Below, piece after piece: positions 1 through 64,000 of a stretch of 64,000 nucleotides of DNA; the first letter of the stretch is position 1, and every line of letters begins with the position of its first letter. The position numbers were made by a program, and so were the translations under genes. Source of the DNA: Treponema sp. (GTDB lineage: Bacteria > Spirochaetota > Spirochaetia > Treponematales > Breznakiellaceae); assembly GCA_009777335.1 (NCBI GenBank), contig WRMC01000002.1, positions 124,001 through 188,000 of the forward strand, in the 5' to 3' direction. A model generated the notes under the pieces. It saw nothing but the letters and a program-made list of their open reading frames with translations, had not been told where the DNA came from and did no database searches.

Positions 1-1
1 G

Positions 2-160
2 GGCCCCCTCCCGCCCCTGGGGACCGTCGTCTACATCATCCCCGGACACATCTGCCCCACCGTGGCCCTCTACCCCCAGGCCCTGGTAGTAAGCGAGGCC
101 CCCGGCAGGCAGATAGAGTATTGGGACATAGCAGCGAGGAATCGGAGGATAGAGGTGTAG
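2..160 (+). CDS. C-terminal end of a D-threonine aldolase/DSD1-type PLP enzyme (partial)
   Basis: An open frame enters from the left edge and ends at TAG 158-160; about 52 C-terminal residues are visible. The stretch PGHICPTVAL, followed by VV, then W and an ARNRR-like end, matches the tail of D-threonine aldolase and D-serine dehydratase-like (DSD1) proteins. In that family the His and Cys of the HxC motif bind a divalent metal next to the PLP site, and the enzymes cleave or dehydrate D-hydroxy-amino acids. The assignment rests on this short motif only, and an alanine-racemase-fold relative is equally possible. Repeat locus 1 starts within about 10 bases of the stop codon. Confidence 0.65.
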   Translation, partial: GPLPPLGTVVYIIPGHICPTVALYPQALVVSEAPGRQIEYWDIAARNRRIEV

Positions 161-170
161 GGTAAATTTG

Positions 171-180
171 TAGGTTTGAT
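171..180 (+). repeat. Left boundary motif of repeat locus 1
   Basis: TAGGTTTGAT at 171-180 is the same sequence that starts the C unit at 577 and is inverted at the end of the locus (854-863). It therefore looks like the outer left boundary of a roughly 690-bp composite (171-863). The bases between it and unit A1 include GGCTC, which can pair with GAGCC near 382-386. Confidence 0.4.
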
Positions 181-195
181 AATGGCTCCTTAATC

Positions 196-400
196 CAAGA
201 CCTCATTATTCCTTCACCGCTGGACAAAAACATGCCCCTAGCGGCTCCAGCGGCTCTGACTACTCAATCCTGTAATCTAATGAACCAAATCTTTCTCTAT
301 TGATTGAGTAGTCAGACCGAAATCGCCGCCAGGAGCATTTTTTGCTCCAGCTGAGCAAGTAATGCGCGGTTGGACTTAGAAGAGCCTTTAATAATCAATC
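196..400 (+). repeat. Interspersed repeat unit A, copy A1
   Basis: This is one of four copies of an intergenic unit; the others start at 4690, 17074 (inverted) and 34821. Shared blocks are an AAGACCTC start, CGCTGGACAAAAACATG, a GCGGC/GCCGC outer stem (241-245 with 325-329), the hairpin TTGCTC-CAGCT-GAGCAA, and an AGAAGAGCC end. The centre is variable but palindromic: CTGACTACTCAATC (256-269) is perfectly complementary to 302-315. No ORF is carried. A folded RNA or a MITE-like DNA element both fit. Confidence 0.8.
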
Positions 401-576
401 TTCCAAGTGTGATGGGGGAAGAGAAATTTTGATAGATACATGACCAGAGTGTCAGTCACTCTGTGCTGGGCTCTATAGAGCTCCAGTGAAGTGATCATCA
501 TCCTGGGCTATCACCATACGCAGTAATCATCTCTTACCCATAGGTGTAGAGTAAATATGCTTTACCACCAGGTAAT
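401..576. other. Linker between units A1 and C1
   Basis: There is no gene here. A TCTTCC/GGGAAGA hairpin follows unit A, then a CAGAGTG/CACTCTG hairpin and a small GCTCTATAGAGC palindrome. The sequence TAATCATCTCTTACCCAT is shared with locus 2 (near 5008-5025). Hairpins at this position differ in sequence between loci, as they do inside unit A. Confidence 0.5.
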
Positions 577-863
577 TAGGTTTGATCTCGCCACACGAGT
601 GGGCAAACACTGGGAGGGGTGGGAGTTGCTTGGGGCTAGGAATATCTGGGAATTCTCCGCCGGAGGAGACCTCGGACGAAGCAGAATAGGATATAATGAG
701 AAAATCTCCGGCATCCAGTATGTGCGAGGGAAGCTGAACGCAATGATAGAATATGAGAAACTGGGTGCCGGGGGCTCCGTAGGCGGGTTCATCTCAATTC
801 CTAGACCTGAGCGACACCCACCCCTCATGTGGTTAGAAAAAATAAGTGGCGAGATCAAACCTA
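577..863 (+). repeat. Interspersed repeat unit C, copy C1, with an 18-bp perfect inverted end
   Basis: The ends are perfectly inverted: TAGGTTTGATCTCGCCAC at 577-594 against 846-863. Inside is the conserved C core (about 616-830), also found at 16783, 35110 and 60883. Recognisable blocks are AGGGGTGGG, CTAGGAATATCTGGG, CTCCGCCGGAG (a hairpin), AGCAGAATAGGAT, CCAGTATGTGCGA, AAACTGGGTGCCGGGGG and CTCAATTCCTAG. The blocks CTAGGAAT and ATTCCTAG near the two sides can pair, as can the outer G-rich and C-rich ends. An open frame across the unit (557-955) is not conserved in the other copies, so I do not call a gene. Confidence 0.8.
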
Positions 864-1247
864 CCTCCTTACCCTCCTCCTATTCTCCTGCAGCCTTATC
901 GCATAAGCCTTATAGCTGTCCTGTTCGAGCAGTTTGCAATACCTTCGAGGGATAGGCTTTCCCAGATAAGCAGCCAGACGGTGTATCAGTTTAGGGTAGG
1001 TAATGGCCCCATTCCGTGAAAAAGACGCCGCCACATCATAGTTAAACATCGACGAGCCCCCATTTGACCCGTGGTCTGCTACCCTAATGTGAATGGCTCG
1101 GGGATGTGCCCGGGTGCCGGCAAGTATTTTTATGTAGACCGAGTTTGAATAGTCAGAAATATTTGAGAAGGTATTATAACCCCAATAATGAATAATATTT
1201 ATAAGCTCCGCACCAATGCGTTTTGTGTTAAAAACATAACGATTCAT
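861..1247 (-). CDS. Unknown small protein, 128 aa
   Basis: The start is ATG at 1245-1247, preceded by a strong GGAGG site; an upstream in-frame ATG at 1325 has no such site. The protein is basic at the C-terminus (RRRVRR). It has a central stretch IHIRVADHGS preceded by a VYIKI strand and followed by YDVA and a Y..LI..LA helix, which suggests a small alpha/beta domain. I do not recognise its family. The stop codon lies on the last three bases of the C1 inverted end, so the repeat may have set the present C-terminus. The next gene upstream on the same strand is a 49-residue acidic protein. Confidence 0.6.
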   Translation of the reverse strand: MNRYVFNTKRIGAELINIIHYWGYNTFSNISDYSNSVYIKILAGTRAHPRAIHIRVADHGSNGGSSMFNYDVAASFSRNGAITYPKLIHRLAAYLGKPIPRRYCKLLEQDSYKAYAIRLQENRRRVRR

Positions 1248-1395
1248 AGCAACCTCCAAAATGTAGTATCCCCAGGGGGGAATATTATATATGGGAGGTG
1301 AAACACCCTTTATTGTGCTCGCCATGGGGGCACCAGGTTCCCAAGCTTGGATACCCCCACAACAAACTATTATATTGCTAATACTATAATTGCTC

Positions 1396-1417
1396 TTCGA
1401 AAACTGAAGTTTTCGAA
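1396..1417. promoter_or_regulatory. Perfect 10-bp inverted repeat
   Basis: TTCGAAAACT, a 2-nt centre, then AGTTTTCGAA. It lies between the 49-aa gene and the 128-aa gene. There is no T-run on either side, so an operator or processing hairpin is more likely than an intrinsic terminator. Confidence 0.45.
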
Positions 1418-1453
1418 TTACCCTACTGTATATAGATTATTATAGATTAAATC

Positions 1454-1603
1454 CTAGTCATCCTCATCCCAATCGTCCCAGTCGTCATCATCATCCTCCA
1501 TGGGAAAGGGCCTCCCCCAGGCATCCAAACCGTTCTGGGCTTTCCTGAAAATCTCAATGTTAGCGTTCCTGGCATCATCGGACTCACCAAAAAAATCTGA
1601 CAT
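1454..1603 (-). CDS. Small acidic protein, 49 aa
   Basis: A short frame begins at ATG 1601-1603 after a GGAGG ribosome site and ends at TAG 1454-1456. The N-terminal half is ordinary (MSDFFGESDDARNANIEIF). The last 14 residues are almost only Asp, Trp and Glu, alternating DDW-type repeats. The ribosome site and compact length argue for a real gene, although an overlapping longer frame exists. Acidic, aromatic tails of this kind occur in DNA mimics and in protein-binding peptides; a function here is a guess. It precedes the unknown 128-residue gene on the same strand and may be co-transcribed with it. Confidence 0.55.
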   Translation of the reverse strand: MSDFFGESDDARNANIEIFRKAQNGLDAWGRPFPMEDDDDDWDDWDEDD

Positions 1604-1841
1604 ACTCTTACCTCCATAACATGTACTCGCCGGGAGTAAAAGGATCTCCCGCCGCTTGAAAATGGAGGGTGCCCCTCGAGCTTCTTTAGCTTTTGGGACA
1701 CCACACCCTATATTATATGGGTAATATATGTGTATTATATAAATGGATATTATATATGTATTATATATATTAGATGTCCGAGAACCGGACTATTATATGA
1801 CGGCCAGGAATCGCCCCTAGGAAGGATCCTGTCGTAACTCT
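1604..1841 (-). other. AT-rich leader region
   Basis: No gene is seen. The stretch 1700-1800 is dominated by repeated TATTATATA-type sequence and would form the untranslated leader of the 49-aa gene if the promoter at 1842-1870 is used. GTCCGAGAACCGGAC (about 1774-1788) is an inverted repeat within it. Confidence 0.4.
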
Positions 1842-1870
1842 AATGTATAACATTTTCGCAGCCCTGTCAA
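1842..1870 (-). promoter_or_regulatory. Sigma-70-type promoter
   Basis: On the minus strand TTGACA (1865-1870), a 17-nt spacer and TACATT (1842-1847). It points at the two small minus-strand genes, with an untranslated leader of more than 200 nt. Confidence 0.5.
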
Positions 1871-1937
1871 TGCTTTTTAGGAAAAAAATGTTGTTTTTTT
1901 TCAATTTTGTGAATATTGTAGAATAGGGGGAAACATA

Positions 1938-2528
1938 GTGAAATTTGGCCTTTTTATGGTGATTTGCATGTTCATTCCGCCCCTCTTAATAGCTGACCCA
2001 GTCGGTGCCATCCCTTCTTCTCATGATCCCATAATTAACGAAACAGACACCCGGGCCAAAATCATGTTGTTCATGGAACAACCCTTTGTTAATTCCCGCA
2101 TTGCTTATCCCAATTTAGGGGGATATGAACATTATGAAGAACTGTACCTGCATCTGGGGCAACCTTTGTCAGAATACGAAATTATTAAGGGCCTGGATCA
2201 GCTTGAAGAAGATCCCGACAATAATGCCCGCCACATGGACTTTGGCTATTATTCGATATGGGCCTTGTACCTGGCCAAAGAAGACAGGGTCTATATATAT
2301 CGAGTTACCATAGAACTAGGTGATGAGTTGCTGCAGCATCAGATCAATAAAAACAGCAGCCCTCAAGATATAACCGGAATATTTCCGGATTTTTACAGGA
2401 TCTCCAGAAATCGTTTTAATGTCGTCACCGCAGTTACGTTTTTCTTCGGCTTTGATTATCCCCAGATAAATTTTGCATATGAAGATGAACAGTTAACCCG
2501 CATAGCATTCACCCTGGTAACACCATGA
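1938..2528 (+). CDS. Secreted protein of unknown function, 196 aa
   Basis: The protein begins with a typical Sec signal (MKFGLFMVICMFIPPLLIA, cleavage near residue 20-25), so it should act in the periplasm or outside the cell. A GGGGGAAA sequence upstream serves as ribosome site. The remainder is acidic and rich in Tyr and Phe, with no motif I recognise. Its TGA overlaps the ATG of the next gene by four bases, implying translational coupling with the secreted TPR protein. The two products may form one envelope complex. Confidence 0.7.
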   Translation: MKFGLFMVICMFIPPLLIADPVGAIPSSHDPIINETDTRAKIMLFMEQPFVNSRIAYPNLGGYEHYEELYLHLGQPLSEYEIIKGLDQLEEDPDNNARHMDFGYYSIWALYLAKEDRVYIYRVTIELGDELLQHQINKNSSPQDITGIFPDFYRISRNRFNVVTAVTFFFGFDYPQINFAYEDEQLTRIAFTLVTP

Positions 2529-3223
2529 AGGTATATATTGTTTGTTTACTCCTGTTCTTCGGAACCATCCTTTCCGCCCAGGATGTAACTTTTACCGAGG
2601 GAGCCACCAGGATCACCAGGGACATGGCTTCCCCGACCGAAAATTTAGAAGCCATGGAAGCCTATAACAGGGGCACCGAACTATACAGGCAGAATTCCTT
2701 TACCGAAGCTGAACCCTATTTATTGAAGGCCATCGAACTGGACAGTAATTATGTGGATGCCATGGATCATCTGGGCCTGGTGTATAGAAATTTGAATCGC
2801 TACGATGAAGCCGAATATTGGTACCTCCGATCCATAGAAACCAACCCCGACAATATAGTCCCCTACCTTAACCTGGGGGTGCTGTACCGCTTTCAGGGCA
2901 TGTTAGAAGATGCCCGGCTGATCTACCTGAGGGCCCGGGATCTGGACCCCCAGGATCCGGAACCCTATTTTGGCATAGGCATGGTCTACCAAATGGCCGG
3001 ACTTTATGAAGTGTCAATCGAGTTTATTAACCTGGCCATGTCCATCTATTATGAAAGGGAATCCTTGCTTACCTTTAACGCCTTCTATGCCCAGGGATTA
3101 AATTACTATTTTTTAGATCAATACCAAGAAGCCCTTGGCTACTTCAGAGCTGCCCTCATAGGCCACCCCCAGAACACCAGGATCCACGAGCTGATCATGG
3201 AACTGGAAGAAATCCTGGATTAG
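2525..3223 (+). CDS. Secreted tetratricopeptide-repeat protein, 232 aa
   Basis: A signal peptide (residues 1-18, ending near LSAQ) is followed by at least four TPR units. Typical helices are AYNRGTELYRQNSFTEAEPY, AMDHLGLVYRNLNRYDEAEY, PYLNLGVLYRFQGMLEDA and ALGYFRAALIGHP. TPR arrays are protein-binding scaffolds, and periplasmic ones in spirochaetes often support envelope assembly. The gene is coupled to the preceding secreted protein by an ATGA overlap. Its 3' end overlaps the 3' end of the convergent DinB-like gene by four bases. Confidence 0.8.
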   Translation: MKVYIVCLLLFFGTILSAQDVTFTEGATRITRDMASPTENLEAMEAYNRGTELYRQNSFTEAEPYLLKAIELDSNYVDAMDHLGLVYRNLNRYDEAEYWYLRSIETNPDNIVPYLNLGVLYRFQGMLEDARLIYLRARDLDPQDPEPYFGIGMVYQMAGLYEVSIEFINLAMSIYYERESLLTFNAFYAQGLNYYFLDQYQEALGYFRAALIGHPQNTRIHELIMELEEILD

Positions 3224-3738
3224 GTCAGGGCCTGGGTCAGGGAGTTAAAGTCATTTTCCTTGCCCAACAGTTCCAGGTAGACTGACACCATGCCCCTATG
3301 GTGGGCGCTGTGGCTGAACAATTGCAAAAGCCAGGCCCCAAAGTTCCGCTCGACCGTGCCGTTTCTGCCTTCGAACTTGACGACCCCCGCAAGATCCTCT
3401 TCGGTCACCTCGGCGATGAAGTCGTTCATAAGCTTATCCAGGACCGGCCGTTTAGCCAGGTACTCATTTTTGTCTTCGAAATAAACGGTCCTAAAATCGT
3501 AGGACTCCCCAAAGAACGGATCCTCCAAAGCCTTAAAAGCCCGAAAATTCTTAAACCGGTTACAGTACATGATATCCACGGTGTAATTGTGGGAACAGAT
3601 AGACCGGACCGTCTTAAAAAAACCCTGGAACTCCCTGTTCCACTCTTCATCGGTGAGGGTGCTCACCACCTTGCACAACCCCTCATTGGCCTTTTCATTG
3701 TACCGGGAAAATAAGCTAACAGTGTTCGTGTTTGTCAT
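3220..3738 (-). CDS. DinB/YfiT-like putative metalloprotein, 172 aa
   Basis: The protein shows the DinB four-helix-bundle pattern: a conserved His in helix 2 (His50 in SHNYTVDIMY) and the C-terminal HSAHHRGMV motif (about 143-150), giving the usual three-His metal site. Members include bacillithiol and mycothiol S-transferases, maleylpyruvate isomerases and DNA-damage-induced proteins, so the substrate cannot be named. The length matches the family. The start is preceded by AAGGAGGACC, a clear ribosome site. Confidence 0.8.
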   Translation of the reverse strand: MTNTNTVSLFSRYNEKANEGLCKVVSTLTDEEWNREFQGFFKTVRSICSHNYTVDIMYCNRFKNFRAFKALEDPFFGESYDFRTVYFEDKNEYLAKRPVLDKLMNDFIAEVTEEDLAGVVKFEGRNGTVERNFGAWLLQLFSHSAHHRGMVSVYLELLGKENDFNSLTQALT

Positions 3739-3804
3739 AGGGTCCTCCTTATCTGCATGGGTCTATATATTAGAATCAAGTATATCATGCTTTTTTTAAT
3801 AATA

Positions 3805-4581
3805 TCAGTTCGAGAGGGGTTTCTTTTTCCCCCTCCTCATCTCCGCCTGCATCTTCTCCCGGGCCTCAGCGGCGATGACATTGAAGCGTATTAACTCCCG
3901 TATGGAATCCAGATGAACCGCCGTGACAGAGCCCTTCCTGTCCAGGGCATTGAAGGCCAGCTGTATGGCCATGCGGATCCATTTGATGACATTTTTGGTC
4001 AGGGCCTTATTTACCTTCACCGCCCAGGTTTCCTGGTAGTAGATGGTGAATTCCTCTTTTCCCGATACTTCCTTCATAAGGCTGCTTGGCTCTGGGAGGA
4101 GTTCATCCATCTTTTGGTCCAGAACCGCCGGTCCCTTGGTCTTCCCGGTTTTTGCATAGTGGGCAAAATCCCTCTGGTTCATCTCCATTAGGTAGGAATA
4201 GACCAGATCTTCCGGCCCCCTGGCCAGGGCCCGCTCCAGGTAGGGCAGCTTTGATGGGCTGTTGAGGGGCCCAAAGCCTATGGAACGCAGCTTTTCTTCG
4301 TATTTTAGGAAGATTTCCCCTATAGCAAGCCATTTATAGATACTACTCCGATTCTTCTTGGTTTCTTCCGCCAGGGCCATGACATAGGCACTCATGTGGG
4401 GGAGCCCTAGGCGCAGGTAGAGCTTCTCATCCCTGATCCTCACCAGGCAGAGACCCAGGTTCAGGATCGAGTTATCGAGGTTCATGATGATACCTAGGAG
4501 GTGCCGATGTAAACGCCCCGGGGCAAGAGAAGAGGGGGATCCATGAGAGCGATTCTTTGAAGGGTGTAGTAGAGTTTTCAT
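3805..4581 (-). CDS. Unknown protein with a possible helix-turn-helix, up to 258 aa
   Basis: I do not recognise a named family. The region MALAEETKKNRSSIYKWL looks like a helix-turn-helix in which the second helix carries Arg-Ser-Ser, and the C-terminus is very basic (MRRGKKKPLSN), both fitting nucleic-acid binding. ATG 4579-4581 is chosen because a TATACT box ends exactly 6 nt before it, which would give a leaderless mRNA. The alternative start at 4485 (MNLDNSIL) gives 226 residues and removes an odd basic N-terminus. It stands alone between the DinB-like gene and repeat locus 2. Confidence 0.55.
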   Translation of the reverse strand: MKTLLHPSKNRSHGSPSSLAPGRLHRHLLGIIMNLDNSILNLGLCLVRIRDEKLYLRLGLPHMSAYVMALAEETKKNRSSIYKWLAIGEIFLKYEEKLRSIGFGPLNSPSKLPYLERALARGPEDLVYSYLMEMNQRDFAHYAKTGKTKGPAVLDQKMDELLPEPSSLMKEVSGKEEFTIYYQETWAVKVNKALTKNVIKWIRMAIQLAFNALDRKGSVTAVHLDSIRELIRFNVIAAEAREKMQAEMRRGKKKPLSN

Positions 4582-4587
4582 GGGGGT

Positions 4588-4615
4588 AGTATAGCACCGA
4601 AGGGGGAAAGATCAA
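4588..4615 (-). promoter_or_regulatory. Promoter placed directly before the ATG
   Basis: On the minus strand TTGATC (4610-4615), a 16-nt spacer and TATACT (4588-4593) with an extended TG. Six nt then separate the -10 from ATG 4579-4581, so transcription should start at or next to the start codon. Confidence 0.5.
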
Positions 4616-4689
4616 GTAGATGAGTATACATGTGTAGACTTAATTGGATGAAATTATTCCAAAGGTTAAAAATTATTGTTCCATCAAGC

Positions 4690-4910
4690 CCAAGACCTCT
4701 ATACTCCTTCACCGCTGGACAAAAACATGGCCCCCGCGGCTCCAGTGGCATGACTACACAGTTTGCATATTGGCAGTGTAAAATTAATTGTGTAGTCAAG
4801 CCAAAATCGCCGCAGGGACCATTTTTTGCTCCAGCTGAGCAAGCACTGAGCGGTTGGACTGAGAAGAGCCTTTAATCAATCCTCCTCCAAGCGAGGTAGG
4901 TGGGGAAGAG
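4690..4910 (+). repeat. Interspersed repeat unit A, copy A2
   Basis: The conserved A blocks are present: CAAGACCTC, CACCGCTGGACAAAAACATG, GCGGC/GCCGC, TTGCTCCAGCTGAGCAAG and AGAAGAGCC. The inner stem is TGGCATGACTACACA (4746-4760) against TGTGTAGTCAAGCCA (4789-4803), 14 pairs with one A-A mismatch. It is related to the stem of A1 but differs at several paired positions. Confidence 0.8.
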
Positions 4911-5097
4911 TGATGAAAAAGGCAGACATAGGTGTCATATTTCTGAGGGCGGAACCCCTAGGGGTTTAGTGGGGCCATCAGTACCCTGGGGTATCATCAT
5001 ACACAGTTAATCATCTCTTACCCATGTATGGGGAGGGGATAGAGATGATGTACCGCGTGTGGTGATATCTTCCATGGTGTTACATTGGTTATACCAT
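4911..5097. other. Spacer of repeat locus 2
   Basis: No gene is seen. It contains a perfect palindrome AACCCCTAGGGGTT near 4956-4969, a GACA/TGTC hairpin just after unit A2, and the TAATCATCTCTTACCCAT block shared with locus 1. Locus 2 has no C unit. Confidence 0.45.
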
Positions 5098-5289
5098 GCA
5101 GATGGTTCTCGATGATCATCTTCTATCGAACCACCCGTATTGTACTGTGCTGGTGCAGCAAAAATCTCCGGCGGCGACTTCGGCTGCTGAATTGATCTAT
5201 ACATACTAGAATGGGAGTATGGGATGCAGGCCGCTAGGAGCCGCAGGGGATTGTTTGCTGACCAGCGATGGGGGATATGGTCTGTCTTC
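5098..5289 (-). repeat. Interspersed repeat unit B, copy B1 (inverted)
   Basis: It is nearly identical, in opposite orientation, to 60601-60792; by eye only a handful of bases differ over about 180. Read on the minus strand it shares the A-unit plan: CGCTGGTCA, CCCCTGCGGCTCC, an inner GGC.TGC/GCA.GCC stem, GTCGCCGCCGGAG and a TGCTG/CAGCA hairpin. Confidence 0.8.
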
Positions 5290-5429
5290 ATAATAGATAC
5301 ATCATCACGGATTGTTTACTGTTTAGCGCTAGCTAGATGTGCTGGCAGGTCTTAGTGGCTATATAATCCCACCTTTATTTATCTTCCTATATCTATTATC
5401 ATATACCCATCTAAACTAAGGAGTCACAC

Positions 5430-6059
5430 ATGAATCTAATCTTTTTAGGGCCCCCTGGGGCTGGTAAGGGTACCCTGGCAGCCAAGGCTGTAGACATATT
5501 GAAGCTTCCCCATATAAGTACCGGGGCCATCTTCCGGGCTGCCATGGCCGAGGGGACCCCCCTGGGGCTCAAGGCCAAGGCCATCATGGAGGCGGGGCAG
5601 CTGGTGGACGACGAGACCACCATAGGGCTTGTGAAAGACAGGCTGGCTCAGGATGACGTAGGGGGGGGCTATATTCTCGATGGCTTTCCCCGGACCATCC
5701 CCCAGGCGGAGGCCCTGGCGGCCTTCTCAAAGGTCCAGAAGGTGGTGAACTTTGACATCCCCGATGAGACAGTCCTGGAGCGCCTTGGGGGCCGCCGGGT
5801 CTGCCGCAAGTGCGGTCATAACTTCCACGTGATCTTCGATAAACCCAAGACCGAAGGGGTCTGCGACCACTGCGGCGGAGAGGTCTACACCAGGGATGAC
5901 GATAAGGCCGAGGCCATCCAAAAACGCCTTGAAGTCTACCGGGCCCAAACCGCCCCCCTCATCGACTTCTACCGGGCTCAGGGTATCATGGTTGACGTAG
6001 ACGCCCGCCCCCCCGTAGACCAGGTGGTGGAGAACTTTAAAAAAGCACTAGGAGTTTGA
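5430..6059 (+). CDS. adk: Adenylate kinase with zinc-binding lid
   Basis: It interconverts ATP plus AMP and two ADP in the cytoplasm. The P-loop GPPGAGKGT is at residues 7-15, the AMP-site DGFPRT at 84-89, and the lid carries four cysteines (Cys125, 128, 145, 148) as CRKC and CDHC, the zinc-bound form of the enzyme. The length (209) is typical. The start is supported by AAGGAG at about 5419-5424. A strong terminator follows, so it forms a single-gene unit downstream of repeat locus 2. Confidence 0.97.
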   Translation: MNLIFLGPPGAGKGTLAAKAVDILKLPHISTGAIFRAAMAEGTPLGLKAKAIMEAGQLVDDETTIGLVKDRLAQDDVGGGYILDGFPRTIPQAEALAAFSKVQKVVNFDIPDETVLERLGGRRVCRKCGHNFHVIFDKPKTEGVCDHCGGEVYTRDDDKAEAIQKRLEVYRAQTAPLIDFYRAQGIMVDVDARPPVDQVVENFKKALGV

Positions 6060-6070
6060 TAATAACATAA

Positions 6071-6102
6071 CGGCAGGGGGCAGGTACCTCTGCCGTTTTT
6101 TT
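6071..6102 (+). terminator. Intrinsic terminator after adk
   Basis: The stem CGGCAG ... CTGCCG is followed by seven Ts. Confidence 0.85.
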
Positions 6103-6134
6103 GGTTTAATTTGGAAAAACCAGAAGGAGAAACC

Positions 6135-7187
6135 TTGTTTAACCCTGATTACAACAACATAGTAAAGGCTGCAGAGAATAAGAAACCTGAGCGTATCCCT
6201 CTTTATGAACATACTGTTTCTCATAAAATCATGGAGACCATGCGAGGAGTAAGATTCTCAGATCTCTACAATGGTACCTATCAGGATAAATTGGAATTTT
6301 TTCGCCATTACAGTGCTTTTTTTAAAGAATCCGGTTACGACACTGTTAGTTATGAATGTTGTATCGGCCCGGCAATGCCCGGGAGCGGTGCCTTGGGAAG
6401 GCAAAAGGAAGGGGTTATAAAGACCCGTAAGGATTTTGAAGCCTACCCTTGGGCTTACGTTCCGGATTTTTACTTTGAGATGTACGGGGATTATTTCCGT
6501 GCCCTGGATGAAGTCATGCCTCCAGGGATGAAGGGGATAGGAGGGGTTGGTAACGGTGTTTTTGAGTGCGTCCAGGATATCGTGGGCTTTCAAGAACTCT
6601 GTTATATAAAAGCCGATGATGAAGATCTTTATAATGATCTTTTTGCAAAAGTGGGAGAAATTATAGAAAAAATATGGGACCGCTTTTTAGAAGAGTTTGC
6701 GGATCTATACTGTGTCTGCCGCTTTGGAGATGATTTGGGTTATAAGTCAAGCACCCTGCTTAGTACCGAAGATATCAAAAAGCTGATAATTCCCCAGTAC
6801 CGGCGTATTGTAGATCGGGTTCATGCCCATGGCAAACCTTTTCTTCTCCATTCATGCGGCTGTATCTTTAACGTTATGGATGATATTATTAACGAGGCCG
6901 GGATTAACGCAAAACATTCAAATGAAGATGTTATTTCTCCATATTCCCGGTGGATCGATGAATATGGCGACAGGATTGGTAATTTCGGCGGCCTGGATAC
7001 GGATGCACTCTGTGATTCTAGCTCCGTAGATGTACATTCTTATACAACAAATATTTACCGTCTCTGTGAAGCAAAGAAAGGGGGAGCTGCCATTGGCAGC
7101 GGTAACTCCATCCCCGATTATGTCAGCCCCGATCGCTATAGCTTAATGCTGGAAACTGTCCGCACACTTAGAGGGGATTTTAAATAA
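6135..7187 (+). CDS. Uroporphyrinogen decarboxylase (URO-D) family protein, 350 aa
   Basis: The TIM-barrel fold of the URO-D/methyltransferase superfamily is recognisable from the central AHGKPFLLHSCGCI (His and Cys on a barrel strand) and FGGLDTDAL. Relatives of this type are usually corrinoid-dependent methyltransferases (MtaA/CmuA-like) or unassigned enzymes rather than haem-pathway HemE. I start it at TTG 6135 because AGAAGGAGA sits 5-8 nt upstream; an in-frame TTG at 6111 overlaps that site. No corrinoid protein or haem gene is nearby, so the substrate is open. Its base composition is more AT-rich than the neighbours. Confidence 0.8.
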   Translation: MFNPDYNNIVKAAENKKPERIPLYEHTVSHKIMETMRGVRFSDLYNGTYQDKLEFFRHYSAFFKESGYDTVSYECCIGPAMPGSGALGRQKEGVIKTRKDFEAYPWAYVPDFYFEMYGDYFRALDEVMPPGMKGIGGVGNGVFECVQDIVGFQELCYIKADDEDLYNDLFAKVGEIIEKIWDRFLEEFADLYCVCRFGDDLGYKSSTLLSTEDIKKLIIPQYRRIVDRVHAHGKPFLLHSCGCIFNVMDDIINEAGINAKHSNEDVISPYSRWIDEYGDRIGNFGGLDTDALCDSSSVDVHSYTTNIYRLCEAKKGGAAIGSGNSIPDYVSPDRYSLMLETVRTLRGDFK

Positions 7188-7209
7188 CCCCATACTTTTT
7201 TCTGCATGA

Positions 7210-7632
7210 TTAAGTCTCATTTTCAGTAATGGCTTCCAGAAACTGTTCTGGGGTTACAACGGGAATTGAGCTGGAAGCGAAATCTTTAGTATTGCGGGTA
7301 ATGATATAATTGACAGATAAACTTTCACCAACGACATACTGGACTGAGTCTTCAAAGTCAGACCAATCAAGATCCAGGGCCTGATAAATATGGCTATCGG
7401 TCACTGTTGCCGGTTTAAAGACAGACAGGATTTTTTTTAATGCCTCCTTAGTGGCTTCTTTTCCATGTCTTTTTCTGGCTATAAAATATATGTCGGTTAT
7501 TGAAGAAGCAGATATGAAACCAGAAATTTGCTTTCGTTCTACATAGTCAAAAATAATTTTAGAATGAGTTAAAAAAGCAGTGTTTTTTAGTAAAACATCT
7601 AAAACGATATTGGTGTCAACAAGTATCTTCAT
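7210..7632 (-). CDS. PIN-domain toxin, VapC-like, 140 aa
   Basis: PIN ribonucleases cut RNA with a cluster of acidic residues. Here they appear as Asp6 in ILVDTNIVLDVLL, the central SDFEDSVQY, and ITRNTKDF near the C-terminus. The length and order fit VapC-type toxins. Its ATG overlaps the TGA of the upstream 89-residue gene by four bases (7629-7632), the usual antitoxin-then-toxin arrangement. The target RNA cannot be inferred. Confidence 0.85.
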   Translation of the reverse strand: MKILVDTNIVLDVLLKNTAFLTHSKIIFDYVERKQISGFISASSITDIYFIARKRHGKEATKEALKKILSVFKPATVTDSHIYQALDLDWSDFEDSVQYVVGESLSVNYIITRNTKDFASSSIPVVTPEQFLEAITENET

Positions 7633-7898
7633 TTTAGATGCTTGGCCAATCGTTCCATACGGAGTTCTTCAAGATCAATATCTCCCATATCTGAAAGAAA
7701 TCCAACAAGGGAGTCCGATATGGGTGTTGGTGTATCCAGTGGAATGATTGTTTCTGTTCTTTCTGAGGCAATCGGTTGTATTTTATCCTGTTCAGGAAAA
7801 TTAATTATCACATCCATCCTCCCAGCGGGTACTTCATGGGGAAGGTCAATAACAAGGCGGCGGTTTTCTGGTATATCTACGGTTTGGGTAATGGTCAT
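7629..7898 (-). CDS. Antitoxin of the PIN-domain pair, 89 aa
   Basis: This is the small first gene of a coupled pair with the PIN toxin. The N-terminus MTITQTVDIPENRRLVIDLP, followed by an EVPAG turn, resembles the beta-strand-rich antitoxins found before VapC-type genes. The C-terminus (DIDLEELRMERLAKHLK) is an amphipathic helix that would bind the toxin. By analogy with the family it neutralises the toxin and represses its own promoter. Confidence 0.75.
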   Translation of the reverse strand: MTITQTVDIPENRRLVIDLPHEVPAGRMDVIINFPEQDKIQPIASERTETIIPLDTPTPISDSLVGFLSDMGDIDLEELRMERLAKHLK

Positions 7899-7968
7899 GC
7901 TCTAAGCATATGCCCTTTTTCTTACCTTGTCGATAGGTTATAAATAACACCCATGTCCACCTGCTTCA

Positions 7969-8727
7969 TCACCCTGCGGTCAGGCCCCCATCTACCGGGA
8001 GGGCTACGCCGTTTAGAAAGGAGCCTTCGTCGGAGGCGAGGAAGAGGGCGGCGGAGGCGATGTCTTGGGGGGTGGCCAGGCGGCCCAGGGGGACTTCGGC
8101 GAGGCGTTCGGATTTTTTTTGGGGGTCTTGAAAGAGGATTTCGGTCAGGGCGGTGGCGGCGGTACTGGGGTGGAGGCTGTTGCAACGGATGTTTTCTTTC
8201 CCATAACGGACAGCGATGCTTTTGGTTAAGAGGGTAAGGGCTCCCTTGGTGACCGTATAGGCTTCGGTGGTGTAGCGGTGGCCCACGAGGCCGCAGATCG
8301 AAGACATGTTTATGATAGAGCCCCCGCCGTTTTTTCTAAGGAGGGGGATGGCATGCTTGCAGCCCAGGAAGGGGCCCTTCACGTTTACCCCCAGCATGGC
8401 GTCCAGGCTATCGCTGCTCATCTCTTCTATGGGTTCCCGGATATTTATCCCCGCGTTGTTTACCAGGATGTCCAGTTTCCCCACCCATTCGATATGGGCC
8501 CCCAGGGCAGAAATCCAATCTTCATCTATAACAACATCCAGGGGGAAGAAGCGGGCATCCCCTCCCTGGGAGCGAATCTCTTCGATAAGGCGCTCCGCAT
8601 GTTCCCTTTGGGAGGGGAGGTCGGCGATGGAGACCTGGGCTCCCTCCAGGGCGAAACGCTGGGCCATGGCGGCTCCCAGGCCCTGGGCTGCCCCGGTGAT
8701 GAGGGCGGTCTTTCCCTCGAGCCTCAC
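7969..8727 (-). CDS. Short-chain dehydrogenase/reductase, 252 aa
   Basis: This is a classical SDR: the NAD(P)-binding TGAAQGLGAAMA at residues 12-23, NNAG in the middle, a catalytic Ser in MSSICG, and the Tyr-x3-Lys pair in YTVTK. The C-terminal end (LPVDGGLTAG) is the usual SDR finish. It should oxidise a secondary alcohol or reduce a ketone. Lying last in an operon with split transketolase and a GarR-like reductase suggests a sugar or sugar-acid substrate. The GTG start overlaps the upstream TAG by one base (TAGTG), showing tight coupling. Confidence 0.88.
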   Translation of the reverse strand: MRLEGKTALITGAAQGLGAAMAQRFALEGAQVSIADLPSQREHAERLIEEIRSQGGDARFFPLDVVIDEDWISALGAHIEWVGKLDILVNNAGINIREPIEEMSSDSLDAMLGVNVKGPFLGCKHAIPLLRKNGGGSIINMSSICGLVGHRYTTEAYTVTKGALTLLTKSIAVRYGKENIRCNSLHPSTAATALTEILFQDPQKKSERLAEVPLGRLATPQDIASAALFLASDEGSFLNGVALPVDGGLTAG

Positions 8728-9611
8728 TATTTGCGGACCTCTACCTTGGCGAGTTTTTCATAATGCCTGATAAGGGAGCAATGGTCGTTGGTGTCCATGC
8801 CGTCCACCCTCAGGGCCTGGAAGCTTTCCATAATCTGGGCGGTCAGGGGGATGGGGACCGAAAGGTTGTGGGCCGTGTCCAGGGCGTTCTGCAGATCCTT
8901 GATGTGGAGTTCCACCCGGAAGCCGGGCTTAAAGTTCCCCTCCAGGATCATGGGGATCTTGGCGTTCATGGCCGCCGAGCCTGCCAAGCCCCCCTTGATG
9001 GCATCAAAGACCGCCTCGGGGTTGACTCCCGCCTTGGTGGCCAGGACAAAGGCTTCGCTCAGGCCGGCGATGTTCAGGGCCACGATGATCTGGTTGGCCA
9101 GTTTGGTCACGTTGCCGGCTCCTATGTCCCCCACCAGGACCACCGAGGACCCCATCTTATCGAGGATGGGTTTTACCTTCTCGAAGGTTTTTTTGTCTCC
9201 CCCTACCATGATGGCCAGGGTGCCGTCTATGGCCTTGGGCTCCCCTCCCGAAACCGGGGCATCCAAAAAAGCGCCGTTCTTGGCCATTACCGCGGCCCCC
9301 ACTTCCTGGGCCACCGCCGGGGCGATGGAGCTCATGTCGATGACTATGCTCCCCGACTTAAGGCCCTCCAGGACCCCCCCGGCCCCCAGGATGGCTTCCT
9401 TTACATGGGGTGAATTAGGGAGCATGGTAATGATGATGTCGCTCTTGGAGGCCACTTCCTTGCTGGAGGCCGCCCCCTCGGCTCCCAAAGAAACCAGGTC
9501 ATCGAATTTAGCGAACTTGTCGTAGACCACCAGCTTGTGGCCTCCGTTGATTAAATTTTTTGCCATGGGCCGGCCCATGATTCCCAGTCCTATGAATCCT
9601 ATGATTGCCAT
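8727..9611 (-). CDS. garR: 2-hydroxy-3-oxopropionate reductase / 3-hydroxyisobutyrate dehydrogenase family
   Basis: It is a beta-hydroxyacid dehydrogenase of 294 residues. GFIGLGIMGRPMA (5-17) binds NAD(P), DAPVSGGEPKAIDGTL is the family substrate-binding signature, and the catalytic Lys lies in GNVTKLANQ. Members reduce tartronate semialdehyde to glycerate or oxidise 3-hydroxyisobutyrate; sequence alone does not settle which. It sits between split transketolase and an SDR, so a carbohydrate-acid role is favoured. Its ribosome site is AGGAG, 7 nt before the ATG. Confidence 0.85.
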   Translation of the reverse strand: MAIIGFIGLGIMGRPMAKNLINGGHKLVVYDKFAKFDDLVSLGAEGAASSKEVASKSDIIITMLPNSPHVKEAILGAGGVLEGLKSGSIVIDMSSIAPAVAQEVGAAVMAKNGAFLDAPVSGGEPKAIDGTLAIMVGGDKKTFEKVKPILDKMGSSVVLVGDIGAGNVTKLANQIIVALNIAGLSEAFVLATKAGVNPEAVFDAIKGGLAGSAAMNAKIPMILEGNFKPGFRVELHIKDLQNALDTAHNLSVPIPLTAQIMESFQALRVDGMDTNDHCSLIRHYEKLAKVEVRK

Positions 9612-9633
9612 GAATAACTCCTATCAAACTTTT

Positions 9634-10566
9634 TTATTTCAGTGCCTTGAGCACCGCCTTGTACACATGGGTGGAGCTGAGGCCGTAGGCATCGAGCAGC
9701 TCCTGATAGTTCAGGGCCGAGGTGCCGAAGCTGTCCTGGATGGCCACCTGGGCAAAGCGGCAGGGGGCCTCTCCCGCCAGGGCCGAGATGATGGCCTGGC
9801 CCAGCCCCCCGGTCTCCACCGCCTCTTCGGCCACGATGACCGCCCGCTTCCCCGCGGCGTAGGAGAGAAGTTCCCTTTTGTTTAGGGGCTTGAGGGTGCT
9901 TACGTTGAGGACCTGGGCGCCTATGCCCTGGCCACGGAGCTTTTCTGCGGCCTCCAGGGCCTTACTCACCATGACCCCGGTGGCAAAGATGGCCGCGTCC
10001 TCTCCCTGACTAAGGGGATAGATTTTTCCTATCTTATAGGACCCCTTGGGGGCGGGAAGGTCGGGGAGATCGTTCCGGTTGATTCGAAGATAGACGGGCC
10101 CCTGGTAGGCTATGATCGCGGGGATCATTCGCTTTACCTCAGCTGCATCGGCGGGGTTAAGGACCACCATGTGGGGGATGGCCCGGATGATGTTGGCGTC
10201 CTCCACCGACTGGTGGGTCTTGCCGTCCCCAAAGTCCGAGAGGCCGCAGCTGGAGCCCACGATTTTTACGTTGGCCCGGGGGACGGCGATGGAGCAGCGG
10301 ATCTGGTCGTAGGCCCGGCCGGCGGCAAAGACTGCAAAGGTGCCGGTAAAGGGAATCTTCCCCGCCAGGGCAAAACCAGCGGCGGCGGAAGTCATGTTCT
10401 GTTCGGCGATGCCCATCTCAAAAAAGCGCTCCGGGAAGACCTCCTTGAACATGTAGGACATGGTGGACTTGCCGAGGTCCGCTTCCAGGACCACCAGGTT
10501 GGGGTGGAGCTTCCCGGCCTCGATGAGGGCTTCCCCATAGGCCCGGCGGAGGCTCGAGCTGCTCAT
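9634..10566 (-). CDS. Transketolase, C-terminal (pyrimidine-binding and C) subunit
   Basis: This is the second half of a two-gene transketolase (310 aa). The region FFEMGIAEQNM binds the thiamine pyrophosphate pyrimidine ring through its Glu. It is followed by the FAAGRAYDQIR helix and a C-terminal domain beginning near residue 185. With its N-terminal partner it would move two-carbon ketol units in the pentose phosphate pathway. Its ATG overlaps the TGA of the N-terminal subunit gene by four bases. Split transketolases often serve a specialised catabolic route beside a full-length enzyme. Confidence 0.92.
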   Translation of the reverse strand: MSSSSLRRAYGEALIEAGKLHPNLVVLEADLGKSTMSYMFKEVFPERFFEMGIAEQNMTSAAAGFALAGKIPFTGTFAVFAAGRAYDQIRCSIAVPRANVKIVGSSCGLSDFGDGKTHQSVEDANIIRAIPHMVVLNPADAAEVKRMIPAIIAYQGPVYLRINRNDLPDLPAPKGSYKIGKIYPLSQGEDAAIFATGVMVSKALEAAEKLRGQGIGAQVLNVSTLKPLNKRELLSYAAGKRAVIVAEEAVETGGLGQAIISALAGEAPCRFAQVAIQDSFGTSALNYQELLDAYGLSSTHVYKAVLKALK

Positions 10567-11393
10567 CTGGTTCCTCCCTTTAGGGCGTCCAGTTCCTGGA
10601 TAGCTTTTTTGTAGGTCCCTTCATCCAGGATGCCGTTATGAAAGGCCGCATTCCCCTCGGCGAAGGAGAGGCCCTTTCCCTTGACGGTGTCCAGGATGAT
10701 GAGGGAGGGCTTCCCCCTGACGGCATCGGCTCTTTTTATGGCGGCGATGATGTCTTCTATATTGTGGCCCCCGGCGGTAAAAACCTCCCAGCCAAAGGCC
10801 CTCCATTTTTCTTCCAGGTTGGGGATGGGGAGGATCTCTTCGGTGGGGGCCATGCCCTGGACTTTGTTCCAGTCTATGAAGGCGGTCATGTTGTCCAGCC
10901 CGTAGGCCGCCGCGGCCATGGAGGCCTCCCAGAGCTGCCCCTCGGCCTGCTCCCCATCTCCCATGATCACGAAGACCCGGGCGGGGCTCTTGTCCATTCG
11001 CAGGGCCAGGGCCATGCCGAGCCCTATGGAGAGCCCCTGGCCCAAGGAGCCCGTGACGGCCTCTATGCCGGGGATGCTTAAGTCAGGGTGGCCCTGGAGG
11101 AGGCCCTTGAGGGTCTTTACCCGTTTGAGTTCTTCCCGGGGGAAAAGGCCCAGCCGGGAGAGGGCGGCGTACTGCACCAGGGCCGCATGACCCTTGGAGA
11201 GGATGAGCCGGTTCCGGTGGGGGGATTTTAAATTTTCTTTTGATAGGCCCAGGCGGTGAAAGTAGAGGACCGCCATGGTTTCTGCCAGGGAGAAGGAGCC
11301 CCCCAGGTGTCCGGGATTGTTGATCCCGATCATTTCCAGCACATCGTAACGAAGATCCAGGGCGATGGATTCTAATGTTTTAACGGAATTCAT
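10563..11393 (-). CDS. Transketolase, N-terminal (TPP-binding) subunit
   Basis: The protein holds the diphosphate-binding half: SKGHAALVQYAAL, GSLGQGLS, and the GDGEQAEGQLWEA...DWNKVQ motif that holds Mg and TPP (GDG..N). I start it at ATG 11391-11393 (MNSVKTLES), giving 276 residues. The longer frame from 11450 would add 19 residues inside the preceding gene. This start overlaps the end of the PilZ gene by 14 bases, so the PilZ, transketolase, garR-like and SDR genes probably share one transcript. Confidence 0.92.
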   Translation of the reverse strand: MNSVKTLESIALDLRYDVLEMIGINNPGHLGGSFSLAETMAVLYFHRLGLSKENLKSPHRNRLILSKGHAALVQYAALSRLGLFPREELKRVKTLKGLLQGHPDLSIPGIEAVTGSLGQGLSIGLGMALALRMDKSPARVFVIMGDGEQAEGQLWEASMAAAAYGLDNMTAFIDWNKVQGMAPTEEILPIPNLEEKWRAFGWEVFTAGGHNIEDIIAAIKRADAVRGKPSLIILDTVKGKGLSFAEGNAAFHNGILDEGTYKKAIQELDALKGGTR

Positions 11394-12153
11394 GATCCAT
11401 ACGGTTTTGTAAGGTAGTTTGAATATATTTGCGTATCCGGGTCCGCACATCCGGGTCTATCCGCTGGGTAAAGAGGATCACGTAGACCTTGCTGCTCCCG
11501 TCCTGGCGGGATCCAAAGGCTATGCCCTCCACTTTGAGGAGCTGGGTCTGCAGGCGGATTTGGATGTCCGCAAAGAGTCTGTTCTTGGTCAGCTGGGGGT
11601 CCTCATCGAAGGTGCAGGAAAAGCCCACCACGCTGATGTCCTTGATGGTCCCGTTGACAAAGTTGCCGTCCACGGGGATGTTTACGGTGGTGACGGTCTC
11701 GCCGTCCATGAGGGCCCGGATGTATTTTCGCCGGCCCTTGGCATTTACGTTGGTCAGGTTCGCGGTGACCTGCCGGATGGCCGAAAGGATGTCGGACTTT
11801 ACCACCGTGTAGCCGCAGCTTACCTTGAGCTGTTCGGTGTATTTTTCCCTTAGGGTATCATCCTGGGTGGAGCTTAAGACCCCCACATCGACCTGGCTGG
11901 TCTCCTGGTTCCCCATGATCCCCCGGATCCAGGCCTCCCAGGCGCTTTCTTTCATTCCATCGCTAATATTGGCGAAGACGATGGAATCGGGGTACTTGCC
12001 CAGGATGTGCCGGAGCTTTGATTCATCTCTTAAAATGTAGACTTCGTACTCTTCCTGAGCGAGTTCCGCCACAATTTGGTTCTGGATAAGCGCCGAGGGG
12101 TGGAGGAAGAAAATTTTCCTTCCCAGGGTATTTAAGTTATCATTCCCAGCCAT
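11380..12153 (-). CDS. PilZ-domain protein with an N-terminal receiver-like domain, 257 aa
   Basis: The C-terminal third is a PilZ domain, the cyclic-di-GMP sensor: RRKYIRAL (about 141-148) supplies the Arg motif and KDISVVGFSC the D/NxSxxG motif. The first 130 residues (RKIFFLHPSALIQNQIVAEL, then a VFANIS strand) look like a response-regulator fold without an obvious phosphorylatable Asp pattern, probably a degenerate receiver. It is cytosolic and likely regulatory. It is the first gene before the transketolase operon and is divergent from apbE. Confidence 0.75.
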   Translation of the reverse strand: MAGNDNLNTLGRKIFFLHPSALIQNQIVAELAQEEYEVYILRDESKLRHILGKYPDSIVFANISDGMKESAWEAWIRGIMGNQETSQVDVGVLSSTQDDTLREKYTEQLKVSCGYTVVKSDILSAIRQVTANLTNVNAKGRRKYIRALMDGETVTTVNIPVDGNFVNGTIKDISVVGFSCTFDEDPQLTKNRLFADIQIRLQTQLLKVEGIAFGSRQDGSSKVYVILFTQRIDPDVRTRIRKYIQTTLQNRMDHEFR

Positions 12154-12160
12154 AAGCCAT

Positions 12161-12172
12161 TATAATGAAACT
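12161..12172 (+). promoter_or_regulatory. -10 box 6 nt before the apbE ATG
   Basis: TATAAT at 12161-12166 and GAAACT precede ATG 12173. The ATTATAAT core is a palindrome and could also serve the divergent PilZ gene. No ribosome site fits between it and the start codon. Confidence 0.45.
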
Positions 12173-13201
12173 ATGGCTCTTGTTCCAGTACCGAAACATG
12201 CTCCCTTTTGGGGGGTCCTGGTAATTATATTCATGACCTCCTGCAGGGCCCCGGGGACGGCCATGAGCCCCCGGACCGAGGAGGCCCTGGGGACCATCTG
12301 CACCATCAACCTCTTTGACCAGGGCTCCGAGGAGCTTTACCGCCGCCTTTTTGGGCGTCTTTCTGAGATTGAGGGGATCTTTAGCCCCCACCTGGAGGGC
12401 TCCGACACGGCGCGGCTTAATCTGGGGGCCGGTCTTGAGCCCGTGGAGCTGAGTTCTTCCTTTATATACGTCCTCGATAAAGCACTGGACTATGCGGAGC
12501 TAAGCGGAGGGGCCTTTAACCCCGCCCTGGGGCCCCTGATAAAGCTCTGGGACATAGGGGGGGAGGCCCGGATTCCTTCAATCTTCGAAATTGAGGAGGC
12601 CCTGGAGTTAAGCAATTACCGGGAGTTGGAGATATACCCCCAGGCAATGCTGCTCCGGAGGGGCATGGCCCTGGACCTGGGAGCTATCGTTAAGGGCTAT
12701 GCTCTGGATGAACTAAGGAAGATCCTTATAGAAGAGGAGATTGACCGGGCCATCCTGGACCTGGGGGGGGATGTCTATGTCCATGGGGCCAGGCCCTCGG
12801 GAGACCCCTGGCGGGTGGGGCTCCAGGACCCCCGGGAGGGCCTGGGGGGTTACCTGGGGATTATCAATGCCCAGGATGCAAGCATAGCTACCTCGGGGAC
12901 CTATCAGCGCTACTTTGAGATTGAGGGGCGGCGTTACCACCACCTCCTTTCACCGTTTACCGGCTACCCGGTGGAAAATGGCCTTATGTCAGTGACGGTG
13001 ATCAGCCGGTCCGGCATAGAGGCCGATGCCCTGGCCACCGCCGCCTTCGTCCTGGGCTGGGAGGAGGGGAGGGCCCTTATTGCCCGCTCTGAAGGGGCCC
13101 TTGGGATCTTTGTCTTTGACGATGAAACCCTGCGTCTGGTTGGGGAGGCCCAGGATGTGGAATTTGAGCTGATAGCCGGGGAGTACCGCCTGGCGGAGTA
13201 A
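12173..13201 (+). CDS. apbE: FAD:protein FMN transferase (ApbE), lipoprotein
   Basis: ApbE links FMN to a Thr of target flavoproteins such as Rnf/Nqr subunits in the periplasm. A hydrophobic leader ends with a lipobox-like FMTSC (Cys23-24 region), so the protein should be membrane-anchored. Family landmarks are LSGGAFNPALGPLIKLW, ALDLGAIVKGYALDEL, DLGGDVYVHG, IATSGTYQRYF and a C-terminal DALATAAFVLG. The length of 342 is normal. The start is uncertain because the -10 box abuts it. It converges with the immunophilin gene two bases away. Confidence 0.92.
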   Translation: MALVPVPKHAPFWGVLVIIFMTSCRAPGTAMSPRTEEALGTICTINLFDQGSEELYRRLFGRLSEIEGIFSPHLEGSDTARLNLGAGLEPVELSSSFIYVLDKALDYAELSGGAFNPALGPLIKLWDIGGEARIPSIFEIEEALELSNYRELEIYPQAMLLRRGMALDLGAIVKGYALDELRKILIEEEIDRAILDLGGDVYVHGARPSGDPWRVGLQDPREGLGGYLGIINAQDASIATSGTYQRYFEIEGRRYHHLLSPFTGYPVENGLMSVTVISRSGIEADALATAAFVLGWEEGRALIARSEGALGIFVFDDETLRLVGEAQDVEFELIAGEYRLAE

Positions 13202-13203
13202 TC

Positions 13204-14211
13204 CTACTGGAATCTTATAAGCTCGATCTCGAAGATGAGAAAGCTATTGGGGGGGATCAGGTCCTCGAGGCCCTGTTCTCCGTAGGCCAGCTCTGGGGGC
13301 AGGATGGCTATCCGCTTCTCTCCGGGGCTCATGTCCATGATGGCCTCGTCCAGCCCTGGAATGATCCTCCGCTGGCCCACGGGGATCTCCTGGGCACCGC
13401 CCGAAAGGTCCGTGTTGGCAAAGGCCTCCCCGGAAAGGAGGCTCCCCCTTAAGTTGACCACCGCGGTGCTCCCCTCCGAGGGTTTGGTTCCTGTGCCGGT
13501 CCTCTCGATCACCCAGCGGAGCCCCGAGCTTCCCACCTGGGCAGAGGGGAATCTTTCGCTGATCAGGGCCAGATCCGCATCCCGCTGGGCCCTGGTCCTA
13601 ATCGAAGACTGGGCCCTCTGCTGCCGTAACAAATTATCGAAGGCCGCCTGATCGGCCCGGAAGGCATTGGCCGCCGCTCCGTTGCGGATGATGGTGATCC
13701 GGGTGATCCGGTCTCCCTGGCGAATGTTGTTTACCACGTTCTGTCCCAGGACCACCCGGCCAAAGACCGTGTGTCTTCCGTCCAGGTGGGGGGTGGCGGT
13801 GTGGGTGATAAAGAACTGGGAGCCGTTGGTCCCCGGCCCCGCATTGGCCATGGAGAGGACCCCCGGGCCGTCATGCTTAAGGTCCGGATGGATCTCGTCG
13901 GGGAACTGATAACCCGGGCCGCCGGTGCCGGTTCCCAGAGGGCAGCCCCCCTGGATCATAAAATTGTTCACCACCCGGTGAAAGTTGAGGCCGTCGTAAT
14001 AGGGTCTGCCCCCGGCGGCGTTCATGCGGCCCTCGGCGAGGGCCACAAAGCTGGTTACGGTAAGGGGGGCCTTCTCGTATTCCAGGCGAAGGACTATATC
14101 ACCCCGGGGGGTGGAAATTCGGGCAAAGAGGCCGTCCCCAAAGATGGGGTCCCCCGCGAGGGTTCCCGTCATGAGGGTGATTAAAAGACAGCCAAAGGAA
14201 AATGTGCGCAT
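13204..14211 (-). CDS. Secreted cyclophilin-FKBP fusion (dual-family immunophilin), 335 aa
   Basis: Two unrelated prolyl isomerase folds lie in one chain. After a signal peptide (1-19) comes a cyclophilin domain (about 28-165) with [21 protein letters not shown] and [13 protein letters not shown] helical linker rich in Arg and Gln follows (about 170-215), then an FKBP domain (about 228-335) with the [18 protein letters not shown] signature and an [13 protein letters not shown] end. Both speed cis-trans Pro isomerisation, here in the periplasm. Such fusions are known from a few bacteria, including treponemes, and from apicomplexans. Active-site Phe, Met and Gln of the cyclophilin part are present. 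Confidence 0.92.
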
Positions 14212-14256
14212 GGTGACTCCTGTATACTTATGAGTATCGGATCACCGGAGGGTTTT

Positions 14257-14883
14257 CTACATTTTTACCCGGCCTCGAAAACTTCGGGAAAGGGTGAGTC
14301 TGTCGGCGTATTCCAGGTCTCCCCCCACCGGGAGCCCCGAGGCCAGGCGGCTAATGGAGAGTTCCAGGGCTGGGAGCTTTTCGTTCAGGTATTTCTGGAT
14401 GAAAAGGGAGGTGGTGTCCCCCTCTATGGTGGGATTGAGGGCCAGGATCACCTCCTTGACCTCCCCCTGCCTGATCCGGTCCATGAGGGCCGGGATGGCC
14501 AGGTCGCCGGGGTTGATTCCTTCCAGGGGGGCAATAAGACCCCCCAGAACATGGAAGACCCCGCCAAACTCCTGGGATTCGTCGATGACCCGCACATCCT
14601 GGGCCCGTTCGACCACGCAGAGGAGGCTCCGGTCCCGGCTGGGGTCGGTGCAGATGGGGCAGGGGTCATGTTCGGTGAAGCTGCCGCAAGTAGAGCAGCG
14701 GATGATCCTTTCGTGGAGGCCCGAAAGTTCCAGGGCCAGGGACTGGGCGTAGGAGGGATCTCCCTCCAGGATATGGTAGACCAGGCGACTGGCACTCTTT
14801 TTTCCCACCCCGGGGAGGCGGGAGAGAAGGACCACCAATTTGTCCAGGGTGCTGAAGGAGTTAGGGCTCCTTTTACTGCTCAT
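14257..14883 (-). CDS. recR: Recombination protein RecR
   Basis: RecR acts with RecF and RecO to load RecA at gaps. The 208-residue protein has the helix-hairpin-helix LSRLPGVGKKSASR (20-33), a four-Cys zinc finger (Cys63, 66, 75, 78) and a Toprim domain from about residue 86 (LLCVVERAQDV, LGGLIAPLEGI). It is the last gene of the conserved dnaX-ybaB-recR operon and overlaps ybaB by four bases. Confidence 0.96.
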   Translation of the reverse strand: MSSKRSPNSFSTLDKLVVLLSRLPGVGKKSASRLVYHILEGDPSYAQSLALELSGLHERIIRCSTCGSFTEHDPCPICTDPSRDRSLLCVVERAQDVRVIDESQEFGGVFHVLGGLIAPLEGINPGDLAIPALMDRIRQGEVKEVILALNPTIEGDTTSLFIQKYLNEKLPALELSISRLASGLPVGGDLEYADRLTLSRSFRGRVKM

Positions 14884-15227
14884 CGGGAGCCGCCCTGGGG
14901 AAAGCCTCCGGGAAAGCCCGCCAGACCCTGGAGGCCCCCGGGGATCATGCCCCCCATCTCCTGGGCTATGGCCTCCCGGATCTTCTCCATGGCGTTGTTG
15001 AAGGCCGCGGCGATAAGATCCTGGAGCATCTCCGTGTCTTCTTCCCCCGCCACCTCTTCGGCTATGCGGACCGCCAGGACCTCCATCTTGCCGTTCATGT
15101 CGATTTCGGTCATCCCCCCTCCGGCGGAACCAGTAACGCTGATGGCCGAGAGCTTCTCCTGGAAGGAACCCATCTCTTCCTGGAGCTTCTGGGCGTTCTT
15201 TAATATGTCAAAGGGATTAATGTTCAT
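14880..15227 (-). CDS. YbaB/EbfC nucleoid-associated protein
   Basis: The small dimeric DNA-binding protein shows the family pattern: an N-terminal helix with KNAQKLQEEMGSFQEKL, a VTGSAGGGM turn, a strand with VLAVRIA, and a C-terminal helix DLIAAAFNNAMEKIREA. At 115 residues it is slightly longer than most, with a Gly-rich tail. Its ATG overlaps the end of the dnaX tau frame by 11 bases, which supports real translation of that frame. recR follows with an ATGA overlap. Confidence 0.93.
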   Translation of the reverse strand: MNINPFDILKNAQKLQEEMGSFQEKLSAISVTGSAGGGMTEIDMNGKMEVLAVRIAEEVAGEEDTEMLQDLIAAAFNNAMEKIREAIAQEMGGMIPGGLQGLAGFPGGFPQGGSR

Positions 15228-16670
15228 TTTTTTTCTCCTCTATGATGGTTCCTCTAAAAATCGAGAGGACCTGTTTTACCCCCGGATCTACCTGGGGGGC
15301 CTCTTCACGGGGAGGAAGAGAATCGGCGTTGTTTTTTTCGGCCATGCGTCGCTGGAAGGCCTCGACCATAGAGGGGGTCTCCTTGTGACCAGAGGGGCCT
15401 GCATTGCTACTGGGCGCTTCCTGTTCTGGGGAGCCGGTCCCCGCTGCCCCTAGGTTCTGGGCCGGGCTTCGGTCTTGCTCTCCGAAGCCCCTGGTGCTAA
15501 AGGGCGGGACGCTCCCAGGAGCCCCTGGGCCCTCTCCACCGCCTCGTAGAGTTCCCCGGGGGAAACCCATTTTTCCAGCCAGCAGAGTTTGGAGACCAGG
15601 GTTTCCAGTTCGAACCGGGGGGAGAGGGAATAGCGGATGTCCCGGTAGAGCTGGTAGAGGAGTTCCTCGGCCCGCTCGAGCCGCAGGCTGTCGTAGCGTT
15701 CCAGGACCTGCTTTGAGTAGCGGTCCTGGTTATAACCCAGGATGGATTCCCTTGTGACCTGGGCCTTGATAAGGAGCAAGCTGTGAAAGTAGTCCGCCAG
15801 GCCGCTGATGAAGGTCTCGACCGCCACCCCCGAACCCAGGAGCTTTTCTATCAGCGAGTAGGCCAGGGAGAAGTCCCCGGCGGCGCAGGCTTCGGCAAAT
15901 TCGTTATACTCGTCCAGGCCCACCAGGCCCAGTTTTTCTTTTATGAGGGCGGTCCTGATATGGCCCTCAGAGAAGGAGACTACCTGATCAAAGAGGGTGT
16001 AGGCATCCCGGCAGCTGCCGGTGGATTCCCGGGCTATCCAGGAGAGGGCCTCTTCTTCGGCGTTGATCCCCATCTCGGCACAGGCCTGGTAGAGGAGGGC
16101 GGTGATGGTCTCGGTGGAGACGAGCCTGAAATTAAACTGCTGGCAGCGGCTGCGGATGGTGGCCGGGACCTTTTGTAATTCCGTGGTGGCAAAGATGAAG
16201 ACCACGTTGGGAGGGGGTTCTTCTATGGTTTTGAGGAGGGCGTTAAAGGCGCTGTTGGAGAGCATGTGGACTTCGTCGATGATATAGATCTTGTAGCGCC
16301 CCGTGTTGGGGGGAAAGAGGACCTCTTCTTTTATTTGCCGTACATCGTTGACCCCGGTGTTGGAGGCCCCGTCTATTTCGAGGACATCCATACTCATGCC
16401 CCGGGCTATCTCCAGGCACTGGGAACAGACCCCGCAGGGGCTGGCGGTGATGTGGGCCTCCGAGGACGCGGCGGTCTCACAGCGCAGGGCCTTGGCCAAG
16501 AGCCGGGCGGCACTGGTTTTTCCGCAGCCCCGGGGCCCCGAGAAAAGGTAGGCGTGGGCGATATGGGCATATTCCAGGGAGTTCTTGAGGGTCGCCACCA
16601 CAAACTCCTGGCCCGCCAGTTCGTCAAAGGTTTTAGGTCTCCGCCGGGTAGCGGTAACTTCATAGGCCAT
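15217..16670 (-). CDS. dnaX: DNA polymerase III subunits tau/gamma, with a -1 frameshift
   Basis: This is the clamp-loader ATPase. Walker A GPRGCGKT is at 45-52, zinc cysteines at 64, 79, 82 and 85, and DEVH at 132-135. The zero frame runs from ATG 16670 to TAG 15450-15452 and gives 406 residues, a gamma-like product. A second frame, at -1, runs to TAA 15217-15219 and encodes a linker rich in Ser, Pro and Gly and an end typical of DnaX (KQVLSIFRG). A slip at CCCTTTA (15498-15504) joins residue 391 to 93 more, giving a tau of 484. A -10 box lies 6 nt before the ATG. A simple sequencing error is the alternative, but the cassette is too complete for that to be likely. Confidence 0.92.
15464..15516 (-). 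promoter_or_regulatory. Programmed -1 frameshift cassette in dnaX
   Basis: Read on the minus strand: a Shine-Dalgarno-like GGGAG (15512-15516), 7 nt, the slippery heptamer C CCT TTA (15504 down to 15498) in the zero frame, a 7-nt spacer, and a perfect 9-bp stem GGGCTTCGG/CCGAAGCCC (15490-15482 with 15472-15464) closed by a 9-nt loop. The zero-frame stop lies 14 nt beyond the stem. Order and spacing match the E. coli dnaX element, with a different heptamer. Confidence 0.85.
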
Positions 16671-16676
16671 GGGTAG

Positions 16677-16682
16677 AGTATA
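16677..16682 (-). promoter_or_regulatory. -10 box 6 nt before dnaX
   Basis: TATACT on the minus strand, then six nt and the ATG at 16668-16670. The -35 region is weak. A leaderless start is the simplest reading. Confidence 0.4.
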
Positions 16683-16734
16683 GCGGGTTTGTTAAGATGA
16701 TGAAAGGGTAGGAATTAAAATGACACATTCGATC

Positions 16735-16773
16735 AAAAGACCTCAGGTGCAGTTCCCCGCTGGACAGGAAACA
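16735..16773. repeat. Terminal inverted repeat of repeat locus 3, left end
   Basis: This 39-base stretch (AAAAGACCTCAG...GACAGGAAACA) is an imperfect inverted copy of 17226-17261, the outer end of unit A3. The two define a 527-bp element, 16735-17261, with ends of about 36 bp. Confidence 0.7.
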
Positions 16774-16782
16774 ATCTGCAAG

Positions 16783-17024
16783 AGGGGTGGGGGCCGCTCA
16801 GGTCTAGGAATTGAGATGAACCCGCCTACGGAGCCCCCGGCACCCAGTTTCTCATATTCTATCATTGCGTTCAGCTTCCCTCGCACATACTGGGTACCGG
16901 AGCTTACTTCATTATCCTATTCTGCATAACTCGCGGTCTCCTCCGGCGGAGAATTCCCAGATATTCCTAGCCCCAAGCGACCCCCACCCCTCCCTGTGTT
17001 TGTTTACTTAGGTGGCAAGATCGA
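16783..17024 (-). repeat. Interspersed repeat unit C, copy C3 (inverted)
   Basis: The core 16783-16993 closely matches C1 over most of its length on the minus strand. The flank at 17011-17024 is a variant of the GATCTCGCCAC end, but its inverted partner is missing; the A-type terminal repeat (16735-16773) takes its place. Confidence 0.8.
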
Positions 17025-17073
17025 CTTTATGCCTACACGCTTCATCACTCTTCCCCCACGATAACATTTGTAG

Positions 17074-17261
17074 GATTGATTATTAGAGGCTCTTCTCAGT
17101 CCAACCGCTCGGTGCTTGCTCAGCTGGAGCAAAAAATGCTCCTGGCGGCGACATTGGCAGGAAAAAAGTGCTAATTACTGGAATACAGCTATAGGACTTT
17201 CCTGCCACCGGAGCCGCTAGGGGCATGTTTTTGTCCAGCGGTGGACTGCGCATGAGGTCTT
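17074..17261 (-). repeat. Interspersed repeat unit A, copy A3 (inverted)
   Basis: All A blocks are present on the minus strand. The inner stem is a different sequence from A1 and A2: TGGCAGGAAA (17198-17207 read on minus) pairs with TTTCCTGCCA (17155-17164 read on minus), 10 pairs. GTCCA-CCGC-TGGAC forms a further perfect hairpin at the outer end. Confidence 0.8.
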
Positions 17262-17303
17262 GGTCTTAGATTGAACTGTAGTGGCATAATTAATTCTACA
17301 AAA

Positions 17304-17405
17304 GCCCCTGCCAGGGGGACCACGGCGCAGGGGCTAACTGCTTGCCGTTGCTTCCTTCCGGACCTGGCGGAGTTGGGCGGCAGCTCCTCGCATGGTTCCT
17401 GACAG
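17304..17405 (-). ncRNA. ffs: Signal recognition particle RNA (4.5S type)
   Basis: The minus strand has the invariant domain IV loop GTCCGGAAGGAAGCAAC (about 17346-17365), flanked by CTGCCGCC and CGGCAAGCAG. The ends GTCAGGAACCATG and CGTGGTCCCCCTGGC pair to close a rod of about 100 nt. With Ffh it targets ribosomes making membrane proteins to FtsY. The 3' part AGCCCCTGC...GCAGGGGCTTTT also forms an intrinsic terminator. Ends are estimates. Confidence 0.93.
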
Positions 17406-17471
17406 AGACAGATTCATAGTAACCCGAAGCCCTGGATTACTCAATGGGCATAGGCAGGAACCCAGACCGCC

Positions 17472-20339
17472 TTATTGGGGGTAGAGGACAAAATGGGCCT
17501 GGGAACCCCCCAGGAGCAGGGCAGCAGCTTCCTGGAGCTGCGAGGGGCCCACCTGTCGGTGGAGGCCGGGGCGCTCATTAAGGCGGGACAGGGGGGACCG
17601 GAAGATCTGGGCCGAGTTGGCATAGCTCTGGGCCAGGTGGAGGTTCCGCTGTATGGCCTGCTCGTGGCCCTGGATGAGGGCTTCCCTGGCCTTCTCCAGA
17701 GTTTCTGGGTCTATGTCCCCCTCCCTAATCCGGACAAATTCCTGGTAGACCGCATCGCTTAGTTCCAGGGCCCGTTGGGGGTCGCAGATAAAGTAGACCC
17801 CCCCGGAAAGCTCATCCCTGGGGATGGGGCTGATCGAAGCCCAGGATGAAATCGTATAGACCCCCCCCAGGTTCTCCCGGATCTGGTCGGTCAGCCGGAT
17901 GTTCAGGTATTCATCCAGGACCGAAACGGCGGCGGCCATGGTCTCCGAATAGGGGTAGGGAAGGAACCAGCCCATGTAGACTGCGCTCCTTTCATCCTGG
18001 CCCCGGTGGATTTCCCGAAAGGTGGTTCCCCTGGGCCGCTGGGGGTCCGTGGGATCCCACTGGTTAAACTCCGGCCCCGGGGGGATAGAGGCCAGGTAGG
18101 TTTCGATGAGGGGGCGGATCTGGGCCAGGTCTATGTTTCCCGTAAAGACAAAGACATAGTCGGCGGGATTAAAGAGGCCCATCAAAAAGTCCAGGGCCTG
18201 GTCCATATCAGCCTGGTCCAGATCTTCAATAGTAAGGGGGTGGTAGCGCCGGTTGCCGTAGATGGTTCGGGTGATCTCCCTATTAAAGACGAAGGTGGGA
18301 TCATTTTCCTGAAAGGCCATGGAAGATCTCCTCTGATCAAGGAGGACTTCGATTGCCTGGCTGTCTAAACGAATCTGGGTGAAGTTAAGGTAGAGCATCT
18401 CAAAGAGGACCGAAAGATCCCGGACCGATGAGGTTCCCTGAAAGCCCCGCAGGTGGCTCTGGGTCCAGAAGGAAAGGGAGACCTGCTTGTCCAGGAGCAG
18501 TCTTGTAAGCTCGCTCCGGTTAAAGGAACCCAGGCCCGAGGCGTTGAGCATCTCGGCGGCCAGGTCTGCGGAAACCGCCGTAGAGGGGGGCGCACTAAAG
18601 GTACCCCCCCGGGCCTGGGCGTAGAAGCTGAGCTCGGCGGTCCGGTTCTGGGTCTCCTGTAGGATGACCTCCGCTCCGTTACTGAGGATCATCCTCAGGG
18701 CTCCGGTGTCCTGGTCTAGGGTCTCTGCGAGGATGCGGCCCGGAGCGGGGAGCTCCGGGAGCAGATCACCCTGCAGGGCCCTCGTTGCCGGGGGACTTAT
18801 AGTTGCCCTTCGGGCGGCGGCTCTGATGGCCCTAATCTCGCTGTCTTCGGGGAGGCTGGGAGCTTCTGCCTCGGGGGCGCTGATGATCACCGTCAGGTCA
18901 TCAGAGGCAAAGAGTCTTCGGGCGGCCTGGTTAATTTCGTTTATGGTGATCCCCGGAAGAAGGCGCTGGACCGCATCAAGCTCCCAGTCCACATCGGCAA
19001 TCACGTCCCCCCGCAGAAAGTGCCGCGTAAAGGATCGGACAAAAAAATTGGAGGATTGGTTATCCCGTTCCGAGGCCTGCTGTTCCATAAAAGCCAGAAG
19101 GGAGGCCTTGGCCTCGTTGACCTCCTCTTGAATAAAGCCGTAGCGGGACAGGGCCTCCTGGGTTAAAAAGAGGGCCTCCAGGGTCTCCTTGGTCTGGGCC
19201 GTCTTGGCCTGGGCGGCGAGGATGAAGAAGCGCCCCGAATAGCCGTAGCTGCTGCTGCCCCCCCCGGCCCAGACATAGGGGGTTTCCAGCTTGGCCTCTT
19301 CCTCCTGGAAGCGTAATGAGAGCATGGTAAAGAGGAGGTATTCAATAATGCTTTCCCGGTAAGAGGCGATATCATTTTGGGGGGCCCGGGGGCTTAGCTT
19401 CCAGTAAAGGTCCACCCTGGACCGGGCAAGCTCGCTGTCGGTGATCACCAGGGTTTCAAGGCTCCCCCGCCGGGGAGGGGGAAGGTCATGCCGGGGCCGC
19501 CTAAAGGGGCTTGAGTCTTCCCGGGCCTCTGGCAGGGAGAAGTGTTCGTCCAGGGTGCTTTCAAGATAGGCGGCGTCAAAATCCCCGACGATGATCAGGG
19601 CCATGTTTTCGGGCCTGTACCAGCGGCGGTAAAAGTCTTCGAGCCTTTGGGCCGGGGCGGTTTCGATGACCTCCAGGAGCCCTATGGGGAGCCGCTGGGC
19701 GTAAGGGGAACCCCGCATGATGGCCTGGAGGAGCTCCCGGCTTACCCTCTGCCCTGCCCCGGTGCGGAACCGGTATTCTTCCATAATAACGAGCCGCTCG
19801 TTTTCAACCTCATCGGGGTTAAAGGTAATGCTGTGGGACCAGTCGTCTATGACCGCCAGGGCCATGCCGGGGATTACCCTTCGGCCCCCGGCTTCGGTCT
19901 GGACCGGCACCTCTATGCCGTAGACCGTCTCTTCGAAGGAGGTGTAGGCGTTTATATCGGGGCCGAACCTCATGCCCAATGAACGAAGGTAATTGATAAG
20001 CTCGGTTTGGGGGAACCTGGCGGTGCCGTTAAAGGCCATGTGCTCTACAAAGTGGGCCAGACCCTGCTCGTCCTCTTCTTCCAGGATGGACCCGGCGTGG
20101 ACCGCCAGGGTTAAGAAGGCCCGCCCCTCGGGGTAGGAATTTTCCAGGAGGTAGTAGCGCATCCCCGAGGGGAGCCGGCCCATCCGTACCTGGGGCATCA
20201 TGGGGATGGGGTCCCCGGCTCTTCCCAGACCGCTGGACGAGATGGCCCGGGCGGAACCCGCACAGGCGCTTAGAACGAGGGAAAAAACTATAAGAAGGCA
20301 GAGGGGAAGGGCCCGGGGCCTAGAGGGTCGTATATTCAT
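17472..20339 (-). CDS. M16 (insulinase-like) zinc peptidase, lipoprotein, 955 aa
   Basis: The protein has two M16 halves. The inverted zinc motif HFVEH is at 96-100 in the first half, followed by an SFEE region and the downstream Glu in DEVENERLVIMEEYRF. The second half lacks the motif, as is usual. A lipobox LSAC puts lipidated Cys at residue 26, so it acts in the periplasm, probably degrading peptides. It follows two sugar permeases by 18 bp, yet has its own extended -10 box (20349-20354). Length and layout resemble PqqL-type enzymes. Confidence 0.9.
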   Translation of the reverse strand: MNIRPSRPRALPLCLLIVFSLVLSACAGSARAISSSGLGRAGDPIPMMPQVRMGRLPSGMRYYLLENSYPEGRAFLTLAVHAGSILEEEDEQGLAHFVEHMAFNGTARFPQTELINYLRSLGMRFGPDINAYTSFEETVYGIEVPVQTEAGGRRVIPGMALAVIDDWSHSITFNPDEVENERLVIMEEYRFRTGAGQRVSRELLQAIMRGSPYAQRLPIGLLEVIETAPAQRLEDFYRRWYRPENMALIIVGDFDAAYLESTLDEHFSLPEAREDSSPFRRPRHDLPPPRRGSLETLVITDSELARSRVDLYWKLSPRAPQNDIASYRESIIEYLLFTMLSLRFQEEEAKLETPYVWAGGGSSSYGYSGRFFILAAQAKTAQTKETLEALFLTQEALSRYGFIQEEVNEAKASLLAFMEQQASERDNQSSNFFVRSFTRHFLRGDVIADVDWELDAVQRLLPGITINEINQAARRLFASDDLTVIISAPEAEAPSLPEDSEIRAIRAAARRATISPPATRALQGDLLPELPAPGRILAETLDQDTGALRMILSNGAEVILQETQNRTAELSFYAQARGGTFSAPPSTAVSADLAAEMLNASGLGSFNRSELTRLLLDKQVSLSFWTQSHLRGFQGTSSVRDLSVLFEMLYLNFTQIRLDSQAIEVLLDQRRSSMAFQENDPTFVFNREITRTIYGNRRYHPLTIEDLDQADMDQALDFLMGLFNPADYVFVFTGNIDLAQIRPLIETYLASIPPGPEFNQWDPTDPQRPRGTTFREIHRGQDERSAVYMGWFLPYPYSETMAAAVSVLDEYLNIRLTDQIRENLGGVYTISSWASISPIPRDELSGGVYFICDPQRALELSDAVYQEFVRIREGDIDPETLEKAREALIQGHEQAIQRNLHLAQSYANSAQIFRSPLSRLNERPGLHRQVGPSQLQEAAALLLGGSQAHFVLYPQ

Positions 20340-20348
20340 AATAGGCCT

Positions 20349-20377
20349 AGTATAGCATCACCACAAACTCGTGTCGC
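20349..20377 (-). promoter_or_regulatory. Promoter upstream of the M16 peptidase
   Basis: On the minus strand GCGACA (20372-20377), 17 nt and TGC-TATACT (20349-20354). The ATG follows nine bases after the -10 box, so the leader would be only 2-3 nt. Confidence 0.45.
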
Positions 20378-21341
20378 TTACCTTCCGGGCTATTTCGTTG
20401 ACCAGAACCAATAGGATCAGGTTTATGATGGAATCAAAAAAACCTATGGCCGCAGCGAAGGAGAAGTTCCCCACTCCCGTTACCAGGCCTATCTGGTAGA
20501 CATAGGTAGAAATTATTTCCGAGGTCATGCGGTTGAGATCGTTCTGCATAAGGAAGGCCTTCTCGAAGCCTATGGACATGATGTGCCCCACCCGCAGGAT
20601 CAACAGGATGATCACCGTGGGTATGATGGCGGGGATGTCGATGTTCTTGATCCGCTGGAACCGGGTGGCTCCGTCTACCACCGCCGCCTCGTGGAGTTCC
20701 GGGTCCACCGCCGAAAGGGCCGCCAGGAAGATGATGGAATTGAAGCCTATGGTCTGCCAGGCCCCGGACCAGACAAAGAGATGGGGAAAGGCCGAGGCGC
20801 TGGACATGAGATCCCTGGGGTAGTTGCCGGTGATTTGATTATAAACGACCCCGTAGAATCCCACCCGGGGGTGCAGGGCCACCAGGAGCATCCCCACCAG
20901 GACAATTTCAGAGATAAAGTAGGGCAGGTAGGTAGACATTTGGACGAATTTTTTATAGGGGTAAAACCGGGCGGAATGGAGCGCCAGGGCCAGGATGATG
21001 GGGATGGGGAAGACCGCAAAGAGGTTATATAAGGAAAGGACCAGGGTGTTCCGGATAAGCCGCCAAAAAATGGGGGAGTTAAAGAAGCGGGTAAACTGGC
21101 CCAGGCCTATCCAGGGGCTGCCCCAGATGCCCAGTTCTATGGTGTAGTCCTTAAAGGCAATCTGGACTCCGTACATGGGCATGTATCTGAAAACGAGGAG
21201 CCAAACCGTGGGGACCAAGAGAAAGACATAGAGCTCCCAGTTGGCGATCATATCCCTTTTGTAGCCCTTGTAAATATTTATTTGCCGGGTCCAGGCGGAT
21301 TCTTTTTTAACCTTTCCTGCTTCCATGTGCTCATGCTCCAT
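20358..21341 (-). CDS. Sugar ABC transporter permease, LplB family (copy 1), 327 aa
   Basis: It is an inner-membrane subunit for oligosaccharide or polyol uptake, with six predicted membrane segments. The first is LYVFLLVPTVWLLVFRYMPM. The cytoplasmic EAA loop, DPELHEAAVVDGATRFQRI, binds the ATPase. It lies 12 bp after a second LplB-type permease and close to three binding lipoproteins, but no YtcP partner or ATPase gene is present in this cluster. The ATPase is probably a shared MsmK-like protein encoded elsewhere. Confidence 0.88.
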   Translation of the reverse strand: MEHEHMEAGKVKKESAWTRQINIYKGYKRDMIANWELYVFLLVPTVWLLVFRYMPMYGVQIAFKDYTIELGIWGSPWIGLGQFTRFFNSPIFWRLIRNTLVLSLYNLFAVFPIPIILALALHSARFYPYKKFVQMSTYLPYFISEIVLVGMLLVALHPRVGFYGVVYNQITGNYPRDLMSSASAFPHLFVWSGAWQTIGFNSIIFLAALSAVDPELHEAAVVDGATRFQRIKNIDIPAIIPTVIILLILRVGHIMSIGFEKAFLMQNDLNRMTSEIISTYVYQIGLVTGVGNFSFAAAIGFFDSIINLILLVLVNEIARKVSDTSLW

Positions 21342-21353
21342 CTTGGCTCCATG

Positions 21354-22280
21354 TTACCACAAACTGGTCTCATTTAGCTTCCTGGAAATTCCGTTTACCA
21401 GGATTAACAGGGTAAGGTTGATCACCGAATCAAAGAGCCCCACCGCTGAAGCGAAAGAAAAATTCCCGGTCCCCGACACCAGGCCAACCCGGTATACATA
21501 GGTAGAAATTATTTCCGAGGTCAGGCGGTTAAGGTCATTCTGCATGAGGAAGGCTTTTTCAAAGCCCACGGACATGATGCTCCCGGCCCTGAGGATAAGG
21601 AGGATCGTAATCGTCGGGAGGATGGCCGGGATGTCGATGTAGCGGACCCTTTGGACCCGGGTGGCCCCATCGACTATGGCCGCTTCGTGGAGCTCCGGGT
21701 CCACCGCCGAAAGGGCCGCCAGGAAGATGATGGAGCTAAAGCCCACGATCTGCCAGGCCCCGGACCAGACATAGAGATGAGGAAAGGCCGCAGCGCTGGC
21801 GAAGATGTTCCGCGGATACTCTCCGGTAAAGTAGTTATAGACATTGGCGTAGAGACCCACCCGGGGGTGGAGGACTATCATGAGCATCCCTACCAGAACC
21901 ACCTCGGAGATAAAAAAGGGCAGGTAGGTAACCATTTGGATAAACCTTTTATAGGAGGGGAAGCGCATGGTGTTGAGGGTCAAAGCCAGGATGATGGGGA
22001 TGGGGAAGACCGCAAAGAGGTTGTAGAGCGAAAGGGTGAGGGTGTTTCGGAAGACCCGCCAAAAAACAGGGGAATGAAAAAACCGGGTAAACTGGTAGAA
22101 CCCCACCCAGGGGCTGCCCCAGATGCCGTCCCGGAAGGTGTAATCCCTAAAGGCGATCTGCACCCCGTACATGGGGACATACCTAAAGATGATGAGCCAG
22201 ACCGTGGGGATCAATAAAAAGAGGTATAACTCCCAGTTGGCCCTGGCGTTTCTTTTAAGGAGTCTGATTTTTGGGTTCAC
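21354..22280 (-). CDS. Sugar ABC transporter permease, LplB family (copy 2), 308 aa
   Basis: It is a close paralogue of the next permease and of the one at 38254, with the same membrane layout and EAA loop (DPELHEAAIVDGATRVQRV). It ends in RKLNETSLW, shared with copy 5. Two LplB-type permeases in tandem may form the transport channel as a heterodimer in place of the usual LplB-YtcP pair. A terminator-like hairpin separates it from the binding protein just upstream, which would lower permease expression relative to that protein. Confidence 0.88.
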   Translation of the reverse strand: MNPKIRLLKRNARANWELYLFLLIPTVWLIIFRYVPMYGVQIAFRDYTFRDGIWGSPWVGFYQFTRFFHSPVFWRVFRNTLTLSLYNLFAVFPIPIILALTLNTMRFPSYKRFIQMVTYLPFFISEVVLVGMLMIVLHPRVGLYANVYNYFTGEYPRNIFASAAAFPHLYVWSGAWQIVGFSSIIFLAALSAVDPELHEAAIVDGATRVQRVRYIDIPAILPTITILLILRAGSIMSVGFEKAFLMQNDLNRLTSEIISTYVYRVGLVSGTGNFSFASAVGLFDSVINLTLLILVNGISRKLNETSLW

Positions 22281-22311
22281 CGGCTTCTCATCTTGAAATT
22301 ATTTCCAGGTC

Positions 22312-22345
22312 AAAAAAAACCGGCCCAGGCAGCCCAGGCCGGTTC
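22312..22345 (-). terminator. Terminator or attenuator between binding protein 1 and the permeases
   Basis: On the minus strand AACCGGCC, an 11-nt loop, GGCCGGTT and a run of eight Ts. Confidence 0.85.
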
Positions 22346-22363
22346 TTTTTAATTAAAGGCTCA

Positions 22364-24103
22364 CTACCTTCCCATTCTTTGGGTCAGCCTGGAATGGGCA
22401 GCCCGGTCAACTTCCAGAAGCTGCCTATAGCCCATCCTTTGCAGGGTATCAATGTAGCCGTCCCAGTCCCTCTCTATGTCCATCTGCCCGGTGGAAAAGA
22501 GGGCCATGCACTGGCGTACATAGTCCCGGATGTTGATGCGAGTTTCGTTCCATTCCTCTAACTCCCTGGAGGTCCATTTTAAGGGGATGGGCCATTCATT
22601 GGGGGTAAAGGGGAACATCTGCTGGATAGCCAGACCCAGCCGGTATTCACCGTTGGCTTCGTCGCCGTCCCAGGCCATGGCGGACTTGCGGTTCATAAAG
22701 TCTATGCCGAACTCGTCCCGCCAATGGGCGGTGTTGTTATCACCCCAGGTGCCCACCAGCTCTACAAAGTAGGGGTCCGCGGGACCTATGTTGGGGCCCA
22801 TGGTGGCATAAAGACCCTGCTCGTGGGGCAGGGAGAGCCGCCAATGGACATCCTTCATGCCATAACGGGGGATGATGGCAAAATCCGGGTCCGCGGCGAA
22901 GGAGTCGATAAAGCGGAAGGCCGCTTCGGGATGCCGGGCCGAAGAAGAAATGCCAATGTTAAAGGCCGGGGCTGCCAGGTGGAAAGAGTTGGCCGCATAG
23001 CCGTGGGGGCCTTCGACCACCCCAAAGGGCATGTAGTCCAGGAGCCGGGGATAAGAGGCCCCCCAGCCGCCTATGGTGACCCCTATAAGGGGATATTCCT
23101 GGTTGGAGATGGCAGAGATGTTCCGTTGGGTCAGGGCCGATTCGTCCCAGAGCCGCTCATTAAAGAGGTTGTTCATCTGCCGCAGGGCTTCCCGGTACAT
23201 GGGCTTGTCGTATTGAACATCGAGGACCCCGTTTTCGACTATCCAGAACTGCTCGGTGGTAGAGTAATCGCTGTAGAGGAACATCCGGGTAAACCAGTTA
23301 AGCAGGTTTCCCCTCCAGTCCGTGTGGCCCGTCAGGGGGATTTCGTCGTTCATGATGCCGTTTCCGTTCACATCATTGTCCCGTATGCCCCGCAGGTAGG
23401 AAATAAACCAGTCATAATGGGGGATCCGTCCGGGGTGACCCTGGGCGGCACCGCCCCTCCACTGGTCTTCGCTCATCCCCAGGGCGGCGGCGAACTCGGT
23501 GTTATACCAGGCCCGGCCGGAGTTGGCATTGGCGAAGACCGCACCGTAGGACATCTGGGCCCAGATGATCCCCTCGTCGTCCATGCCGTAGTACCAGGGG
23601 TCTATGCCCATATCATGGAAGATGTGCATCTGGGCCACGGCGTTTTGGGTGTGGTAGCCCAGGTGTTCGATGTAGTCGTTCAGGGGGATAATGGCCCCCG
23701 CCCGGCCGTAAGCTTCTCGCCGGGCTGCGTCGCCTAAGCCTATCTTAAAGATGATGTCCGGCAGGGCCTCGCCGGAGGCGACTTGCAGGTTAAGACGGGT
23801 TTGTCCGTCTGCCCCGGGATCGTAGAACACAAATTCCATCTTGATGCCGTTAAGGTCTTCCAGGTAGCGGGTAAGATCATTGTTGTAGTAGTCTGCGACC
23901 TGTAAGAAGATCTGAAGGCCAAAGGAGAGGGTGATGGGCTCCCTGACTATGGGAAAGGTCCCGGCGGGGGTAAGGTTGGGATCTTGAACCACATAGGTTC
24001 CCCCAGCCCGGGTACTGCCCTGGGGCCCGGCACCCCGGTTACATCCCAGCACCAGGATGGCAAGGAGGGATAGTACAAGGGCGATTAAGATTCTTCTTTT
24101 CAT
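22364..24103 (-). CDS. Sugar-binding lipoprotein of an ABC transporter (copy 1), 579 aa
   Basis: It is a family 1 extracellular solute-binding protein of the LplA type. The signal ends in VLGC, giving lipidated Cys20 or so. The start at 24103 is chosen because AAGGAAG precedes it. Typical ligand-domain features are GADGQTRLNLQVASGEALPD, YYGMDDEGIIW and RSAMAWDGDE. Together with copies 2 and 3 it forms three tandem paralogues feeding the LplB permeases, perhaps one transporter with different sugars. It is secreted to the periplasm. Confidence 0.9.
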   Translation of the reverse strand: MKRRILIALVLSLLAILVLGCNRGAGPQGSTRAGGTYVVQDPNLTPAGTFPIVREPITLSFGLQIFLQVADYYNNDLTRYLEDLNGIKMEFVFYDPGADGQTRLNLQVASGEALPDIIFKIGLGDAARREAYGRAGAIIPLNDYIEHLGYHTQNAVAQMHIFHDMGIDPWYYGMDDEGIIWAQMSYGAVFANANSGRAWYNTEFAAALGMSEDQWRGGAAQGHPGRIPHYDWFISYLRGIRDNDVNGNGIMNDEIPLTGHTDWRGNLLNWFTRMFLYSDYSTTEQFWIVENGVLDVQYDKPMYREALRQMNNLFNERLWDESALTQRNISAISNQEYPLIGVTIGGWGASYPRLLDYMPFGVVEGPHGYAANSFHLAAPAFNIGISSSARHPEAAFRFIDSFAADPDFAIIPRYGMKDVHWRLSLPHEQGLYATMGPNIGPADPYFVELVGTWGDNNTAHWRDEFGIDFMNRKSAMAWDGDEANGEYRLGLAIQQMFPFTPNEWPIPLKWTSRELEEWNETRINIRDYVRQCMALFSTGQMDIERDWDGYIDTLQRMGYRQLLEVDRAAHSRLTQRMGR

Positions 24104-24128
24104 TAGGTCTTCCTTTAAAATCATGATA

Positions 24129-24165
24129 AAAAAAAACGGGTTTAGGGATGAACCCCAAACCCGTT
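24129..24165 (-). terminator. Terminator after binding protein 2
   Basis: The stem AACGGGTTT/AAACCCGTT is followed by a T-run on the minus strand. Confidence 0.85.
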
Positions 24166-24207
24166 ATGTTAACTCAGTACCTTTACGTAGCTTCCTATCC
24201 TACAGAA

Positions 24208-25974
24208 TTATCTGGCAGGTACAGGAGGCCGGGGGGGATGCGCCATTTGGCTGCGGAGCCTTGCATAGGCCCTTCTATCAAGTTCCAGGAGGTTTTGGTA
24301 ACCCATTCTCCTGAGGGTATCAAGATAGGAATCCCAGTCCCTTTCGATGTTCATCTGACCGGTGGCGAAGAGGGCCAGGCTCTGCCTTACGTACTGTAAG
24401 ACGTCAATTCTGGTCTGATCCCACTGATCAAGTTCAGCGGTGGTGTAGACCAGGTTGATGGGCCATTCGTTGGGGGTCATGGGGAACATCTGCTGGATGG
24501 CTAAGCCGAGACGGTACTCACCGCCCCCTTCGTCGCCGTCCCAGGCCATGGCAGACTTGCGGTTAAGCCAGTCAATACCAAATTCATCCCGCCAGTGGGC
24601 GGTCTGGTTGTCGCCCCAGGTGCCGACTACTTCGGTCATGTAGGGGAGTACCGGCCCAATGTTGGGGCCCTGGGTTGCATAGAGCCCAGGCTCGTGGGGA
24701 AGAGACAGACGCCAGTGAACATCCCTGGTGCCGTAGCGGGGCATAATTGCAAAGTCAGGATCCGAGGCCTGGGCATCGAGGAGGCGGAAGGCCACTTCGG
24801 GGTGCCTGGCATTGGAAGAAATTGCAATTGGGAACTGGGGTACGTGCATCCAGTAGGTGTTGGCGGCATAGCCGTTGGGGCCTTCAACTACGCTGGAGGG
24901 CAGGTAGGTAAGACTCCGGGGATAGCTGGCGCCGGATCCACCAACGGCAAAGCCGATAAGGGGGAATTCCTGGTTGGCGACAGCAGAAAGGCTGCTCTGG
25001 GTGATAGCTGATTCGTCCCAGATTCTTTCCTGGTACATTTGATACATCAGGCGGATAGCATCCCGGTAGAGGGGCTGATCGTACTGATAGTAGAGCTGGT
25101 CGTTTTCGACATACCAGAACTGCTCGGTGGAAGAATAGTCACTGAAGAGGAACATCCTGGTGATCCAGGGGAGCAGGTTACCCCGCCAGCCGGTGGTACC
25201 GGTAAGGGGGATTTCGTCGTTCATGATGCCATTGCCGTTGACGTCGTTGTCCCGGACACCCCGAAGGTAGCTCATCCACCAGTCAAAGTGGGGAACCCGG
25301 CCGGGCTGGCCAGCGTTGGCACCGCCCCGCCACTGGGATTCATCCATGCCCAGTGCTGCGGCAAATTCCGCATTGTACCAGGCCCGGCCCGAGTTGGCGT
25401 TGGAGAACTGCTGTTCGTAGAACATGTAGCCCCAGATGGTTCCGTCATCGTCCATACCGTAGTACCAGGGATCCATACCCATGTTGTTAAACACGGTCAT
25501 GCCCTGCACGGCCTGGTTGGTGAAGTAACCCAGGTGTTCGATGTAGTCGTTCAGGGGGAGTATGGCTCCGCCCCGGCCAAAAGCTTCGCGGCGGGCCTTG
25601 TTGCCCAGACCGATCTTGAAGATGACGTCCGGAAGGGGTTCGCCAGAAGCTACCTGCAGGTTTAACCTGGTCTGGCCGTCGGCACCGGGATCGTAAAATA
25701 CGAATTCCAGCCTGACCCCAGTAAGGTCTTCAAACCACCTGGTTAAGTCATTGTTATAGTAGTCCGCTACCTGGATAAAGATCTGTAGACCCCAGGAAAT
25801 GGTTACCGGCTCCCTGACTATGGGGAAAGTGCCCGGAGGGGTAAGGTTGGGATCCTGTATAGTATAGGCCCCCCCTGCCCTGCCGGCGCCTTGCCGAGGG
25901 CCATCCCTGTTACAGGCGGAGACAAAGAGTACCAGGAGAATAATCGCCATGGTAATAATAGTCTTTCGCTTCAT
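24208..25974 (-). CDS. Sugar-binding lipoprotein of an ABC transporter (copy 2), 588 aa
   Basis: This is a paralogue of the flanking copies. The signal MKRKTIITMAIILLVLFVSA is followed by Cys21. Shared landmarks are RDPNLTPPGTF-like (here QDPNLTPPGTFPIVREPV), ADGQTRLNLQVASGEPLPD, YYGMDDDGTIW and RKSAMAWDGDEGGGEYRLGL. I start at 25974, after GGAGGAG. It has its own promoter (26074-26102) and a terminator, so the three copies can be expressed separately. Confidence 0.9.
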   Translation of the reverse strand: MKRKTIITMAIILLVLFVSACNRDGPRQGAGRAGGAYTIQDPNLTPPGTFPIVREPVTISWGLQIFIQVADYYNNDLTRWFEDLTGVRLEFVFYDPGADGQTRLNLQVASGEPLPDVIFKIGLGNKARREAFGRGGAILPLNDYIEHLGYFTNQAVQGMTVFNNMGMDPWYYGMDDDGTIWGYMFYEQQFSNANSGRAWYNAEFAAALGMDESQWRGGANAGQPGRVPHFDWWMSYLRGVRDNDVNGNGIMNDEIPLTGTTGWRGNLLPWITRMFLFSDYSSTEQFWYVENDQLYYQYDQPLYRDAIRLMYQMYQERIWDESAITQSSLSAVANQEFPLIGFAVGGSGASYPRSLTYLPSSVVEGPNGYAANTYWMHVPQFPIAISSNARHPEVAFRLLDAQASDPDFAIMPRYGTRDVHWRLSLPHEPGLYATQGPNIGPVLPYMTEVVGTWGDNQTAHWRDEFGIDWLNRKSAMAWDGDEGGGEYRLGLAIQQMFPMTPNEWPINLVYTTAELDQWDQTRIDVLQYVRQSLALFATGQMNIERDWDSYLDTLRRMGYQNLLELDRRAYARLRSQMAHPPRPPVPAR

Positions 25975-26073
25975 TGAAACTCCTCCAATCATGAAACAAA
26001 AAAAATGTTAATGGACATACGTCCATTATTTTCAAATTTGGGTATAGGACCCCAAATTTTTATAGATAGTCCA

Positions 26074-26102
26074 ATTTTAACGATTAATTTGGGCCTTGTC
26101 AA
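26074..26102 (-). promoter_or_regulatory. Promoter of binding protein 2
   Basis: TTGACA (26097-26102), a 17-nt spacer, TAAAAT (26074-26079), preceded by a CTTTTTTGG tract. The leader is about 90 nt. Confidence 0.75.
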
Positions 26103-26163
26103 CCAAAAAAGGGTTTTTATGGGGTTTATATATAGAATGGAAGGTTAAAATCAAGGTAAAAAA

Positions 26164-26197
26164 AACCGGTCCAGGACCCTGGGGCCCCAGACCGGTT
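26164..26197 (-). terminator. Terminator after binding protein 3
   Basis: The stem AACCGGTC/GACCGGTT with a T-run on the minus strand. Confidence 0.85.
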
Positions 26198-26225
26198 AGA
26201 TTAGCTTAGCTCTTCGTTCCGGTTC

Positions 26226-28001
26226 TTATCTGTCTCCGGCCGAAGGAGGGGGTCCCCACATTCTGGTGGTGGCGGCCCTAAGCCTTGCATAGGCGGCCTG
26301 ATCAACGGCCAGGAGGTCGTTGGCGCCCATTCTGCGCAGGGTGTCCAGATAGGAATCCCATTCCCTTTCTACATCCATCTGGCCGGTGGCAAAGAGGGCC
26401 CGGCTCTGGGTGACGTAGTTAAGAACCTCAACCCGGGTCTGGTCCCAGCGCTCGTTCTCGGCGGAGGTATAGACCACGTGGATGGGGAATTCCGCGGGGG
26501 TAAAGGGGAAGATCTGCTGTACGTTCAGGCCCAGGCGGTATTCACCATTGGCCTCGTCCCCGTCCCAGGCCATGGAGGCCTTGCGGTTGAGGAAGTCGAT
26601 ACCGAACTCATCCCGCCAGTGGACGTTCTGGTTATCACCCCAGGTGACCACAACTTCGGTCATGTAGGGATGGACCGGGCCAATGTTGGGGCCCATGGTG
26701 CCATACAGACCAGGTTCGTGGGGCAGGGAGCGGCGCCAGTGGTGCCCCTCAAAGCCGAAGCGGGGATAGATGGCAAAGTCATCGTCATAGCCCTGGGCAT
26801 CGAGGAAGCGGAAGGCCGCCTCAGGATACTGGGAGTTGGATGAAATTACCCAGGGGAATACCGGGGTATGGAGCCAGTAGGAGTTAAGGGCCACACCGGT
26901 GGGACCTTCGACTACCCCCATGGGCATGTAGGTCAAGCTTCCGGGGAAGGGCCTTCCCGCGCCGCCGCCGCCGGTACCGACGCCGATGACGGGCCATTCG
27001 CCGCCGTTAAGGGCCGTCAGGTTACCCTGGGTAAGGGATGATTCGTCCCAGAGCCTTTCCCGGTAGAGCATGTTCATGGTCCTCAGAGCGTCCCGGTATT
27101 CCGGTTTGTCATAGGTGTACTGCAGCTGATCGTTCTGCACCATCCAGAAGGAATAGGTGGAGGTATAATCGCTGTAAATGTGCAGCTTTTGGAGCCAGCC
27201 CAGAAGATGGGCATGCCAGCCGGTGGATCCCGCCAGGGGGACCTCGTCGTTCATGATGCCGTTGCCGTTGACGTCGTTGTCCCGGATGCCCCTTAAATAG
27301 GCCAGGAACCAGTCCCAGTGGGGTATACGGCCCCGGTGACCGGCGCTGGCGCCGCCCTGCCATTGGGATTCATCCATCCCCAGAGCTGCGGCAAATTCGG
27401 TGTTATAGACCGCCCGGGCCGAGTTGGCGTTGGAGAACTGCTGCTCGTAGAGCATGTAACCCCAGATGACCCCTTCAGAGTCCATGCCCCAGAACCAGGG
27501 GTCTATCCCCATGTAGTCGAAGGATTGAATCTGAGCAATGGCCCGCCGGGTATGCACACCCTGGTGTTCGATGAGATCGTTCAGGGGGATAATGGCACCG
27601 GCCCGGCCAAAGGCTTCGCGCCTGGCCTGGTTCCCCAGGGGTCCCTTAAAATAAAGGAGGTCCGGGAGGGGTTCGCCTGATGCTACCTGTAGGTTAAGCC
27701 TTGTCAGACCGTCGTTTCCGGGATCGTAAAAGGCAAATTCCAGGTTGATCCCCAAGAGGTTTTCAAAGTACTTGGTGAGCATGTTGTCATAGTAGTCCGA
27801 GACCTGGATGTGGACCGGAAGCCCTACGCTGAGAGTTATGGGTTCCCTGACGATAGGGAAGGTCCCCGGAGGGGTTAGGTTAGGATCCCTTACCTGGTAA
27901 GCCCCTGTTGCTGCTCTTCCTGACGGATTATCTCTATCACATGCCAGGAACGAGAAAACCATGAGGAATACCACCATGGTTAATAGGATTTTTCGCTTCA
28001 T
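26226..28001 (-). CDS. Sugar-binding lipoprotein of an ABC transporter (copy 3), 591 aa
   Basis: It is the third tandem paralogue and the most divergent, with a YFKGPLGNQA insertion near residue 125. The signal MKRKILLTMVVFLMVFSFLA leads to Cys21. It keeps GNDGLTRLNLQVASGEPLPD and KASMAWDGDEANGEYRLGL. The start at 28001 follows GGAG. It has its own TTGACA promoter at 28095-28123. Sequence identity between copies looks high enough for recent duplication followed by divergence of ligand preference. Confidence 0.9.
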   Translation of the reverse strand: MKRKILLTMVVFLMVFSFLACDRDNPSGRAATGAYQVRDPNLTPPGTFPIVREPITLSVGLPVHIQVSDYYDNMLTKYFENLLGINLEFAFYDPGNDGLTRLNLQVASGEPLPDLLYFKGPLGNQARREAFGRAGAIIPLNDLIEHQGVHTRRAIAQIQSFDYMGIDPWFWGMDSEGVIWGYMLYEQQFSNANSARAVYNTEFAAALGMDESQWQGGASAGHRGRIPHWDWFLAYLRGIRDNDVNGNGIMNDEVPLAGSTGWHAHLLGWLQKLHIYSDYTSTYSFWMVQNDQLQYTYDKPEYRDALRTMNMLYRERLWDESSLTQGNLTALNGGEWPVIGVGTGGGGAGRPFPGSLTYMPMGVVEGPTGVALNSYWLHTPVFPWVISSNSQYPEAAFRFLDAQGYDDDFAIYPRFGFEGHHWRRSLPHEPGLYGTMGPNIGPVHPYMTEVVVTWGDNQNVHWRDEFGIDFLNRKASMAWDGDEANGEYRLGLNVQQIFPFTPAEFPIHVVYTSAENERWDQTRVEVLNYVTQSRALFATGQMDVEREWDSYLDTLRRMGANDLLAVDQAAYARLRAATTRMWGPPPSAGDR

Positions 28002-28094
28002 TAAACTCCTCCATTTATAAAGCAAAAAGAATGTAACAGGCCTACGCCTGCCTTTTTTGGGATGCTTCTACACGAGGTGTAGAACAGTATGATC

Positions 28095-28123
28095 ATTCTA
28101 CCCCCTAAAAATTCAGCTGTCAA
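28095..28123 (-). promoter_or_regulatory. Promoter of binding protein 3
   Basis: TTGACA (28118-28123), 17 nt, TAGAAT (28095-28100), preceded by CTTTTTTAG. Confidence 0.75.
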
Positions 28124-28184
28124 CTAAAAAAGGGTTTCACAGATTTATATAGAGGAAGATGACCCTAGTAAGTACCAGATTTGG

Positions 28185-29606
28185 CTAAAATGAGTAAAAG
28201 CCGAGGGAATCAAAAAAATCGAAGAGGGTCTGGACCTGCCGCCGGGCCACGAGGAAATCGGGCTGTATGCGGCCCCCCTCTCTCATGGCGTAAAAGTCCC
28301 TATTGTAGGGGAGCAGTTCGAAGGACATTTTAAAGCCCGCCGGTTCCATGAGGGTATATTCTATAAAGATGTTTTCTTCGCTGTCGCTGGGCTGGAAATT
28401 TATCTGGGGGGGGAACTCGGCATCCATCATCAATCCGATGACGGTTCGATAAAAATCCCTAAAGCTTTGGTCCTCCGCCTGGGTACCGTTTACCATGAAG
28501 ATGGCATCATTGCCGGCTCCGAAGATGTTTACGTCGATGACCCTGCCGGCCCCTTCGACCCGAAAGCCCTCGATGCCGTCTATGTTGAGGATGATGGCAA
28601 AATGATCGGCCAGCTCGAAGGGCCGTATGGTAAGGAGGTCTCTGAGTCCGTAGACCGTAAAGACCTCGGGGTGATCGGGGGTTTTAACATAGTAGACGTT
28701 TCTTTCCACCTCGTCCCCTATAAGCAGGTTAAGGCGGCCCCTGTGGGTCTCCAGGTAGAGCCGGGCGGGGTTTTCCAGGCCATAGGGGGCGTAAGAAAGG
28801 GGGCTGTAGTCGATGTAATCGTCTATCATGAGGTTTAAAAGGGTGTCTGTCACTTCCATGAAGCGCTCCGAATCTACCCCCCGGGGGATGGCATAGGGCT
28901 GGAGCATGGCATGGATAGTAAAGACCGTAACACCGTACATGTCATCGGGTTTGGGGATGATCTCTATGGTGTGGTTGGCGGTCTCGAGCATAAAGTACTG
29001 GATGTCCAGCATTTCGAAGCTTGAAAAGAGGGTTTTATCCCTGATGGCGTTTAGATCCAGATGCATGCTGTTTCCGGACTGGAGGGGAACCAGGTAGACC
29101 ATGGGGTCCCCCAGGGTTTGCATATAGATACTGGTCAGGGAGGGGCTTAAATCCCCGGCGATGATGACCGCATGGTTTCCCCTATAATCTGAAATCTCTA
29201 TCATGGCCGAAGGTTCATCGAGTCCAAAGACCGATAGGTCTGCGGGCTCCACTTCGAGGCCCCGGTCATACCAGATAGTCGCCAGGGTAAGGGCCGCCAT
29301 TTGGATCACATTTTGATCCAGCCTATGGTGGGTGAGGGTTTCGGGGGCCGTAATATGCCAGATCCCCTGTATCCTTTCCAGGGTGAGCCCCGAATTATGG
29401 AGCACCAGTCTTTGTATGTTGTGGGAATCTACACCGGGCATGTAGCCGGGGATGCCGGCTTCTATTTCTGCTTCCATTATCTGGCGCAGTAATTGCTCCC
29501 CCTCCTGGAGGAGTCTTATGCGGAGGAAGATACGATGTCCCTGGTAGGCCCCAATAATAAGGGCCAGGACGGCAAAGATAACCAGTATTTTGTGCTTGAT
29601 CTTCAA
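28185..29606 (-). CDS. DUF4340-type protein (Gld system accessory), copy 1, 473 aa
   Basis: It is an N-terminally anchored protein (helix 7-24) with repeated segments of the form LQRLVLHNSG...W.I..P (residues 65-90) and ADLSVFGLDEPSAMIEI. In this family the domain repeats two to three times. It is a paralogue of 39954-41369, which sits in a complete GldA/GldFG cluster. This copy has no such partners and ends before the sugar-binding genes, so it may be a duplicate working with the other cluster's ABC unit. Confidence 0.75.
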   Translation of the reverse strand: MKIKHKILVIFAVLALIIGAYQGHRIFLRIRLLQEGEQLLRQIMEAEIEAGIPGYMPGVDSHNIQRLVLHNSGLTLERIQGIWHITAPETLTHHRLDQNVIQMAALTLATIWYDRGLEVEPADLSVFGLDEPSAMIEISDYRGNHAVIIAGDLSPSLTSIYMQTLGDPMVYLVPLQSGNSMHLDLNAIRDKTLFSSFEMLDIQYFMLETANHTIEIIPKPDDMYGVTVFTIHAMLQPYAIPRGVDSERFMEVTDTLLNLMIDDYIDYSPLSYAPYGLENPARLYLETHRGRLNLLIGDEVERNVYYVKTPDHPEVFTVYGLRDLLTIRPFELADHFAIILNIDGIEGFRVEGAGRVIDVNIFGAGNDAIFMVNGTQAEDQSFRDFYRTVIGLMMDAEFPPQINFQPSDSEENIFIEYTLMEPAGFKMSFELLPYNRDFYAMREGGRIQPDFLVARRQVQTLFDFFDSLGFYSF

Positions 29607-29616
29607 GGAACTGCCT

Positions 29617-29663
29617 TTAAAAACCTTAGCTCCGCAGAAAGTTATTCCTGCGGAGCTAAGGTT
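29617..29663 (-). terminator. Terminator after the oxidoreductase gene
   Basis: A perfect 16-bp stem (29622-29637 with 29648-29663, 10-nt loop), then TTTTT on the minus strand. Confidence 0.9.
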
Positions 29664-29672
29664 ATGAGGGAA

Positions 29673-30899
29673 CTAAATATTGTCGATGGAAGATTCCATC
29701 ACCGAAACTTGACCGTAGCGCCCAGGGGTTAGCATGGGCGGCTTAGCCGGTTTGGTTTCCATTTCGTAGACTTTTTTGTCCACGTTGGACTTGTCAATGG
29801 CGTCCAGGATTTCCACTGTGTGCAGGGCCAGGTCCGAACCGCTCCGGGGGGCCCTTTTCCGCCTGATGGCGAAGGCCATGTCGGCCACGGCGATGCCCCG
29901 CCAGCTGTTGTGACAGGGTTCCCGCTTCCCGCTCTTGGGGGGAACGTTGGGGTCCGTGTCGCTGAAGCCGTGGGTAAAGGGAATCTCGTAGACCTTACCG
30001 GGGTTGCCCTTCCGGGTCAGGAGGACATTGGCTCCCCAGCCGCCGAAGTAGTTGGGATCCGGCAGGGTCAGGTGGCCTTCGGTGCCATAGATGTCTACCC
30101 GGGGTACTTCGGGGTTGAAGCCCTCGGAACAGAGGACCAGACAGCCATACACGCCGTTTTCGAACTCCATGGAGCCCATCATGACCGTTTCGCCCCCGGA
30201 TGCATCGAAGGGCTTGCGGTAGTCGGGGCTGGCGGTGTTGATGTAGACCCGGTCGCCGTTAAAGGTTTTGGAGAACCCAGAGACCTTCTTGACGGGGCCA
30301 AAGAGATTAAAGAGAACGTTGAGGTAGTAGCCGGCCATGTCGTAGGTGATGGTGGTCCCGTGAGCGCCCATCATGGGGTCCCGGACGAAGCCAGGGGGCA
30401 ATGCTCCGCCCCGCTCGTTGGAGCCGTAGCCCCGCATACACTGGGAGTAGGCTACCAGGGGGATGCCGATCATGCCGTCGTCGACCAGCTTGCGGGCGGT
30501 CTGCCAGGCAGAGCCCATGTAGCAGTCCGGGGCGGCACCGACGTGGAGGCCCTTGCTCTTGGCCAGGTCGTAGTTGGCCTTGGCCCCTGCCAGTTCGTGG
30601 CCCATGGCCTTTTCGGAATAGGCATGCTTGCCCGCATCAAGGATGGTCTTGGTGACCGCATTGTGGTTCCACAGCTGGGTGGTGTTTACCACGATTTCGA
30701 TCTCCGGATCCGAGAGGATTTCTTCGTTGGTCATCTGCTTGATGCCGAAGAGTTCCGCCCTGGCCTTGCTTTTTTCGGGGATCAGGTCCGAACAGCCCAC
30801 TACTTCGACGCTCTGGAGCCCGCTGGTAAAGGTGTTGAGATAGGTGTAGCTGATGTTTCCGCTTCCTATGAGCCCAATTTTTACAGGTTTAAAATCCAT
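29673..30899 (-). CDS. Gfo/Idh/MocA family sugar oxidoreductase, 408 aa
   Basis: It is an NAD(P)-dependent oxidoreductase of sugars or cyclitols. The N-terminal Rossmann fold has VKIGLIGSGNISYTYL (6-21). The EKAMGHELAGA segment carries the conserved Glu-Lys pair of the family (EKP motif variant). It follows the isomerase-like gene on the same strand, and both stand next to sugar permeases, which points to intracellular breakdown of an imported polyol or sugar acid. Confidence 0.88.
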   Translation of the reverse strand: MDFKPVKIGLIGSGNISYTYLNTFTSGLQSVEVVGCSDLIPEKSKARAELFGIKQMTNEEILSDPEIEIVVNTTQLWNHNAVTKTILDAGKHAYSEKAMGHELAGAKANYDLAKSKGLHVGAAPDCYMGSAWQTARKLVDDGMIGIPLVAYSQCMRGYGSNERGGALPPGFVRDPMMGAHGTTITYDMAGYYLNVLFNLFGPVKKVSGFSKTFNGDRVYINTASPDYRKPFDASGGETVMMGSMEFENGVYGCLVLCSEGFNPEVPRVDIYGTEGHLTLPDPNYFGGWGANVLLTRKGNPGKVYEIPFTHGFSDTDPNVPPKSGKREPCHNSWRGIAVADMAFAIRRKRAPRSGSDLALHTVEILDAIDKSNVDKKVYEMETKPAKPPMLTPGRYGQVSVMESSIDNI

Positions 30900-30940
30900 G
30901 TATTCTTTCTCCTTATAATTTTAGTCAGATTTTGCGGACC

Positions 30941-31831
30941 CTAGTTAGGCCAGACCGAATCTGTACTTTCAGAAATAATTTTTGCAATGGCATCGTTGTC
31001 GGTCATTGCATTGATGGTGGCGCTATTGGGTTCTGCAATCACAGGCCCCGTATAGCCCACTTTTACCAGGCCCTTCATGAAGGCCTTTAGGTCATTGGCG
31101 CCGCCCCCTTCTTCTCCGGGGTAGTACCGGGGGGAGTCGGTGATTTCGTCCACCGGGGTATCCAGCTTGTCCTGGTTAAGGTGAACGATGACGATGTCCT
31201 TTTCTTCCCGGACATACTGGACAAAATCGTCCCCCTTAAGGCCCGAACAGAAGGCATGGTGGGCGTCCAGAAGGACCCCTATGTTCCCGGTGCCCACGGC
31301 ATCGCAGAGTTCCAGCATCCCCGGCATGGTGTGGATAAAGGGGTAGGTCCCCCTGGTCCAGGCTCCCTTGGGACCCAGGAATTCCAGGCCTATGGAGATG
31401 TCGTAGTCTTTGAGCACCGTGCAGATAAGGCGCATCATCCAGGTGTGGAGCTTGAAATTCTCGGCAAACTCCAGGTCGTTGGAGGAGGCGGGGATCCAGG
31501 TAAGGCAGCGATGGATGCCGAACTTGGCGGCCAGGGCGGCGACGGGCTCAAGTTTGGGGAAGGTTTCCTGAAACCTCTCCTTTCCCATCATTTGGATGGG
31601 GATTCCAAAGTTTGAAATGTGCATGCCCTCTTGGCCGAGGACATCCTGGACCTGATTTACGCTTAAACCTTCTTCCATTATACTGGCAGGGCTGTATTCT
31701 ATGGCGTTAAAACCGTGTTTTTTCGCCAATTTGACGGTCGAAGCAAAATCCAAGCCCTTGCGGTTCCGGGGGTTCTCCGGGTCCCGCCAGCTGGCGATAT
31801 TTACAAGGCCAGCGTTTAATGATTTGTACAT
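30941..31831 (-). CDS. Sugar phosphate isomerase/epimerase-like TIM-barrel protein, 296 aa
   Basis: The xylose-isomerase-like (AP endonuclease 2) barrel is recognisable from an N-terminal FDASTVKLAKKHGFNAIEYS-type segment, GLEFLGP, LLDAHHAF and VHLNQDK, which carry the metal-binding Glu, Asp and His residues. The start is ATG 31829-31831 after GGAGGTGACC; a 16-residue upstream extension has no ribosome site. It shares a transcript with the following oxidoreductase and has a TTGACA promoter. The substrate is unknown. Confidence 0.82.
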   Translation of the reverse strand: MYKSLNAGLVNIASWRDPENPRNRKGLDFASTVKLAKKHGFNAIEYSPASIMEEGLSVNQVQDVLGQEGMHISNFGIPIQMMGKERFQETFPKLEPVAALAAKFGIHRCLTWIPASSNDLEFAENFKLHTWMMRLICTVLKDYDISIGLEFLGPKGAWTRGTYPFIHTMPGMLELCDAVGTGNIGVLLDAHHAFCSGLKGDDFVQYVREEKDIVIVHLNQDKLDTPVDEITDSPRYYPGEEGGGANDLKAFMKGLVKVGYTGPVIAEPNSATINAMTDNDAIAKIISESTDSVWPN

Positions 31832-31847
31832 GGTCACCTCCAGAATC

Positions 31848-31876
31848 AGGATACCATGGCCCATGGGGGTTGTCAA
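31848..31876 (-). promoter_or_regulatory. Promoter of the isomerase-oxidoreductase operon
   Basis: TTGACA (31871-31876), 17 nt, TATCCT (31848-31853) on the minus strand. It is divergent from the promoter at 31893. Confidence 0.65.
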
Positions 31877-31892
31877 CAAACACTTTTTTTTA

Positions 31893-31921
31893 TTGACCTT
31901 TCTCGGATCCGGGTCTACAAT
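31893..31921 (+). promoter_or_regulatory. Promoter of the second permease cluster
   Basis: TTGACC (31893-31898), 17 nt, TACAAT (31916-31921), preceded by a T tract. The ATG follows at 31944 after AAGGAGG. Confidence 0.75.
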
Positions 31922-31943
31922 ATAGTATTCTAAGGAGGCAAAA

Positions 31944-32861
31944 ATGCAGATTTCATTGCCAAAGTACCGGCTAAAGGATTTCCTTAATAACCGCTGGTTC
32001 TATTTGCTGTTACTGCCGGGTTTGACCTATTTCTTCATTTTCCGATACATCCCCATGTGGGGTCTTCGTATTGCTTTTATGGATTACAACATGTTTAATC
32101 CCTCCGAAAGCACCTTTATTGGGATGGAAAATTTCATGAGGCTCTTTTCCCGGAATACCTTCGTTCCGGTCTTGTGGAATACCATCAGGATCAGTCTCTT
32201 GCGTCTCTTTGCAGGGTTCCCCATTCCTATCATCCTCGCCCTGATGATGAACGAGATGCGGAGCCTTATGTACAAAAGGACGATCCAGACCGTATTGTAC
32301 CTGCCCCACTTTATCTCCTGGGTAATCATGGCGGGGCTCATGATTAACCTCTTTGACCCCTCAGGGGGAGTTATTGCCGGCATCATCCGGTTTTTCACCG
32401 GTGAGACCCCCATGGTCTTAACCAACAGAAGAATGTTCGTTCCCATGCTGGTCGCATCGGGGATTTACAAAGAAATGGGCTGGGGTACCATCATCTACTT
32501 CGCTGCCATCAGCGGCATCGATTCGGAGCAGTACGAGGCGGCCACCATAGACGGGGCCTCCCGCCTTACCCAGGTGTTCAGGATTACCATCCCCTCCATC
32601 ATGCCCACCATTATCATACTGTTCATCCTCAACTGCGGAGGTATCCTTAACGCAGGGTTTGAGCAGGTCTTTATGTTGTATTCACCCCCGGTCTACGAGG
32701 TGGCCGATATCATCGATACCTTCGTTTACCGCATGGGGATAATCAGGAACGATTATGCCTTTAGCACCGCTGCAGGGTTCTTTAAATCGGTGGTCGCCTT
32801 TATTCTGATTGTCTCGGTCAACCAGCTCGCCAGGCTGACGGACAATCAAGGTATATTCTAG
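31944..32861 (+). CDS. Sugar ABC transporter permease, LplB family (copy 3), 305 aa
   Basis: It has six membrane segments and the EAA loop (DSEQYEAATIDGASRLTQV). The ribosome site AAGGAGG is 6 nt from the ATG. It differs from copies 1, 2 and 5 in its N-terminus (KDFLNNRWFYLLLLPGL) and C-terminus (NQGIF), and nearly matches copy 4 at 33880. It is followed after 14 bp by a YtcP-type permease, its normal partner. The binding protein and ATPase are not in this cluster. Confidence 0.9.
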   Translation: MQISLPKYRLKDFLNNRWFYLLLLPGLTYFFIFRYIPMWGLRIAFMDYNMFNPSESTFIGMENFMRLFSRNTFVPVLWNTIRISLLRLFAGFPIPIILALMMNEMRSLMYKRTIQTVLYLPHFISWVIMAGLMINLFDPSGGVIAGIIRFFTGETPMVLTNRRMFVPMLVASGIYKEMGWGTIIYFAAISGIDSEQYEAATIDGASRLTQVFRITIPSIMPTIIILFILNCGGILNAGFEQVFMLYSPPVYEVADIIDTFVYRMGIIRNDYAFSTAAGFFKSVVAFILIVSVNQLARLTDNQGIF

Positions 32862-32875
32862 AGGAGGAAGCTAAG

Positions 32876-33763
32876 ATGATTAAACAAACCACCGGCGAAA
32901 AGGTCTTTGGGGCCTTCAATTATGTTTTCTTCTTTATATTAGCAGTGGCCATGATATATCCCTTCTGGCATATCATCATGACCAGTTTTTCTTCTGCTGC
33001 GGAAACCTCCAGGGGCGGTATTTTCCTTTGGCCCCGGGGTTTTAACGTAAACGTCTACCGCGGTGTCTTCAGGAACCCCCAGACCTATACGGGGTACCAG
33101 ACCACCATCATGGTAACGGTTTTGGGGACCTTTGGGGGCCTGGCAATTACCGCCATGACCGCCTATGCCTGTTCGAAGCAGTTCCTGCCCTTCGTATCGG
33201 TCATCATGCTGGCCATCCTCTTTACGATGATTTTTAACGGCGGTATGATTCCTAACTACCTCCTGATCCGGAACCTGAACCTCATCGACAATAGGCTGGC
33301 TCTTATCTTGCCTGGTATGGTCAGTCCCTTCCATATAATCATTATGAGGACCTTTTTTAGGACCATTCCCTCATCACTGGAAGAGTCGGCCAAGATAGAC
33401 GGGGCCAATGATGTCTACATCTTTGCCCGGATTATCATCCCCCTTTCCAAGGCCAGTTTAGCTACCATAGGCCTCTTTATTGCGGTTGGTTACTGGAACG
33501 ACTTCTTTAGTACGGTCCTTTATATTAACTCCAGCAACAAGTGGTCCATGATGGCGGTCCTCCGGAACATGATTACCAATACAGCCACGGCCATGGCCGC
33601 GGCGGGTATAGCTGCCAATGCGGACAACGAGCTTGAGGCGGTTACCGAGACCTCTGTAAGGGCCGGTACCATCGTCGTTGCCACTGTCCCCATTCTGGTG
33701 GTCTATCCCTTCCTCCAGAAGCACTTTGTAAAGGGTGTCATGATCGGGTCCATCAAGGGCTAA
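32876..33763 (+). CDS. Sugar ABC transporter permease, YtcP family, 295 aa
   Basis: This is the second half of a heteromeric permease. After FNYVFFFILAVAMIYPFWHI come five more membrane segments, an EAA loop (SLEESAKIDGANDVYIF) and the family end HFVKGVMIGSIKG. It directly follows copy 3 LplB with a GAGGAGG site, so the two should form the channel together. A large hairpin with a T-run comes 24 bp after the stop. Confidence 0.9.
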   Translation: MIKQTTGEKVFGAFNYVFFFILAVAMIYPFWHIIMTSFSSAAETSRGGIFLWPRGFNVNVYRGVFRNPQTYTGYQTTIMVTVLGTFGGLAITAMTAYACSKQFLPFVSVIMLAILFTMIFNGGMIPNYLLIRNLNLIDNRLALILPGMVSPFHIIIMRTFFRTIPSSLEESAKIDGANDVYIFARIIIPLSKASLATIGLFIAVGYWNDFFSTVLYINSSNKWSMMAVLRNMITNTATAMAAAGIAANADNELEAVTETSVRAGTIVVATVPILVVYPFLQKHFVKGVMIGSIKG

Positions 33764-33786
33764 GATTGAAGTACAGACCGTTTTAG

Positions 33787-33858
33787 ACCGCCTGACTACA
33801 GGATGGGCATGCCAGAGTGGAAACACTGGCTGCTCCTTCTGGGGCCAGGCGGTTTTTT
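33787..33858 (+). terminator. Branched terminator or leader structure between ytcP and lplB copy 4
   Basis: The outer stem ACCGCCTG (33787-33794) pairs with CAGGCGGT (33846-33853), followed by TTTTTT. The 51-nt interior contains a GGGCATGCC palindrome and CCAG...CTGG, more than a plain terminator needs. It could be an attenuator for the next gene. Confidence 0.65.
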
Positions 33859-33879
33859 ATTCATTTAGGAGAAAAATGG

Positions 33880-34797
33880 GTGGCTTTAGCAATTACCAAG
33901 TACAGACTTAAAGATTTTCTTAATAACCGCTGGCTCTATTTACTCTTATTGCCAGGGCTGATCTACTTCTTTATTTTTAGATACCTTCCCATGTGGGGGC
34001 TGCGCATAGCCTTTCTGGACTATAACATGTTTGTCCCCGACGAGAGCGTCTTTATAGGTTTGGAAAACTTTATGAGGCTCTTTTCCCGGAATTCCTTTCT
34101 TCCGGTCCTCTGGAACACCTTAAAAATTAGCCTTTTGCGGCTCTTCTGCGGCTTCCCCATCCCCATCATCCTGGCTCTGATGATGAACGAGATGCGGAAC
34201 CTCCGCTATAAAAAGACCATACAGACCGTTTTATACCTTCCCCACTTTATCTCCTGGGTAATACTCACGGGGCTTATTATCAATATGCTCGACCCCGCTG
34301 GGGGCGTCATAGCCGGGATGATTAGGTTTTTTACCGGCGAATCCCGCTTAATCCTCATAGATAGAAGAGCCTTTGTGCCCCTTCTGGTAATAACGGGGAT
34401 TTATAAGGAAATGGGCTGGGGAACCATCATCTATTTCGCCGCCATGAGCGGGATTGATCAGGAACTCTACGAGGCAGCTACCATAGACGGGGCCTCAAGG
34501 ACCGCCCAGGTGTTCAGAATCACTATTCCCTCCATTATGCCCACCATAGTGATCCTCCTCATCCTGAATTGCGGGGGCATCCTCAGTGCCGGCTTTGAGC
34601 AGGTCTTTATGCTCTATTCACCCCCGGTCTACGAGGTGGCCGACATCATCGATACCTTTGTCTACCGCATGGGGATAATCAGGAACGATTACGCCTTTAG
34701 TACCGCCGCCGGGTTCTTCAAGTCCGTGGTGGCCTTTATCCTGATAGTCTCGGTGAATCAGATAGCGAGGATGACGGAGAATCACGGGATATTCTAG
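33880..34797 (+). CDS. Sugar ABC transporter permease, LplB family (copy 4), 305 aa
   Basis: I start it at GTG 33880, 8 nt after GGAG, because this makes it the same length as copy 3 and its protein then aligns from the first residues. It has the same membrane layout, EAA loop (DQELYEAATIDGASRTAQV) and C-terminus. The two genes are clearly a duplication. Copy 4 has no YtcP gene behind it; repeat locus 4 begins 24 bp after its stop. It may pair with the YtcP protein upstream. Confidence 0.9.
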   Translation: MALAITKYRLKDFLNNRWLYLLLLPGLIYFFIFRYLPMWGLRIAFLDYNMFVPDESVFIGLENFMRLFSRNSFLPVLWNTLKISLLRLFCGFPIPIILALMMNEMRNLRYKKTIQTVLYLPHFISWVILTGLIINMLDPAGGVIAGMIRFFTGESRLILIDRRAFVPLLVITGIYKEMGWGTIIYFAAMSGIDQELYEAATIDGASRTAQVFRITIPSIMPTIVILLILNCGGILSAGFEQVFMLYSPPVYEVADIIDTFVYRMGIIRNDYAFSTAAGFFKSVVAFILIVSVNQIARMTENHGIF

Positions 34798-34820
34798 GAG
34801 ATAGATAGGCACCTTAAGTC

Positions 34821-35005
34821 TAAGACCTCATGCGCAGTTCACCGCTGGACAAAAACATGCCCCTAGCGACTCCTGTGGCAGGGAAGCCTTTTTTCTATAA
34901 TCGTCTATGTTGTATAGCACTTTTGTCCTGCCAATGTCGTCGCCAGGAGCATTTTTTGCTCCAGCTGAGCAAGCACTGAGCGATTAGACTGAGAAGAGCC
35001 TTAAA
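34821..35005 (+). repeat. Interspersed repeat unit A, copy A4
   Basis: The A blocks are present. The outer stem reads GCGAC (34866-34870) and GTCGC (34939-34943), where every other copy has GCGGC and GCCGC: both sides changed and pairing is kept. The inner stem is TGGCAGG (34876-34882) with CCTGCCA (34927-34933), of the A3 type. Confidence 0.8.
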
Positions 35006-35109
35006 TTATCCATCCTCCAAGTGTGATCGGGGGGAAGATAAATAACGAAGTTTTTCGACAAAGGTGACAGACACCATGGGCTGAGGTGATAGGTTAAGCC
35101 TTGTATATT
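35006..35109. other. Linker between units A4 and C4
   Basis: No gene is seen. It is shorter than the linker of locus 1 but keeps the CCTCC...GGGGGG hairpin directly after A and a GGTG/CACC hairpin. Confidence 0.4.
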
Positions 35110-35460
35110 GGCTTGATCTCGCCGCCTAAGGGGCCTAACACGAGAGGGGTGGGGGTCGCTGTGGGCTAGGTAATATCGGCGCATACATGCGCAGAATTCC
35201 CCGCTGGAACCCCCACCGAGGCTCGGACGCTCTATGAGCGTAGGAGCCGAGGTTCCCCTCTGGAAGGAGACCGCGAGAAAAGCAGAATAGGATAATGAAG
35301 GAATCTCCGGCATCCAGTATGTGCGAAGAAAGCTGAACGCAGCAACTTAAGACAAGAAACTGGGTGCCGGGGGCTCCGTAGGCGGGTTCATCTCAATTCC
35401 TAGACCATGGCGGCACCCACCCCTTTTGTGGTTGTTTAATATAGGTGGCGAGATCAAACC
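35110..35460 (+). repeat. Interspersed repeat unit C, copy C4, longest form
   Basis: The inverted ends GGCTTGATCTCGCCGCC (35110-35126) and 35444-35460 pair with one mismatch and one G-T. Relative to C1 the hairpin CTCCGCCGGAG is replaced at the same site by a much longer stem (GAACC, GGCTC and ACGCTC with their complements, about 35205-35258), and a GCGCAT/ATGCGC hairpin is added just before it. Confidence 0.75.
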
Positions 35461-35483
35461 TGGGCAGTTATTATTAAGCCAAT

Positions 35484-35515
35484 AAAAAACCCCCCGGGAG
35501 TGGGGGGTTTTTTTG
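35484..35515 (-). terminator. Terminator after binding protein 4, possibly bidirectional
   Basis: The stem ACCCCCC/GGGGGGT with a T-run on both strands. Confidence 0.88.
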
Positions 35516-35530
35516 TTAGGTCGTTTTAGA

Positions 35531-37168
35531 CTACTGGATCAGGTGTAAGAAGCCCCTCGCGGAGAGGAATTCTCTCATGTCCCTGTCCTGGATAGCCATT
35601 CTTTCGGTGAGTTCTTCAATGACTTCAGCCATCCCTGCGTTGTTCAAGCGGGTGATGTAGGCGTCCCAGGTGTTAATGCTTTCGTTACCGGCAATAACAC
35701 TCCAGATCCAGCCGTCTCTGATGTCGGTGAGGTCAGCACCGTGGCGGTTCCATACGGGGTAGGAGACTACGTCCTTCCGTTCCACGCCCCTGGCATAAGC
35801 CTCACGGCTGTTGATGCCCCTGTTCTCGAAGAGAGCAACAGTTTCGGGGGTGTTGGAAATGTTCCAGCGATCCTTCCGGTTGAACATATCGGCGAAGATG
35901 TTGACGCCAAAGTTCATTTCGGTGTTTTCGGTGGCGGAAATAATCCGGTTAAAGGTTCCATCGGGGTGCCAGTCCCAGTCGAGGCCCTGGACGCCATGGC
36001 GCTTCATGACATAGGGACCATCATAACCGGGGGATTGCATATCGTCCCAAAGGGCAAAGAGCCGTTCGGGGTCAGATGCGTTCCGGGTGATACCGAAGAA
36101 GCACCAGGCGGCCAAGAATCCAGGGTTTTCCTGGGGTCGGCCATTGTCACCGGCTACCATGTCTACGGGGACCAGGACCGCTTCGGGGTTCAATGAAAGA
36201 TAGGTGGTTTGGCTGGTGGGGTTGTTGGTGGCTACCCAGCGGTGCCAGCCGCCAAAATATCCCCTGTTCATTTCTTCGGTGAAGTTAACACCGTTTACCA
36301 CCGAGTTGGGGGTCATGAGGCCCCGGCGATAAAGGTCGGCTACCCTTTCTACCCAGATCCTGGTGTCAGGATGGGCGGCGGAATAGACGAAGCTGCCGTC
36401 GGCGAGCCTACTGAAGGTGTAATAATGGTTACCATAGCCGCCGCCGGAACCCTGAATCCAGGGCCAGAAGTAGCGAAGGTCGTCCCCTGCGGCGCCCCAG
36501 CCGTAGGTATCGTTCTGACCGTTCCGGTCAGGATCGTTGTGGGTGAAGGCATAGAGGACATTTTCCAGTTCAGCCAGGGTCCGGGGAATCGCAAGACCCA
36601 GGGTGTCGAGCCAGTCTTGGCGAAGCCAGATGGTTTCGCAGCCCGGTTCGGAAATATCGCCGGGGATACGGTAAATTCTGCCGTCATCCTGGGCAAAGAA
36701 GAGGGACCGGGGGTCTTGGCTGTTGAGGTAATCCCTCATGACGGTGTATTTGTCGATCCAGCTGGTAAGTTCTACCATAAGACCGGCATTCCGCCACCGG
36801 GTAAAGTCCGGAGCCATGGAGTCGTTCCACCATACGATGTCGGGCCTTTCCCTGTCGTCGGCCATCATGAGCGAGGTCCGGGCGTTGGCATCCGCGGCCC
36901 CGGGCAGAACGATAAGCTCAAAGTTAACGTTGTAACGCTCTTCGAGCCATTGCTGCTGCCGGCTTCCTGATTGGGTGTGACCCCTTAAAAGGAGGACCCT
37001 GATGGGCATGGTTGTTTCCTGGTTTAAAGGATTGACCACTTCACTGGGATCCCTTGTCACCTGTGCCCCTGTCGTTCTTCCGCCACCCCGGTTACAACCA
37101 ATGAGTACAATGGTTGTTAATACGAGGATGATGGCTAAACCAAGGACTTTGATCTTAGTTTTATGCAT
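35531..37168 (-). CDS. Sugar-binding lipoprotein of an ABC transporter (copy 4), 545 aa
   Basis: It is an LplA-type solute-binding protein. The start at 37168 follows GGAGG; the signal MHKTKIKVLGLAIILVLTTI ends in GC at about residue 25. Family features include ARTSLMMADDRERPDIVWW, a WLEERYNVNFELI domain and a C-terminal WIWSVIAGNE. It is only distantly related to copies 1-3. It lies downstream of a YtcP and an LplB gene on the same strand, so these three form a complete binding-protein-plus-two-permease set. Its own promoter and operator-like palindrome precede it. Confidence 0.9.
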   Translation of the reverse strand: MHKTKIKVLGLAIILVLTTIVLIGCNRGGGRTTGAQVTRDPSEVVNPLNQETTMPIRVLLLRGHTQSGSRQQQWLEERYNVNFELIVLPGAADANARTSLMMADDRERPDIVWWNDSMAPDFTRWRNAGLMVELTSWIDKYTVMRDYLNSQDPRSLFFAQDDGRIYRIPGDISEPGCETIWLRQDWLDTLGLAIPRTLAELENVLYAFTHNDPDRNGQNDTYGWGAAGDDLRYFWPWIQGSGGGYGNHYYTFSRLADGSFVYSAAHPDTRIWVERVADLYRRGLMTPNSVVNGVNFTEEMNRGYFGGWHRWVATNNPTSQTTYLSLNPEAVLVPVDMVAGDNGRPQENPGFLAAWCFFGITRNASDPERLFALWDDMQSPGYDGPYVMKRHGVQGLDWDWHPDGTFNRIISATENTEMNFGVNIFADMFNRKDRWNISNTPETVALFENRGINSREAYARGVERKDVVSYPVWNRHGADLTDIRDGWIWSVIAGNESINTWDAYITRLNNAGMAEVIEELTERMAIQDRDMREFLSARGFLHLIQ

Positions 37169-37192
37169 CTTTAAAACCTCCATAAGATTTAG

Positions 37193-37207
37193 TGTGGTAA
37201 CACCACA
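37193..37207. promoter_or_regulatory. 15-bp perfect palindrome at the transcription start of binding protein 4
   Basis: TGTGGTAACACCACA, perfectly symmetric about its central base. It lies just after the predicted start of transcription, the usual place for a repressor such as a LacI-type sugar regulator. Confidence 0.55.
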
Positions 37208-37215
37208 ATGGAACA

Positions 37216-37244
37216 ATTTTATCACCATATAATAATTAAAACAA
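37216..37244 (-). promoter_or_regulatory. Promoter of binding protein 4
   Basis: On the minus strand TTGTTT (37239-37244), 17 nt, TAAAAT (37216-37221). Confidence 0.55.
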
Positions 37245-37269
37245 GCTGTATTTTTGGGATTTTTTGTAA

Positions 37270-37301
37270 AAAAAACCGGCCAGGCTATGAACCCGGCCGG
37301 T
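37270..37301 (-). terminator. Terminator after ytcP (third cluster)
   Basis: The stem ACCGGCC/GGCCGGT with a T-run on the minus strand. Confidence 0.85.
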
Positions 37302-37320
37302 ATGGATGGTTTTTTGGAAA

Positions 37321-38226
37321 TTAACCCTTGATGGAGCCTATCATGACGCCCTGGGCAAAGTACTTCTGTATGAAGGGATACAGAACGATAACCGGCAGTG
37401 AACCCACGACGATGACCGCGAAGCGCAGTAACTCCATGGTACCCCTCATCTGTTCGAAGAGGTCCGGGTCCGTGAAGTCCTGGAAGCTGACGGTGTTCAT
37501 GATAAGGATCTGGCGCAGGAACAACTGCAGCGGGTACAGGTTCCGGTCGGTCAGATAGAGCAGGGCCCCAAAGTAGGAGTTCCAGTTACCAACCCCGTAC
37601 CAGAGGACCAGAACGGCCATAACCGCCTTGGAAAGGGGCAGGATGATCTGGAAAAAGTACCTGGTGTTACTGCAGCCGTCGATCTGGGAGGCCTCCAGCA
37701 ACTCATGGGGGATACTGCTCTGAATAAAGGTTCTGGCGATGATCATGTTATATACCGAGATAAGCCCGGGGATAATCATGACCATGCGGGTGTTTAAGAG
37801 CCCCAGGTTCCTCATAAGGAGGAAGTTTGGAATCATACCCCCGCCGAAGAACATGGTGAAGGTAAAGAGGAACATAAAGAAGCCCTTAAAGGGAAGGTTC
37901 CTCCGGGCAAATACATAGCCCGCCACCATGGTCCAGAACACACTCAGGGCCGTAGCGCTGATGGTGTAAATAAAGGAGTTTACGTAACCAATTCGAATAA
38001 AGTGGTAACTAAACACCAGCTCGTAGCCCGAAAGGGAGAACCCTACGGGCCATAAGAATACTCTTCCCTGAAGCAGGGCCTGGCCGTCACTAAAGGAGGC
38101 GGAGACCACGTAAATTAGGGGATACAATACTACGATTGTGAGCAGGGTTAGAAAGCTGTATACAAAAACATAGTATATTTTATCGTCCAGAGTATCTTTC
38201 ATCTTCGTCTTCTTAATCTTTGCCAT
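37321..38226 (-). CDS. Sugar ABC transporter permease, YtcP family (third cluster), 301 aa
   Basis: It is an inner-membrane permease with six segments (YVFVYSFLTLLTIVVLYPLI first), an EAA loop (PHELLEASQIDGCSNTRYF) and the end YFAQGVMIGSIKG. It lies 27 bp after the LplB copy 5 gene and before binding protein 4. A Cys in the EAA loop (DGCSN) replaces the usual Ala. It pairs with LplB copy 5 as the channel. Confidence 0.9.
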   Translation of the reverse strand: MAKIKKTKMKDTLDDKIYYVFVYSFLTLLTIVVLYPLIYVVSASFSDGQALLQGRVFLWPVGFSLSGYELVFSYHFIRIGYVNSFIYTISATALSVFWTMVAGYVFARRNLPFKGFFMFLFTFTMFFGGGMIPNFLLMRNLGLLNTRMVMIIPGLISVYNMIIARTFIQSSIPHELLEASQIDGCSNTRYFFQIILPLSKAVMAVLVLWYGVGNWNSYFGALLYLTDRNLYPLQLFLRQILIMNTVSFQDFTDPDLFEQMRGTMELLRFAVIVVGSLPVIVLYPFIQKYFAQGVMIGSIKG

Positions 38227-38253
38227 ATTGTTGACTCCTCCGTGTCTTATTGG

Positions 38254-39231
38254 TTACCACAAACTGGTTTCGTTGAACTTTCTTGATATTCCGTTCACTA
38301 TGACCAGCAGCGTGAGGTTAATGACGGAGTCAAATAAGCCTACGGCTGAAGCGAAAGAAAAGTTCCCTGTTCCTGTTTCCAGACCAACCCGGTACACATA
38401 GGTGGAGATAATCTCTGACGTCATCCTGTTAAGGTCATTCTGCATTAAGAAGGCCTTTTCGAAGCCGATGGACATGATCTGCCCGGCCCTCAGGATTAAC
38501 AGAATGGTGATGGTTGGAATGATGGCCGGAATGTCGATGTGGAAGACCCGCTGGAACCGGCTGGCGCCGTCAATGAGGGCCGCCTCATGGAGTTCCGGGT
38601 CTACCGCCGAGAGGGCGGCCAAGAAGATGATGGAACTATAGCCTACGCCCTGCCAGGCCCCGGACCATACATAGAGGTGGGGGAAGGTGGTGGCGGAGCT
38701 GATTAGGTCCCTTGGATAAGATCCGGTGAAGAAGTTATACAGTACCCCATAGAGACCAACCCGCGGATGGAGTACGGTCATCATCATACCTACAAGGACG
38801 ACAACCGAAATAAAGTAGGGCAGGTAGGTGGCCATCTGGATAAACTTCTTGTACTTGATGTGCTTCATTGAGTTTAAGGCCAGGGCCAAGAGGATGGGGA
38901 GGGGGAATACCGCAAAAAGGCCGTAGAGCGATAAGACCAGGGTATTCCGCAGTAGGGTAAAGAAGATGGGGGAAGTAAAGAAGCGCTGGAACTGCATAAA
39001 GCCGACCCAGGGGCTGCCCCAGATTCCGTACCGGAATGAAAAGTTCTTAAATGCAATCTGGACGCCGTACATGGGGACGTACCTAAAGATAATGAGCCAG
39101 ACTAGCGGGAGTAAAAGGAATATATAGAGCTCCCAGTTAGCCCTCAAATCTTTTTTCATTTGCTTCCAACGAAGCCCCCCTTTAGCACCCTTTCCCGGGG
39201 CGTCTGCCATTATCATCGGGGTATCAGCCAT
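38254..39231 (-). CDS. Sugar ABC transporter permease, LplB family (copy 5), 325 aa
   Basis: This is the first gene of the third transport cluster (lplB, ytcP, binding protein). It has six membrane segments and the EAA loop DPELHEAALIDGASRFQRV. Its C-terminus RKFNETSLW links it to copies 1 and 2. The N-terminal 30 residues are basic and cytoplasmic. Promoter TTGACA-N17-TATGCT lies about 90 bp upstream. Confidence 0.9.
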   Translation of the reverse strand: MADTPMIMADAPGKGAKGGLRWKQMKKDLRANWELYIFLLLPLVWLIIFRYVPMYGVQIAFKNFSFRYGIWGSPWVGFMQFQRFFTSPIFFTLLRNTLVLSLYGLFAVFPLPILLALALNSMKHIKYKKFIQMATYLPYFISVVVLVGMMMTVLHPRVGLYGVLYNFFTGSYPRDLISSATTFPHLYVWSGAWQGVGYSSIIFLAALSAVDPELHEAALIDGASRFQRVFHIDIPAIIPTITILLILRAGQIMSIGFEKAFLMQNDLNRMTSEIISTYVYRVGLETGTGNFSFASAVGLFDSVINLTLLVIVNGISRKFNETSLW

Positions 39232-39320
39232 TTATAACCTCCTATTAAGCGGCATGAAAATTTTATGGGATCTGCATATTAGATATGCGCCCATAATCCT
39301 TCCATGCTAACTATTGAAAA

Positions 39321-39349
39321 AGCATAAACCTAAATTTAGGGGCTGTCAA
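39321..39349 (-). promoter_or_regulatory. Promoter of the third transport cluster
   Basis: TTGACA (39344-39349), 17 nt, TATGCT (39321-39326), preceded by a long T tract on the minus strand. Confidence 0.7.
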
Positions 39350-39440
39350 CAAAAAAAAATCATTAAAATATGTTTATTTAGGAGGATCTTTCTATTATAT
39401 AGGATAGTACCCCGCATAATACCCCGGGTTTTTGGGGACC

Positions 39441-39650
39441 CTAGGCGGGGGGATCTTTCTTTCTGGACCCCAGTTTATCCCTGATATCGGTGATTCCTGT
39501 AAATACCAAGAGGAGCCCCAGAAAGAGGGCCAGGATCGGTAAGCTTCCCCGGAGGAAGACCAGGAGGTCCCCCCACCAGCCCAGCCCCATGGGCAGGACC
39601 GAAAGGATCGCCACAGAGAGGACGGTGATGCCTATGATGAGGGCCTTCAT
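39441..39650 (-). CDS. Small two-helix membrane protein, 69 aa
   Basis: Two hydrophobic segments (about 3-22 and 33-52) are followed by a charged tail (DKLGSRKKDPPA) that should face the cytoplasm. Its start overlaps the end of the preceding 94-residue membrane gene by four bases, and both follow the Gld-like ABC genes on the same strand. No family is recognised. A role beside the Gld-like system is inferred from position only. Confidence 0.6.
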   Translation of the reverse strand: MKALIIGITVLSVAILSVLPMGLGWWGDLLVFLRGSLPILALFLGLLLVFTGITDIRDKLGSRKKDPPA

Positions 39651-39931
39651 GAATGCCTCCTAAAAAGAAAGACCGAAAGGGCGGCGATGAAAAAACAGGG
39701 GGGCAGGGCTGTCAGCACCATGCTTAGGGGGGCCAGGGAGCCCGGGGCAGCCCCGTAACCCAAAAGCATGGCGATGGAAACCACCGCTTCGGCGTAGGCG
39801 GTAATGCTGGCTATGGTAAAGAGGAGCCAGACCAGATCCCTGGTTTTGGACCAGACCATGATGGCCAAAAAAGAGACCGCGGCCCCCAGGATGAGGCGGA
39901 TGAGGATGTAGATGATCTGGCTGTTTTCCAT
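39647..39931 (-). CDS. Small membrane protein, 94 aa
   Basis: Three predicted membrane segments (about 5-25, 31-57 and 68-89) cover almost the whole protein. The start is 22 bp after the DUF4340 gene, and it is coupled to the 69-residue membrane gene by an ATGA overlap. I do not recognise the family. Small hydrophobic partners near ABC-2 exporters often stabilise the complex, but that is only a possibility. Confidence 0.6.
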   Translation of the reverse strand: MENSQIIYILIRLILGAAVSFLAIMVWSKTRDLVWLLFTIASITAYAEAVVSIAMLLGYGAAPGSLAPLSMVLTALPPCFFIAALSVFLFRRHS

Positions 39932-39953
39932 GATCCTTCCTGGGGGGGCCGGC

Positions 39954-41369
39954 CTAGTCCAGGTACCGGACCTGGTCGAGGGCTTCGAAAATCCGGCGGA
40001 CCTGCTGCCGGGAAACCAGGAATTCCACGGTTCCCTCCTGGTGGAGGGCGTAGAAATCCCGGTTATAGGGAACCAGGGTTATCCTTGTGGTCGTATCCGG
40101 AGGGGCATTGAGCTGAAACTCGATGAAGAAGTTATCCTCCGAGGCCAGTTCCGCCGCCGTGTAGACCGGGGCCGGTTGGGGAACCTCCGCGTCCATGAGG
40201 AGCCCTATGACATGCTGGTAGAAGGTCCTAAAGCTGCGGTCCTCGGCCCTTCGGCCGTTAATATGAAAGGCGGCGTTATTTCCCTGACCTTGAATTCCTA
40301 CCGAAACATCGGGGAACCCGCCCCCTCCCAGGGTGACCGCATCTGCCCGGTCTATCCCAATAAGCAGAATAAACTTGTCCAGGAAGTCCAGGGGCCTGGC
40401 GCTGGCTACCCGGTTTAAGCCCCGAACGGTAAATACCCCCGGTTCGAAGGGCAGCTTGGCATAATGGGCCCCATCTACCGGGTTCCCTATATAGAGGGCC
40501 AGACTTTCACCCGCCACTATCAGGGCCAGCCTGATGGGGTTGTCCAGGCCGTAGGGTGCCAGGGAGGGAGGATTATCGTGGATGACCTGTTCGATAGATA
40601 GATTAGTCAGGGATTCCACCACCTCCTGTAAAAATTCGCTGTCCACCCCCCGGTGCAGCTGGTAAGGGGCGGTAAGGATGAAACCCGAAAAGGTGGTGCC
40701 CAGGTGGGTGGGCAATACGTTGGGCATGGGCCTTATTTCCACGGTCCCCAGGGAGGTCCCCAGCTGCATGTAGCTTAGACCCTCAAAGTCGGGAATATAG
40801 GGGAACCGGTAGAGGGGCTGAAGATCCTCCAGGGTAATGGTCATGTGCTCCGCCGTGGAGACGGTCACCATGAAAACCCGGGGGTCCCCTTCCTGCATGA
40901 CATAGTAGGCGGTTCTGGAGGGGCTTAGGTCCCCCCGGTAAAATACCAGGCTGGAGCCGTCTATGGCCGTTACGGTCAGCTGCACATCGGGCTGGTCGAG
41001 GCCGTAAATTGAAAGATCATCCGGATCTTCCTCAACTACCCGCTCGGCCCAGAAACCTGCCAGGGCCCAGGAAATTCCCTCCGCCTTTTCCTGGTCTATA
41101 TCGATGTGTTCTTCGGGTACCTGGCCGTTTAAGGAAGAGATCCTCCAGGTGTTTCGATCAACCCTCTGGAGGGTGAGGTCCGGGACCTCTATCCTAAAAA
41201 TGTCGGGGGCGAAGAGGTTTCCCAGCCGGACAAAGGATTCCTCCCTGGCCCAAAATGGTTCTTCCGCCTGGATCTGGGCCTGCTGATAAAGAAGCAGGGC
41301 CGGGTAGGAGAGGGCCAAAAGGACTATGACCCCCAGGGCTATAAGCAGGTTTCTTTTTTTACTCGTCAT
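39954..41369 (-). CDS. DUF4340-type protein of the Gld-like system, copy 2, 471 aa
   Basis: It has an N-terminal anchor (helix 8-30) and repeated DUF4340 units with VPDLTLQRVDRNTWRI and DDLSIYGLDQPDVQLTV. The typical place of this family is after GldG, as here (6-bp gap). The product would sit on the outer face of the inner membrane with the ABC unit. It is a paralogue of 28185-29606 with similar length throughout. Confidence 0.8.
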   Translation of the reverse strand: MTSKKRNLLIALGVIVLLALSYPALLLYQQAQIQAEEPFWAREESFVRLGNLFAPDIFRIEVPDLTLQRVDRNTWRISSLNGQVPEEHIDIDQEKAEGISWALAGFWAERVVEEDPDDLSIYGLDQPDVQLTVTAIDGSSLVFYRGDLSPSRTAYYVMQEGDPRVFMVTVSTAEHMTITLEDLQPLYRFPYIPDFEGLSYMQLGTSLGTVEIRPMPNVLPTHLGTTFSGFILTAPYQLHRGVDSEFLQEVVESLTNLSIEQVIHDNPPSLAPYGLDNPIRLALIVAGESLALYIGNPVDGAHYAKLPFEPGVFTVRGLNRVASARPLDFLDKFILLIGIDRADAVTLGGGGFPDVSVGIQGQGNNAAFHINGRRAEDRSFRTFYQHVIGLLMDAEVPQPAPVYTAAELASEDNFFIEFQLNAPPDTTTRITLVPYNRDFYALHQEGTVEFLVSRQQVRRIFEALDQVRYLD

Positions 41370-41375
41370 GGGACC

Positions 41376-42845
41376 TCACAAATGACGCCGTTTTAACCAG
41401 GTTATGAGGCCCGTGGCAAAGAGGCCCACGGGGATTACCACGATAAAGAGGCCCGTAAAGATCAGGGTCTGGGTAAAATTAAGGCGCATGGGCAGGATAA
41501 AGAGGCTCCGGGACCGGACATTTATCGTTTCGGGCCGGTCATTGAGCCATATGAGGCTGTTGAGGAACACATCCCTATTGAATTCGAAGCCCTGGTTAGC
41601 CAGGTTAAGGAGGGAACCGCTCCCTATGGCGACGATACGGGTTTGGGGTCCCGGATCCCTCAGATAGACCGGGTCCATCACCGCCGCCCCCAGATGGAAG
41701 GGCCCCGAAATGTCGGCGGCTATTCTTTCTATGGAGATTTCATCCAGGTCTTTCCGTAAAAAGGCCCGGGGAGAAGTGGTCATGATGGGGGTGATATCTA
41801 TGGTCCGCCGCCGGGCCTCCAGGATCTCTATGGGCATGGGGTTAAGAAGGACTATGGGGGTCCGGCTCTTGTCGGTCAGGGCCAGGGTAATGGGATGGTC
41901 CCAGGGCACATCCGGAAGGACCGTTCCGGGGTGGAAGGCCACGTAATTGGGGTCCTGTTCAACCACGATGCCAAAATCAAAGCCTATGCCGTAACTGGCC
42001 AGGACCGTGTTCAGGTTGGGCAGGCTCTGGATGTTGTAATCCGCCACCACCAAAAAGCGGCCCCCCGCGTCCAGGTAGTCCAAAAGACGGTCCACCTCTT
42101 CGGGAGCTATGTCCATCCGGGGGTTGTTGAGGATCAGGGTCGCCGCATCGCTGGGGACATTGTTAAGCAAGAGGTTGATCGATTCCAGCTGGAAATTCTC
42201 CCTTTCCAGGAAGGTGTTGATCCCCATGGCCGCCAGGGGGAAGGAATCGTGGCCTATCATCTCGTAAATTACCGGGGTTTCGCCCATCCCCAGGTAGACC
42301 AGGGCACTGGTAATCCGCCGTTCAATGGCTACCCCGGTCATGATCTGCCGGCCCCTCTGGTCCTGGGTAAAGTCGTACATGTCGAAGGGGGTGATGATCC
42401 GAAACCCTGTTTCCCCTTCTACGATAATACTGCCCCGGGAAATCCCCCTCCGTTCCCGGTCGTAGCGTTGGATAAAGCCCGGGTTTCGGTCGGGATCGAC
42501 GGTATCAAAGCTTATATGGGGATTCTGGGCCAGGTAGAGCCCCAGGATGCTCATTACATCCTGCCGTTCACCCCCCGGGGGCCAGAGACCCCAGAGGCGC
42601 ACCGGAGTGGTGACCTGGTCCAGGACATCAAGGGTTTCCTGGGTAAGGGTGTACATCCCCGTGGGGGTCAGGTCTATCTGCACCTGGGCCTGGCCGGCCA
42701 TGAGGTTTATGAGGATCAGTACTATCACCACCGCCAGGGAGATGAGGACCGCATAGCCCCCGTAGCGGACCTGCTTGGTCTTAAAAGAATCTTTTATGCT
42801 GTCCAGGCCCTTTAAGTTTTTTATGCCTTCAAGAAATTTCATCAT
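41376..42845 (-). CDS. GldG-like ABC-type transport component, 489 aa
   Basis: An N-terminal helix (about 31-49) and a C-terminal helix (about 460-480) flank a large extracytoplasmic domain. TPTGMYTLTQETLDVLDQV begins the ABC-type uncharacterised domain shared with GldG and IFT52, and DAGGRFLVVADYN lies in its core. In gliding bacteria GldA, GldF and GldG form one ABC transporter; here the same order (ATPase, permease, GldG, DUF4340) occurs in an organism with no gliding genes in view. Substrate unknown. Confidence 0.85.
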   Translation of the reverse strand: MMKFLEGIKNLKGLDSIKDSFKTKQVRYGGYAVLISLAVVIVLILINLMAGQAQVQIDLTPTGMYTLTQETLDVLDQVTTPVRLWGLWPPGGERQDVMSILGLYLAQNPHISFDTVDPDRNPGFIQRYDRERRGISRGSIIVEGETGFRIITPFDMYDFTQDQRGRQIMTGVAIERRITSALVYLGMGETPVIYEMIGHDSFPLAAMGINTFLERENFQLESINLLLNNVPSDAATLILNNPRMDIAPEEVDRLLDYLDAGGRFLVVADYNIQSLPNLNTVLASYGIGFDFGIVVEQDPNYVAFHPGTVLPDVPWDHPITLALTDKSRTPIVLLNPMPIEILEARRRTIDITPIMTTSPRAFLRKDLDEISIERIAADISGPFHLGAAVMDPVYLRDPGPQTRIVAIGSGSLLNLANQGFEFNRDVFLNSLIWLNDRPETINVRSRSLFILPMRLNFTQTLIFTGLFIVVIPVGLFATGLITWLKRRHL

Positions 42846-42852
42846 GGCCCTC

Positions 42853-43716
42853 CTAGTTCCAGCGCCGTTTTTCGATGAGCCTGACCGTCAGAAATAGGAA
42901 CAGCCCCGAGAAAGAGATATAGTACAAAAGGGAATCGAAGGTCAAAAGCCCTATGGTAAAGGGGGTGTAGCGGCGGTTTAAAGAAAACCAGCCCAGGAAG
43001 CGGTGGAGGAAGCCAAAAAATACATTCCACCGGAAGAGGTAGAGGCCCCCTATGGTGAGGCCCCCTATGACGGCGGCTCCCAGGACGATGACCCAGTTCT
43101 TGGTGTTTAAGAAGAGAAGGAGGAGCACCACCGCCAGAAGTACCAGGGCAGAAATGACTCCCGTCTGGGAGTCCGTGGGGACCATGTTAATGATGTTGTC
43201 TATCATCCAGATAAAGAAGAGGGCAAAGAAGCTTACGATCCCGGCGGTGAGCTGGTTTTCGGTGCTGGCCGAGACAAAGAGGCCCACCGAAATATAACAG
43301 GCCCCCAGAAAGATAAAGCCTATGTAGGAGCCCACGGTCTCCCAGACCCAGAGGTCCCCGTAGACCGCCACCACCACCGCGTAGGCTACGGTGACCAGGA
43401 GGGTTCCGCAGTAGACCGCCAAGGCGGCCAGGAATTTCCCCCCCACTATGCCGGTGATGGACACGGGGCTGGTAAGGAGAAGCTGATCGGTCCTTTGCCG
43501 TTTTTCCTCCGAGAAGAGCCGCATGGTTAATAGGGGAATCGCAAAGAGGTAGACGAAGAGGATGCTCCCCAGGAAGCCCGTAAATTGTGAACTCTGGGGG
43601 AAGAGGTTATTAAAGGCAAAAAATACCCCAGATAATAGAAGAAAGAGCCCCATGTACACGTATCCTATGGGGGTCTGGAAGTAGGTTTTTAATTCCCGCC
43701 AAAAAATAGCCAGCAT
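42853..43716 (-). CDS. ABC-2 type permease, GldF-like, 287 aa
   Basis: Six or seven membrane segments follow an N-terminal FWRELKTYFQTPIGYVYMG, the classic start of ABC-2 permeases. RLFSEEKRQRTDQLLLTSPVS is the cytoplasmic gate helix that contacts the ATPase. It lies 2 bp after the ATPase gene and 7 bp before the GldG-like gene. It should form the membrane channel of an exporter or of a lipoprotein/envelope machine. Confidence 0.88.
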   Translation of the reverse strand: MLAIFWRELKTYFQTPIGYVYMGLFLLLSGVFFAFNNLFPQSSQFTGFLGSILFVYLFAIPLLTMRLFSEEKRQRTDQLLLTSPVSITGIVGGKFLAALAVYCGTLLVTVAYAVVVAVYGDLWVWETVGSYIGFIFLGACYISVGLFVSASTENQLTAGIVSFFALFFIWMIDNIINMVPTDSQTGVISALVLLAVVLLLLFLNTKNWVIVLGAAVIGGLTIGGLYLFRWNVFFGFLHRFLGWFSLNRRYTPFTIGLLTFDSLLYYISFSGLFLFLTVRLIEKRRWN

Positions 43717-43718
43717 GC

Positions 43719-44663
43719 TTATTCCTCCCTTTCCTTGGTGGTGAGGTTAAGGAAGATATCTTCCAGGCTCATATCCAGGGATCTCATCATTAAAATTGGT
43801 ATATCCGCCGAAGAGAGGGCCCTAAAGAGGTCCCGCCTTATGTCCGTGTCCCCCTGGGCTTCGGCTATGACTTCCAGGGTTCCTTCTTCCTGGGACTCCC
43901 TAAACTGGAGCCCCGTAATGTCCCCCACCTTCCCCAGGGCCCTGCTTATTTCTGCCTCGCTGGCATCCAGGCGCAGGTGTATATGCCTGCCCCCCAGGAG
44001 GCGGCGGGCCAGCACCTCCGGGGTGCCGTCGGCGACGATCTTGCCAAAGTGGATGATCAGCACCCGCTGACAGACCGCACTTACCTCCGGGAGGATGTGG
44101 GAACTCAAAATTACCGTCCGGTCCTTCCCCAGTTCTTTAATGAGGTCCCGGATTTCGATGATCTGCTTGGGGTCCAGCCCGGCGGTGGGCTCATCCATGA
44201 TGAGCACCTGGGGATCCCCTATGAGGGCCTGGGCCAGGCCCACCCGCTGCCTATAACCCTTGGACAGGTTTTTAATGAGCCGTTTGGCATGATCCTGGAT
44301 AACCACGGTCTCCATGATCTTATTGATGCGTTCTTTTTTGTCCTTCCGGGGGATCCTCTTTATGTCCCCTACGAAGGAAAGGAATTCCTGGACCGTCATA
44401 TCCACATAGAGGGGGGGATTTTCGGGGAGATAGCCGATGATCGATTTGATTTCCCTGGGGTATTCGAGGATATCCATGCCCCCGACCTTGACGTTCCCTT
44501 CGGTAGATGAAAGATAGCCCGTCAATATGTTCATGGTGGTAGTTTTTCCTGCCCCATTGGGTCCCAGAAACCCTACAATTTCACCCTTTTCGATTTTAAA
44601 GCTTACTTGGTTGACCGCTAAATGGCGTCCGTAACGTCTAACCAAATTGTTGACTTCTATCAC
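43719..44663 (-). CDS. ABC transporter ATPase, GldA-like, 314 aa
   Basis: It powers the GldF-like permease. Walker A is GPNGAGKTT, the signature is LSKGYRQRVGLAQAL, and Walker B is VLIMDEPTAGLDP. I start at GTG 44663 (VIEVNNLVRRYG) after GGAGG; an upstream ATG at 44759 would add an unlikely 32 residues. The C-terminal 70 residues form the extra domain often seen in this subfamily. It is divergent from ftsH. Confidence 0.9.
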   Translation of the reverse strand: MIEVNNLVRRYGRHLAVNQVSFKIEKGEIVGFLGPNGAGKTTTMNILTGYLSSTEGNVKVGGMDILEYPREIKSIIGYLPENPPLYVDMTVQEFLSFVGDIKRIPRKDKKERINKIMETVVIQDHAKRLIKNLSKGYRQRVGLAQALIGDPQVLIMDEPTAGLDPKQIIEIRDLIKELGKDRTVILSSHILPEVSAVCQRVLIIHFGKIVADGTPEVLARRLLGGRHIHLRLDASEAEISRALGKVGDITGLQFRESQEEGTLEVIAEAQGDTDIRRDLFRALSSADIPILMMRSLDMSLEDIFLNLTTKEREE

Positions 44664-44788
44664 GCAGCCTCCTATGGCGGCGGCCTGCTTTTTTACATAC
44701 CGCCCCCGCACTAGTAACAAGGATGGTATCAAAAATGTTACATCCCTGCAAGGTTGCATGTTTAGGTGATATAAAGGATAGTTAGGGC

Positions 44789-46750
44789 ATGGGTGATTAT
44801 CATTCCGAGGAACCCCAGGAGGGGAAGCAGCCGCATCAAAACAAGGGCCCCCAGTTTCCCTTTGGGGGGGGCGGTCCCCGTCTGCCGGACTTTAAACCCT
44901 TTGGAAACTGGAAATTCACCCTCATTTATATCTTCATTTTAGTCATAGGCATGAGCCTCTTTAACTTTGTCTTCATGCAGAGGGTGACCCCCACCATAGA
45001 CTTTTCTGAGTTTAAGGCCCGGATTGCCTCGGGGGAGATCCGCCGGGTCGAGCTGTCCGATTCCTACTTTGTGGGCTTTACCAGTTCGGCTCCCCAGCAG
45101 CGCCAGACCGGCCCGGTGGGGGCCTTCCCTGGAACCCCCGAAACGGTCTATAGGACCGTCCCCCTCAACGATCCGGAGCTGCTCAAATTAATGGACGAGA
45201 TGGGGGTCTCCTACTATGCGGTTTCCCGGGAGGGGAGCACCATCTTAAACTTGATTTTTAGCTGGGTCCTGCCCATTGTCTTCTTTTTGATTGTCTGGCG
45301 TTTCTTAACCAAGCGCATAGGTACCATGGGGGGGAATGTCCTTTCGGTGGGCCAGAACAAGGCGGTCATCGTTGCTGAGGGGGATATCCTCACCCGTTTT
45401 GCCGATGTGGCGGGGGTGGACGAGGCCAAGGAAGAACTCATGGAGGTGGTGGACTTTTTACAGGCCCCGAAGAAGTACACCGACATAGGGGGCAAGATCC
45501 CCAAGGGGGTCCTTTTGGTGGGTCCCCCGGGGACGGGGAAAACCCTTCTGGCCCGGGCCGTGGCCGGTGAGGCGGGGGTATCCTTCTTTAGGATCTCCGG
45601 GGCCGAATTCGTCGAGATGTTCGTCGGGGTCGGGGCCGCCCGGGTCCGGGACCTTTTTAAACAGGCCCGGGACAAGGGCGGGGGCATCATTTTTATCGAT
45701 GAGCTGGACGCCATAGGGAAGAGCAGGATCAACAACATAGCCGGAGGCAACGATGAAAGGGAACAGACCCTAAATCAGCTTCTGGTAGAGATGGACGGCT
45801 TCGTGGCCACCTCGGGGCTGATCATCCTGGCGGCCACCAATAGGCCCGACGTGCTGGACCCAGCCCTCCTTAGGCCCGGTCGCTTTGACCGCCAGGTCCT
45901 GGTGGACCGGCCGGATCTGATAGGCCGGGAGGCGATCCTTAGAATCCATGCCAAGCCGGTAAAGCTGGCCCCCGAGGTGGACCTGGCGGGGGTGGCCCGG
46001 AGTACCTCGGGCTTTGTGGGGGCCGACCTGGCCAACATAGTTAATGAGGCAGCCCTTTTGGCGGTCCGGGGGGGAAGAAGCCTGGTAAGCCAGAGGGACT
46101 TTGAAGAGGCCATAGAAAAAACCGTGGCGGGCTTACAGAAAAAGACCCGGGTCATTAAGGAAGAAGAGCGCCGCATCGTGGCCTACCACGAAACGGGCCA
46201 CGCCCTGGTGGCGGAGTTTACCCCCGGGTCCGACCCGGTGCAGAAGATCTCCATCATTCCCCGGGGCTTTGGGGCCCTGGGCTATGTCCTCCAGATGCCC
46301 GTGGAAGACCGCTATCTTATGACCGAAGAGGAACTTCTGGGGAAGGTAAATGTCCTTTTGGGGGGCCGGGCGGCGGAGGAACTCATCTTTGGGAAGATCT
46401 CCACCGGGGCGGCCAACGATTTAACCAAGGCCACCGACATAGCCCGGAAGATGATCACCGACTATGGGATGTCAGAACGGTTTAGGAACGTGGCCCTTAC
46501 CCAGCGGGGGACGGGGATCCTGGGGAATTCCAGCCAGGAGCCGGTCTTTCACCGGGAGTATTCGGAAGCTACCCAGCAGTATGTGGATGAAGAAATAGCC
46601 CGGATCGTAGAAACCCAGTATGGAGCAGTGAAAGAAATGCTCAAATCCAGGGGGGAGCTTTTGGTTTCCCTGGCTGAACTGTTATTGGAAAAAGAAACCC
46701 TGGATGAAAAAGAATTTAGGGAACTCATAGCCCAGGGCACTTCGGTCTAA
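44789..46750 (+). CDS. ftsH: ATP-dependent zinc metalloprotease FtsH
   Basis: It extracts and degrades membrane and cytosolic proteins at the inner membrane. Two membrane helices (about 43-62 and 152-172) flank a short periplasmic domain. The AAA module has GPPGTGKT (245-252), IIFIDELD (300-307) and the [19 protein letters not shown] second region of homology. The protease has HETGH at 467-471 and a downstream Asp in [11 protein letters not shown]. The Gln-rich, Gly-rich N-terminus is longer than usual. Length 653. Confidence 0.97.
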
Positions 46751-47730
46751 CGCAGGTCCCTTAAATCCATGGGGGCCATGCCGCTGAGGATCAGGATCTC
46801 CGGCCGGTACTCGAAGTGCATGGTATCAAAGAAACGCCACTTTCCCCCCCAGGTAAAGCCAAACTTCTCAAAGGCCCGGATCACCACATCGGGGGGATGG
46901 TAGCGCCGGTTGTAGGGGACGGTCCACCAGTCGGGGGTGTGCTGGGCGGTCCACTGCCAGTAGACCTGCTGGTTCCCCAGGTTTCGGGGCATCAGGTCTA
47001 TGGCCGCCCCGTAGGCATGGAAGCTCCGGTTTTCGGTGGCGGCGATGTTCCGCCAGAACCAGCCCTCGGGGTTTCCGAGGTTGGCAATCCAGGTCCGCAC
47101 CGCCCCACTGTTCTGGGCCTCCCGGCGGATCTCCTCTTCCACCAGGCTTAGCTGGGTTAATATGGAGTTGTGGACCATCACCTGGTGGCCCAAAAAACGG
47201 ATGGTCTTTACCCGCTCATAGGCCTCGTTCTGGTTCCGGGCCCTCCAGAGGGCCTCGTAAAAATAGTTGGGCCTCCGCCGCGGGGTCTGCCCCCTGGAGG
47301 CCTGGCGCAGGGGGTCCATCTCCCTAAGGCGGGCGCTCTCTTCGGCGCTGGGGGCGGTCCAGGGGGGCAGTTCCCGGGGGTAGGAGGCATTAAAGGGCAG
47401 GGGGTTATACTCTTCGTAGCGGTAGCGCAGGGCCTCGGGCAGCATACGGCCTTCGGCATAGAAGAACCGCTCCCCGTAGACAGTGATGGTCCAGTCCCCC
47501 TGGTAAAAGGCCACCTCGCCTATGCGATCCGGGTAGGCCTGGGCCAGGGCCCGCATGATGGTCTCTGGCCAGCTCATAGTGGGGGCTTCTTCCTCCCCCG
47601 GATCGGGGAGTTCCTGAGCGGGAATGGGGAGAGCAGCGAGGACCTGGGTTTCGGACCTCCCCAGGCCGCAGACGGTCCAGAGGGGGAGGAAGAGGAGGGC
47701 AAAGAAGCCCCGCCACATACGGTGAATCAT
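46747..47730 (-). CDS. M15-family D-Ala-D-Ala carboxypeptidase-like protein, copy 1, 327 aa
   Basis: It is a secreted zinc peptidase of the VanY/M15C group that trims cell-wall peptides. A signal peptide is followed by a long N-terminal domain. The zinc ligands appear in [12 protein letters not shown] (His and Asp) and MHFEYRPEI (His). It overlaps the 3' end of ftsH by four bases in convergent orientation. A paralogue of the same length and architecture lies at 59536-60549. Confidence 0.85.
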
Positions 47731-47821
47731 CTAAGGCCCATCATACGCCATGGAAACCATTTAGGGAACCTCCAGGGGGCGGGGTATTGTATATTATTCC
47801 TTCCATAAGATACTATGAGTT

Positions 47822-48523
47822 ATGAATAAACCCATTAAATATGGAGTAATAGCGGCGCTTTTACTTTTTATTATAGCTCCCTGGGGGCAAAGCCAGGAAA
47901 TTGTTACCGCCGATCGCTTCCTCGAGAGCGTGTCGGAGCGTTATGCCGAAATCAGGGACTACGAAGCCCAGGTGATGATCCGTTCGGGGAACACCGAAAT
48001 GACAGGAAACTTAAGTTTTCTTAACCCCAACCTCCTGCGCATAGACTTTACCCGCCCCGCCGATCAGGTCATGGTCTTTAACGGCGATCTCCTCTCCATC
48101 TTTGTTCCCGATCTCCGGGTGGTTCTGACCCAGACGGTGAACCCCCTTCGCAGGACCACCGGGGCCGGGGGGGCCGCCTTGGCTTCTGCCCAGGGCCTGG
48201 CTCTGCTCCGCCGGGGCTATATCGCCACCTTTGTAAGCGGCCCCGAGCCGGTAGCCCTGGACGACCGGAACCCCGACCGGGTGGTGCAGCTTAGGCTGAC
48301 CCGGCGCCTGGCCTCCGAGGGCTTCCGGGAGATCATCCTCAGTATAGATCCCGCCACCCTCTTGATTCGTAGAATAGACGGCCGGACCATCGCCGATGCC
48401 CTGGTGCGCTTTGATTTTCAGAATGTCAGGGTAAACCAGCAGATCCCCGAACAGCGTTTTATTTTTGATGCCCCGGCAACGGCGAACCTATACCATAATT
48501 TTATGTTCCGGGATTCGGACTAA
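47822..48523 (+). CDS. LolA-like outer-membrane lipoprotein carrier, 233 aa
   Basis: It begins with a signal peptide (1-24). The LolA fold is suggested by FLESVSERYAEIRDYEAQV, LSFLNPNLLRIDFTRP and VSGPEPVALD, where lipoproteins would be bound in a hydrophobic half-barrel. It would carry lipoproteins through the periplasm, fitting an organism with an outer membrane and many lipoproteins such as those listed here. It precedes a RodZ-like gene with a 12-bp gap. Confidence 0.82.
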   Translation: MNKPIKYGVIAALLLFIIAPWGQSQEIVTADRFLESVSERYAEIRDYEAQVMIRSGNTEMTGNLSFLNPNLLRIDFTRPADQVMVFNGDLLSIFVPDLRVVLTQTVNPLRRTTGAGGAALASAQGLALLRRGYIATFVSGPEPVALDDRNPDRVVQLRLTRRLASEGFREIILSIDPATLLIRRIDGRTIADALVRFDFQNVRVNQQIPEQRFIFDAPATANLYHNFMFRDSD

Positions 48524-48535
48524 AAGGGTAACCCA

Positions 48536-49618
48536 GTGGAATCGCTTGGCGAAAAACTAAGAACAGCCCGGGAAGAACAGGGGCTGGATTATGAATTTAT
48601 AAGCCGGGAAATAAATATTTCCCAGCGCTACCTGGAAGCCCTGGAGCGGGAAGACTTTTCCCCCTTCCCCGGGGAACCCTATGCCCTGGGCTTTTTACGA
48701 AACTACAGTGAATTCCTGGGTCTGAACGTAGACGAGGTCATGTCCCTCTACCGCTCCTTCAAGATCGAAGAGCAGCCCATACCGGTGGAGGAACTCCTCA
48801 GGGGGCCCTCCCGCCTGCCCCGGATCATCACCATATGCTGCATTGTCATTGCCGCCCTGGGAATTGCCTTTGGGATCTATTATCTGGCATCCAACCGGAC
48901 CGAGAGGGTTCCGCCCCAGCTGCCCGAAACGAGGCCGGCCCAGGAGCACACCCTCAGCATGGATTTTCTGGAACGGAGATTATACCCCGGTGACTCCGTT
49001 CTGATTTCTTCGGGGGCCGCTTCCTATAGAATGATTTTTTCAAACCTGGGAGAGGTCCTTACCCTTACCAGTCCCCGGGGGCCGGTGATCCTGGATCTGG
49101 GCCAGGAGGTGACCATAGACCTGGATAACGACGGTTATACCAGGCTCAGAATCGTGGCGGCGGACTTTGTGAAAAATGACAGCAGCTCCGGGGCCCTCTT
49201 GCGGTTTGAGCAGGAGATAGTCCTGCAGCCCGTGGTCAGCTTCGAGGTCCCCCAGGAAGCCCTGGTCACCCCCAGGGAACCGGCGGTGGTACTCTTTACT
49301 TCCCCCAATCCCTATCCCTTTACCCTCCAGGCCAGTTTCCAGGGCTTTTGCTTCTTCCGTTACGAGATCCTCTTTGAGGCTGACCGGCCCGGCCGGAACG
49401 AGCAGTTTCATCAGCGGGGGGATGAGATAAACATCACCGCCCAAAACGGCATACGCCTGGGGACCTCTAACGCCCAGGCCCTGCGGCTTCAGGTTATAGG
49501 GGGGGGCAGGACGGTCCCCTTCGACCTGGGGGGCCCCGGGGAGGTGGTTGCCGCGGACCTGCGCTGGGTCCGGGACGAGGCCAACCAGTTCGCCCTGGTC
49601 CTTATCGCCCTGGATTAG
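48536..49618 (+). CDS. RodZ-like helix-turn-helix membrane protein, 360 aa
   Basis: The N-terminal Xre-type helix-turn-helix (residues 5-65: LGEKLRTAREEQGL, ISREINISQRYLEALE) is followed by one membrane helix (about 96-117) and a periplasmic beta domain (DUF4115-like, about 255-360). In rods RodZ links MreB to the envelope. The start is GTG 48536, after AAGGGTAA. Its stop is 12 bp before rimO, and the three genes probably share a transcript. Confidence 0.82.
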   Translation: MESLGEKLRTAREEQGLDYEFISREINISQRYLEALEREDFSPFPGEPYALGFLRNYSEFLGLNVDEVMSLYRSFKIEEQPIPVEELLRGPSRLPRIITICCIVIAALGIAFGIYYLASNRTERVPPQLPETRPAQEHTLSMDFLERRLYPGDSVLISSGAASYRMIFSNLGEVLTLTSPRGPVILDLGQEVTIDLDNDGYTRLRIVAADFVKNDSSSGALLRFEQEIVLQPVVSFEVPQEALVTPREPAVVLFTSPNPYPFTLQASFQGFCFFRYEILFEADRPGRNEQFHQRGDEINITAQNGIRLGTSNAQALRLQVIGGGRTVPFDLGGPGEVVAADLRWVRDEANQFALVLIALD

Positions 49619-49630
49619 GTTTCCCTTTCC

Positions 49631-50935
49631 ATGATCTATTACCTCGACCCCTATGGCTGTGCCAAAAACCAGGTTGATGCGGAGCACATGATGGCCCTCT
49701 TAAACCAGGCAGGTTGGGCCGCCGCAGAAGACCCGGACCAGGCGGACCTAATCATCGTCAACTCCTGCGGCTTTATCGAGAGTGCCAAACAGGAATCGAT
49801 TAACGCGGTCCTGGCCTGGCGGAAACTCTACCCTGCCAAGAAGATCCTCATGGCCGGCTGCCTGGCCCAGCGTTACAAAGACAGCCTGGGGGAGGAACTC
49901 CAGGAAGCCGATGGCTTCTGCGGCCTCGGCGAAGAGGGGGGCATCCTTGCCGCTGCCGAGGCCCTGGTGGGCAGGAAAAGCCAGCTCCCCGGGCGGGTTT
50001 TAAAAAGCGGCGAGCGGCCCCTCCTATCCAGCCCCGGCCTGGCCTATGTTAAAGTCAGCGAGGGCTGCAGCAACAACTGTTCCTACTGTGCCATCCCCCT
50101 GATCCGGGGGCCCCTTAGGAGCCGGAGTACGGCAGATATAATAGAAGAATGCCGCAGCCTTCTGGGCAGAGGTATAAAAGAACTTTGTCTCATAGGCCAG
50201 GATACGGGGTCCTATGGGAAGGATCTGGAAGGCCAGTCCCTGGCCGGGCTCCTGGAGGCCCTGGCCCGGCTGGAGGGTCATTTTTGGGTCCGGCTCCTTT
50301 ATATACACCCCGACCATTTTCCCCTGGAAATTCTCGACCTTATTGCGGAGGACCCCCGCTTTCTCCCCTACTTTGATATCCCCTTTCAACATGGGTCCCA
50401 GAGCATCCTGGAAGCTATGAACCGCCGGGGGAGGGCCGAAAACTATCTGGATCTGATCAGGACCATCCGGAACCGCTTCGATGATTCAGTTGTCCGCTCT
50501 ACCTTTCTGGTGGGCTTCCCCGGGGAGACCGAAGAATATTTCCAGGAGCTCCTGGAATTTTTGAGGGCCGCTCAGCTGGACTGGGTGGGTTTTTTTGAAT
50601 ACTCCCCCGAAGAGGGAACCTCGTCCTATACGATGAAGGGGAGGGTGAGTAAAAAGATCGCCCGCTCCCGGAGGCTGCTTCTAGAAGAGGAGCAGCTGCC
50701 CATCACCGAGGCCCGGGTAAGGGCCTTTGCGGGCCGGGACTACGATGCCCTGGTGGAGGAGTTTATCGAGGGGGACGACGAGGGGCTCTACCTGGGGCGG
50801 CTTCCCTGCCAGGCCCCGGAGGTGGACGGTTCTTCCCTCATCCTAAGCGGCAAGCCCCTGGAACTGGGCAGCCTGGTTCTCTGCCGGGTCCTGGCCCCCC
50901 GGGGCATAGACCTGGAGCTGCGCCCCCTCGAATAG
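49631..50935 (+). CDS. rimO: Ribosomal protein S12 methylthiotransferase
   Basis: It is a radical SAM enzyme that adds a methylthio group to an Asp of ribosomal protein S12. It has an N-terminal UPF0004 domain with cluster-binding Cys10, 46 and 77, the radical SAM CSNNCSYC at 146-153, and a C-terminal TRAM domain (about 370-434). The length, 434, is typical. RimO rather than MiaB is favoured by DPYGCAKNQVD and SRSTADIIEEC. Confidence 0.93.
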   Translation: MIYYLDPYGCAKNQVDAEHMMALLNQAGWAAAEDPDQADLIIVNSCGFIESAKQESINAVLAWRKLYPAKKILMAGCLAQRYKDSLGEELQEADGFCGLGEEGGILAAAEALVGRKSQLPGRVLKSGERPLLSSPGLAYVKVSEGCSNNCSYCAIPLIRGPLRSRSTADIIEECRSLLGRGIKELCLIGQDTGSYGKDLEGQSLAGLLEALARLEGHFWVRLLYIHPDHFPLEILDLIAEDPRFLPYFDIPFQHGSQSILEAMNRRGRAENYLDLIRTIRNRFDDSVVRSTFLVGFPGETEEYFQELLEFLRAAQLDWVGFFEYSPEEGTSSYTMKGRVSKKIARSRRLLLEEEQLPITEARVRAFAGRDYDALVEEFIEGDDEGLYLGRLPCQAPEVDGSSLILSGKPLELGSLVLCRVLAPRGIDLELRPLE

Positions 50936-50955
50936 GGGCCCTTGGATGAACTGCC

Positions 50956-51837
50956 CTAGGACCCAAAGGTCCATTCCCTGGAGTAGGTGATCTCTTCCCC
51001 GCTGGCTAGGCTAAACCGGTGAAAGACCTCGGGGCTGACGATGTCCCCTATGGTCCAGATGGTCATTCTATCGGGCCTAAAAGAAACCCCCTCGCTGATC
51101 CACAGCCCCGAGGCGCTGCTTTTGAGGGTCCAGGAAAAGGGCCTGGAGGGGTCGATCTCTTCCGCCTCCGCATCGATCATCGAGGCCCGGCTCGACTGGC
51201 CGCTAAAGCCAAAGCCCCTCTCGGTGCCGCAGAGGATCTGGCCCTCCCGCCGGGGTCCCTTGCCTTCCAACGAGGCGGCCAGGGGGAAGTTAATCTCCAT
51301 CTGGGGCCCCGCCATTTCGCCTGCCAGGCTGACAAAGTTATGGTTGTACTCCGTCAGGTCCAGGGCCTTGTCGCCCCGGTTTATATAATGGTGGACTATG
51401 CTGAGCTTGTTGTCCTCCAGGCTCAGGGTTTTTTTTCCCTCCAGGGCATAGCCCCTCGAGGTCCTCGGGCGGGTGAGTAAGACCGCCTCAGATTCCTTTG
51501 CTTCGATTTCCAGATCAAAGAACTGGCAGTCATATTCCCGGTGGAAAATATAACCCTCTTCATCCTGTTTTAGGATGAGGCCCACCCCAAACTTGGGGTA
51601 CCTTTCGCCCAGGGCAAAGCCGCTGACGATCTCGTTGCATTGGATCTCGCTGCAGAGGCCTTCCCCCCCGGTGGAGGGCTGACGTTGCTGCTCCGGCTCC
51701 CTGGCACAGAACTGGTGCTTCCCATCCAGCACTATGGAGCTGATGAAGGCCGAGCGGTCGAAACGGAACTTCCGGTTGTTCCCCTCGCCGGCCTCGTTTA
51801 TGCCAATCTCCAATCGCTTAGATTTTAATGTGATCAT
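50956..51837 (-). CDS. Galactose-mutarotase-fold protein, 293 aa
   Basis: The pattern fits the aldose 1-epimerase superfamily: DRSAFISSIVLDG near the N-terminus, a central LTEYNHNFVSL with the His that would act as acid, and beta-rich flanks. Catalytic residues of the classical GalM (second His and Glu) cannot be placed with certainty, so it may be a relative with another carbohydrate task. It is preceded by GGAGG. The convergent rimO gene ends 20 bp away. Confidence 0.7.
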   Translation of the reverse strand: MITLKSKRLEIGINEAGEGNNRKFRFDRSAFISSIVLDGKHQFCAREPEQQRQPSTGGEGLCSEIQCNEIVSGFALGERYPKFGVGLILKQDEEGYIFHREYDCQFFDLEIEAKESEAVLLTRPRTSRGYALEGKKTLSLEDNKLSIVHHYINRGDKALDLTEYNHNFVSLAGEMAGPQMEINFPLAASLEGKGPRREGQILCGTERGFGFSGQSSRASMIDAEAEEIDPSRPFSWTLKSSASGLWISEGVSFRPDRMTIWTIGDIVSPEVFHRFSLASGEEITYSREWTFGS

Positions 51838-51860
51838 AGGGACCTCCTTTTAACGCTCTT

Positions 51861-53273
51861 CTATACGGCCGGCTCTGATACGGCCCTTAGCTTTTTTAAC
51901 TCCCGGAGGATCATGAACCCCACCAGGATAAAGGAAAAACCATCCGCCACCGGAGCGGCGGCCACCACCCCCCAGAGGCTCCAGATCCGGCCAAAGATGA
52001 TCAGGCAGGGGATAAGGATGATAAACTGCCTCAGAAGATTTAGGATGATGGAAATTTTGGGCCGCCCCGTAACGGTGAACATGTTGGCCGAAATAATCTG
52101 AAAGCCGTTGAGGGGCAGGGTGAGGAAGATGACCCGCATGGCCCAGGGGGTAAAGGAATAGAGGGCATCGCTGCCCTGGGGTACAAAGAAACGGATGATG
52201 TAAAGGGGGAAGGCCTGGACCAGGATAAAGCCCAGGATGCAGATGCTGCTCGCCACTGCCACGGCCCCCAGGTAGGCCTTAAGGACCCGGTCATAGCGTC
52301 GGGCCCCGTAGTTAAAGCCCAGGATGGGCTGGGCCCCCTGGTTGAGTCCAAAGATGGGCATCATGATCAGCATGGCTATGGAGTTCACGATGTTCACCCC
52401 CGAGAGGGCTATGTCCCCCCCGTTGGCTACCCCCAGGGCCGCGGCGCCGTACCAGCCGAAGCTGGTGTTGTAGAGGATCTGGACCCCCGACATGATGCTC
52501 TGCATAAGAAACTGGGGGGACCCAAAGCTGACGATCTCGGTGACTATCTTAAAGGATGGCTTGAACGAAGAAGGTTTTATATGGAGCACCGCCTTCTTGC
52601 TCATCCCAAAGGAGAGGATCCACATGAAGGAACAAAACTGGCTTATCACCGTGGCCCAGGCGGCCCCCTCGACCCCCCATCGCAGGACCATGATAAAGAG
52701 GTAGTCCAGGATGATGTTTAGACCCGCCCCTATGAGCATGCCTATCATGGTGATCCCCGGAAAGCCCTGGGCCCTGGTACAGTGGGAAAGCCCAAAACCT
52801 ATGGTGGAAAAGACGGTGCCTATGAGGATGATCCGAAAGTAACTGCGGGCGTAAAGGATGGACTGGCTCCCCTCCTGGGCCCCCATGAGGCCCAAGAGGC
52901 CCTCGAGGAAGACGAAACCGGTGACGGTAAAGAGGATCCCTATCCCTAATAGAAGGAAGATACAGTGGTTGAGGGCGTTTTCGGCTTCATCCCGCCTGCC
53001 CTGGCCCAGACGCAAAGAGATCATGGTGGCCGAGCCGGCCCCAAAGAGCATGGCAAAGGCCATGGAAAAGGTCATCAGGGGCATTACCAGGGCCAGGCCC
53101 CCCAGGGCAGCCTCGCTGACCCCCCGGCCTACGAAGATCCGGTCTACCACGTTGTAGAGGGCATTTACCACCATCCCGGTGATGGCGGGGACAGAAAAAC
53201 GGAGGAGCAGACGGCCCAGGGGATCGGTCCCCAGCCGTCCTGCGGCATCGGATTTGTGTATAGGGCTGCTCAT
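51861..53273 (-). CDS. MATE family efflux transporter, 470 aa
   Basis: Twelve membrane helices in two halves are predicted, with FSVPAITGMVVNALYNVVDRIFVG starting the first half and a central FNYGARRYDRVLKAYL loop between the halves. This is the NorM/DinF-type exporter, which pumps cationic drugs or metabolites out using a sodium or proton gradient. It is a single gene, divergent from the fliS gene. Confidence 0.9.
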   Translation of the reverse strand: MSSPIHKSDAAGRLGTDPLGRLLLRFSVPAITGMVVNALYNVVDRIFVGRGVSEAALGGLALVMPLMTFSMAFAMLFGAGSATMISLRLGQGRRDEAENALNHCIFLLLGIGILFTVTGFVFLEGLLGLMGAQEGSQSILYARSYFRIILIGTVFSTIGFGLSHCTRAQGFPGITMIGMLIGAGLNIILDYLFIMVLRWGVEGAAWATVISQFCSFMWILSFGMSKKAVLHIKPSSFKPSFKIVTEIVSFGSPQFLMQSIMSGVQILYNTSFGWYGAAALGVANGGDIALSGVNIVNSIAMLIMMPIFGLNQGAQPILGFNYGARRYDRVLKAYLGAVAVASSICILGFILVQAFPLYIIRFFVPQGSDALYSFTPWAMRVIFLTLPLNGFQIISANMFTVTGRPKISIILNLLRQFIILIPCLIIFGRIWSLWGVVAAAPVADGFSFILVGFMILRELKKLRAVSEPAV

Positions 53274-53459
53274 AGGCTATAGTAGGTGATTTCTTCCCAA
53301 GGCACAATGAGCCTGGGGGCTTTACTGGAATTTTGCCCTCCCTGTGATACCATTGTATAGGGCATTTATTTTTGTAAAAATTGCTAAAAAGCTTAAGTTC
53401 AATTTTTATCTGCCGATACAAGATAAGGATGTCTTTAATTTTCCATGGAGGACAGCATT

Positions 53460-53903
53460 TTGGCCTACACTAATGCTATTTCTACCTATAAAGAAACAAG
53501 GGTAAATACCGCCAGCCAGGGGCAGCTTATCATCATGCTCTACGATGAGGGGATAAAACACCTGGATCGGGCCCTGGAACTCTTGAGCCAAAACGATCAG
53601 GGGAAGAAAAACCCCGCAAATATCGAAAAAATCTCCAATGCCATACTAAAGGCCCAGGAAATTGTAACCGAACTGACGGTCTCTTTAGACTTTCAGGAGG
53701 GGGGGGACATAGCCAGGAACCTCTTTGCCCTCTATTCCTGGTTTACCAAGGAACTTTTAGAGGCTAATATAAGCCAGGACATGCACCGGGTAACCTCGGT
53801 GCGGAACCAGCTTAACGAGCTCCGAAGCGCCTGGGCCGAGATCGCCATGACCGTACCGGAAACCACCGGGAAAACCATCACCGGGGTAAACATAGCAGGA
53901 TAA
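53460..53903 (+). CDS. fliS: Flagellar export chaperone FliS
   Basis: FliS binds the flagellin C-terminus before export. The segment ISTYKETRVNTASQGQLIIM, followed by LYDEGIKHLDRALELL, is the family start. I use TTG 53460, 7 nt after GGAGGA, which gives MAYTNAIS and 147 residues like other FliS; ATG 53445 lies upstream of that ribosome site. It is followed by a FlgN-like gene, a common pair. Confidence 0.88.
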   Translation: MAYTNAISTYKETRVNTASQGQLIIMLYDEGIKHLDRALELLSQNDQGKKNPANIEKISNAILKAQEIVTELTVSLDFQEGGDIARNLFALYSWFTKELLEANISQDMHRVTSVRNQLNELRSAWAEIAMTVPETTGKTITGVNIAG

Positions 53904-53938
53904 TCACGAGCTAAGCTGCAACGATAAGGGGAGGGAAG

Positions 53939-54442
53939 ATGAGCACAGCACAGGGGAGCATCCCCATGGAAGTCATCACCGATGAGGAGCTTCAGAGCCG
54001 GATAGCGGTGGTTAAACGCTTTAAGGAACTTTTGCAGGCCCAGCGGGATCGCTTCGAGACCTACTTGAATGCCCTGGATCAGCAGATGCTGGTAATTCAA
54101 AACGGAAACACCGACGATCTTCTCCGGCATGTGGAACTGGAAGAGATGATCGTCTCGGATATTTTTTCCATTCAAAAAGTAATTGACCCCCTGGAAACCA
54201 TGTTCCATTCGGCCAGATCCAGTGTGAGCGCCGCCGCGGGGGATGAGGTCATGGGCCTAAAAGAAGCTTTAGAGGGCCTAAAGACTGAGGCGGTCCAGCG
54301 CTCGGGGCAGAACCGGGAACTTTTGGCCCTGCGGATGGCGGAGATCCGGAACGAGATTAAAACCCTAAAGTCCAATGTCTATGCCCGGCGGCGGCCCGCC
54401 TTTGCCAGTGTGAGCCCCGGCCAGATAGACATCCAGGGCTAG
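53939..54442 (+). CDS. FlgN-like flagellar chaperone, 167 aa
   Basis: It is a nearly all-helical protein with a long coiled region (IAVVKRFKELLQAQRDRFET, then IQNGNTDDLLRHVELEEMI) and a second coil NRELLALRMAEIRNEIKTL. This resembles FlgN, which chaperones hook-filament junction proteins. The position directly after fliS and AAGGGGAGGG before the ATG support the call. It overlaps the end of the next gene, on the other strand, by four bases. Confidence 0.7.
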   Translation: MSTAQGSIPMEVITDEELQSRIAVVKRFKELLQAQRDRFETYLNALDQQMLVIQNGNTDDLLRHVELEEMIVSDIFSIQKVIDPLETMFHSARSSVSAAAGDEVMGLKEALEGLKTEAVQRSGQNRELLALRMAEIRNEIKTLKSNVYARRRPAFASVSPGQIDIQG

Positions 54443-55191
54443 GCCTCCACGAGGCTCCGAAGCTTGACCCATTCCCCCTTGGATAATTCAGGGGGGATGA
54501 TAAGGGGCTCTTCTTTCACCGGGGGGATTAGGTAGCCCCCCTCCAAAAATTTCTTAAACAGGTCCCTGTACCCTTCCTCCCCCAGCTCACTTTTAACCCT
54601 TAGATAGATCCCCCGGCCTTCGAAGGAGCTCTTCCCCAGGGAGAGCCGGGGGGCCTTGGCCTCCTTCATAAAACGGATGAGCTGGTGGATGGCCCGGGCC
54701 CCCGGAGCCAGGATCACCGGGGGGATCAGATCTCCCGGGGGAAGGAGCTCATCCTGCTCCCTGGTCAGGACCAGGACCTCCGGGCCCAGGGGCAGGGGCA
54801 GGACCGGGAGCAGGAGGCTTGATGAGACAAGCTGGGGTTCTCCTGAGAGGGGACGCCAGGGGGGGATATCTTCTGTCTTACAACCCAGGGAATCCAGGGC
54901 CCTCTCAAGGCTGTCCCGGTCCTGGTAGAGACGAAAGCTCCTTTGGGGAAAGATGAGGGCCAGGGCCCTCAAAAGGCGGCCCTCCAGGGGATGGGGAAGG
55001 CCGCTAAAGAGCCCCCGTTCGCCGGCGTTTTTTAATTCCAAGAGAAAGCCCGGAGCCTTGTGGCCCAGGATGGCCCTTCCCCCCTGAAGGTAGAGATCCA
55101 CGAGCCGCCGGCCCCCCTCCAGGTAGAGGCGGTAGCCCCGGGCTCTGAGCACCGGAGGCAGAAGCCGTAAGAGATCGTCCCCATGAGCCAT
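54439..55191 (-). CDS. Class III aminotransferase-like remnant or small relative, 250 aa
   Basis: The N-terminal 75 residues (GGRRLVDLYLQGG, ILGHKAP, LEGRLLRAL) have the spacing of class III PLP aminotransferases, in which G.r..Dl, GH.hP and the SG.eA region follow in order. The protein is much shorter than the family (about 430) and no PLP-binding Lys motif is seen. It could be a degenerate or repurposed form. It overlaps the end of the upstream uvrD by one base, so it is likely co-transcribed. Confidence 0.5.
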   Translation of the reverse strand: MAHGDDLLRLLPPVLRARGYRLYLEGGRRLVDLYLQGGRAILGHKAPGFLLELKNAGERGLFSGLPHPLEGRLLRALALIFPQRSFRLYQDRDSLERALDSLGCKTEDIPPWRPLSGEPQLVSSSLLLPVLPLPLGPEVLVLTREQDELLPPGDLIPPVILAPGARAIHQLIRFMKEAKAPRLSLGKSSFEGRGIYLRVKSELGEEGYRDLFKKFLEGGYLIPPVKEEPLIIPPELSKGEWVKLRSLVEA

Positions 55192-57407
55192 TAATCGTCT
55201 CCTATTTTTATGTAGCTGGAACTTTGATGGGAGCTTAGAAAACGCCGCTCCTGGCCGTTCTCGAAGATCACCTTTACCACCGGCCCCTGGTCCCCTTCAC
55301 GGATCTGGGTAATGGTGCCATAGCCCTGATCATCATGGTAGACCCGGTCCCCCAGGGCCCAGCGGCCGTCGGAGGATTTCACCGGCCGTCTTTCTTCCCT
55401 TCCCATGGTCTGGGCGAAACTCCTCGGCCTTTCCCCTATGATCCGCAGATCCTTCTGGTCTATCTCCTGTAAGAATATCGAGGGGGCCATGGGCATGGTT
55501 TTTCCCCACATGCGTCTATAGGCACAGGAGCTGATATAGAGCTCGTCCATGGCCCTGGTGGCCCCCACGTAGAAGAGCCGCCTTTCTTCTTCCAGATCAT
55601 CTCCGGTCTTGTCCTCCCGGGGGAAGATGCCCTGTTCTATGCCGGTCATGATGACCCGCTTAAACTCCAGGCCCTTGGTGTTGTGGAGGGTGATGAGGGT
55701 CACCGCCTCGGCGGTCTCGGCGGTCTCTTCCCCCAGGGAACGGTCCAGCTCTATGTGTTCCAGGAATTCCAGGAGCCCCTCTTCGCTGGCCTCGTAAAGG
55801 CTCGCCGCATTGGCAAGCTCCTGCAGATTGCTGAGCCGCTGGTTTCCGCTGACCTCATCGTGGCTCAGGTGGTAGGCCGCGATGCCGCTTTCTTCGGCCA
55901 GGGTTACCACGCACTCCGAGAGCCCTATGCTGCCTTTGAGGAAGCCTTCGCCAGCCTTTTGCTTAGCCTCGCCGGCTTCTCGCATACCCTCGCCTATGAT
56001 CGTTTTTTTTTCTGCTTTCCCCTCATTGGCGAGGGTAAGCTTTCCTGCCTCTATGGCCCTTAAAAAGGTCTGGATACCGCTTCGGGCCTTGGCAGAGAGG
56101 GCCGGGGCTGTCTTCTTTGAAGCTTCGTAAAGATTAGCCCCCCCCTCTATGATACGATCCAGGGCGGCGGGTCCCAGGCCCCGGCTGGGTTTATTCACCA
56201 CCCGCCGAAAGGCTACCTCGTCCCGGGGGTTTACCACAAAGGCCAGGAGGGCCAGGGCGTCCTTGATCTCTTCCCTCTCGTAAAACTTGAGGGATCCCAC
56301 CACCCTGTAGGGGATGCCCCGGCGGAGGAACTCGGTTTCGAAACCCAGGGACTGGGCATTGGTACGGTAGACCACCGCCCAGTCGCCATAGCCGCCGGCC
56401 TTCTGGATGAGCTCGCTACAGAACTCGCTCTCCGTATCCTGATCGGGCAGAAAGGCCAGGACCGGCTTTTTCCCTTCCTTCTTTACGGCCCTTAAGGTCT
56501 TACCCAGCCTGCCCCGGTTATGGTCCACCACCGAGGAGGCGACCCCCAGGATGGAGCTGCTGGACCTATAGTTCTGTTCCAGCTTAATGATCTCTGTTTT
56601 AGGGAAGGTCTCGCTAAAGGCCAGGATGTTTTTTACCTGGGCTCCCCTAAAGCTATAGATGGATTGATCATCGTCCCCTACCACGCAGAGGTAGGTCTGG
56701 GGCCCATAGAGTTCCTTTAAGAGATGGGACTGGGCTATGTTTGCATCCTGGTATTCATCGACCATGACCACCCTAAAACGCTCATGGAAGCGTTCTGCCA
56801 GGTCCCTATGGTTCCGTAAGAGCTCCACCGGCTTTTTAATTAAGTCTCCAAAGTCCAGGTTGCCTATCCCCTGGAGCTTCTCCTGGTATTTTTCATAGGC
56901 CCGGCGGAAGGTCTTTCGATGGTCGATGAGCTCCAGTTCGGGGTCCCCGGGGGAAAGAAAGTAATCCTTGGCCCGGGCGATATTGTGGGCCAGGATGCGC
57001 AGCTCCGGCCGGGGAATTCCCTCCATTACCGTGGCCAAAAGGGCCAGGCTGTCATCATCGTCGTAGATGACAAAGCCCGGGTCCAGCCCGGCGAGTTTCC
57101 CGTGGCGCCGTAAAAACCAGGCCCCAAAGGAGTGGAAGGTCCTGAGCATGGCTTGAGCCGACCGGGGCTCTATGACCTGGGCCCTGGCGGCCATTTCCCG
57201 GGCCGCCTTGTTGGTAAAGGTCACCGCCATTATGGACTGGGGGTCCAGGCCCTTCTCTTTAATGAGCCAGGCTATCTTGGTGGTGATTACCCGGGTCTTC
57301 CCGGACCCTGCTCCAGCCAGGATGAGGAGGGGGGAGCCCGTATGGAGCACCGCCCTGCGCTGTTCCTCGTTTAGGGTATCCAGGTATGCAGGAAGGGGAG
57401 TAGCCAT
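55191..57407 (-). CDS. UvrD/PcrA-type superfamily 1 DNA helicase, 738 aa
   Basis: It unwinds DNA 3' to 5' in repair and replication. Seen are LNEEQRRAV (Q motif), AGAGSGKT (31-38), VDEYQDAN, GDDDQSIYSFRGA, LITLHNTKGLEF and GATRAMDELY. The C-terminus has a Tudor-like domain (VYHDDQGYGTITQIREGDQG) as in PcrA. An insert around residues 455-490 (AGKLTLANEGKAEKK) is longer than usual. I leave the symbol open between uvrD and pcrA. Confidence 0.93.
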   Translation of the reverse strand: MATPLPAYLDTLNEEQRRAVLHTGSPLLILAGAGSGKTRVITTKIAWLIKEKGLDPQSIMAVTFTNKAAREMAARAQVIEPRSAQAMLRTFHSFGAWFLRRHGKLAGLDPGFVIYDDDDSLALLATVMEGIPRPELRILAHNIARAKDYFLSPGDPELELIDHRKTFRRAYEKYQEKLQGIGNLDFGDLIKKPVELLRNHRDLAERFHERFRVVMVDEYQDANIAQSHLLKELYGPQTYLCVVGDDDQSIYSFRGAQVKNILAFSETFPKTEIIKLEQNYRSSSSILGVASSVVDHNRGRLGKTLRAVKKEGKKPVLAFLPDQDTESEFCSELIQKAGGYGDWAVVYRTNAQSLGFETEFLRRGIPYRVVGSLKFYEREEIKDALALLAFVVNPRDEVAFRRVVNKPSRGLGPAALDRIIEGGANLYEASKKTAPALSAKARSGIQTFLRAIEAGKLTLANEGKAEKKTIIGEGMREAGEAKQKAGEGFLKGSIGLSECVVTLAEESGIAAYHLSHDEVSGNQRLSNLQELANAASLYEASEEGLLEFLEHIELDRSLGEETAETAEAVTLITLHNTKGLEFKRVIMTGIEQGIFPREDKTGDDLEEERRLFYVGATRAMDELYISSCAYRRMWGKTMPMAPSIFLQEIDQKDLRIIGERPRSFAQTMGREERRPVKSSDGRWALGDRVYHDDQGYGTITQIREGDQGPVVKVIFENGQERRFLSSHQSSSYIKIGDD

Positions 57408-57566
57408 GGTTAAGGATAGTACCAGAAGAGGGGAAAAGCTAAAAGCCAGGACCCTGGGGGAGGGGGCTCCCGAAAGGTGGACTTTTTTGGCAACCTATGC
57501 TACACTATGTTTGTTATAAAAATAGAATCGAAAGATCCTTTAGATATATAAAAATGTGGAGAGGAA

Positions 57567-58640
57567 ATGGCGACACGAAAAAAATCAGTGATTCGGATTG
57601 GCATTTATTACGACGGCAATTATTTTTACAAAACCAGCAACTTCTACAAATTTGATCATCCCCGGCAGTCCCGGATAAGCATCCCGGGGCTCCACAACTA
57701 TATCTGCAACGAAGTAGCCTCCCGGCTGGGGACCGATATAAATGCCTGCAAGGTGGTGGAGGCCCATTACTTCCGGGGCCGGATGGTAAAGACCGGGAAC
57801 GAAAGGGCCATCATAGGGGAACGCTACTTTGAGGACGCCCTCACCCGGGAGGGGGTGGATCTTCATTACCTGCCCCTGGTCCGGGGCTCCAATAATGAGT
57901 TAAAGGAAAAGGGGATCGACGTTTCCCTGGCCCTGGATGCCTATAAAAAGGCCGCCGCTAAGGCCATAGACATCCTGGTCCTTATCGCCGGGGATGGGGA
58001 CTACCTGCCCCTGGTCCGGGAACTCCAGACCATGGGGAACCCCATCGATGTGATGCTCCTCTCCTGGGATTTTGAATGTGCCAACGGGGACCTTACCATT
58101 ACCTCCCAGGACCTTCTGGAAGAGGTAAAGTACCCGATACAGATGGCCATCGTTATTGACGACCGGCTCAACTTGAAAAACCCGGTTATTTCGGGGCTCT
58201 TTGAACCCCGGCAGGTCGAGGCTCCCGCGCCCCCTCCTGTGCAGACCTATATCAGCAGCCCGGCGGCTTCGGCCCTGGTGGACCCGCCCCTCTTGTCAAA
58301 TTATGCGGATCCTGTCAGCAATACCTTCCAGGCTTCTCCCTACCAGGCCTCGCCATTTCCGGCTCAAAACGGCAAGCGCCGGGCCCTGAGCGAGGATGAG
58401 ATGGCCCAGGAGCGGATCTCGACCATCCTCTCCCTGGACAATACGGGGGGCTGGATCCGGGATATAGAGTACAACAACTTTTATTTTTTCAACGCCGATG
58501 TGATAAACAAGAAACCCGATGAGCTAAGCATAGGCATGGCCCTCCAGTTCCGCCTGAAGTTCGATAAGATCAAGACCGAGCAGAAGGATAACGGCGAACC
58601 CAGTTACCGGGCCATAGGGCCCATCCTGGCGGTGGACTAG
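57567..58640 (+). CDS. NYN-domain (PIN-like) protein with a C-terminal OB/cold-shock-like domain, 357 aa
   Basis: The N-terminal NYN nuclease fold, of the LabA/DUF88 type, begins VIRIGIYYDGNYFYKTSNF, with a central SLALDAYKKAA and a VLIAGDGDYLPLVREL motif; its three to four Asp residues would bind metal and cut RNA. After a Pro- and Ala-rich linker (about 210-270) comes a small beta domain (TGGWIRDIEYNNFYFF) like a cold-shock fold. GAGAGGAA precedes the ATG. RNA processing is the likely role. Confidence 0.78.
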   Translation: MATRKKSVIRIGIYYDGNYFYKTSNFYKFDHPRQSRISIPGLHNYICNEVASRLGTDINACKVVEAHYFRGRMVKTGNERAIIGERYFEDALTREGVDLHYLPLVRGSNNELKEKGIDVSLALDAYKKAAAKAIDILVLIAGDGDYLPLVRELQTMGNPIDVMLLSWDFECANGDLTITSQDLLEEVKYPIQMAIVIDDRLNLKNPVISGLFEPRQVEAPAPPPVQTYISSPAASALVDPPLLSNYADPVSNTFQASPYQASPFPAQNGKRRALSEDEMAQERISTILSLDNTGGWIRDIEYNNFYFFNADVINKKPDELSIGMALQFRLKFDKIKTEQKDNGEPSYRAIGPILAVD

Positions 58641-58641
58641 G

Positions 58642-59151
58642 GTGCCTGTGAAGAAGCTCCTGGCCCTTTGCCTTTTTCTTGCCGCCGCCCCCTGGGTCTT
58701 TCCTAACCAGGATCCTGATCTAAGGGTAGGCATGAGATCCTATCCCCGGAGTATAGAGTCAAAAAGCCAGACACAATTTGAAGTCACCATTACGAACCGG
58801 GAAGAAGAATGGGATCTAGAAAACTTGAACTTTCGGATCATCGGGGAGACCGGCTTTACCATGGTGCCCGACCGGACCCGCATTCCCCATCTGGGGGCCG
58901 GAGAAACTGCGCTTATCATATTAACCGTAAGCAGTGACAGGAACCATTATTTTAGGGATAGTGTCTGGGTTACCTTTGAAGTGGCGGGGGAGAATTACAG
59001 GGTGGACAACCGGTTTCTCTTTACCATAGAGCCCCTGGAGAACTTCTGGCTCCTGGTGGTCTTGGGTCTTTCGGCGGTCTGCATAGCTGTTTTTACCGTT
59101 CTTTTTATTCGATTAAACAGGGAGGATAGCGATGCTGGACAGGCTGCATGA
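58642..59151 (+). CDS. Secreted, C-terminally anchored protein, 169 aa
   Basis: A signal peptide (about 1-20) is followed by an immunoglobulin-like beta domain (SKSQTQFEVTITNREEEWDL, ETALIILTVSSD) and one C-terminal helix (LLVVLGLSAVCIAVFTVLFI, about 136-157). This resembles the COG1470/NEW3-like envelope domain group. The start is GTG 58642 or GTG 58648. Its end overlaps the next gene by 20 bases. Confidence 0.65.
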   Translation: MPVKKLLALCLFLAAAPWVFPNQDPDLRVGMRSYPRSIESKSQTQFEVTITNREEEWDLENLNFRIIGETGFTMVPDRTRIPHLGAGETALIILTVSSDRNHYFRDSVWVTFEVAGENYRVDNRFLFTIEPLENFWLLVVLGLSAVCIAVFTVLFIRLNREDSDAGQAA

Positions 59152-59539
59152 ACATATCCTGGATGAACTTCGCATTAATGCCCGCTCGGACACCAAGTTT
59201 ATTTTGTCCGCCATTATCATCAATTTTACCTCCCTGGCTGTAAATGCGGCCCTCTCGAATGCCCCCGGACTCAGCCAGATACTCATCATGTTTTGCTTTG
59301 TCACCCTGACCATCGCCATCTGTGTTATCTCCCTGGTGGGCCTTGTCCGGGGCAGACAGGCGAGTAAAAAGCTCATTTCGGGGCTGGTAGAAATGTACAG
59401 GGATAATGGGGTTCAGAAGTATTATGATGTATCTTTACTGGATCATTATAAGCTTCGGTACAATATGTTTATCCTGGCCATCCTCTTTACGGGATTCATC
59501 GCCATCATCGTGCCCTTTATCAACGCCTCTCTGGGCTAG
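59132..59539 (+). CDS. Membrane protein of unknown function, 135 aa
   Basis: Three membrane helices are predicted (about 27-45, 49-71 and 112-132), with a basic loop between (RGRQASKKL). GGAGG sits 8 nt before the ATG. The 20-base overlap with the previous secreted protein suggests a common complex in the inner membrane. No family is recognised. Confidence 0.65.
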   Translation: MLDRLHEHILDELRINARSDTKFILSAIIINFTSLAVNAALSNAPGLSQILIMFCFVTLTIAICVISLVGLVRGRQASKKLISGLVEMYRDNGVQKYYDVSLLDHYKLRYNMFILAILFTGFIAIIVPFINASLG

Positions 59540-60549
59540 CGGCCCGCCAGGGGATGTCCGCTGAGGATGAAGACCTCGGGGCGGTATTCAAAGTGCATGG
59601 TATCAAAGTTAGTCCATTTTCCTCCCCAGGTAAAACCGTGGGACTCAAAGGCCCGGATTACTTCGATGGGGGGATGCCAGCGGCCCGTGTAGGGGATGTT
59701 CCACCAGAGGGGAGTATGCCAGGAGGTCCAGAGCCAGTAGGTGGCCTGGCCCCGCAGATCCCTGGGGAGGATGTCGACGGCTATGCCATAGGAATGGAAG
59801 CTGCGGTTCCCCGAGCTTGCCACATTGCGCCAGTTCCAGCCGCTGATGGTTCCCAGAGAATTTATCCACTGCTGCACCGCCGGGGTGGTCCTGGCCGCTT
59901 CCAGAATGACCGCCTCTACCTGTCTGAGTACCGGGGCCAGGTCCCTGTGCATGGTAAGGCTGAAGCCCAGGAACTGGAAGCTGCTCATCTGTCTGCTGGC
60001 CTCTTCCCGGGTGCTGGCGTTCCAGAGGGCCTCGTAAAAATAGTTGGGCCGCCTCACCTGAACCCTGGGGGCCTGATTTTGGGGCTGGGTCTGGGGGGGC
60101 CTATTGCGGCTCTCTTCGTAGCTGCGGGTCCTCTGGGCCCTCTGGTCGGCCCCGCTTTCCCAGGAGGGGAGCTCCAGGGGATAGTTGCTGTTAAAACCCA
60201 GGGCCCGGTATTCGGCGACCCGGCCCCTTAAAGCCTCGGGGAGGAACCTTCCTTCGGCGTAAAAAATCCAGCGGCCCCTGATCTGAAAGGCCCAGTCCCC
60301 GTCCCTAAACTCCGGCGCTCCTATGATCCCCGGATAGGCCTCGGCCAGGACAGCCATGATCCTTTCCCCAGGGTGGGGGGCCGGGGGTTCTTCCGCATAG
60401 ACCGCCAGAACTTGAGTCTCGGGGGTCTCGGCATAGACCGGCCGGGTGGTCTGATTGATGAACCAGATCGCCGAGGCCGCCAGGATGCAGGGGATTATGA
60501 AAAATAGATACTCCTTTCTGCCTAAGAGAAAGGATAAGAATGACTTCAC
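59536..60549 (-). CDS. M15-family D-Ala-D-Ala carboxypeptidase-like protein, copy 2, 337 aa
   Basis: It is a paralogue of 46747-47730. A signal or anchor helix (about 13-29) leads to a linker and the M15 domain, with RSFHSYGIAVDI and MHFEYRPEV as zinc ligands. A Gln/Pro-rich stretch (QTQPQNQAP, about 150-162) distinguishes it. It would cleave peptidoglycan peptides in the periplasm. It converges with the small membrane gene (4-base overlap). Confidence 0.85.
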   Translation of the reverse strand: MKSFLSFLLGRKEYLFFIIPCILAASAIWFINQTTRPVYAETPETQVLAVYAEEPPAPHPGERIMAVLAEAYPGIIGAPEFRDGDWAFQIRGRWIFYAEGRFLPEALRGRVAEYRALGFNSNYPLELPSWESGADQRAQRTRSYEESRNRPPQTQPQNQAPRVQVRRPNYFYEALWNASTREEASRQMSSFQFLGFSLTMHRDLAPVLRQVEAVILEAARTTPAVQQWINSLGTISGWNWRNVASSGNRSFHSYGIAVDILPRDLRGQATYWLWTSWHTPLWWNIPYTGRWHPPIEVIRAFESHGFTWGGKWTNFDTMHFEYRPEVFILSGHPLAGR

Positions 60550-60600
60550 AGATGAGATTATAACATAATTTTTCCAGAATATATATAACAGAATCTAATC

Positions 60601-60792
60601 GAAGACAGACCATATCCCCCATCGCTGGTCAGCAAACAATCCCCTGCGGCTCCTAGCGGCCTGCATCCCATACTCCCTGTCTAGTATGTATAGAACAATT
60701 CAGCAGCCGAAGTCGCCGCCGGAGATTTTTGCTGCACCAGCACAGTACAATACGGGTGGTTCGATAGAAGATGATCATCGTAGACCACCTGT
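60601..60792 (+). repeat. Interspersed repeat unit B, copy B2
   Basis: It is nearly identical to the inverted copy at 5098-5289. It lies where unit A lies in the other loci, directly upstream of unit C5. Confidence 0.8.
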
Positions 60793-60882
60793 AAGGTATA
60801 GCCGATGAAGTATCCATATTACCCATAAAATGGGGGAGAGATGATTAAAACGATAATAACCCGCCAGGTTAAGCATACATGG

Positions 60883-61095
60883 GAGGGGTGGGGGTCGCTT
60901 GGGGCTAGGAATATCTGGGAATTCTCCGCTGGAGGAGACCGCGGGTAAAGCAGAATAGGATAATGAGGTTATCTCCGGCATCCAGTATGTGCGAGAAAAG
61001 CTGAACGCAATGTTGGTAGCCTAGAAACTGGGTGCCGGGGGCTCCGTAGGCGGGTTCATCTCAATTCCTAGACCTGAGCGGCCCCCACCCCTCCT
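60883..61095 (+). repeat. Interspersed repeat unit C, copy C5
   Basis: The core of unit C is present, with CTCCGCTGGAG for the variable hairpin and pairing outer GGGGTGGGGG/CCCCCACCCC ends. The long TTGATCTCGCCAC flanks of C1 and C4 are absent. Confidence 0.8.
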
Positions 61096-61130
61096 GTCGA
61101 TGGTATAAAATGCGGTTTTTTTTTCTTACC

Positions 61131-61163
61131 TGTCCAGCAATGAAGGAATATTGAGGTCTTAGA
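61131..61163. repeat. A-type terminal inverted repeat, right end of locus 5
   Basis: TGTCCAGCAATGAAGGAATA... read in reverse matches the outer end of unit A1 (196-226). It closes locus 5 as 16735-16773 closes locus 3. Confidence 0.6.
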
Positions 61164-61174
61164 TATCTTATTTA

Positions 61175-62011
61175 TTATCTATCTAGCGCCTGCGCCCAGG
61201 CTTGCATGGTTATCCCAAAGGCGACCGACACATTTAGGGAGCCCTTACTGCCGTACATGGGGATGCTGACCCTGCCCAGGGAGGCATCGGCGGCGGCCAG
61301 GGCCTGGGGGCTAACGCCCAGTTCCTCGGTGCCGGCGATGAGGATGGCCCGGGGCGGAAAGGGGAAGCTGTCCAGGGGGCTGCCGCCGGTCTCGAGGGTG
61401 AAAAAGGGGCCCTCAAAGCCGGGGGGCCCTGCCGCGGCTCCGGGGGCAAAGGGGTCCCGGTCCAGCCTTTCCCAGGGGAGGATCTCAACACAGCCCATAG
61501 CACTCCGCAGGGCCCGCCTATGCAGAGGGTCGGCGCTCAGGGGGGAGAGCCATATTTTTTCGGCCCCGAAGGATTCGGCGGCCCTGAACATGGCTCCCAC
61601 GTTAAAGGGGGAGCGGATATCCTCCAGGTAGACCTCCATGCCAGAAAAGACCCGGCGCTTTTGGGGGTCCAGTTTTTCGGCCCTATCATAGAAATCCCAG
61701 TCTGCCTGGACCTTGCCGGTGCGGGCCAAGAGGAGGTTATAGATGAGGCCCAGGCTTCGGAGTAGATCCTCCCGGGCGGGGGCTCCTTCGGCGGCAAGGC
61801 TGCCTTGAGCTTCCCTCAGGATCTTGAGCACTGCCCCAGGAAGGCCCTCTTCCCTGGCCAGGAGCTCACAGAGCTGTCCCAGGTAGAGGGCTTCGTTTGG
61901 GGGGATAGCTCCCGCCCTGGCCAGGCGCAGCTCGGCGTTTTTTATAAGACTGGCGGCTTTACGGTATTTAAGGGTCCCCGGGAGGGAAGAGAGTTTGGCA
62001 AGGCTAATCAT
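61175..62011 (-). CDS. SpoU/TrmH-type (SPOUT) RNA 2'-O-methyltransferase, 278 aa
   Basis: The trefoil-knot methyltransferase motifs are clear: NVGAMFRAAESFGAEKIWL (motif 1), ILIAGTEELGVSP (motif 2) and VSIPMYGSKGSLNVSVAFGI (motif 3, SAM-binding knot). The N-terminal 130 residues are helical and differ from common TrmH, so the target (tRNA or rRNA) cannot be named. It overlaps the preceding GNAT gene by eight bases. Confidence 0.9.
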   Translation of the reverse strand: MISLAKLSSLPGTLKYRKAASLIKNAELRLARAGAIPPNEALYLGQLCELLAREEGLPGAVLKILREAQGSLAAEGAPAREDLLRSLGLIYNLLLARTGKVQADWDFYDRAEKLDPQKRRVFSGMEVYLEDIRSPFNVGAMFRAAESFGAEKIWLSPLSADPLHRRALRSAMGCVEILPWERLDRDPFAPGAAAGPPGFEGPFFTLETGGSPLDSFPFPPRAILIAGTEELGVSPQALAAADASLGRVSIPMYGSKGSLNVSVAFGITMQAWAQALDR

Positions 62012-62570
62012 GGCCCTTGGTTCGGATGTCCTTCCATAAAAAGATATCGGGCTTGTTCGGTCCGTTGGCGTTGGGTATGACCCCTACGATGGAGTAGCCG
62101 CATTTCTGATAGAACTCGTAGGGGTGGTTCCGGTAGTTCTTAATGTTCTTTATTTCTTCAAGTATATTTTCGCCGGTGAGGTCCTTTTCTGAAAGGCTGG
62201 TCTTAAAGGTCTCATCGTCGGAACCGGCAAAGATGCCTATGATCCCCTTGCTGCGGGCTCTGCTTTCGAGCTCATCCAGGAGGACCTTGCCGTAGCCCCG
62301 GCCCTGGAAGTCCGTTCCGACCACCATGGGGTGGAGCTCCCAGGTTTCGTCGTACATGGGACGCAGGCCCGCCCAGGCTATGAGGGCGGGGCCTATCATG
62401 ATACCCAGGGTAAGGTTTCCTTCCTCCAGGCATTCTTCAATGGTTTCCCTGGCCTTTTTCTCATCCACATCGGGCCACATGCCGGCCCGGGGAAAGCTCT
62501 CCAGGCAGAGCTGCAGGGCCTGCTCTTTTATTTCGGGGCCCTCATCTATCCTACAGAACCTAAAGGCCAC
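62004..62570 (-). CDS. GNAT-family N-acetyltransferase, 188 aa
   Basis: It transfers acetyl from acetyl-CoA. The acetyl-CoA loop is VGTDFQGRGYGKVLLDEL (motif A, Q/RxxGxG/A), preceded by the MIGPALIAWAGLRP strand. The C-terminal end (YEFYQKCGYSIVGV) is the usual motif B. The substrate is unknown. The gene is 3 bp after the preceding glyA, in the same direction. Confidence 0.88.
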   Translation of the reverse strand: MAFRFCRIDEGPEIKEQALQLCLESFPRAGMWPDVDEKKARETIEECLEEGNLTLGIMIGPALIAWAGLRPMYDETWELHPMVVGTDFQGRGYGKVLLDELESRARSKGIIGIFAGSDDETFKTSLSEKDLTGENILEEIKNIKNYRNHPYEFYQKCGYSIVGVIPNANGPNKPDIFLWKDIRTKGHD

Positions 62571-62572
62571 GG

Positions 62573-64000
62573 TTATGCCGAGGGCCCCTTAGGCAGAAAA
62601 GCTTTTTTCAATACATCCAATTGAAGCTGGGGGTAGACGGGGAAACGGCCCAGAAGCTTGGCCGCCCTATCCAGGGCCTCGGCCTTGGCTTCTTTTGCTA
62701 TATCGTAGCGGGCCCGGCTTAGCTTAGAGGGGTCTTTTGCCTCCGGCCGGGCTTTGGTGTTCTTGAGGACCAGGGCGATAATGCTGGCCAGTTCCTTCAT
62801 TTCCGGGGCCCCCATGCCCAGGGTGGTAACTGCGGCGGTTCCTATCCTCAGCCCCGAGGTATACCAGGGGCCATTGGGGTCGTAGGGGAGGCTGTTCCTA
62901 TTAAGGGTAATGCTGCAATCAAAGAGGGCGCTTTCTGCCTGACGGCCCGTAAGGCCCAGGCCCCGGACATTGACCAAAAAGAGGTGGTTGTCGGTGCCCC
63001 CGGTGAGGACCTCTAGGCCCTCGTCTATACAGGCCGCGGCCAGGGCCTGGCAGTTTTCTACCACCCCTCTGGCATAGTCCTGGAAGCCCTTCTGGGAGGC
63101 CTCCTTAAAGGCCACCCCCTTGGCGGCAATGATGTGGGGCAGGGGGCCCCCCATGACCAGGGGACAGCCCTTGTCCAAAGCTTCCGCAAATTCGGCGGTC
63201 GAAAGGACCAGCCCCGAGCGGGGGCCCCTGAGGGTCTTATGGGTGGTGGTGGTAACCACGTGGGCGTGGGCCACCGGGTCGGCATCGCCGGTGAAGACCT
63301 TCCCCGCCACCAGGCCCGCAAAGTGGGCCATGTCCACCATAAAGACCGCCCCGGCCTTGTCAGCTATGGCCCGCATCCGTTTAAAATCGATCTTTCGGGG
63401 ATAGGCCGAGTATCCAGCTAGAAGGATCAGGGGCTTAAACTCCAGGGCCTGCTTTTCAATCTGGTCGTAATCCAGGAGCCCCGTCTCTTTTGAAACCGAG
63501 TAGGTAGAGACATCAAACATCCGGGAGGAAATATTATAACGGTAGCCATGGGTAAGGTGGCCCCCGGAGTAGTAGTCCAGGCCCAAGAGGCGCTGGTTTC
63601 CGAGCTGGGCTTTGAGTTCCTTCCATTGATCATCCCCCAGGTTGTAGAGGTTTGTTTCCCCCAGCTTTTCGAGGATGGGGTTTTCTACCCTGGTAGAGAG
63701 GATGGCCCAAAAGGCCATGAGGTTGGCGTCGGCACCGCAGTGGGCCTGGACATTGGCATGCTGGGCTCCGAAGAGCTTTTTGGCCTCCCCGGCGGCCAGG
63801 CTTTCCAGGTCGTCCACATTTTCGGTCCCCGCATAAAAGCGATGCCCCGGCACCCCCTCGGCGTACTTGTCGGTCAAAAGGTTCCCCATGGCCAGCTGCA
63901 CCGCCAGGGAGCAGTAGTTTTCGCTGGCGATGAGCTTTACCCGCCGGCGCTGGCTTTCCAGCTCCCGGACTATGGATGCGGCCACCTCCGGGGCGGCCTT
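62573..64000 (-). CDS. glyA: Serine hydroxymethyltransferase, long form (5' part outside the window)
   Basis: It converts serine and tetrahydrofolate to glycine and methylene-tetrahydrofolate using PLP. The frame stays open to the right edge; about 475 residues are visible. Recognised are LIASENYCS, KYAEGVPGHRFYAGTEN, the aldimine Lys in TTTTHKTLRGPRSG, and MVDMAHFAGLVAG. Compared with the usual enzyme of about 415 residues there is an insertion after AHCGADANLMAF (about 60-80 residues), as in treponemal and chlamydial long forms. The N-terminus is missing. Confidence 0.95.
   Translation of the reverse strand, partial: KAAPEVAASIVRELESQRRRVKLIASENYCSLAVQLAMGNLLTDKYAEGVPGHRFYAGTENVDDLESLAAGEAKKLFGAQHANVQAHCGADANLMAFWAILSTRVENPILEKLGETNLYNLGDDQWKELKAQLGNQRLLGLDYYSGGHLTHGYRYNISSRMFDVSTYSVSKETGLLDYDQIEKQALEFKPLILLAGYSAYPRKIDFKRMRAIADKAGAVFMVDMAHFAGLVAGKVFTGDADPVAHAHVVTTTTHKTLRGPRSGLVLSTAEFAEALDKGCPLVMGGPLPHIIAAKGVAFKEASQKGFQDYARGVVENCQALAAACIDEGLEVLTGGTDNHLFLVNVRGLGLTGRQAESALFDCSITLNRNSLPYDPNGPWYTSGLRIGTAAVTTLGMGAPEMKELASIIALVLKNTKARPEAKDPSKLSRARYDIAKEAKAEALDRAAKLLGRFPVYPQLQLDVLKKAFLPKGPSA

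Follow-up and report, generated by a model that had tools for sequence, protein, structure and literature searches.

Small mobile hairpin elements form a large family spread through many related spirochaetes

Introduction

The closest known system in behaviour to the repeats described here is that of the REPINs, which consist of inverted hairpin units with compensatory changes (PMC3116915). The pairing of G with T in stems has been used earlier to judge whether REPs function as RNA (PMC3733652), and likewise for Borrelia stem-loops derived from IS605 (PMC2775950). Pipelines for finding RNA motifs have, for their part, found structured DNA elements of the attC kind (PMC8632094).

Here we examine five intergenic loci within a 64,000-nucleotide stretch of a Treponema sp. 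genome, hereafter the window, and conclude that they are members of an extensive family of small mobile hairpin elements spread through many related spirochaetes. The literature searched, which covered few subscription journals, contained no description of this hairpin family.

Results

The five loci are composites of recurring hairpin modules

The sequence-only reading of the window had described mosaics of three modules, A, B and C, at five loci. All five were found where that reading placed them and in the order it gave: A+ C+ at locus 1, A+ B- at locus 2, C- A- at locus 3, A+ C+ at locus 4 and B+ C+ at locus 5, the arrangement at locus 3 being the A-then-C order read on the opposite strand. 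Self-comparison of the window recovered all pairwise matches between the loci (E as low as 1e-88), including 5083-5289 against 60807-60601 (94.7% identity, E 1e-88), 584-829 against 17022-16779 (E 1e-87) and 195-541 against 4690-5025 (E 2e-41). Hairpins were located with two models: R1, a covariance model built from 26 copies, none of them from the window's genome, and R2, a model of A, B and a variant of A termed A2.

Locus 1 (171-863, + strand), delimited by self-comparison and its terminal inverted repeats (TIRs), comprises a left TIR, an A hairpin, a spacer and a complete C element; a TAGGTTTGAT terminal repeat starts exactly at position 171, and its inverted copy ends exactly at 863. The A hairpin occupies 219-351 on the + strand (R2, E 4e-25), with the more stable fold, by folding energy, on the - strand. 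The complete C element of 287 bp spans 577-863 (+), with TIRs TAGGTTTGATCTCGCCAC at 577-593 and 847-863, and its hairpin at 604-834 is matched by R1 on the - strand (E 1.2e-7), the + strand being the better-folding one. Locus 2 (4690-5289, +), defined by self-comparison, joins an A hairpin at 4714-4835 (+; R2, E 8e-21) to a B hairpin at 5149-5266 (-; R2, E 2e-24). At locus 3 (16735-17261, -), a composite of C and A with the end repeats AAGACCTC...CCGCTGGACA at both ends, the C hairpin lies at 16773-17003 (+ in R1 orientation, E 7.2e-9; better-folding strand -) and the A hairpin at 17123-17239 (-; R2, E 3e-24). Locus 4 (34821-35462, +; right TIR at 35446-35462) combines an A hairpin at 34844-34965 (+; R2, E 1e-23) with a C hairpin at 35115-35437 (+), which self-comparison and copy alignment showed to be split by a nested palindrome, D (GAACCCCCACCGAG...GAGGTTCCCCTC), at 35207-35260 (+), within about 35206-35262. 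Locus 5 (60601-61163, +) consists of B and C and is closed at its right end by an A-type end repeat (61131-61160); its B hairpin is at 60624-60741 (+; R2, E 5e-24) and its C hairpin at 60873-61101 (- in R1 orientation, E 1.7e-8; better-folding strand +). R1 thereby detected the window's three uninterrupted C modules, with E values from 7e-9 to 1e-7.

Locus 3 directly adjoins the SRP RNA gene (17306-17404), its end repeat starting directly past the terminator-like T run of that gene, and a relative (G019) likewise has an R1 element some 100 bp away from its SRP RNA gene. Elsewhere in the window (20358-22280, 31944-34797 and 37321-39231), several paralogous genes, each some 300 codons long, are 72-79% identical in DNA sequence.

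Copies are numerous in the host genome

The host genome (G000) is a 2.16-Mb draft that is 77% complete. BLAST returned 55 match rows for an A-type query and 61 for a B+C query, which puts both A and C at some 40 locations or more. The catalogue of retrieved stretches lists 30 sites with a full A hairpin and about 40 with a C hairpin, the latter count including the B+C search, and B and A2 are also present. These copy numbers are lower bounds, as several contigs end inside copies. The window is thus a small sample of the copies of this family in its host genome.

Anatomy and signs of mobility

The C unit measures 283-299 bp, or 329 bp with a nested D, and is built of a terminal repeat of 19 bp, some 18 variable bases and a hairpin of about 225 bp, followed by the mirror image. 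The terminal repeat TAGGWTTGATCTCGCCA occurs at 52 sites in the host genome with at most two mismatches, versus none for a reversed-pattern control, and TIRs bound the C units. On their left side, A elements open with the terminal repeat of C, followed by AAGACC(T/A)...CGCTGG(A/T)CA. The hairpins of A, A2 and B are homologous; their lower stems are unlike in sequence but remain paired, and their arms covary with one another at seven pairs. The apical stem of A bears out the earlier description of stems that change in sequence and stay paired, as some copies have GACTACTCAAT/ATTGAGTAGTC there and others GACTACACA/TGTGTAGTC or GGCAGG/CCTGCC.

Palindrome D, found in 11 exact-pattern copies, has 39-56 bp between its conserved ends, with a variable middle. 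Within C it occupies three distinct sites, at every one of which the other aligned C copies run on without a break, and this nesting is the clearest sign of movement. Together with the terminal inverted repeats and dozens of dispersed copies, such nested insertions uphold the part of the sequence-only reading that considered a mobile element. No target-site duplication was visible at 12 composites and 14 C units, and comparison of the dnaX/SRP locus with sister species for an empty site showed that synteny is lost there.

Hairpins also occur in close pairs. All ten such pairs in a relative with a complete single-contig genome of 4,059,867 bases (G042) are convergent, facing each other as in a two-ended design, and the hairpin flanks in this genome have no gene in common. 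Between two facing hairpins in G042, positions 1685-1900 of stretch L062 are taken up by a roughly 107-bp sequence repeated in tandem (94% identity between the copies), which itself contains a small palindrome.

As the sequence-only reading had noted, no ORF is common to the copies, and none has an ORF of its own. A shared frame seen in self-comparison suggested that the core might be coding, but a conserved frame is excluded by loops of 2, 4, 5 and 17 bases. A candidate autonomous copy on contig C5, a 3.2-kb stretch between facing A ends, proved to hold ordinary genes.

The family is spread through one spirochaete family

A DNA search with C matched only a 26-base core, in two relatives, one of which was G042. 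In G042 and G050 this same core sits within hairpins whose outer stem differs greatly yet pairs. A covariance-model search of relatives revealed the family in 24 of 149 genomes: the R1 matches fall in 17 genera, all from one family. Outside the window's genome, R2 gave just two weak matches, both in a single relative. An exact pattern of 22 core bases, searched over 84,980 species, gave 91 stretches, and all 80 of the 91 that were listed carry titles of Treponema, Spirochaetaceae or Spirochaetia. The isolate codes of these stretches resemble those of samples from termite guts.

Stems covary

In a 26-copy alignment, 96.0% of paired cells were complementary, versus 77.8% in shuffles. Two-sided changes occurred at 27 of 37 pairs (15.3 in shuffles), numbering 157 against 42 in shuffles, and the covariation score was 0.458 against 0.120; none of 500 shuffles reached the observed number of pairs with two-sided changes. 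Shifting the partners by one to three columns abolished the signal. Among sister copies with at most six differing pairs, compensated changes outnumbered one-sided ones by 173 to 94. The proposed selection on a fold is thus borne out by stem covariation far above shuffles, and the wobble pattern described below shows that one particular strand is kept foldable. The accompanying argument that plain MITEs would keep their stems identical did not survive, since compensatory changes have been reported in REPINs, which are mobile DNA (PMC3116915).

One strand of each hairpin is kept foldable

Our first wobble test counted G.T and A.C pairs on the pairs of the R1 strand and found them equal (40:42 and 55:55), as expected of strand-neutral palindromes. 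This result was an artefact: the test was circular because the R1 model had already picked pairs fitting its own strand, and refolding the opposite strand gave a lower energy and wobble counts different from those of the R1-strand pairs. A strand-symmetric consensus fold of whole alignments was noisy, with spurious A.C pairs in the SRP RNA control as well, and was replaced by an arm-to-arm alignment. Stems of tRNAs were dropped as a wobble control, there being too few tRNAs.

In the strand-neutral recount the two arms were aligned with scores equal for both strands, and the conserved core was excluded. On the C+ strand, which starts GAGGGGTGGGGG, this gave 120 G.T against 35 A.C pairs, an excess that is spread along the stem and holds in 13 of 15 informative genomes (p 0.007). 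Among the C copies of the host genome the counts were 116 and 6. The SRP RNA of the same group, counted on its consensus fold as a control, gave 66 G.T against 21 A.C, so the G.T share is equal in the two (0.77 for C+, 0.76 for SRP RNA). Folding energy agrees: C+ is the more stable strand in 27 of 27 host-genome copies and, in other genomes, in 88 of 108. All 40 tested copies of A, A2 and B were more stable on the strand opposite to that of C. Energy is a weak test of strand, as SRP RNA shows no energy bias, and the wobble count is the better evidence. The excess of G.T on one strand implies that one strand of each hairpin is kept foldable, either as RNA or as single-stranded DNA. Within composites, the two end hairpins fold on opposite strands, each strand reading from the inside of the element outward.

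Search for a mobilising enzyme

No Y1_Tnp gene was matched in three element-rich drafts that are 66-77% complete (G000, G019 and G023), while such genes are present in G042, G050 and G053. Y1 transposase genes are exceptionally numerous in two relatives, G026 (28 matches) and G016 (22 matches), neither of which matches R1. Within the host genome, 77% complete, no TIR pair encloses a longer unit and no full-length insertion sequence shares these ends. The stretches examined contained no longer copy with an ORF, and no transposase or recombinase tied to the family. A possible GTAG tag was also inspected: most short copies have TGTAGAG in the core, where the C copies of the host genome read GAGATGAACCCGC.

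Discussion

The repetition of these elements, their terminal inverted repeats, their modular and nested structure, the covariation, the strand-specific fold and the spread within one spirochaete family are established. As for what the elements are, we put at about even odds that the family consists of non-autonomous mobile elements, long imperfect hairpins with common terminal repeats, that are transposed as folded single-stranded DNA. A recombinase or transposase encoded elsewhere would recognise the hairpin once one strand is exposed and folded, and may read the conserved unpaired core together with the end repeats. The stem sequence could then drift freely provided that pairing persists; one-sided changes on the folded strand would remain as G.T pairs, and compensated changes would bring back full pairing. 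Composites of the A...C and A...B kinds may have arisen as hairpin units inserted in or beside one another and then moved jointly.

A G.T excess is expected for selection on RNA as well as on single-stranded DNA, and the main alternative, which we regard as doubtful, is that the hairpins are transcribed structured RNAs carried by a mobile element, with a conserved internal-loop core and a function that keeps the stems paired. Covariation across genera, an unpaired core that is conserved across as many as 108 distinct copies, the wobble asymmetry of the host C copies and a G.T share matching that of SRP RNA all speak for it. The sequence-only reading had named a large structured RNA as one candidate and proposed looking for one long transcript per locus, but A, A2 and B fold best on the strand opposite to that of C, so one transcript cannot hold both best folds. 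Moreover, C has one and the same repeat at its two ends, next to which the bases vary; no internal promoter was seen, and a conserved -10 box or other promoter-like sequence is absent from either end; the four orientations to flanking genes, called by ORF length only, are about equal (19, 15, 16 and 13); and no Rfam covariance model matches. Taken together, the opposite strands, the lack of a promoter, the random orientation and the lack of an Rfam match favour a DNA substrate, and dozens of near-identical dispersed copies would be rare among functional RNAs. A narrower form of the RNA reading, in which the hairpins are a bacterial non-coding RNA class whose internal-loop core is conserved and which multiplies in the manner of a short interspersed element, dozens to a genome, within one spirochaete family, we consider somewhat less probable still.

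Two readings that remain within DNA fare worse. The hairpins could be strand-neutral palindromes, forming cruciforms that serve, for example, as protein-binding sites, whose symmetry is kept by arm-to-arm copying with no selection on a single strand; the surplus of compensated changes among sister copies and the near absence of wobble pairs from A hairpins in the A+ fold fit this view. It is nevertheless unlikely, being largely refuted by the wobble asymmetry, as the strand-unbiased count puts G.T far above A.C on one strand, and arm-to-arm copying would erase the mismatch blocks that are conserved at the same places in all copies. Least probable, to the point of being very unlikely, is mobilisation of REPIN-type elements by RAYT (Y1) transposases. 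REPINs do form inverted hairpin pairs with compensatory changes like those seen here (PMC3116915), and three of the genomes, G042, G050 and G053, have Y1_Tnp genes; against this, the element-rich drafts G000, G019 and G023 lack Y1_Tnp matches, G016 and G026 combine more than 20 Y1 genes each with no R1 match, and the host genome's C copies do not conserve the GTAG tag.

Movement as folded single-stranded DNA is our preferred reading. The more than 100 natural variants of one hairpin, with a free stem and a fixed core, are good material for finding an enzyme that reads folded DNA, or else a protein that reads the RNA. The family also carries two warnings: a mobile hairpin can yield strong covariation in a repeat family, and wobble counts mislead when pairs are defined on a single strand.

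Like REPINs and the REP-RAYT system, the spirochaete elements are dispersed extragenic palindromes, often in inverted pairs (PMC3116915, PMC3733652), that combine conserved segments with a variable stem carrying compensatory changes, and REPINs are thought to move as single-stranded DNA. However, REPINs measure 20-100 bp, whereas the spirochaete units measure 120-300 bp and carry terminal repeats of 19 bp. They also show no conserved GTAG or CGTC tag, and their occurrence does not follow that of Y1 transposase genes. With MITEs such as NEMIS/Correia, RUP and Nezha (PMC3733652) they share a non-coding nature, terminal inverted repeats, high copy number and intergenic location. They differ from MITEs in being large covarying hairpins with an internal-loop core conserved across genera, and no target duplication was visible at the composites and C units inspected, nor was a parent insertion sequence found in the 77% complete host genome. 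Like bacterial interspersed mosaic elements (BIME, with RIME as a further such element), they are intergenic mosaics of different palindromic modules, but with much longer modules that are nested and are conserved across one family of spirochaetes. Finally, they resemble attC sites, sequence-variable hairpins with conserved unpaired features that are functional as folded single-stranded DNA (PMC8632094). Unlike attC, the copies have, on inspection of the alignment, no RYYYAAC...GTTRRRY boxes at the stem base, and, in contrast to attC cassette arrays, the spirochaete elements are dispersed, with their conserved part in the middle of the stem.

Follow-up and report, generated by a model that had tools for sequence, protein, structure and literature searches.

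REP and REPIN sequences are dispersed bacterial palindromes that occur as inverted pairs, have no coding capacity and are associated with RAYT transposases. BOX elements of Streptococcus are intergenic repeats built from modules, of which the inner ones vary, and their RNA is predicted to fold stably. ERIC/IRU, Correia/NEMIS, RUP, RPE, RU-2 and RU-3 are bacterial intergenic repeats of MITE-like character (PMC2229807). Whether the folds of bacterial repeats are selected or are a by-product of palindromic DNA is an old question, and a family whose diverged copies in a single genome number more than 50 provides a direct test of selected folds. The asymmetry between G.U and A.C mismatches tells selection on a single strand from maintenance of a double-stranded palindrome, and a strand-bias test of this kind is applicable to the ERIC, BOX and CIR families.

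The element described here, from a Treponema sp. genome, resembles REP and REPIN sequences in being palindromic, dispersed, inversely paired and non-coding, but its units are much larger and no Y1/RAYT transposase was found in its 77%-complete genome. Like BOX elements it is modular, with variable inner modules and a stable predicted fold; it differs from them in the number, length and mirrored layout of its modules. With ERIC/IRU, Correia/NEMIS, RUP, RPE, RU-2 and RU-3 it shares a non-coding, dispersed, intergenic character, inverted-repeat ends that often lie near TA, and transcripts for which long stem-loops are predicted (PMC2229807). Whereas those repeats are 100-200 bp long, this element is about 600-700 bp long and is a mosaic of interchangeable modules that includes two structured modules of mirrored polarity. 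The CIR elements of Caulobacter and Brucella likewise consist of two inverted-repeat arms and a linker (PMC2229807), but they are small and carry a GANTC motif, while each arm here is a hairpin of 120-150 nt or a structured module of 275 nt. No sequence relation to any known family was found, and no description of the element was found in open papers.

Layout and distribution of the element

The hairpin under study (hp1) lies in a window of 64 kb, by which we mean the whole stretch of DNA that was analysed, and is one module of a mosaic intergenic element with imperfect inverted-repeat ends (Table 1). TAGGNTTGAT opens the complete copies and ATCAANCCTA closes them. Read from one end, they contain a hairpin of type hp1, hp2 or hp3, the conserved tail, the middle with GACAAAGGTGTCAGACACC and, last, the second module of about 275 bp or else a hairpin in mirrored orientation. 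Hairpins hp2 and hp3 are homologous to hp1, with other outer arms on one common architecture.

Table 1. Positions of the elements and their parts in the window
Feature	Position	Strand	Remarks
Left element end (AAGACCTCATGCGCAGTTCACC)	34798..34843	-	Pairs with GGTTGGATTGAG-type sequence across hp1; terminal repeat degenerate in this copy
Hairpin hp1 (GCTGGA...TCCAGC)	34844..34965	- (favoured strand)	Long conserved stem, GA/GA tandem-GA internal loop, interchangeable inner hairpin
Left arm of the 5-bp stem	34866..34870	-	GCGAC on the plus strand
Right arm of the 5-bp stem	34939..34943	-	GTCGC on the plus strand
Conserved tail between hp1 and the middle (TGAGCAAGCACTGAGCGATTAGACTGAGAAGAGCC...GGGGGAAGAT)	34966..35045	-	
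Middle palindromic motif GACAAAGGTGACAGACACC	35057..35075		Flanking modules are read outward from this motif
Second structured module, inverted-repeat ends GGCTTGATCTCGCC...GGCGAGATCAAACC	35110..35460	+ (favoured, outward)	
Small hairpin (GGAACCCCCACCGAGGCTC...GAGCCGAGGTTCCCCTCTGGA) inside the second module	35206..35264		Also nested in hp1 and hp2 stems elsewhere
Complete element	168..873	+	hp1 (215-356) and second module (579-862)
Element with two facing hairpins	4640..5370	+	hp1 (4714-4835) and hp2 (5149-5266); ends approximate
Element between the SRP RNA gene (17306-17404) and dnaX	16708..17299	-	Contains hp1 and second module; relatives have an empty site
Element with hp2 and second module	60597..61165	-	hp2 (60624-60741) and second module (60877-61092); ends approximate

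The genome assembly comprises 2.16 Mb in 28 contigs and is 77% complete. A DNA search found 51 matching places in it, and 37 hp1 copies were collected and oriented. Under strict filters, a covariance model (R1) built from 33 copies gave 58 matches, of which about 55 are strong; laxer filters, with matches on the opposite strand counted, gave 94. Most short-loop hp1 copies score 113-126 bits on the favoured strand; among the matches listed, the opposite strand scores 40-53 bits. The same model found no match in 58 relatives, three of which belong to the same genus.

The gap from the SRP RNA gene to dnaX gives evidence of insertion: it measures 635 nt, of which 592 nt are element. The corresponding gap is 36 and 42 nt in two genomes of the same genus, 40-66 nt in three further relatives, and 183 nt of unrelated sequence in a sixth. 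The dispersed copies carry no coding gene, and the open reading frames that overlap them are short and inconsistent. Terminal inverted repeats are present in most complete copies and are degenerate in the window copy. In a check for target-site duplications, TA was found at most element ends, inseparable from the inverted repeat. The element is thus inserted, dispersed, mosaic and, among the genomes searched, restricted to this species.

Copies show no bias of orientation relative to neighbouring genes, and a general 5' or 3' UTR role is rejected as a rule because this orientation is balanced. Proteins of the Y1, DDE_Tnp_1, DDE_3 and TnpB types were not found in the 77%-complete genome, nor were pairs of element ends flanking a transposase gene; the absence of the searched transposase types is weak evidence since the genome is incomplete. 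A reverse transcriptase open reading frame of 349 aa (C9:110069-112481; copies and genes elsewhere in the genome are given by contig and position) lies downstream of a small open reading frame with a domain of the sulfatase-modifying type and is probably part of a diversity-generating retroelement. It was rejected as a partner of the element, being located elsewhere with no R1 match nearby. A second reverse-transcriptase fragment, which resembles an animal LINE, occupies the start of a contig (C18:1-750) and is possibly an assembly chimaera or host contamination.

Searches of Rfam 15 with the window and the element at relaxed E-values returned nothing above the gathering score for the element, and the low-score matches were dismissed as terminator-like chance matches. 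A 17-base pattern gave 34 single matches in unrelated genomes among 85,000 genomes, about the number expected by chance. The element contains no sigma-70-like promoter.

Covariation in the hairpin stem

The initial annotation called attention to GCGAC paired with GTCGC in the window copy, in place of the GCGGC/GCCGC of most copies. These sequences are as described, and the arms are paired in the minimum-energy folds of both strands (z -3.9 and -4.6). The pairs do not form an outer stem as had been supposed, but the inner end of a longer stem, which has about 26 pairs and extends outward by way of GCTGGA...TCCAGC. On the minus strand this stem reads GCTGGA-G-CAAAAAATGCTCCTGGCGAC...GTCGCTAGGGGCATG-TTTTTGTCCAGC, with the five pairs in question innermost. 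Inside them come an internal loop and then a variable inner hairpin. Every aligned copy, read on the favoured strand, carries GA on each side of this loop (GCGGC-GA... / ...GA-GCCGC), like tandem sheared G.A motifs.

The 5-bp stem was tallied in 36 non-nested hp1 copies from the genome, read on the plus strand. The commonest form is GCGGC/GCCGC (27 copies). The double change GCGAC/GTCGC is shared by four copies (the window copy, C2:46796, C6:99544 and C13:54827) and is therefore not unique to the window copy, while one copy (C1:106519) is changed on one side only, to GCGAC/GCCGC, which leaves a G.U wobble on the minus strand. A second double change, at another pair of the stem, gives ACGGC/GCCGT in one copy; the remaining forms are TCGGC/GCCGC (two copies) and TCGGC/GCCGT (one copy). 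A third double change, GCGGT/ACCGC, comes from a homologous hairpin type, which also has one A.C mismatch, so that three different pairs within this stem show double changes. In the alignment, the exact pair first noted (columns 26-105) is GC in 27 cases, AU in four and GU in one on the minus strand; the count of double against single changes is thus four to one, with no unpaired case.

In a tree of 15 copies, three of the four double-change copies group together (support 94/94) and the fourth stands apart, and most forks are unsupported. Two changes suffice to explain the four copies on this weak tree, and the double change is therefore counted as one or two events. Taken alone, it is modest evidence for selected pairing.

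Stronger evidence comes from the hairpin family as a whole. In an alignment of 33 copies of hp1 and hp2, with 30 pairs scored, standard pairs occupy 97.2% of cells, versus 86.7% in shuffled alignments. Both sides have changed at 13 of the 30 pairs, in 100 cells that are not independent events, as copies share ancestry and recombine modules; shuffles give 27.6 +/- 5.1 such cells, and none of 500 reaches the observed number. When one arm is slid by 1-3 columns, the count falls to 0-18 double-change cells. Covariation thus exceeds both the shuffled and the slid controls, as is expected of a functional structured RNA. More diverged copies replace CAAAAA/TTTTTG with other complementary pairs such as AAGTGAA/TTCACTT. 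Many combinations of inner and outer hairpin variants exist, yet each outer arm is always matched to its partner. A crossing pairing of CTCCTG with CAGGAG was dropped as an alternative because other copies fail to keep it.

Across 38 hp1-like copies read on the minus strand, 908 cells are Watson-Crick pairs, 71 are G.U, nine are other combinations and none is A.C. The many one-sided, unpaired changes that would have spoken against selection do not occur, as non-pairing cells number only nine among 988. The earlier claim that pairing is selected therefore stands for the hairpin family, by virtue of the 13 double-change pairs, the few one-sided breaks and the strand bias described below, and not on the strength of the window copy, where one or two events are at issue.

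Strand polarity and explanations of the fold

The favoured strand folds better than its complement in 36 of 37 hp1, 10 of 12 hp2 and all six hp3 copies, and when flanks are included it is the better folder in 36 of 36 hp1 copies. For the second module, all 17 copies fold better on the outward strand. In every case examined, it is the favoured strand that points outward from the element middle.

Complementary arms fold on both strands of DNA, and a G.T mismatch on one strand is an A.C mismatch on the other. Every copy was therefore folded without G.U pairs, which avoids circularity, and single mismatches within Watson-Crick stems were counted. Over all modules, the favoured strand has 34 distinct G.T contexts and seven A.C contexts (p = 2.5e-5, an approximate value, as distinct contexts are not fully independent events), and the same folding of the other strand gives the mirror image. 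Correction of one arm by the other at the DNA level has no strand preference, so this bias argues for selection on one strand of given polarity. Statistically, then, the folding of one strand, the minus strand in the case of the window hp1, is kept by natural selection, either as RNA or as single-stranded DNA, which would give a similar G.T bias.

The explanation that we consider fairly probable is that the stem belongs to a species-restricted, non-coding, MITE-like element whose modules are selected as a folded strand, most simply RNA. The modules would be oriented with the favoured strand outward from the element middle, and this strand would be transcribed and work as a structured RNA, which is the simplest account of selection on one strand. 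The G-C to A-T replacement would then be a compensatory change by way of a G.U wobble, of which C1:106519 may be a surviving copy. The fold probably aids the spread of the element, or else protects or processes transcripts that contain it. Counting against this explanation, neither a sigma-70-like promoter nor an Rfam match was found for the element, and the 77%-complete genome yielded no mobilising enzyme of the types sought. A more tentative proposal, to which we give a rather low probability, is that divergent transcription from the middle of each element yields two structured RNAs. In that event modules would be swapped between copies as matched pairs of arms that keep the fold, and the selected product would be the pair of folded RNAs and not a protein.

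The main rival with respect to the molecule is a folded strand of DNA that recombination or transposition would use as a substrate, in the manner of attC sites or the ends of IS200/IS605. DNA also tolerates G.T wobbles, the empty site supports mobility, and the favoured strand of each half is the one with its 3' end at the element end. However, the ends of IS200/IS605 fold on one common strand, whereas the two halves here are in mirrored orientation, and the element is present in both orientations inside a single region of 64 kb. Inspection by eye revealed no attC-type core sites, and neither a Y1 transposase nor a TnpB-type protein was found in the 77%-complete genome. On balance, a DNA substrate seems unlikely.

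The main rival with respect to the covariation is that the arms of a quasi-palindrome are kept complementary during replication by template switching or arm-to-arm conversion, without selection on the fold. The outer arms of hp1, hp2 and hp3 do differ block by block, with both sides affected, which is the pattern expected from a template switch or an exchange of modules, and the element centre and tail are palindromic as well. This process is strand-symmetric, however, and predicts equal numbers of G.T and A.C mismatches, in contrast to the 34 and seven contexts counted. It is also at odds with the half-step intermediate and with the wobbles at columns 18-113 and 22-109, which remain uncorrected in most copies. 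It is already disfavoured, and we judge it improbable in comparison with selection on a folded strand.

That the double change is an unconstrained, neutral coincidence copied to four places is very improbable: the four copies are related, three of them closely enough to group on the tree, but independent double changes exist at two or more further pairs of the 5-bp stem, and in the test of the whole structure no shuffle out of 500 came up to the observed value, which refutes the strong form of this reading.

Other repeated modules

The second module folds strongly (z -8.3, stronger than hp1) and in the window copy carries a nested 59-base hairpin. It has no Rfam match and may be a novel candidate structured RNA that deserves a study of its own. 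Modules of this kind with 16-bp inverted-repeat ends occur at a dozen or more additional places in the genome, as pairs of TTGATCTCGCCAC about 262-275 bp apart, and they are present also where no hp1 was fetched nearby.

Two other repeats recur within elements. A further hairpin repeat, AACAGGACACTTTGCATGTTTT...AAAACATGC...GTCCTGTT, is found in mid-element in the right flanks of C1:181279, C1:183585, C1:116503, C12:76505 and C1:235320. The small hairpin (GGAACCCCCACCGA...TCGGTTCCCCTCTGG) is nested in the stems of other modules, at the window position listed in Table 1 and at C12:24115-24308, C11:47165-47357 and C6:99183-99347.

Follow-up and report, generated by a model that had tools for sequence, protein, structure and literature searches.

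The hairpin element C4 raises the question of how a structured repeat comes by an additional stem. C4 is one copy of a repeat, unit C, in the window, the whole 64,000-nucleotide stretch analysed here (G000:C2:124001-188000), which belongs to an assembly of 2.16 Mb in 28 contigs that is 77% complete. The first-pass annotation had described a long stem at about 35205-35258 and an added GCGCAT/ATGCGC hairpin in C4, where other copies have a short CTCCGC(C/T)GGAG hairpin, and had taken both as stem-tip growth at one fixed site, typical of structured RNAs such as rRNA or RNase P RNA. The observation was real. The extra block was 58 nt long, the added hairpin was located, the short form lacking both C4 features was found in three other copies in the window (Table 1), and the sequence on either side of the insert was conserved across 38 copies. 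The interest of the locus lies in a small palindrome inside a larger one, and not in the growth of a stem tip.

The element is flanked by a permease gene at 33817-34797 (PF00528) and a convergent gene at 35531-37228, the latter with no Pfam match at E 0.001. Folded as RNA, C4 gave a minimum free energy of -177.3 kcal/mol, compared with -128.1 +/- 6.0 for 100 shuffles (z -8.2), and the fold is thus far beyond chance. In the fold of the family, the C4 strand 35200-35205 pairs with GGCGGG at 35381-35386. The features of the locus are collected in Table 1.

Table 1. Positions of the parts of C4, the neighbouring features and the other C copies in the window.
Feature	Position	Strand	Remark
Unit C copy C4, complete hairpin element with its outer terminal inverted repeats	35113-35458	+	R2 match 35232-35422, 49.6 bits, E 1.7e-13
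C4 left outer inverted repeat TTGATCTCGCCGCC	35113-35126	+	complementary to 35444-35457 except one G-T pair
C4 right outer inverted repeat GGTGGCGAGATCAA	35444-35457	+	
C4 left inner arm GAGGGGTGGGGG	35144-35155	+	
C4 right inner arm CCCACCCC	35416-35423	+	
GGCGCATACATGCGC hairpin variant (GCGCAT/ATGCGC) in C4	35178-35192	+	
C4 conserved core, 5' strand GAATTCCCCGCTGG	35194-35207	+	covariation, alleles
P, nested palindromic repeat, 58 nt, at site 1 of C4	35206-35263	+	
Third-level hairpin GACGCTC TAT GAGCGT within P of C4	35226-35241	+	
Conserved AGGAGAC of C4	35265-35271	+	GGAG pairs with CTCC 35374-35377
C4 terminal stem CTCCGGCATCCAGT / ACTGGGTGCCGGGG and loop	35305-35373	+	
Unit A, second repeat of the composite, in front of C4	34815-35085	+	
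C copy 1, conserved core, insert-free	628-823	+	R2 match
C copy 3, conserved core, insert-free	16785-16978	-	R2 match
C copy 5, conserved core, insert-free	60897-61090	+	R2 match
Hairpin resembling a terminator, between C4 and the convergent gene and not within the conserved part of C	35490-35514	.	

The extra block of C4 was a copy of a palindromic repeat, P, of 43-60 nt with nearly invariant arms, present 13 times in the assembly. The left arm GGAACCCCCACCGA had 13 exact matches and the reversed-pattern control had none. With one mismatch allowed, six further places matched, and at three mismatches the pattern (209 + 206 matches) was no commoner than its backward control (288 + 247). The right arm GAGGTTCCCCTCTGG was exact in 11 copies, and the remaining two had CTTCTGG. 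All 13 copies possessed a GGAACC/GGTTCC stem, with CCCACCGA and a variable middle inside it, and a C(C/T)TCTGG tail at the end; the layout in C4 was GGAACC CCCACCGA, the variable hairpin, GA, GGTTCC and CCTCTGG. The middle existed as two subtypes, each with a lengthened form carrying an extra hairpin, GGACGCTC-NNN-GAGCGT, of which C4 was one. In addition, a block similar to the third-level hairpin of C4 lengthened P of the other subtype (L068, L070 and L080). As P carries a further small hairpin, growth appears to be nested, with the mini-hairpin in P and P in C.

P was found in 8 of the 38 C copies, namely three times at site 1 (CCGCYGG), four times at site 2 (CTCCGG before CATCC) and once, inverted, at site 3. 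The remaining five copies lay in A-type arms, as assigned by eye from the flanks. The single fixed site that had been assumed was thus replaced by two C sites, an inverted third and the arms of unit A. The first-pass annotation had also named the outcome that would speak against it, a separate repeat occurring on its own elsewhere, and this was largely what was observed: the block recurred in 13 copies, at several places and in both orientations, and the part that did not hold was its independence, none of the 13 assembly copies standing outside C or A elements when judged by the flanks. GG stood at both ends of P, with an additional A at sites 1 and 3, so this was not a clean target duplication. 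The GCGCAT hairpin, which had been regarded as part of the same change, turned out to be a separate variant. It occurred in 8 of the 38 C copies, four of which had both GCGC and P, while four others had P only and four had GCGC only.

Unit A is itself dispersed. A often lies on the upstream side of C, oriented alike, and the inverted A marker is sometimes found downstream. The marker CCGCTGGACAAAAACATG had 47 matches in the assembly with 0-2 mismatches, several matches per A element being possible, and the control had 4 at up to 3 mismatches. REP-like palindromes GGTGACTGACACC were seen near the elements at several loci of the own genome (G000) and of G154, for example at L142:249-326.

The distribution of P was examined on a single tree of 35 C copies, from which the P columns had been left out; this is a weak test. 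The carriers at site 1 required 3 changes for 3 copies and those at site 2 required 4 for 4, the maximum; shuffling of the labels gave means of 2.95 and 3.86 changes, respectively, the same as observed. Carriers of P at any site clustered mildly (6 changes, with 65 of 500 shuffles as low), and the GCGC variant did cluster (5 changes, as few in 11 of 500 shuffles). Since the P carriers at each site were spread like random C copies, repeated insertion and conversion both fit, and the tree does not tell them apart.

Three explanations of the long stem may be weighed on these results. An origin by slippage or fold-back copying at the C hairpin itself, the ordinary stem-tip growth first proposed, is highly improbable. 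P does vary in its inner hairpin, and C4 does fold with an extra stem, as local growth would have it, but such growth would not yield the same sequence at independent places, and the recurrence of the same arms 13 times at different sites contradicts it. It is conceivable, if doubtful, that P owes its spread among C and A mainly to homologous recombination or gene conversion, starting from a few old insertions, and that it has lost, or never had, the ability to move alone; this concerns P only and is compatible with a mobile C. The confinement of P to C and A fits such a history, because conversion could spread P after few insertions, and the free assortment of P and the GCGC variant is mosaic-like (4, 4 and 4 of the counts above; n = 38), while the tree of C copies leaves conversion and insertion side by side. 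On the other hand, P was found at three different C sites, once inverted, and in A, which argues against conversion, since conversion from C to C cannot shift the site or enter A. We infer that P moves, or gets swapped, repeatedly among C copies, and transposition would be the likelier route. By transposition, P would have been inserted into one strand of the C4 stem after GG, at a target resembling its own 3' end CTCTGG. Such a GG target rule would leave a GG at either end of P, and the C hairpin could still form around it.

The fold of C was evaluated in an alignment (A3) of 14 elements chosen from among the matches; they came from 7 genomes, and G154 contributed 6 of them. The structure paired in 88.9% of 280 cells and in at most 51.1% when slid, a comparison that favours it, as it had been drawn up from the same 14 sequences. 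Compensatory double changes were found in 12 of 20 core pairs, and none of 500 shuffles was as high. The CTCCGCC strand pairs with a far strand of the GGCGGG type, with double changes in 4 of 6 pairs in the same 14 elements, which makes site 1 a bulge within a long stem. Double changes occurred in 0 of 4 pairs of the local hairpin CTCCGC(C/T)GGAG, on which the idea of tip growth had been built, though 89.3% of its cells pair. Of the other two sites, site 2 falls in the terminal stem CTCCGGCATCCAGT / ACTGGGTGCCGGGG, on its 5' strand, and site 3 on the 3' strand of an outer stem, so that none of the insertion sites of C is a tip in the fold supported by covariation. Length variation of the expected kind was present among the relatives at the inner end of the hairpin, where the span covered by the 5' motif, the 3' motif and everything between them ranged from 51 to 151 nt. 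Near-invariant internal stretches were observed in the own copies (alignment A1, with 30 of the 38; seven P-bearing copies and L094, at a contig end, were left out).

The two strands of C were not equivalent. When each was folded alone, the plus strand had the greater stability in all 35 of the own copies folded and in 33 of 43 elements of relatives. A set of 47 elements from five genomes, which shares some elements with these, gave 42 in favour of the plus strand, and the preference by genome (9/14 in G345, then 12/12, 4/4, 8/8 and 9/9) was not unanimous. The consensus energy was -172.5 on the plus strand and -139.0 on the minus strand. The ratio of GU to AC cells pointed the same way, to an extent that depended on the pairs counted. 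It was 238 vs 36 on all 75 plus-strand alifold pairs, 213 vs 8 on 58 pairs picked by hand from them and 25 vs 28 on the other 17; on 64 pairs predicted from the other strand it was 34 vs 24, and on 58 pairs predicted from both strands 33 vs 20. The differences between pair sets indicate that the bias arises mainly at helix positions that pair only on the plus strand. DNA folding parameters also preferred the plus strand in 35 of 35 own copies, so that the strand is singled out, and RNA is not. The 12 of 20 pairs with double changes, together with the better folding of the same strand in most copies, point to selection on one folded strand; selection thus seems to act on one strand of C, folded as RNA or as single-stranded DNA. 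In this respect the structured-RNA reading of the first-pass annotation was partly borne out, by the conserved covarying fold and by the strand that folds better in most copies, and stem-tip growth at a fixed site was not supported.

C was a multicopy family. Allowing 3 mismatches at most, the 27-nt core pattern had 41 matches in the assembly (25 forward and 16 reverse), and the backward control had none. Among these, 38 were read and 3 were not fetched. Three of the 38 had no arm pattern and were skipped in the arm-based comparison, which left 35. The 35 copies on the tree were 73.5-92.8% identical in pairs. The size of C was about 190-350 nt. Terminal inverted repeats of the TTGATCTCGCCACC type were present at many, not all, copies. 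Predicted ORFs of at least 90 aa, taken as spurious, were overlapped by 11 of the 38 copies; with multiple copies, terminal inverted repeats and a presumed non-coding character, C was similar to MITEs. By crude ORF calls, the upstream genes were 15 plus and 21 minus (n = 36) and the downstream genes 13 plus and 21 minus (n = 34), without a clear orientation bias. Copies in the own genome, G000, lay within about 100 bases of the ends of contigs C5, C12, C22, C23, C24 and C25, where the assembly probably breaks, so that the copies are probably undercounted.

The relatives of C that were detected all belonged to one family of bacteria. Among 291 genomes of the order, model R1 detected C in 7; model R2 detected it in 60 of 195 genomes and 19 of 56 genera of the family. 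In a sample of the phylum, R2 detected C in 5 of 392 genomes, all from the same family; the own genome is counted in each case. No sampled genome outside the family gave a match with the covariance model. R1 scored the best 10 candidates per genome, R2 the best 13 and the phylum run the best 6; copy numbers are therefore lower bounds and absence is absence at the sensitivity used. Under R2, 9 genomes reached the limit of 13 scored candidates, and the one-contig genome G042 had at least 11 matches. At the DNA level, a search of 38 relatives revealed no C outside the own genome, which indicates that covariance models are needed to see the relatives. Their common core was roughly TCTGGARTTCYCYGNCGGAGGAGAC, a variable end and GGCTCCGYAGGCRGAYTC, inside long outer stems whose sequence differs even inside one genome. 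At L193, L195-L200, L202, L205 and L209-L211, in G345 and G357, C cores were flanked on one side or on both by terminal repeats CTAAACTTGACCC / GGGTCAAGTTTAG, and GGCAACAGCATTTACC was seen near other elements. In G232 (L153:7592-10324), five C-type elements stood in one orientation around short genes that looked toxin-antitoxin-like by eye. This arrangement prompted a consideration of integron attC sites, which was set aside because C copies are dispersed in both orientations.

Searches for known families gave no counterpart. In Rfam 15, cmscan found no match to C in the window or in 34780-35540; at E up to 10 the latter region gave 20 matches, all to short families (leaders, sRNAs and one microRNA precursor) and below gathering scores, so that the proposed likeness to rRNA or RNase P RNA was not reflected in any large-RNA match. 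The sole match at gathering score in the window was the SRP RNA at 17306-17404, minus strand, which adjoins the A end of the C3 composite. Retron, 6S RNA, CsrA sponge, IscB/TnpB guide RNA and group II intron were also considered and had no Rfam support. With blastn, no match was found in phages or plasmids, and exact patterns had none in GTDB 220 contigs and viral contigs, from which records near the own genome were possibly excluded. Literature searches, mostly at the level of search results, returned no published description of the element. No empty orthologous site for C was seen. PF01797 (Y1, the RAYT-type transposase and the only transposase type searched) had 0 matches in the 77% complete assembly and was found in 5 of 14 control genomes.

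What C is can be judged from its fold and its distribution together. A functional structured RNA, regulatory or scaffolding, at many loci, in which P-type inserts are tolerated like the expansion segments of rRNA, would account for the covarying fold, the near-invariant stretches in the 30 own copies, the variable inner end and the one strand that folds better in most copies. It is nevertheless unlikely, as one genome holds tens of dispersed copies, the flanks share no promoter- or terminator-like sequence beyond the palindrome (by eye), C has no clear orientation to genes and no Rfam match, and 135 of 195 family genomes had no match at the sensitivity used. The dispersed copies, the amplification specific to lineages and the different outer palindromes round the same core favour a mobile palindrome at the DNA level. 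We consider it likely that C is a multicopy, probably mobile, family of structured palindromes that has been colonised by smaller palindromes and whose folded strand is recognised by an enzyme. Folding of the C strand would give a long hairpin in which the internal bulges are conserved; the putative enzyme would recognise this single-stranded fold, which selection would then keep; the copies scattered over the genome would have spread lineage by lineage, presumably by transposition rather than gene conversion.

Several systems of small palindromes have been studied. The BOX elements of Streptococcus are modular repeats that form a long stem-loop, in which the number of the inner module varies. 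C was similar in being a modular long stem-loop, whereas the module here was present at several sites and in both orientations. The palindromic elements of Rickettsia insert into other genetic units and are known mainly from protein genes; unlike them, P was found only within other palindromic repeats. On the best reading, the C family would be REP-, BIME- or MITE-like and would work most like the GC clusters of yeast mitochondria. REPs, BIMEs and REPINs, as outlined in PMC2817692 and PMC3116915, are multicopy extragenic palindromes in mosaic arrangement in bacterial genomes, and such a mosaic of many palindromic copies was found here with the matches to the C core (41) and the A marker (47). 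Compared with REPs, which are given as 20-40 bp in PMC3733652, C and P were both larger, C with conserved internal bulges; and no Y1 transposase, of the RAYT type linked to REPs and BIMEs, was found in the 77% complete assembly. The GC clusters are described in PMC4478555 as 42-nt palindromes with AG repeats (GC42), spreading and merging. Like them, P was a short palindrome with a short flanking direct repeat, merged with other palindromes, whereas the host of P was a conserved hairpin family in a bacterium. This comparison serves as a working model, with P presumed mobile and no kinship of sequence claimed. In sponge mitochondria, intergenic regions were repeatedly invaded by hairpin elements, according to PMC2800124. 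C and P share this recurrent invasion; the sponge elements differ in being organellar, and the account of them in PMC2800124 describes no conserved covarying core.

With the C family, a conserved structured element present in 19 of the 56 genera sampled joins those with no match in Rfam 15, and the family offers a handle on what mobilises large palindromes in these bacteria. Tentatively, smaller mobile hairpins may land by preference in self-spreading structured hairpins of one bacterial family, and an enzyme would read the folded single strand. If this is true, the self-spreading hairpins would be a living bacterial model for the gain of expansion segments by structured RNAs. It is mostly through deep comparisons that the acquisition of extra stems by structured RNAs has been inferred so far. 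In the present genome, sites with P and sites lacking it stand side by side among the C copies, and the fold can be checked by covariation, so that the step is directly testable. A hairpin inside a hairpin may be one way in which structured elements grow.
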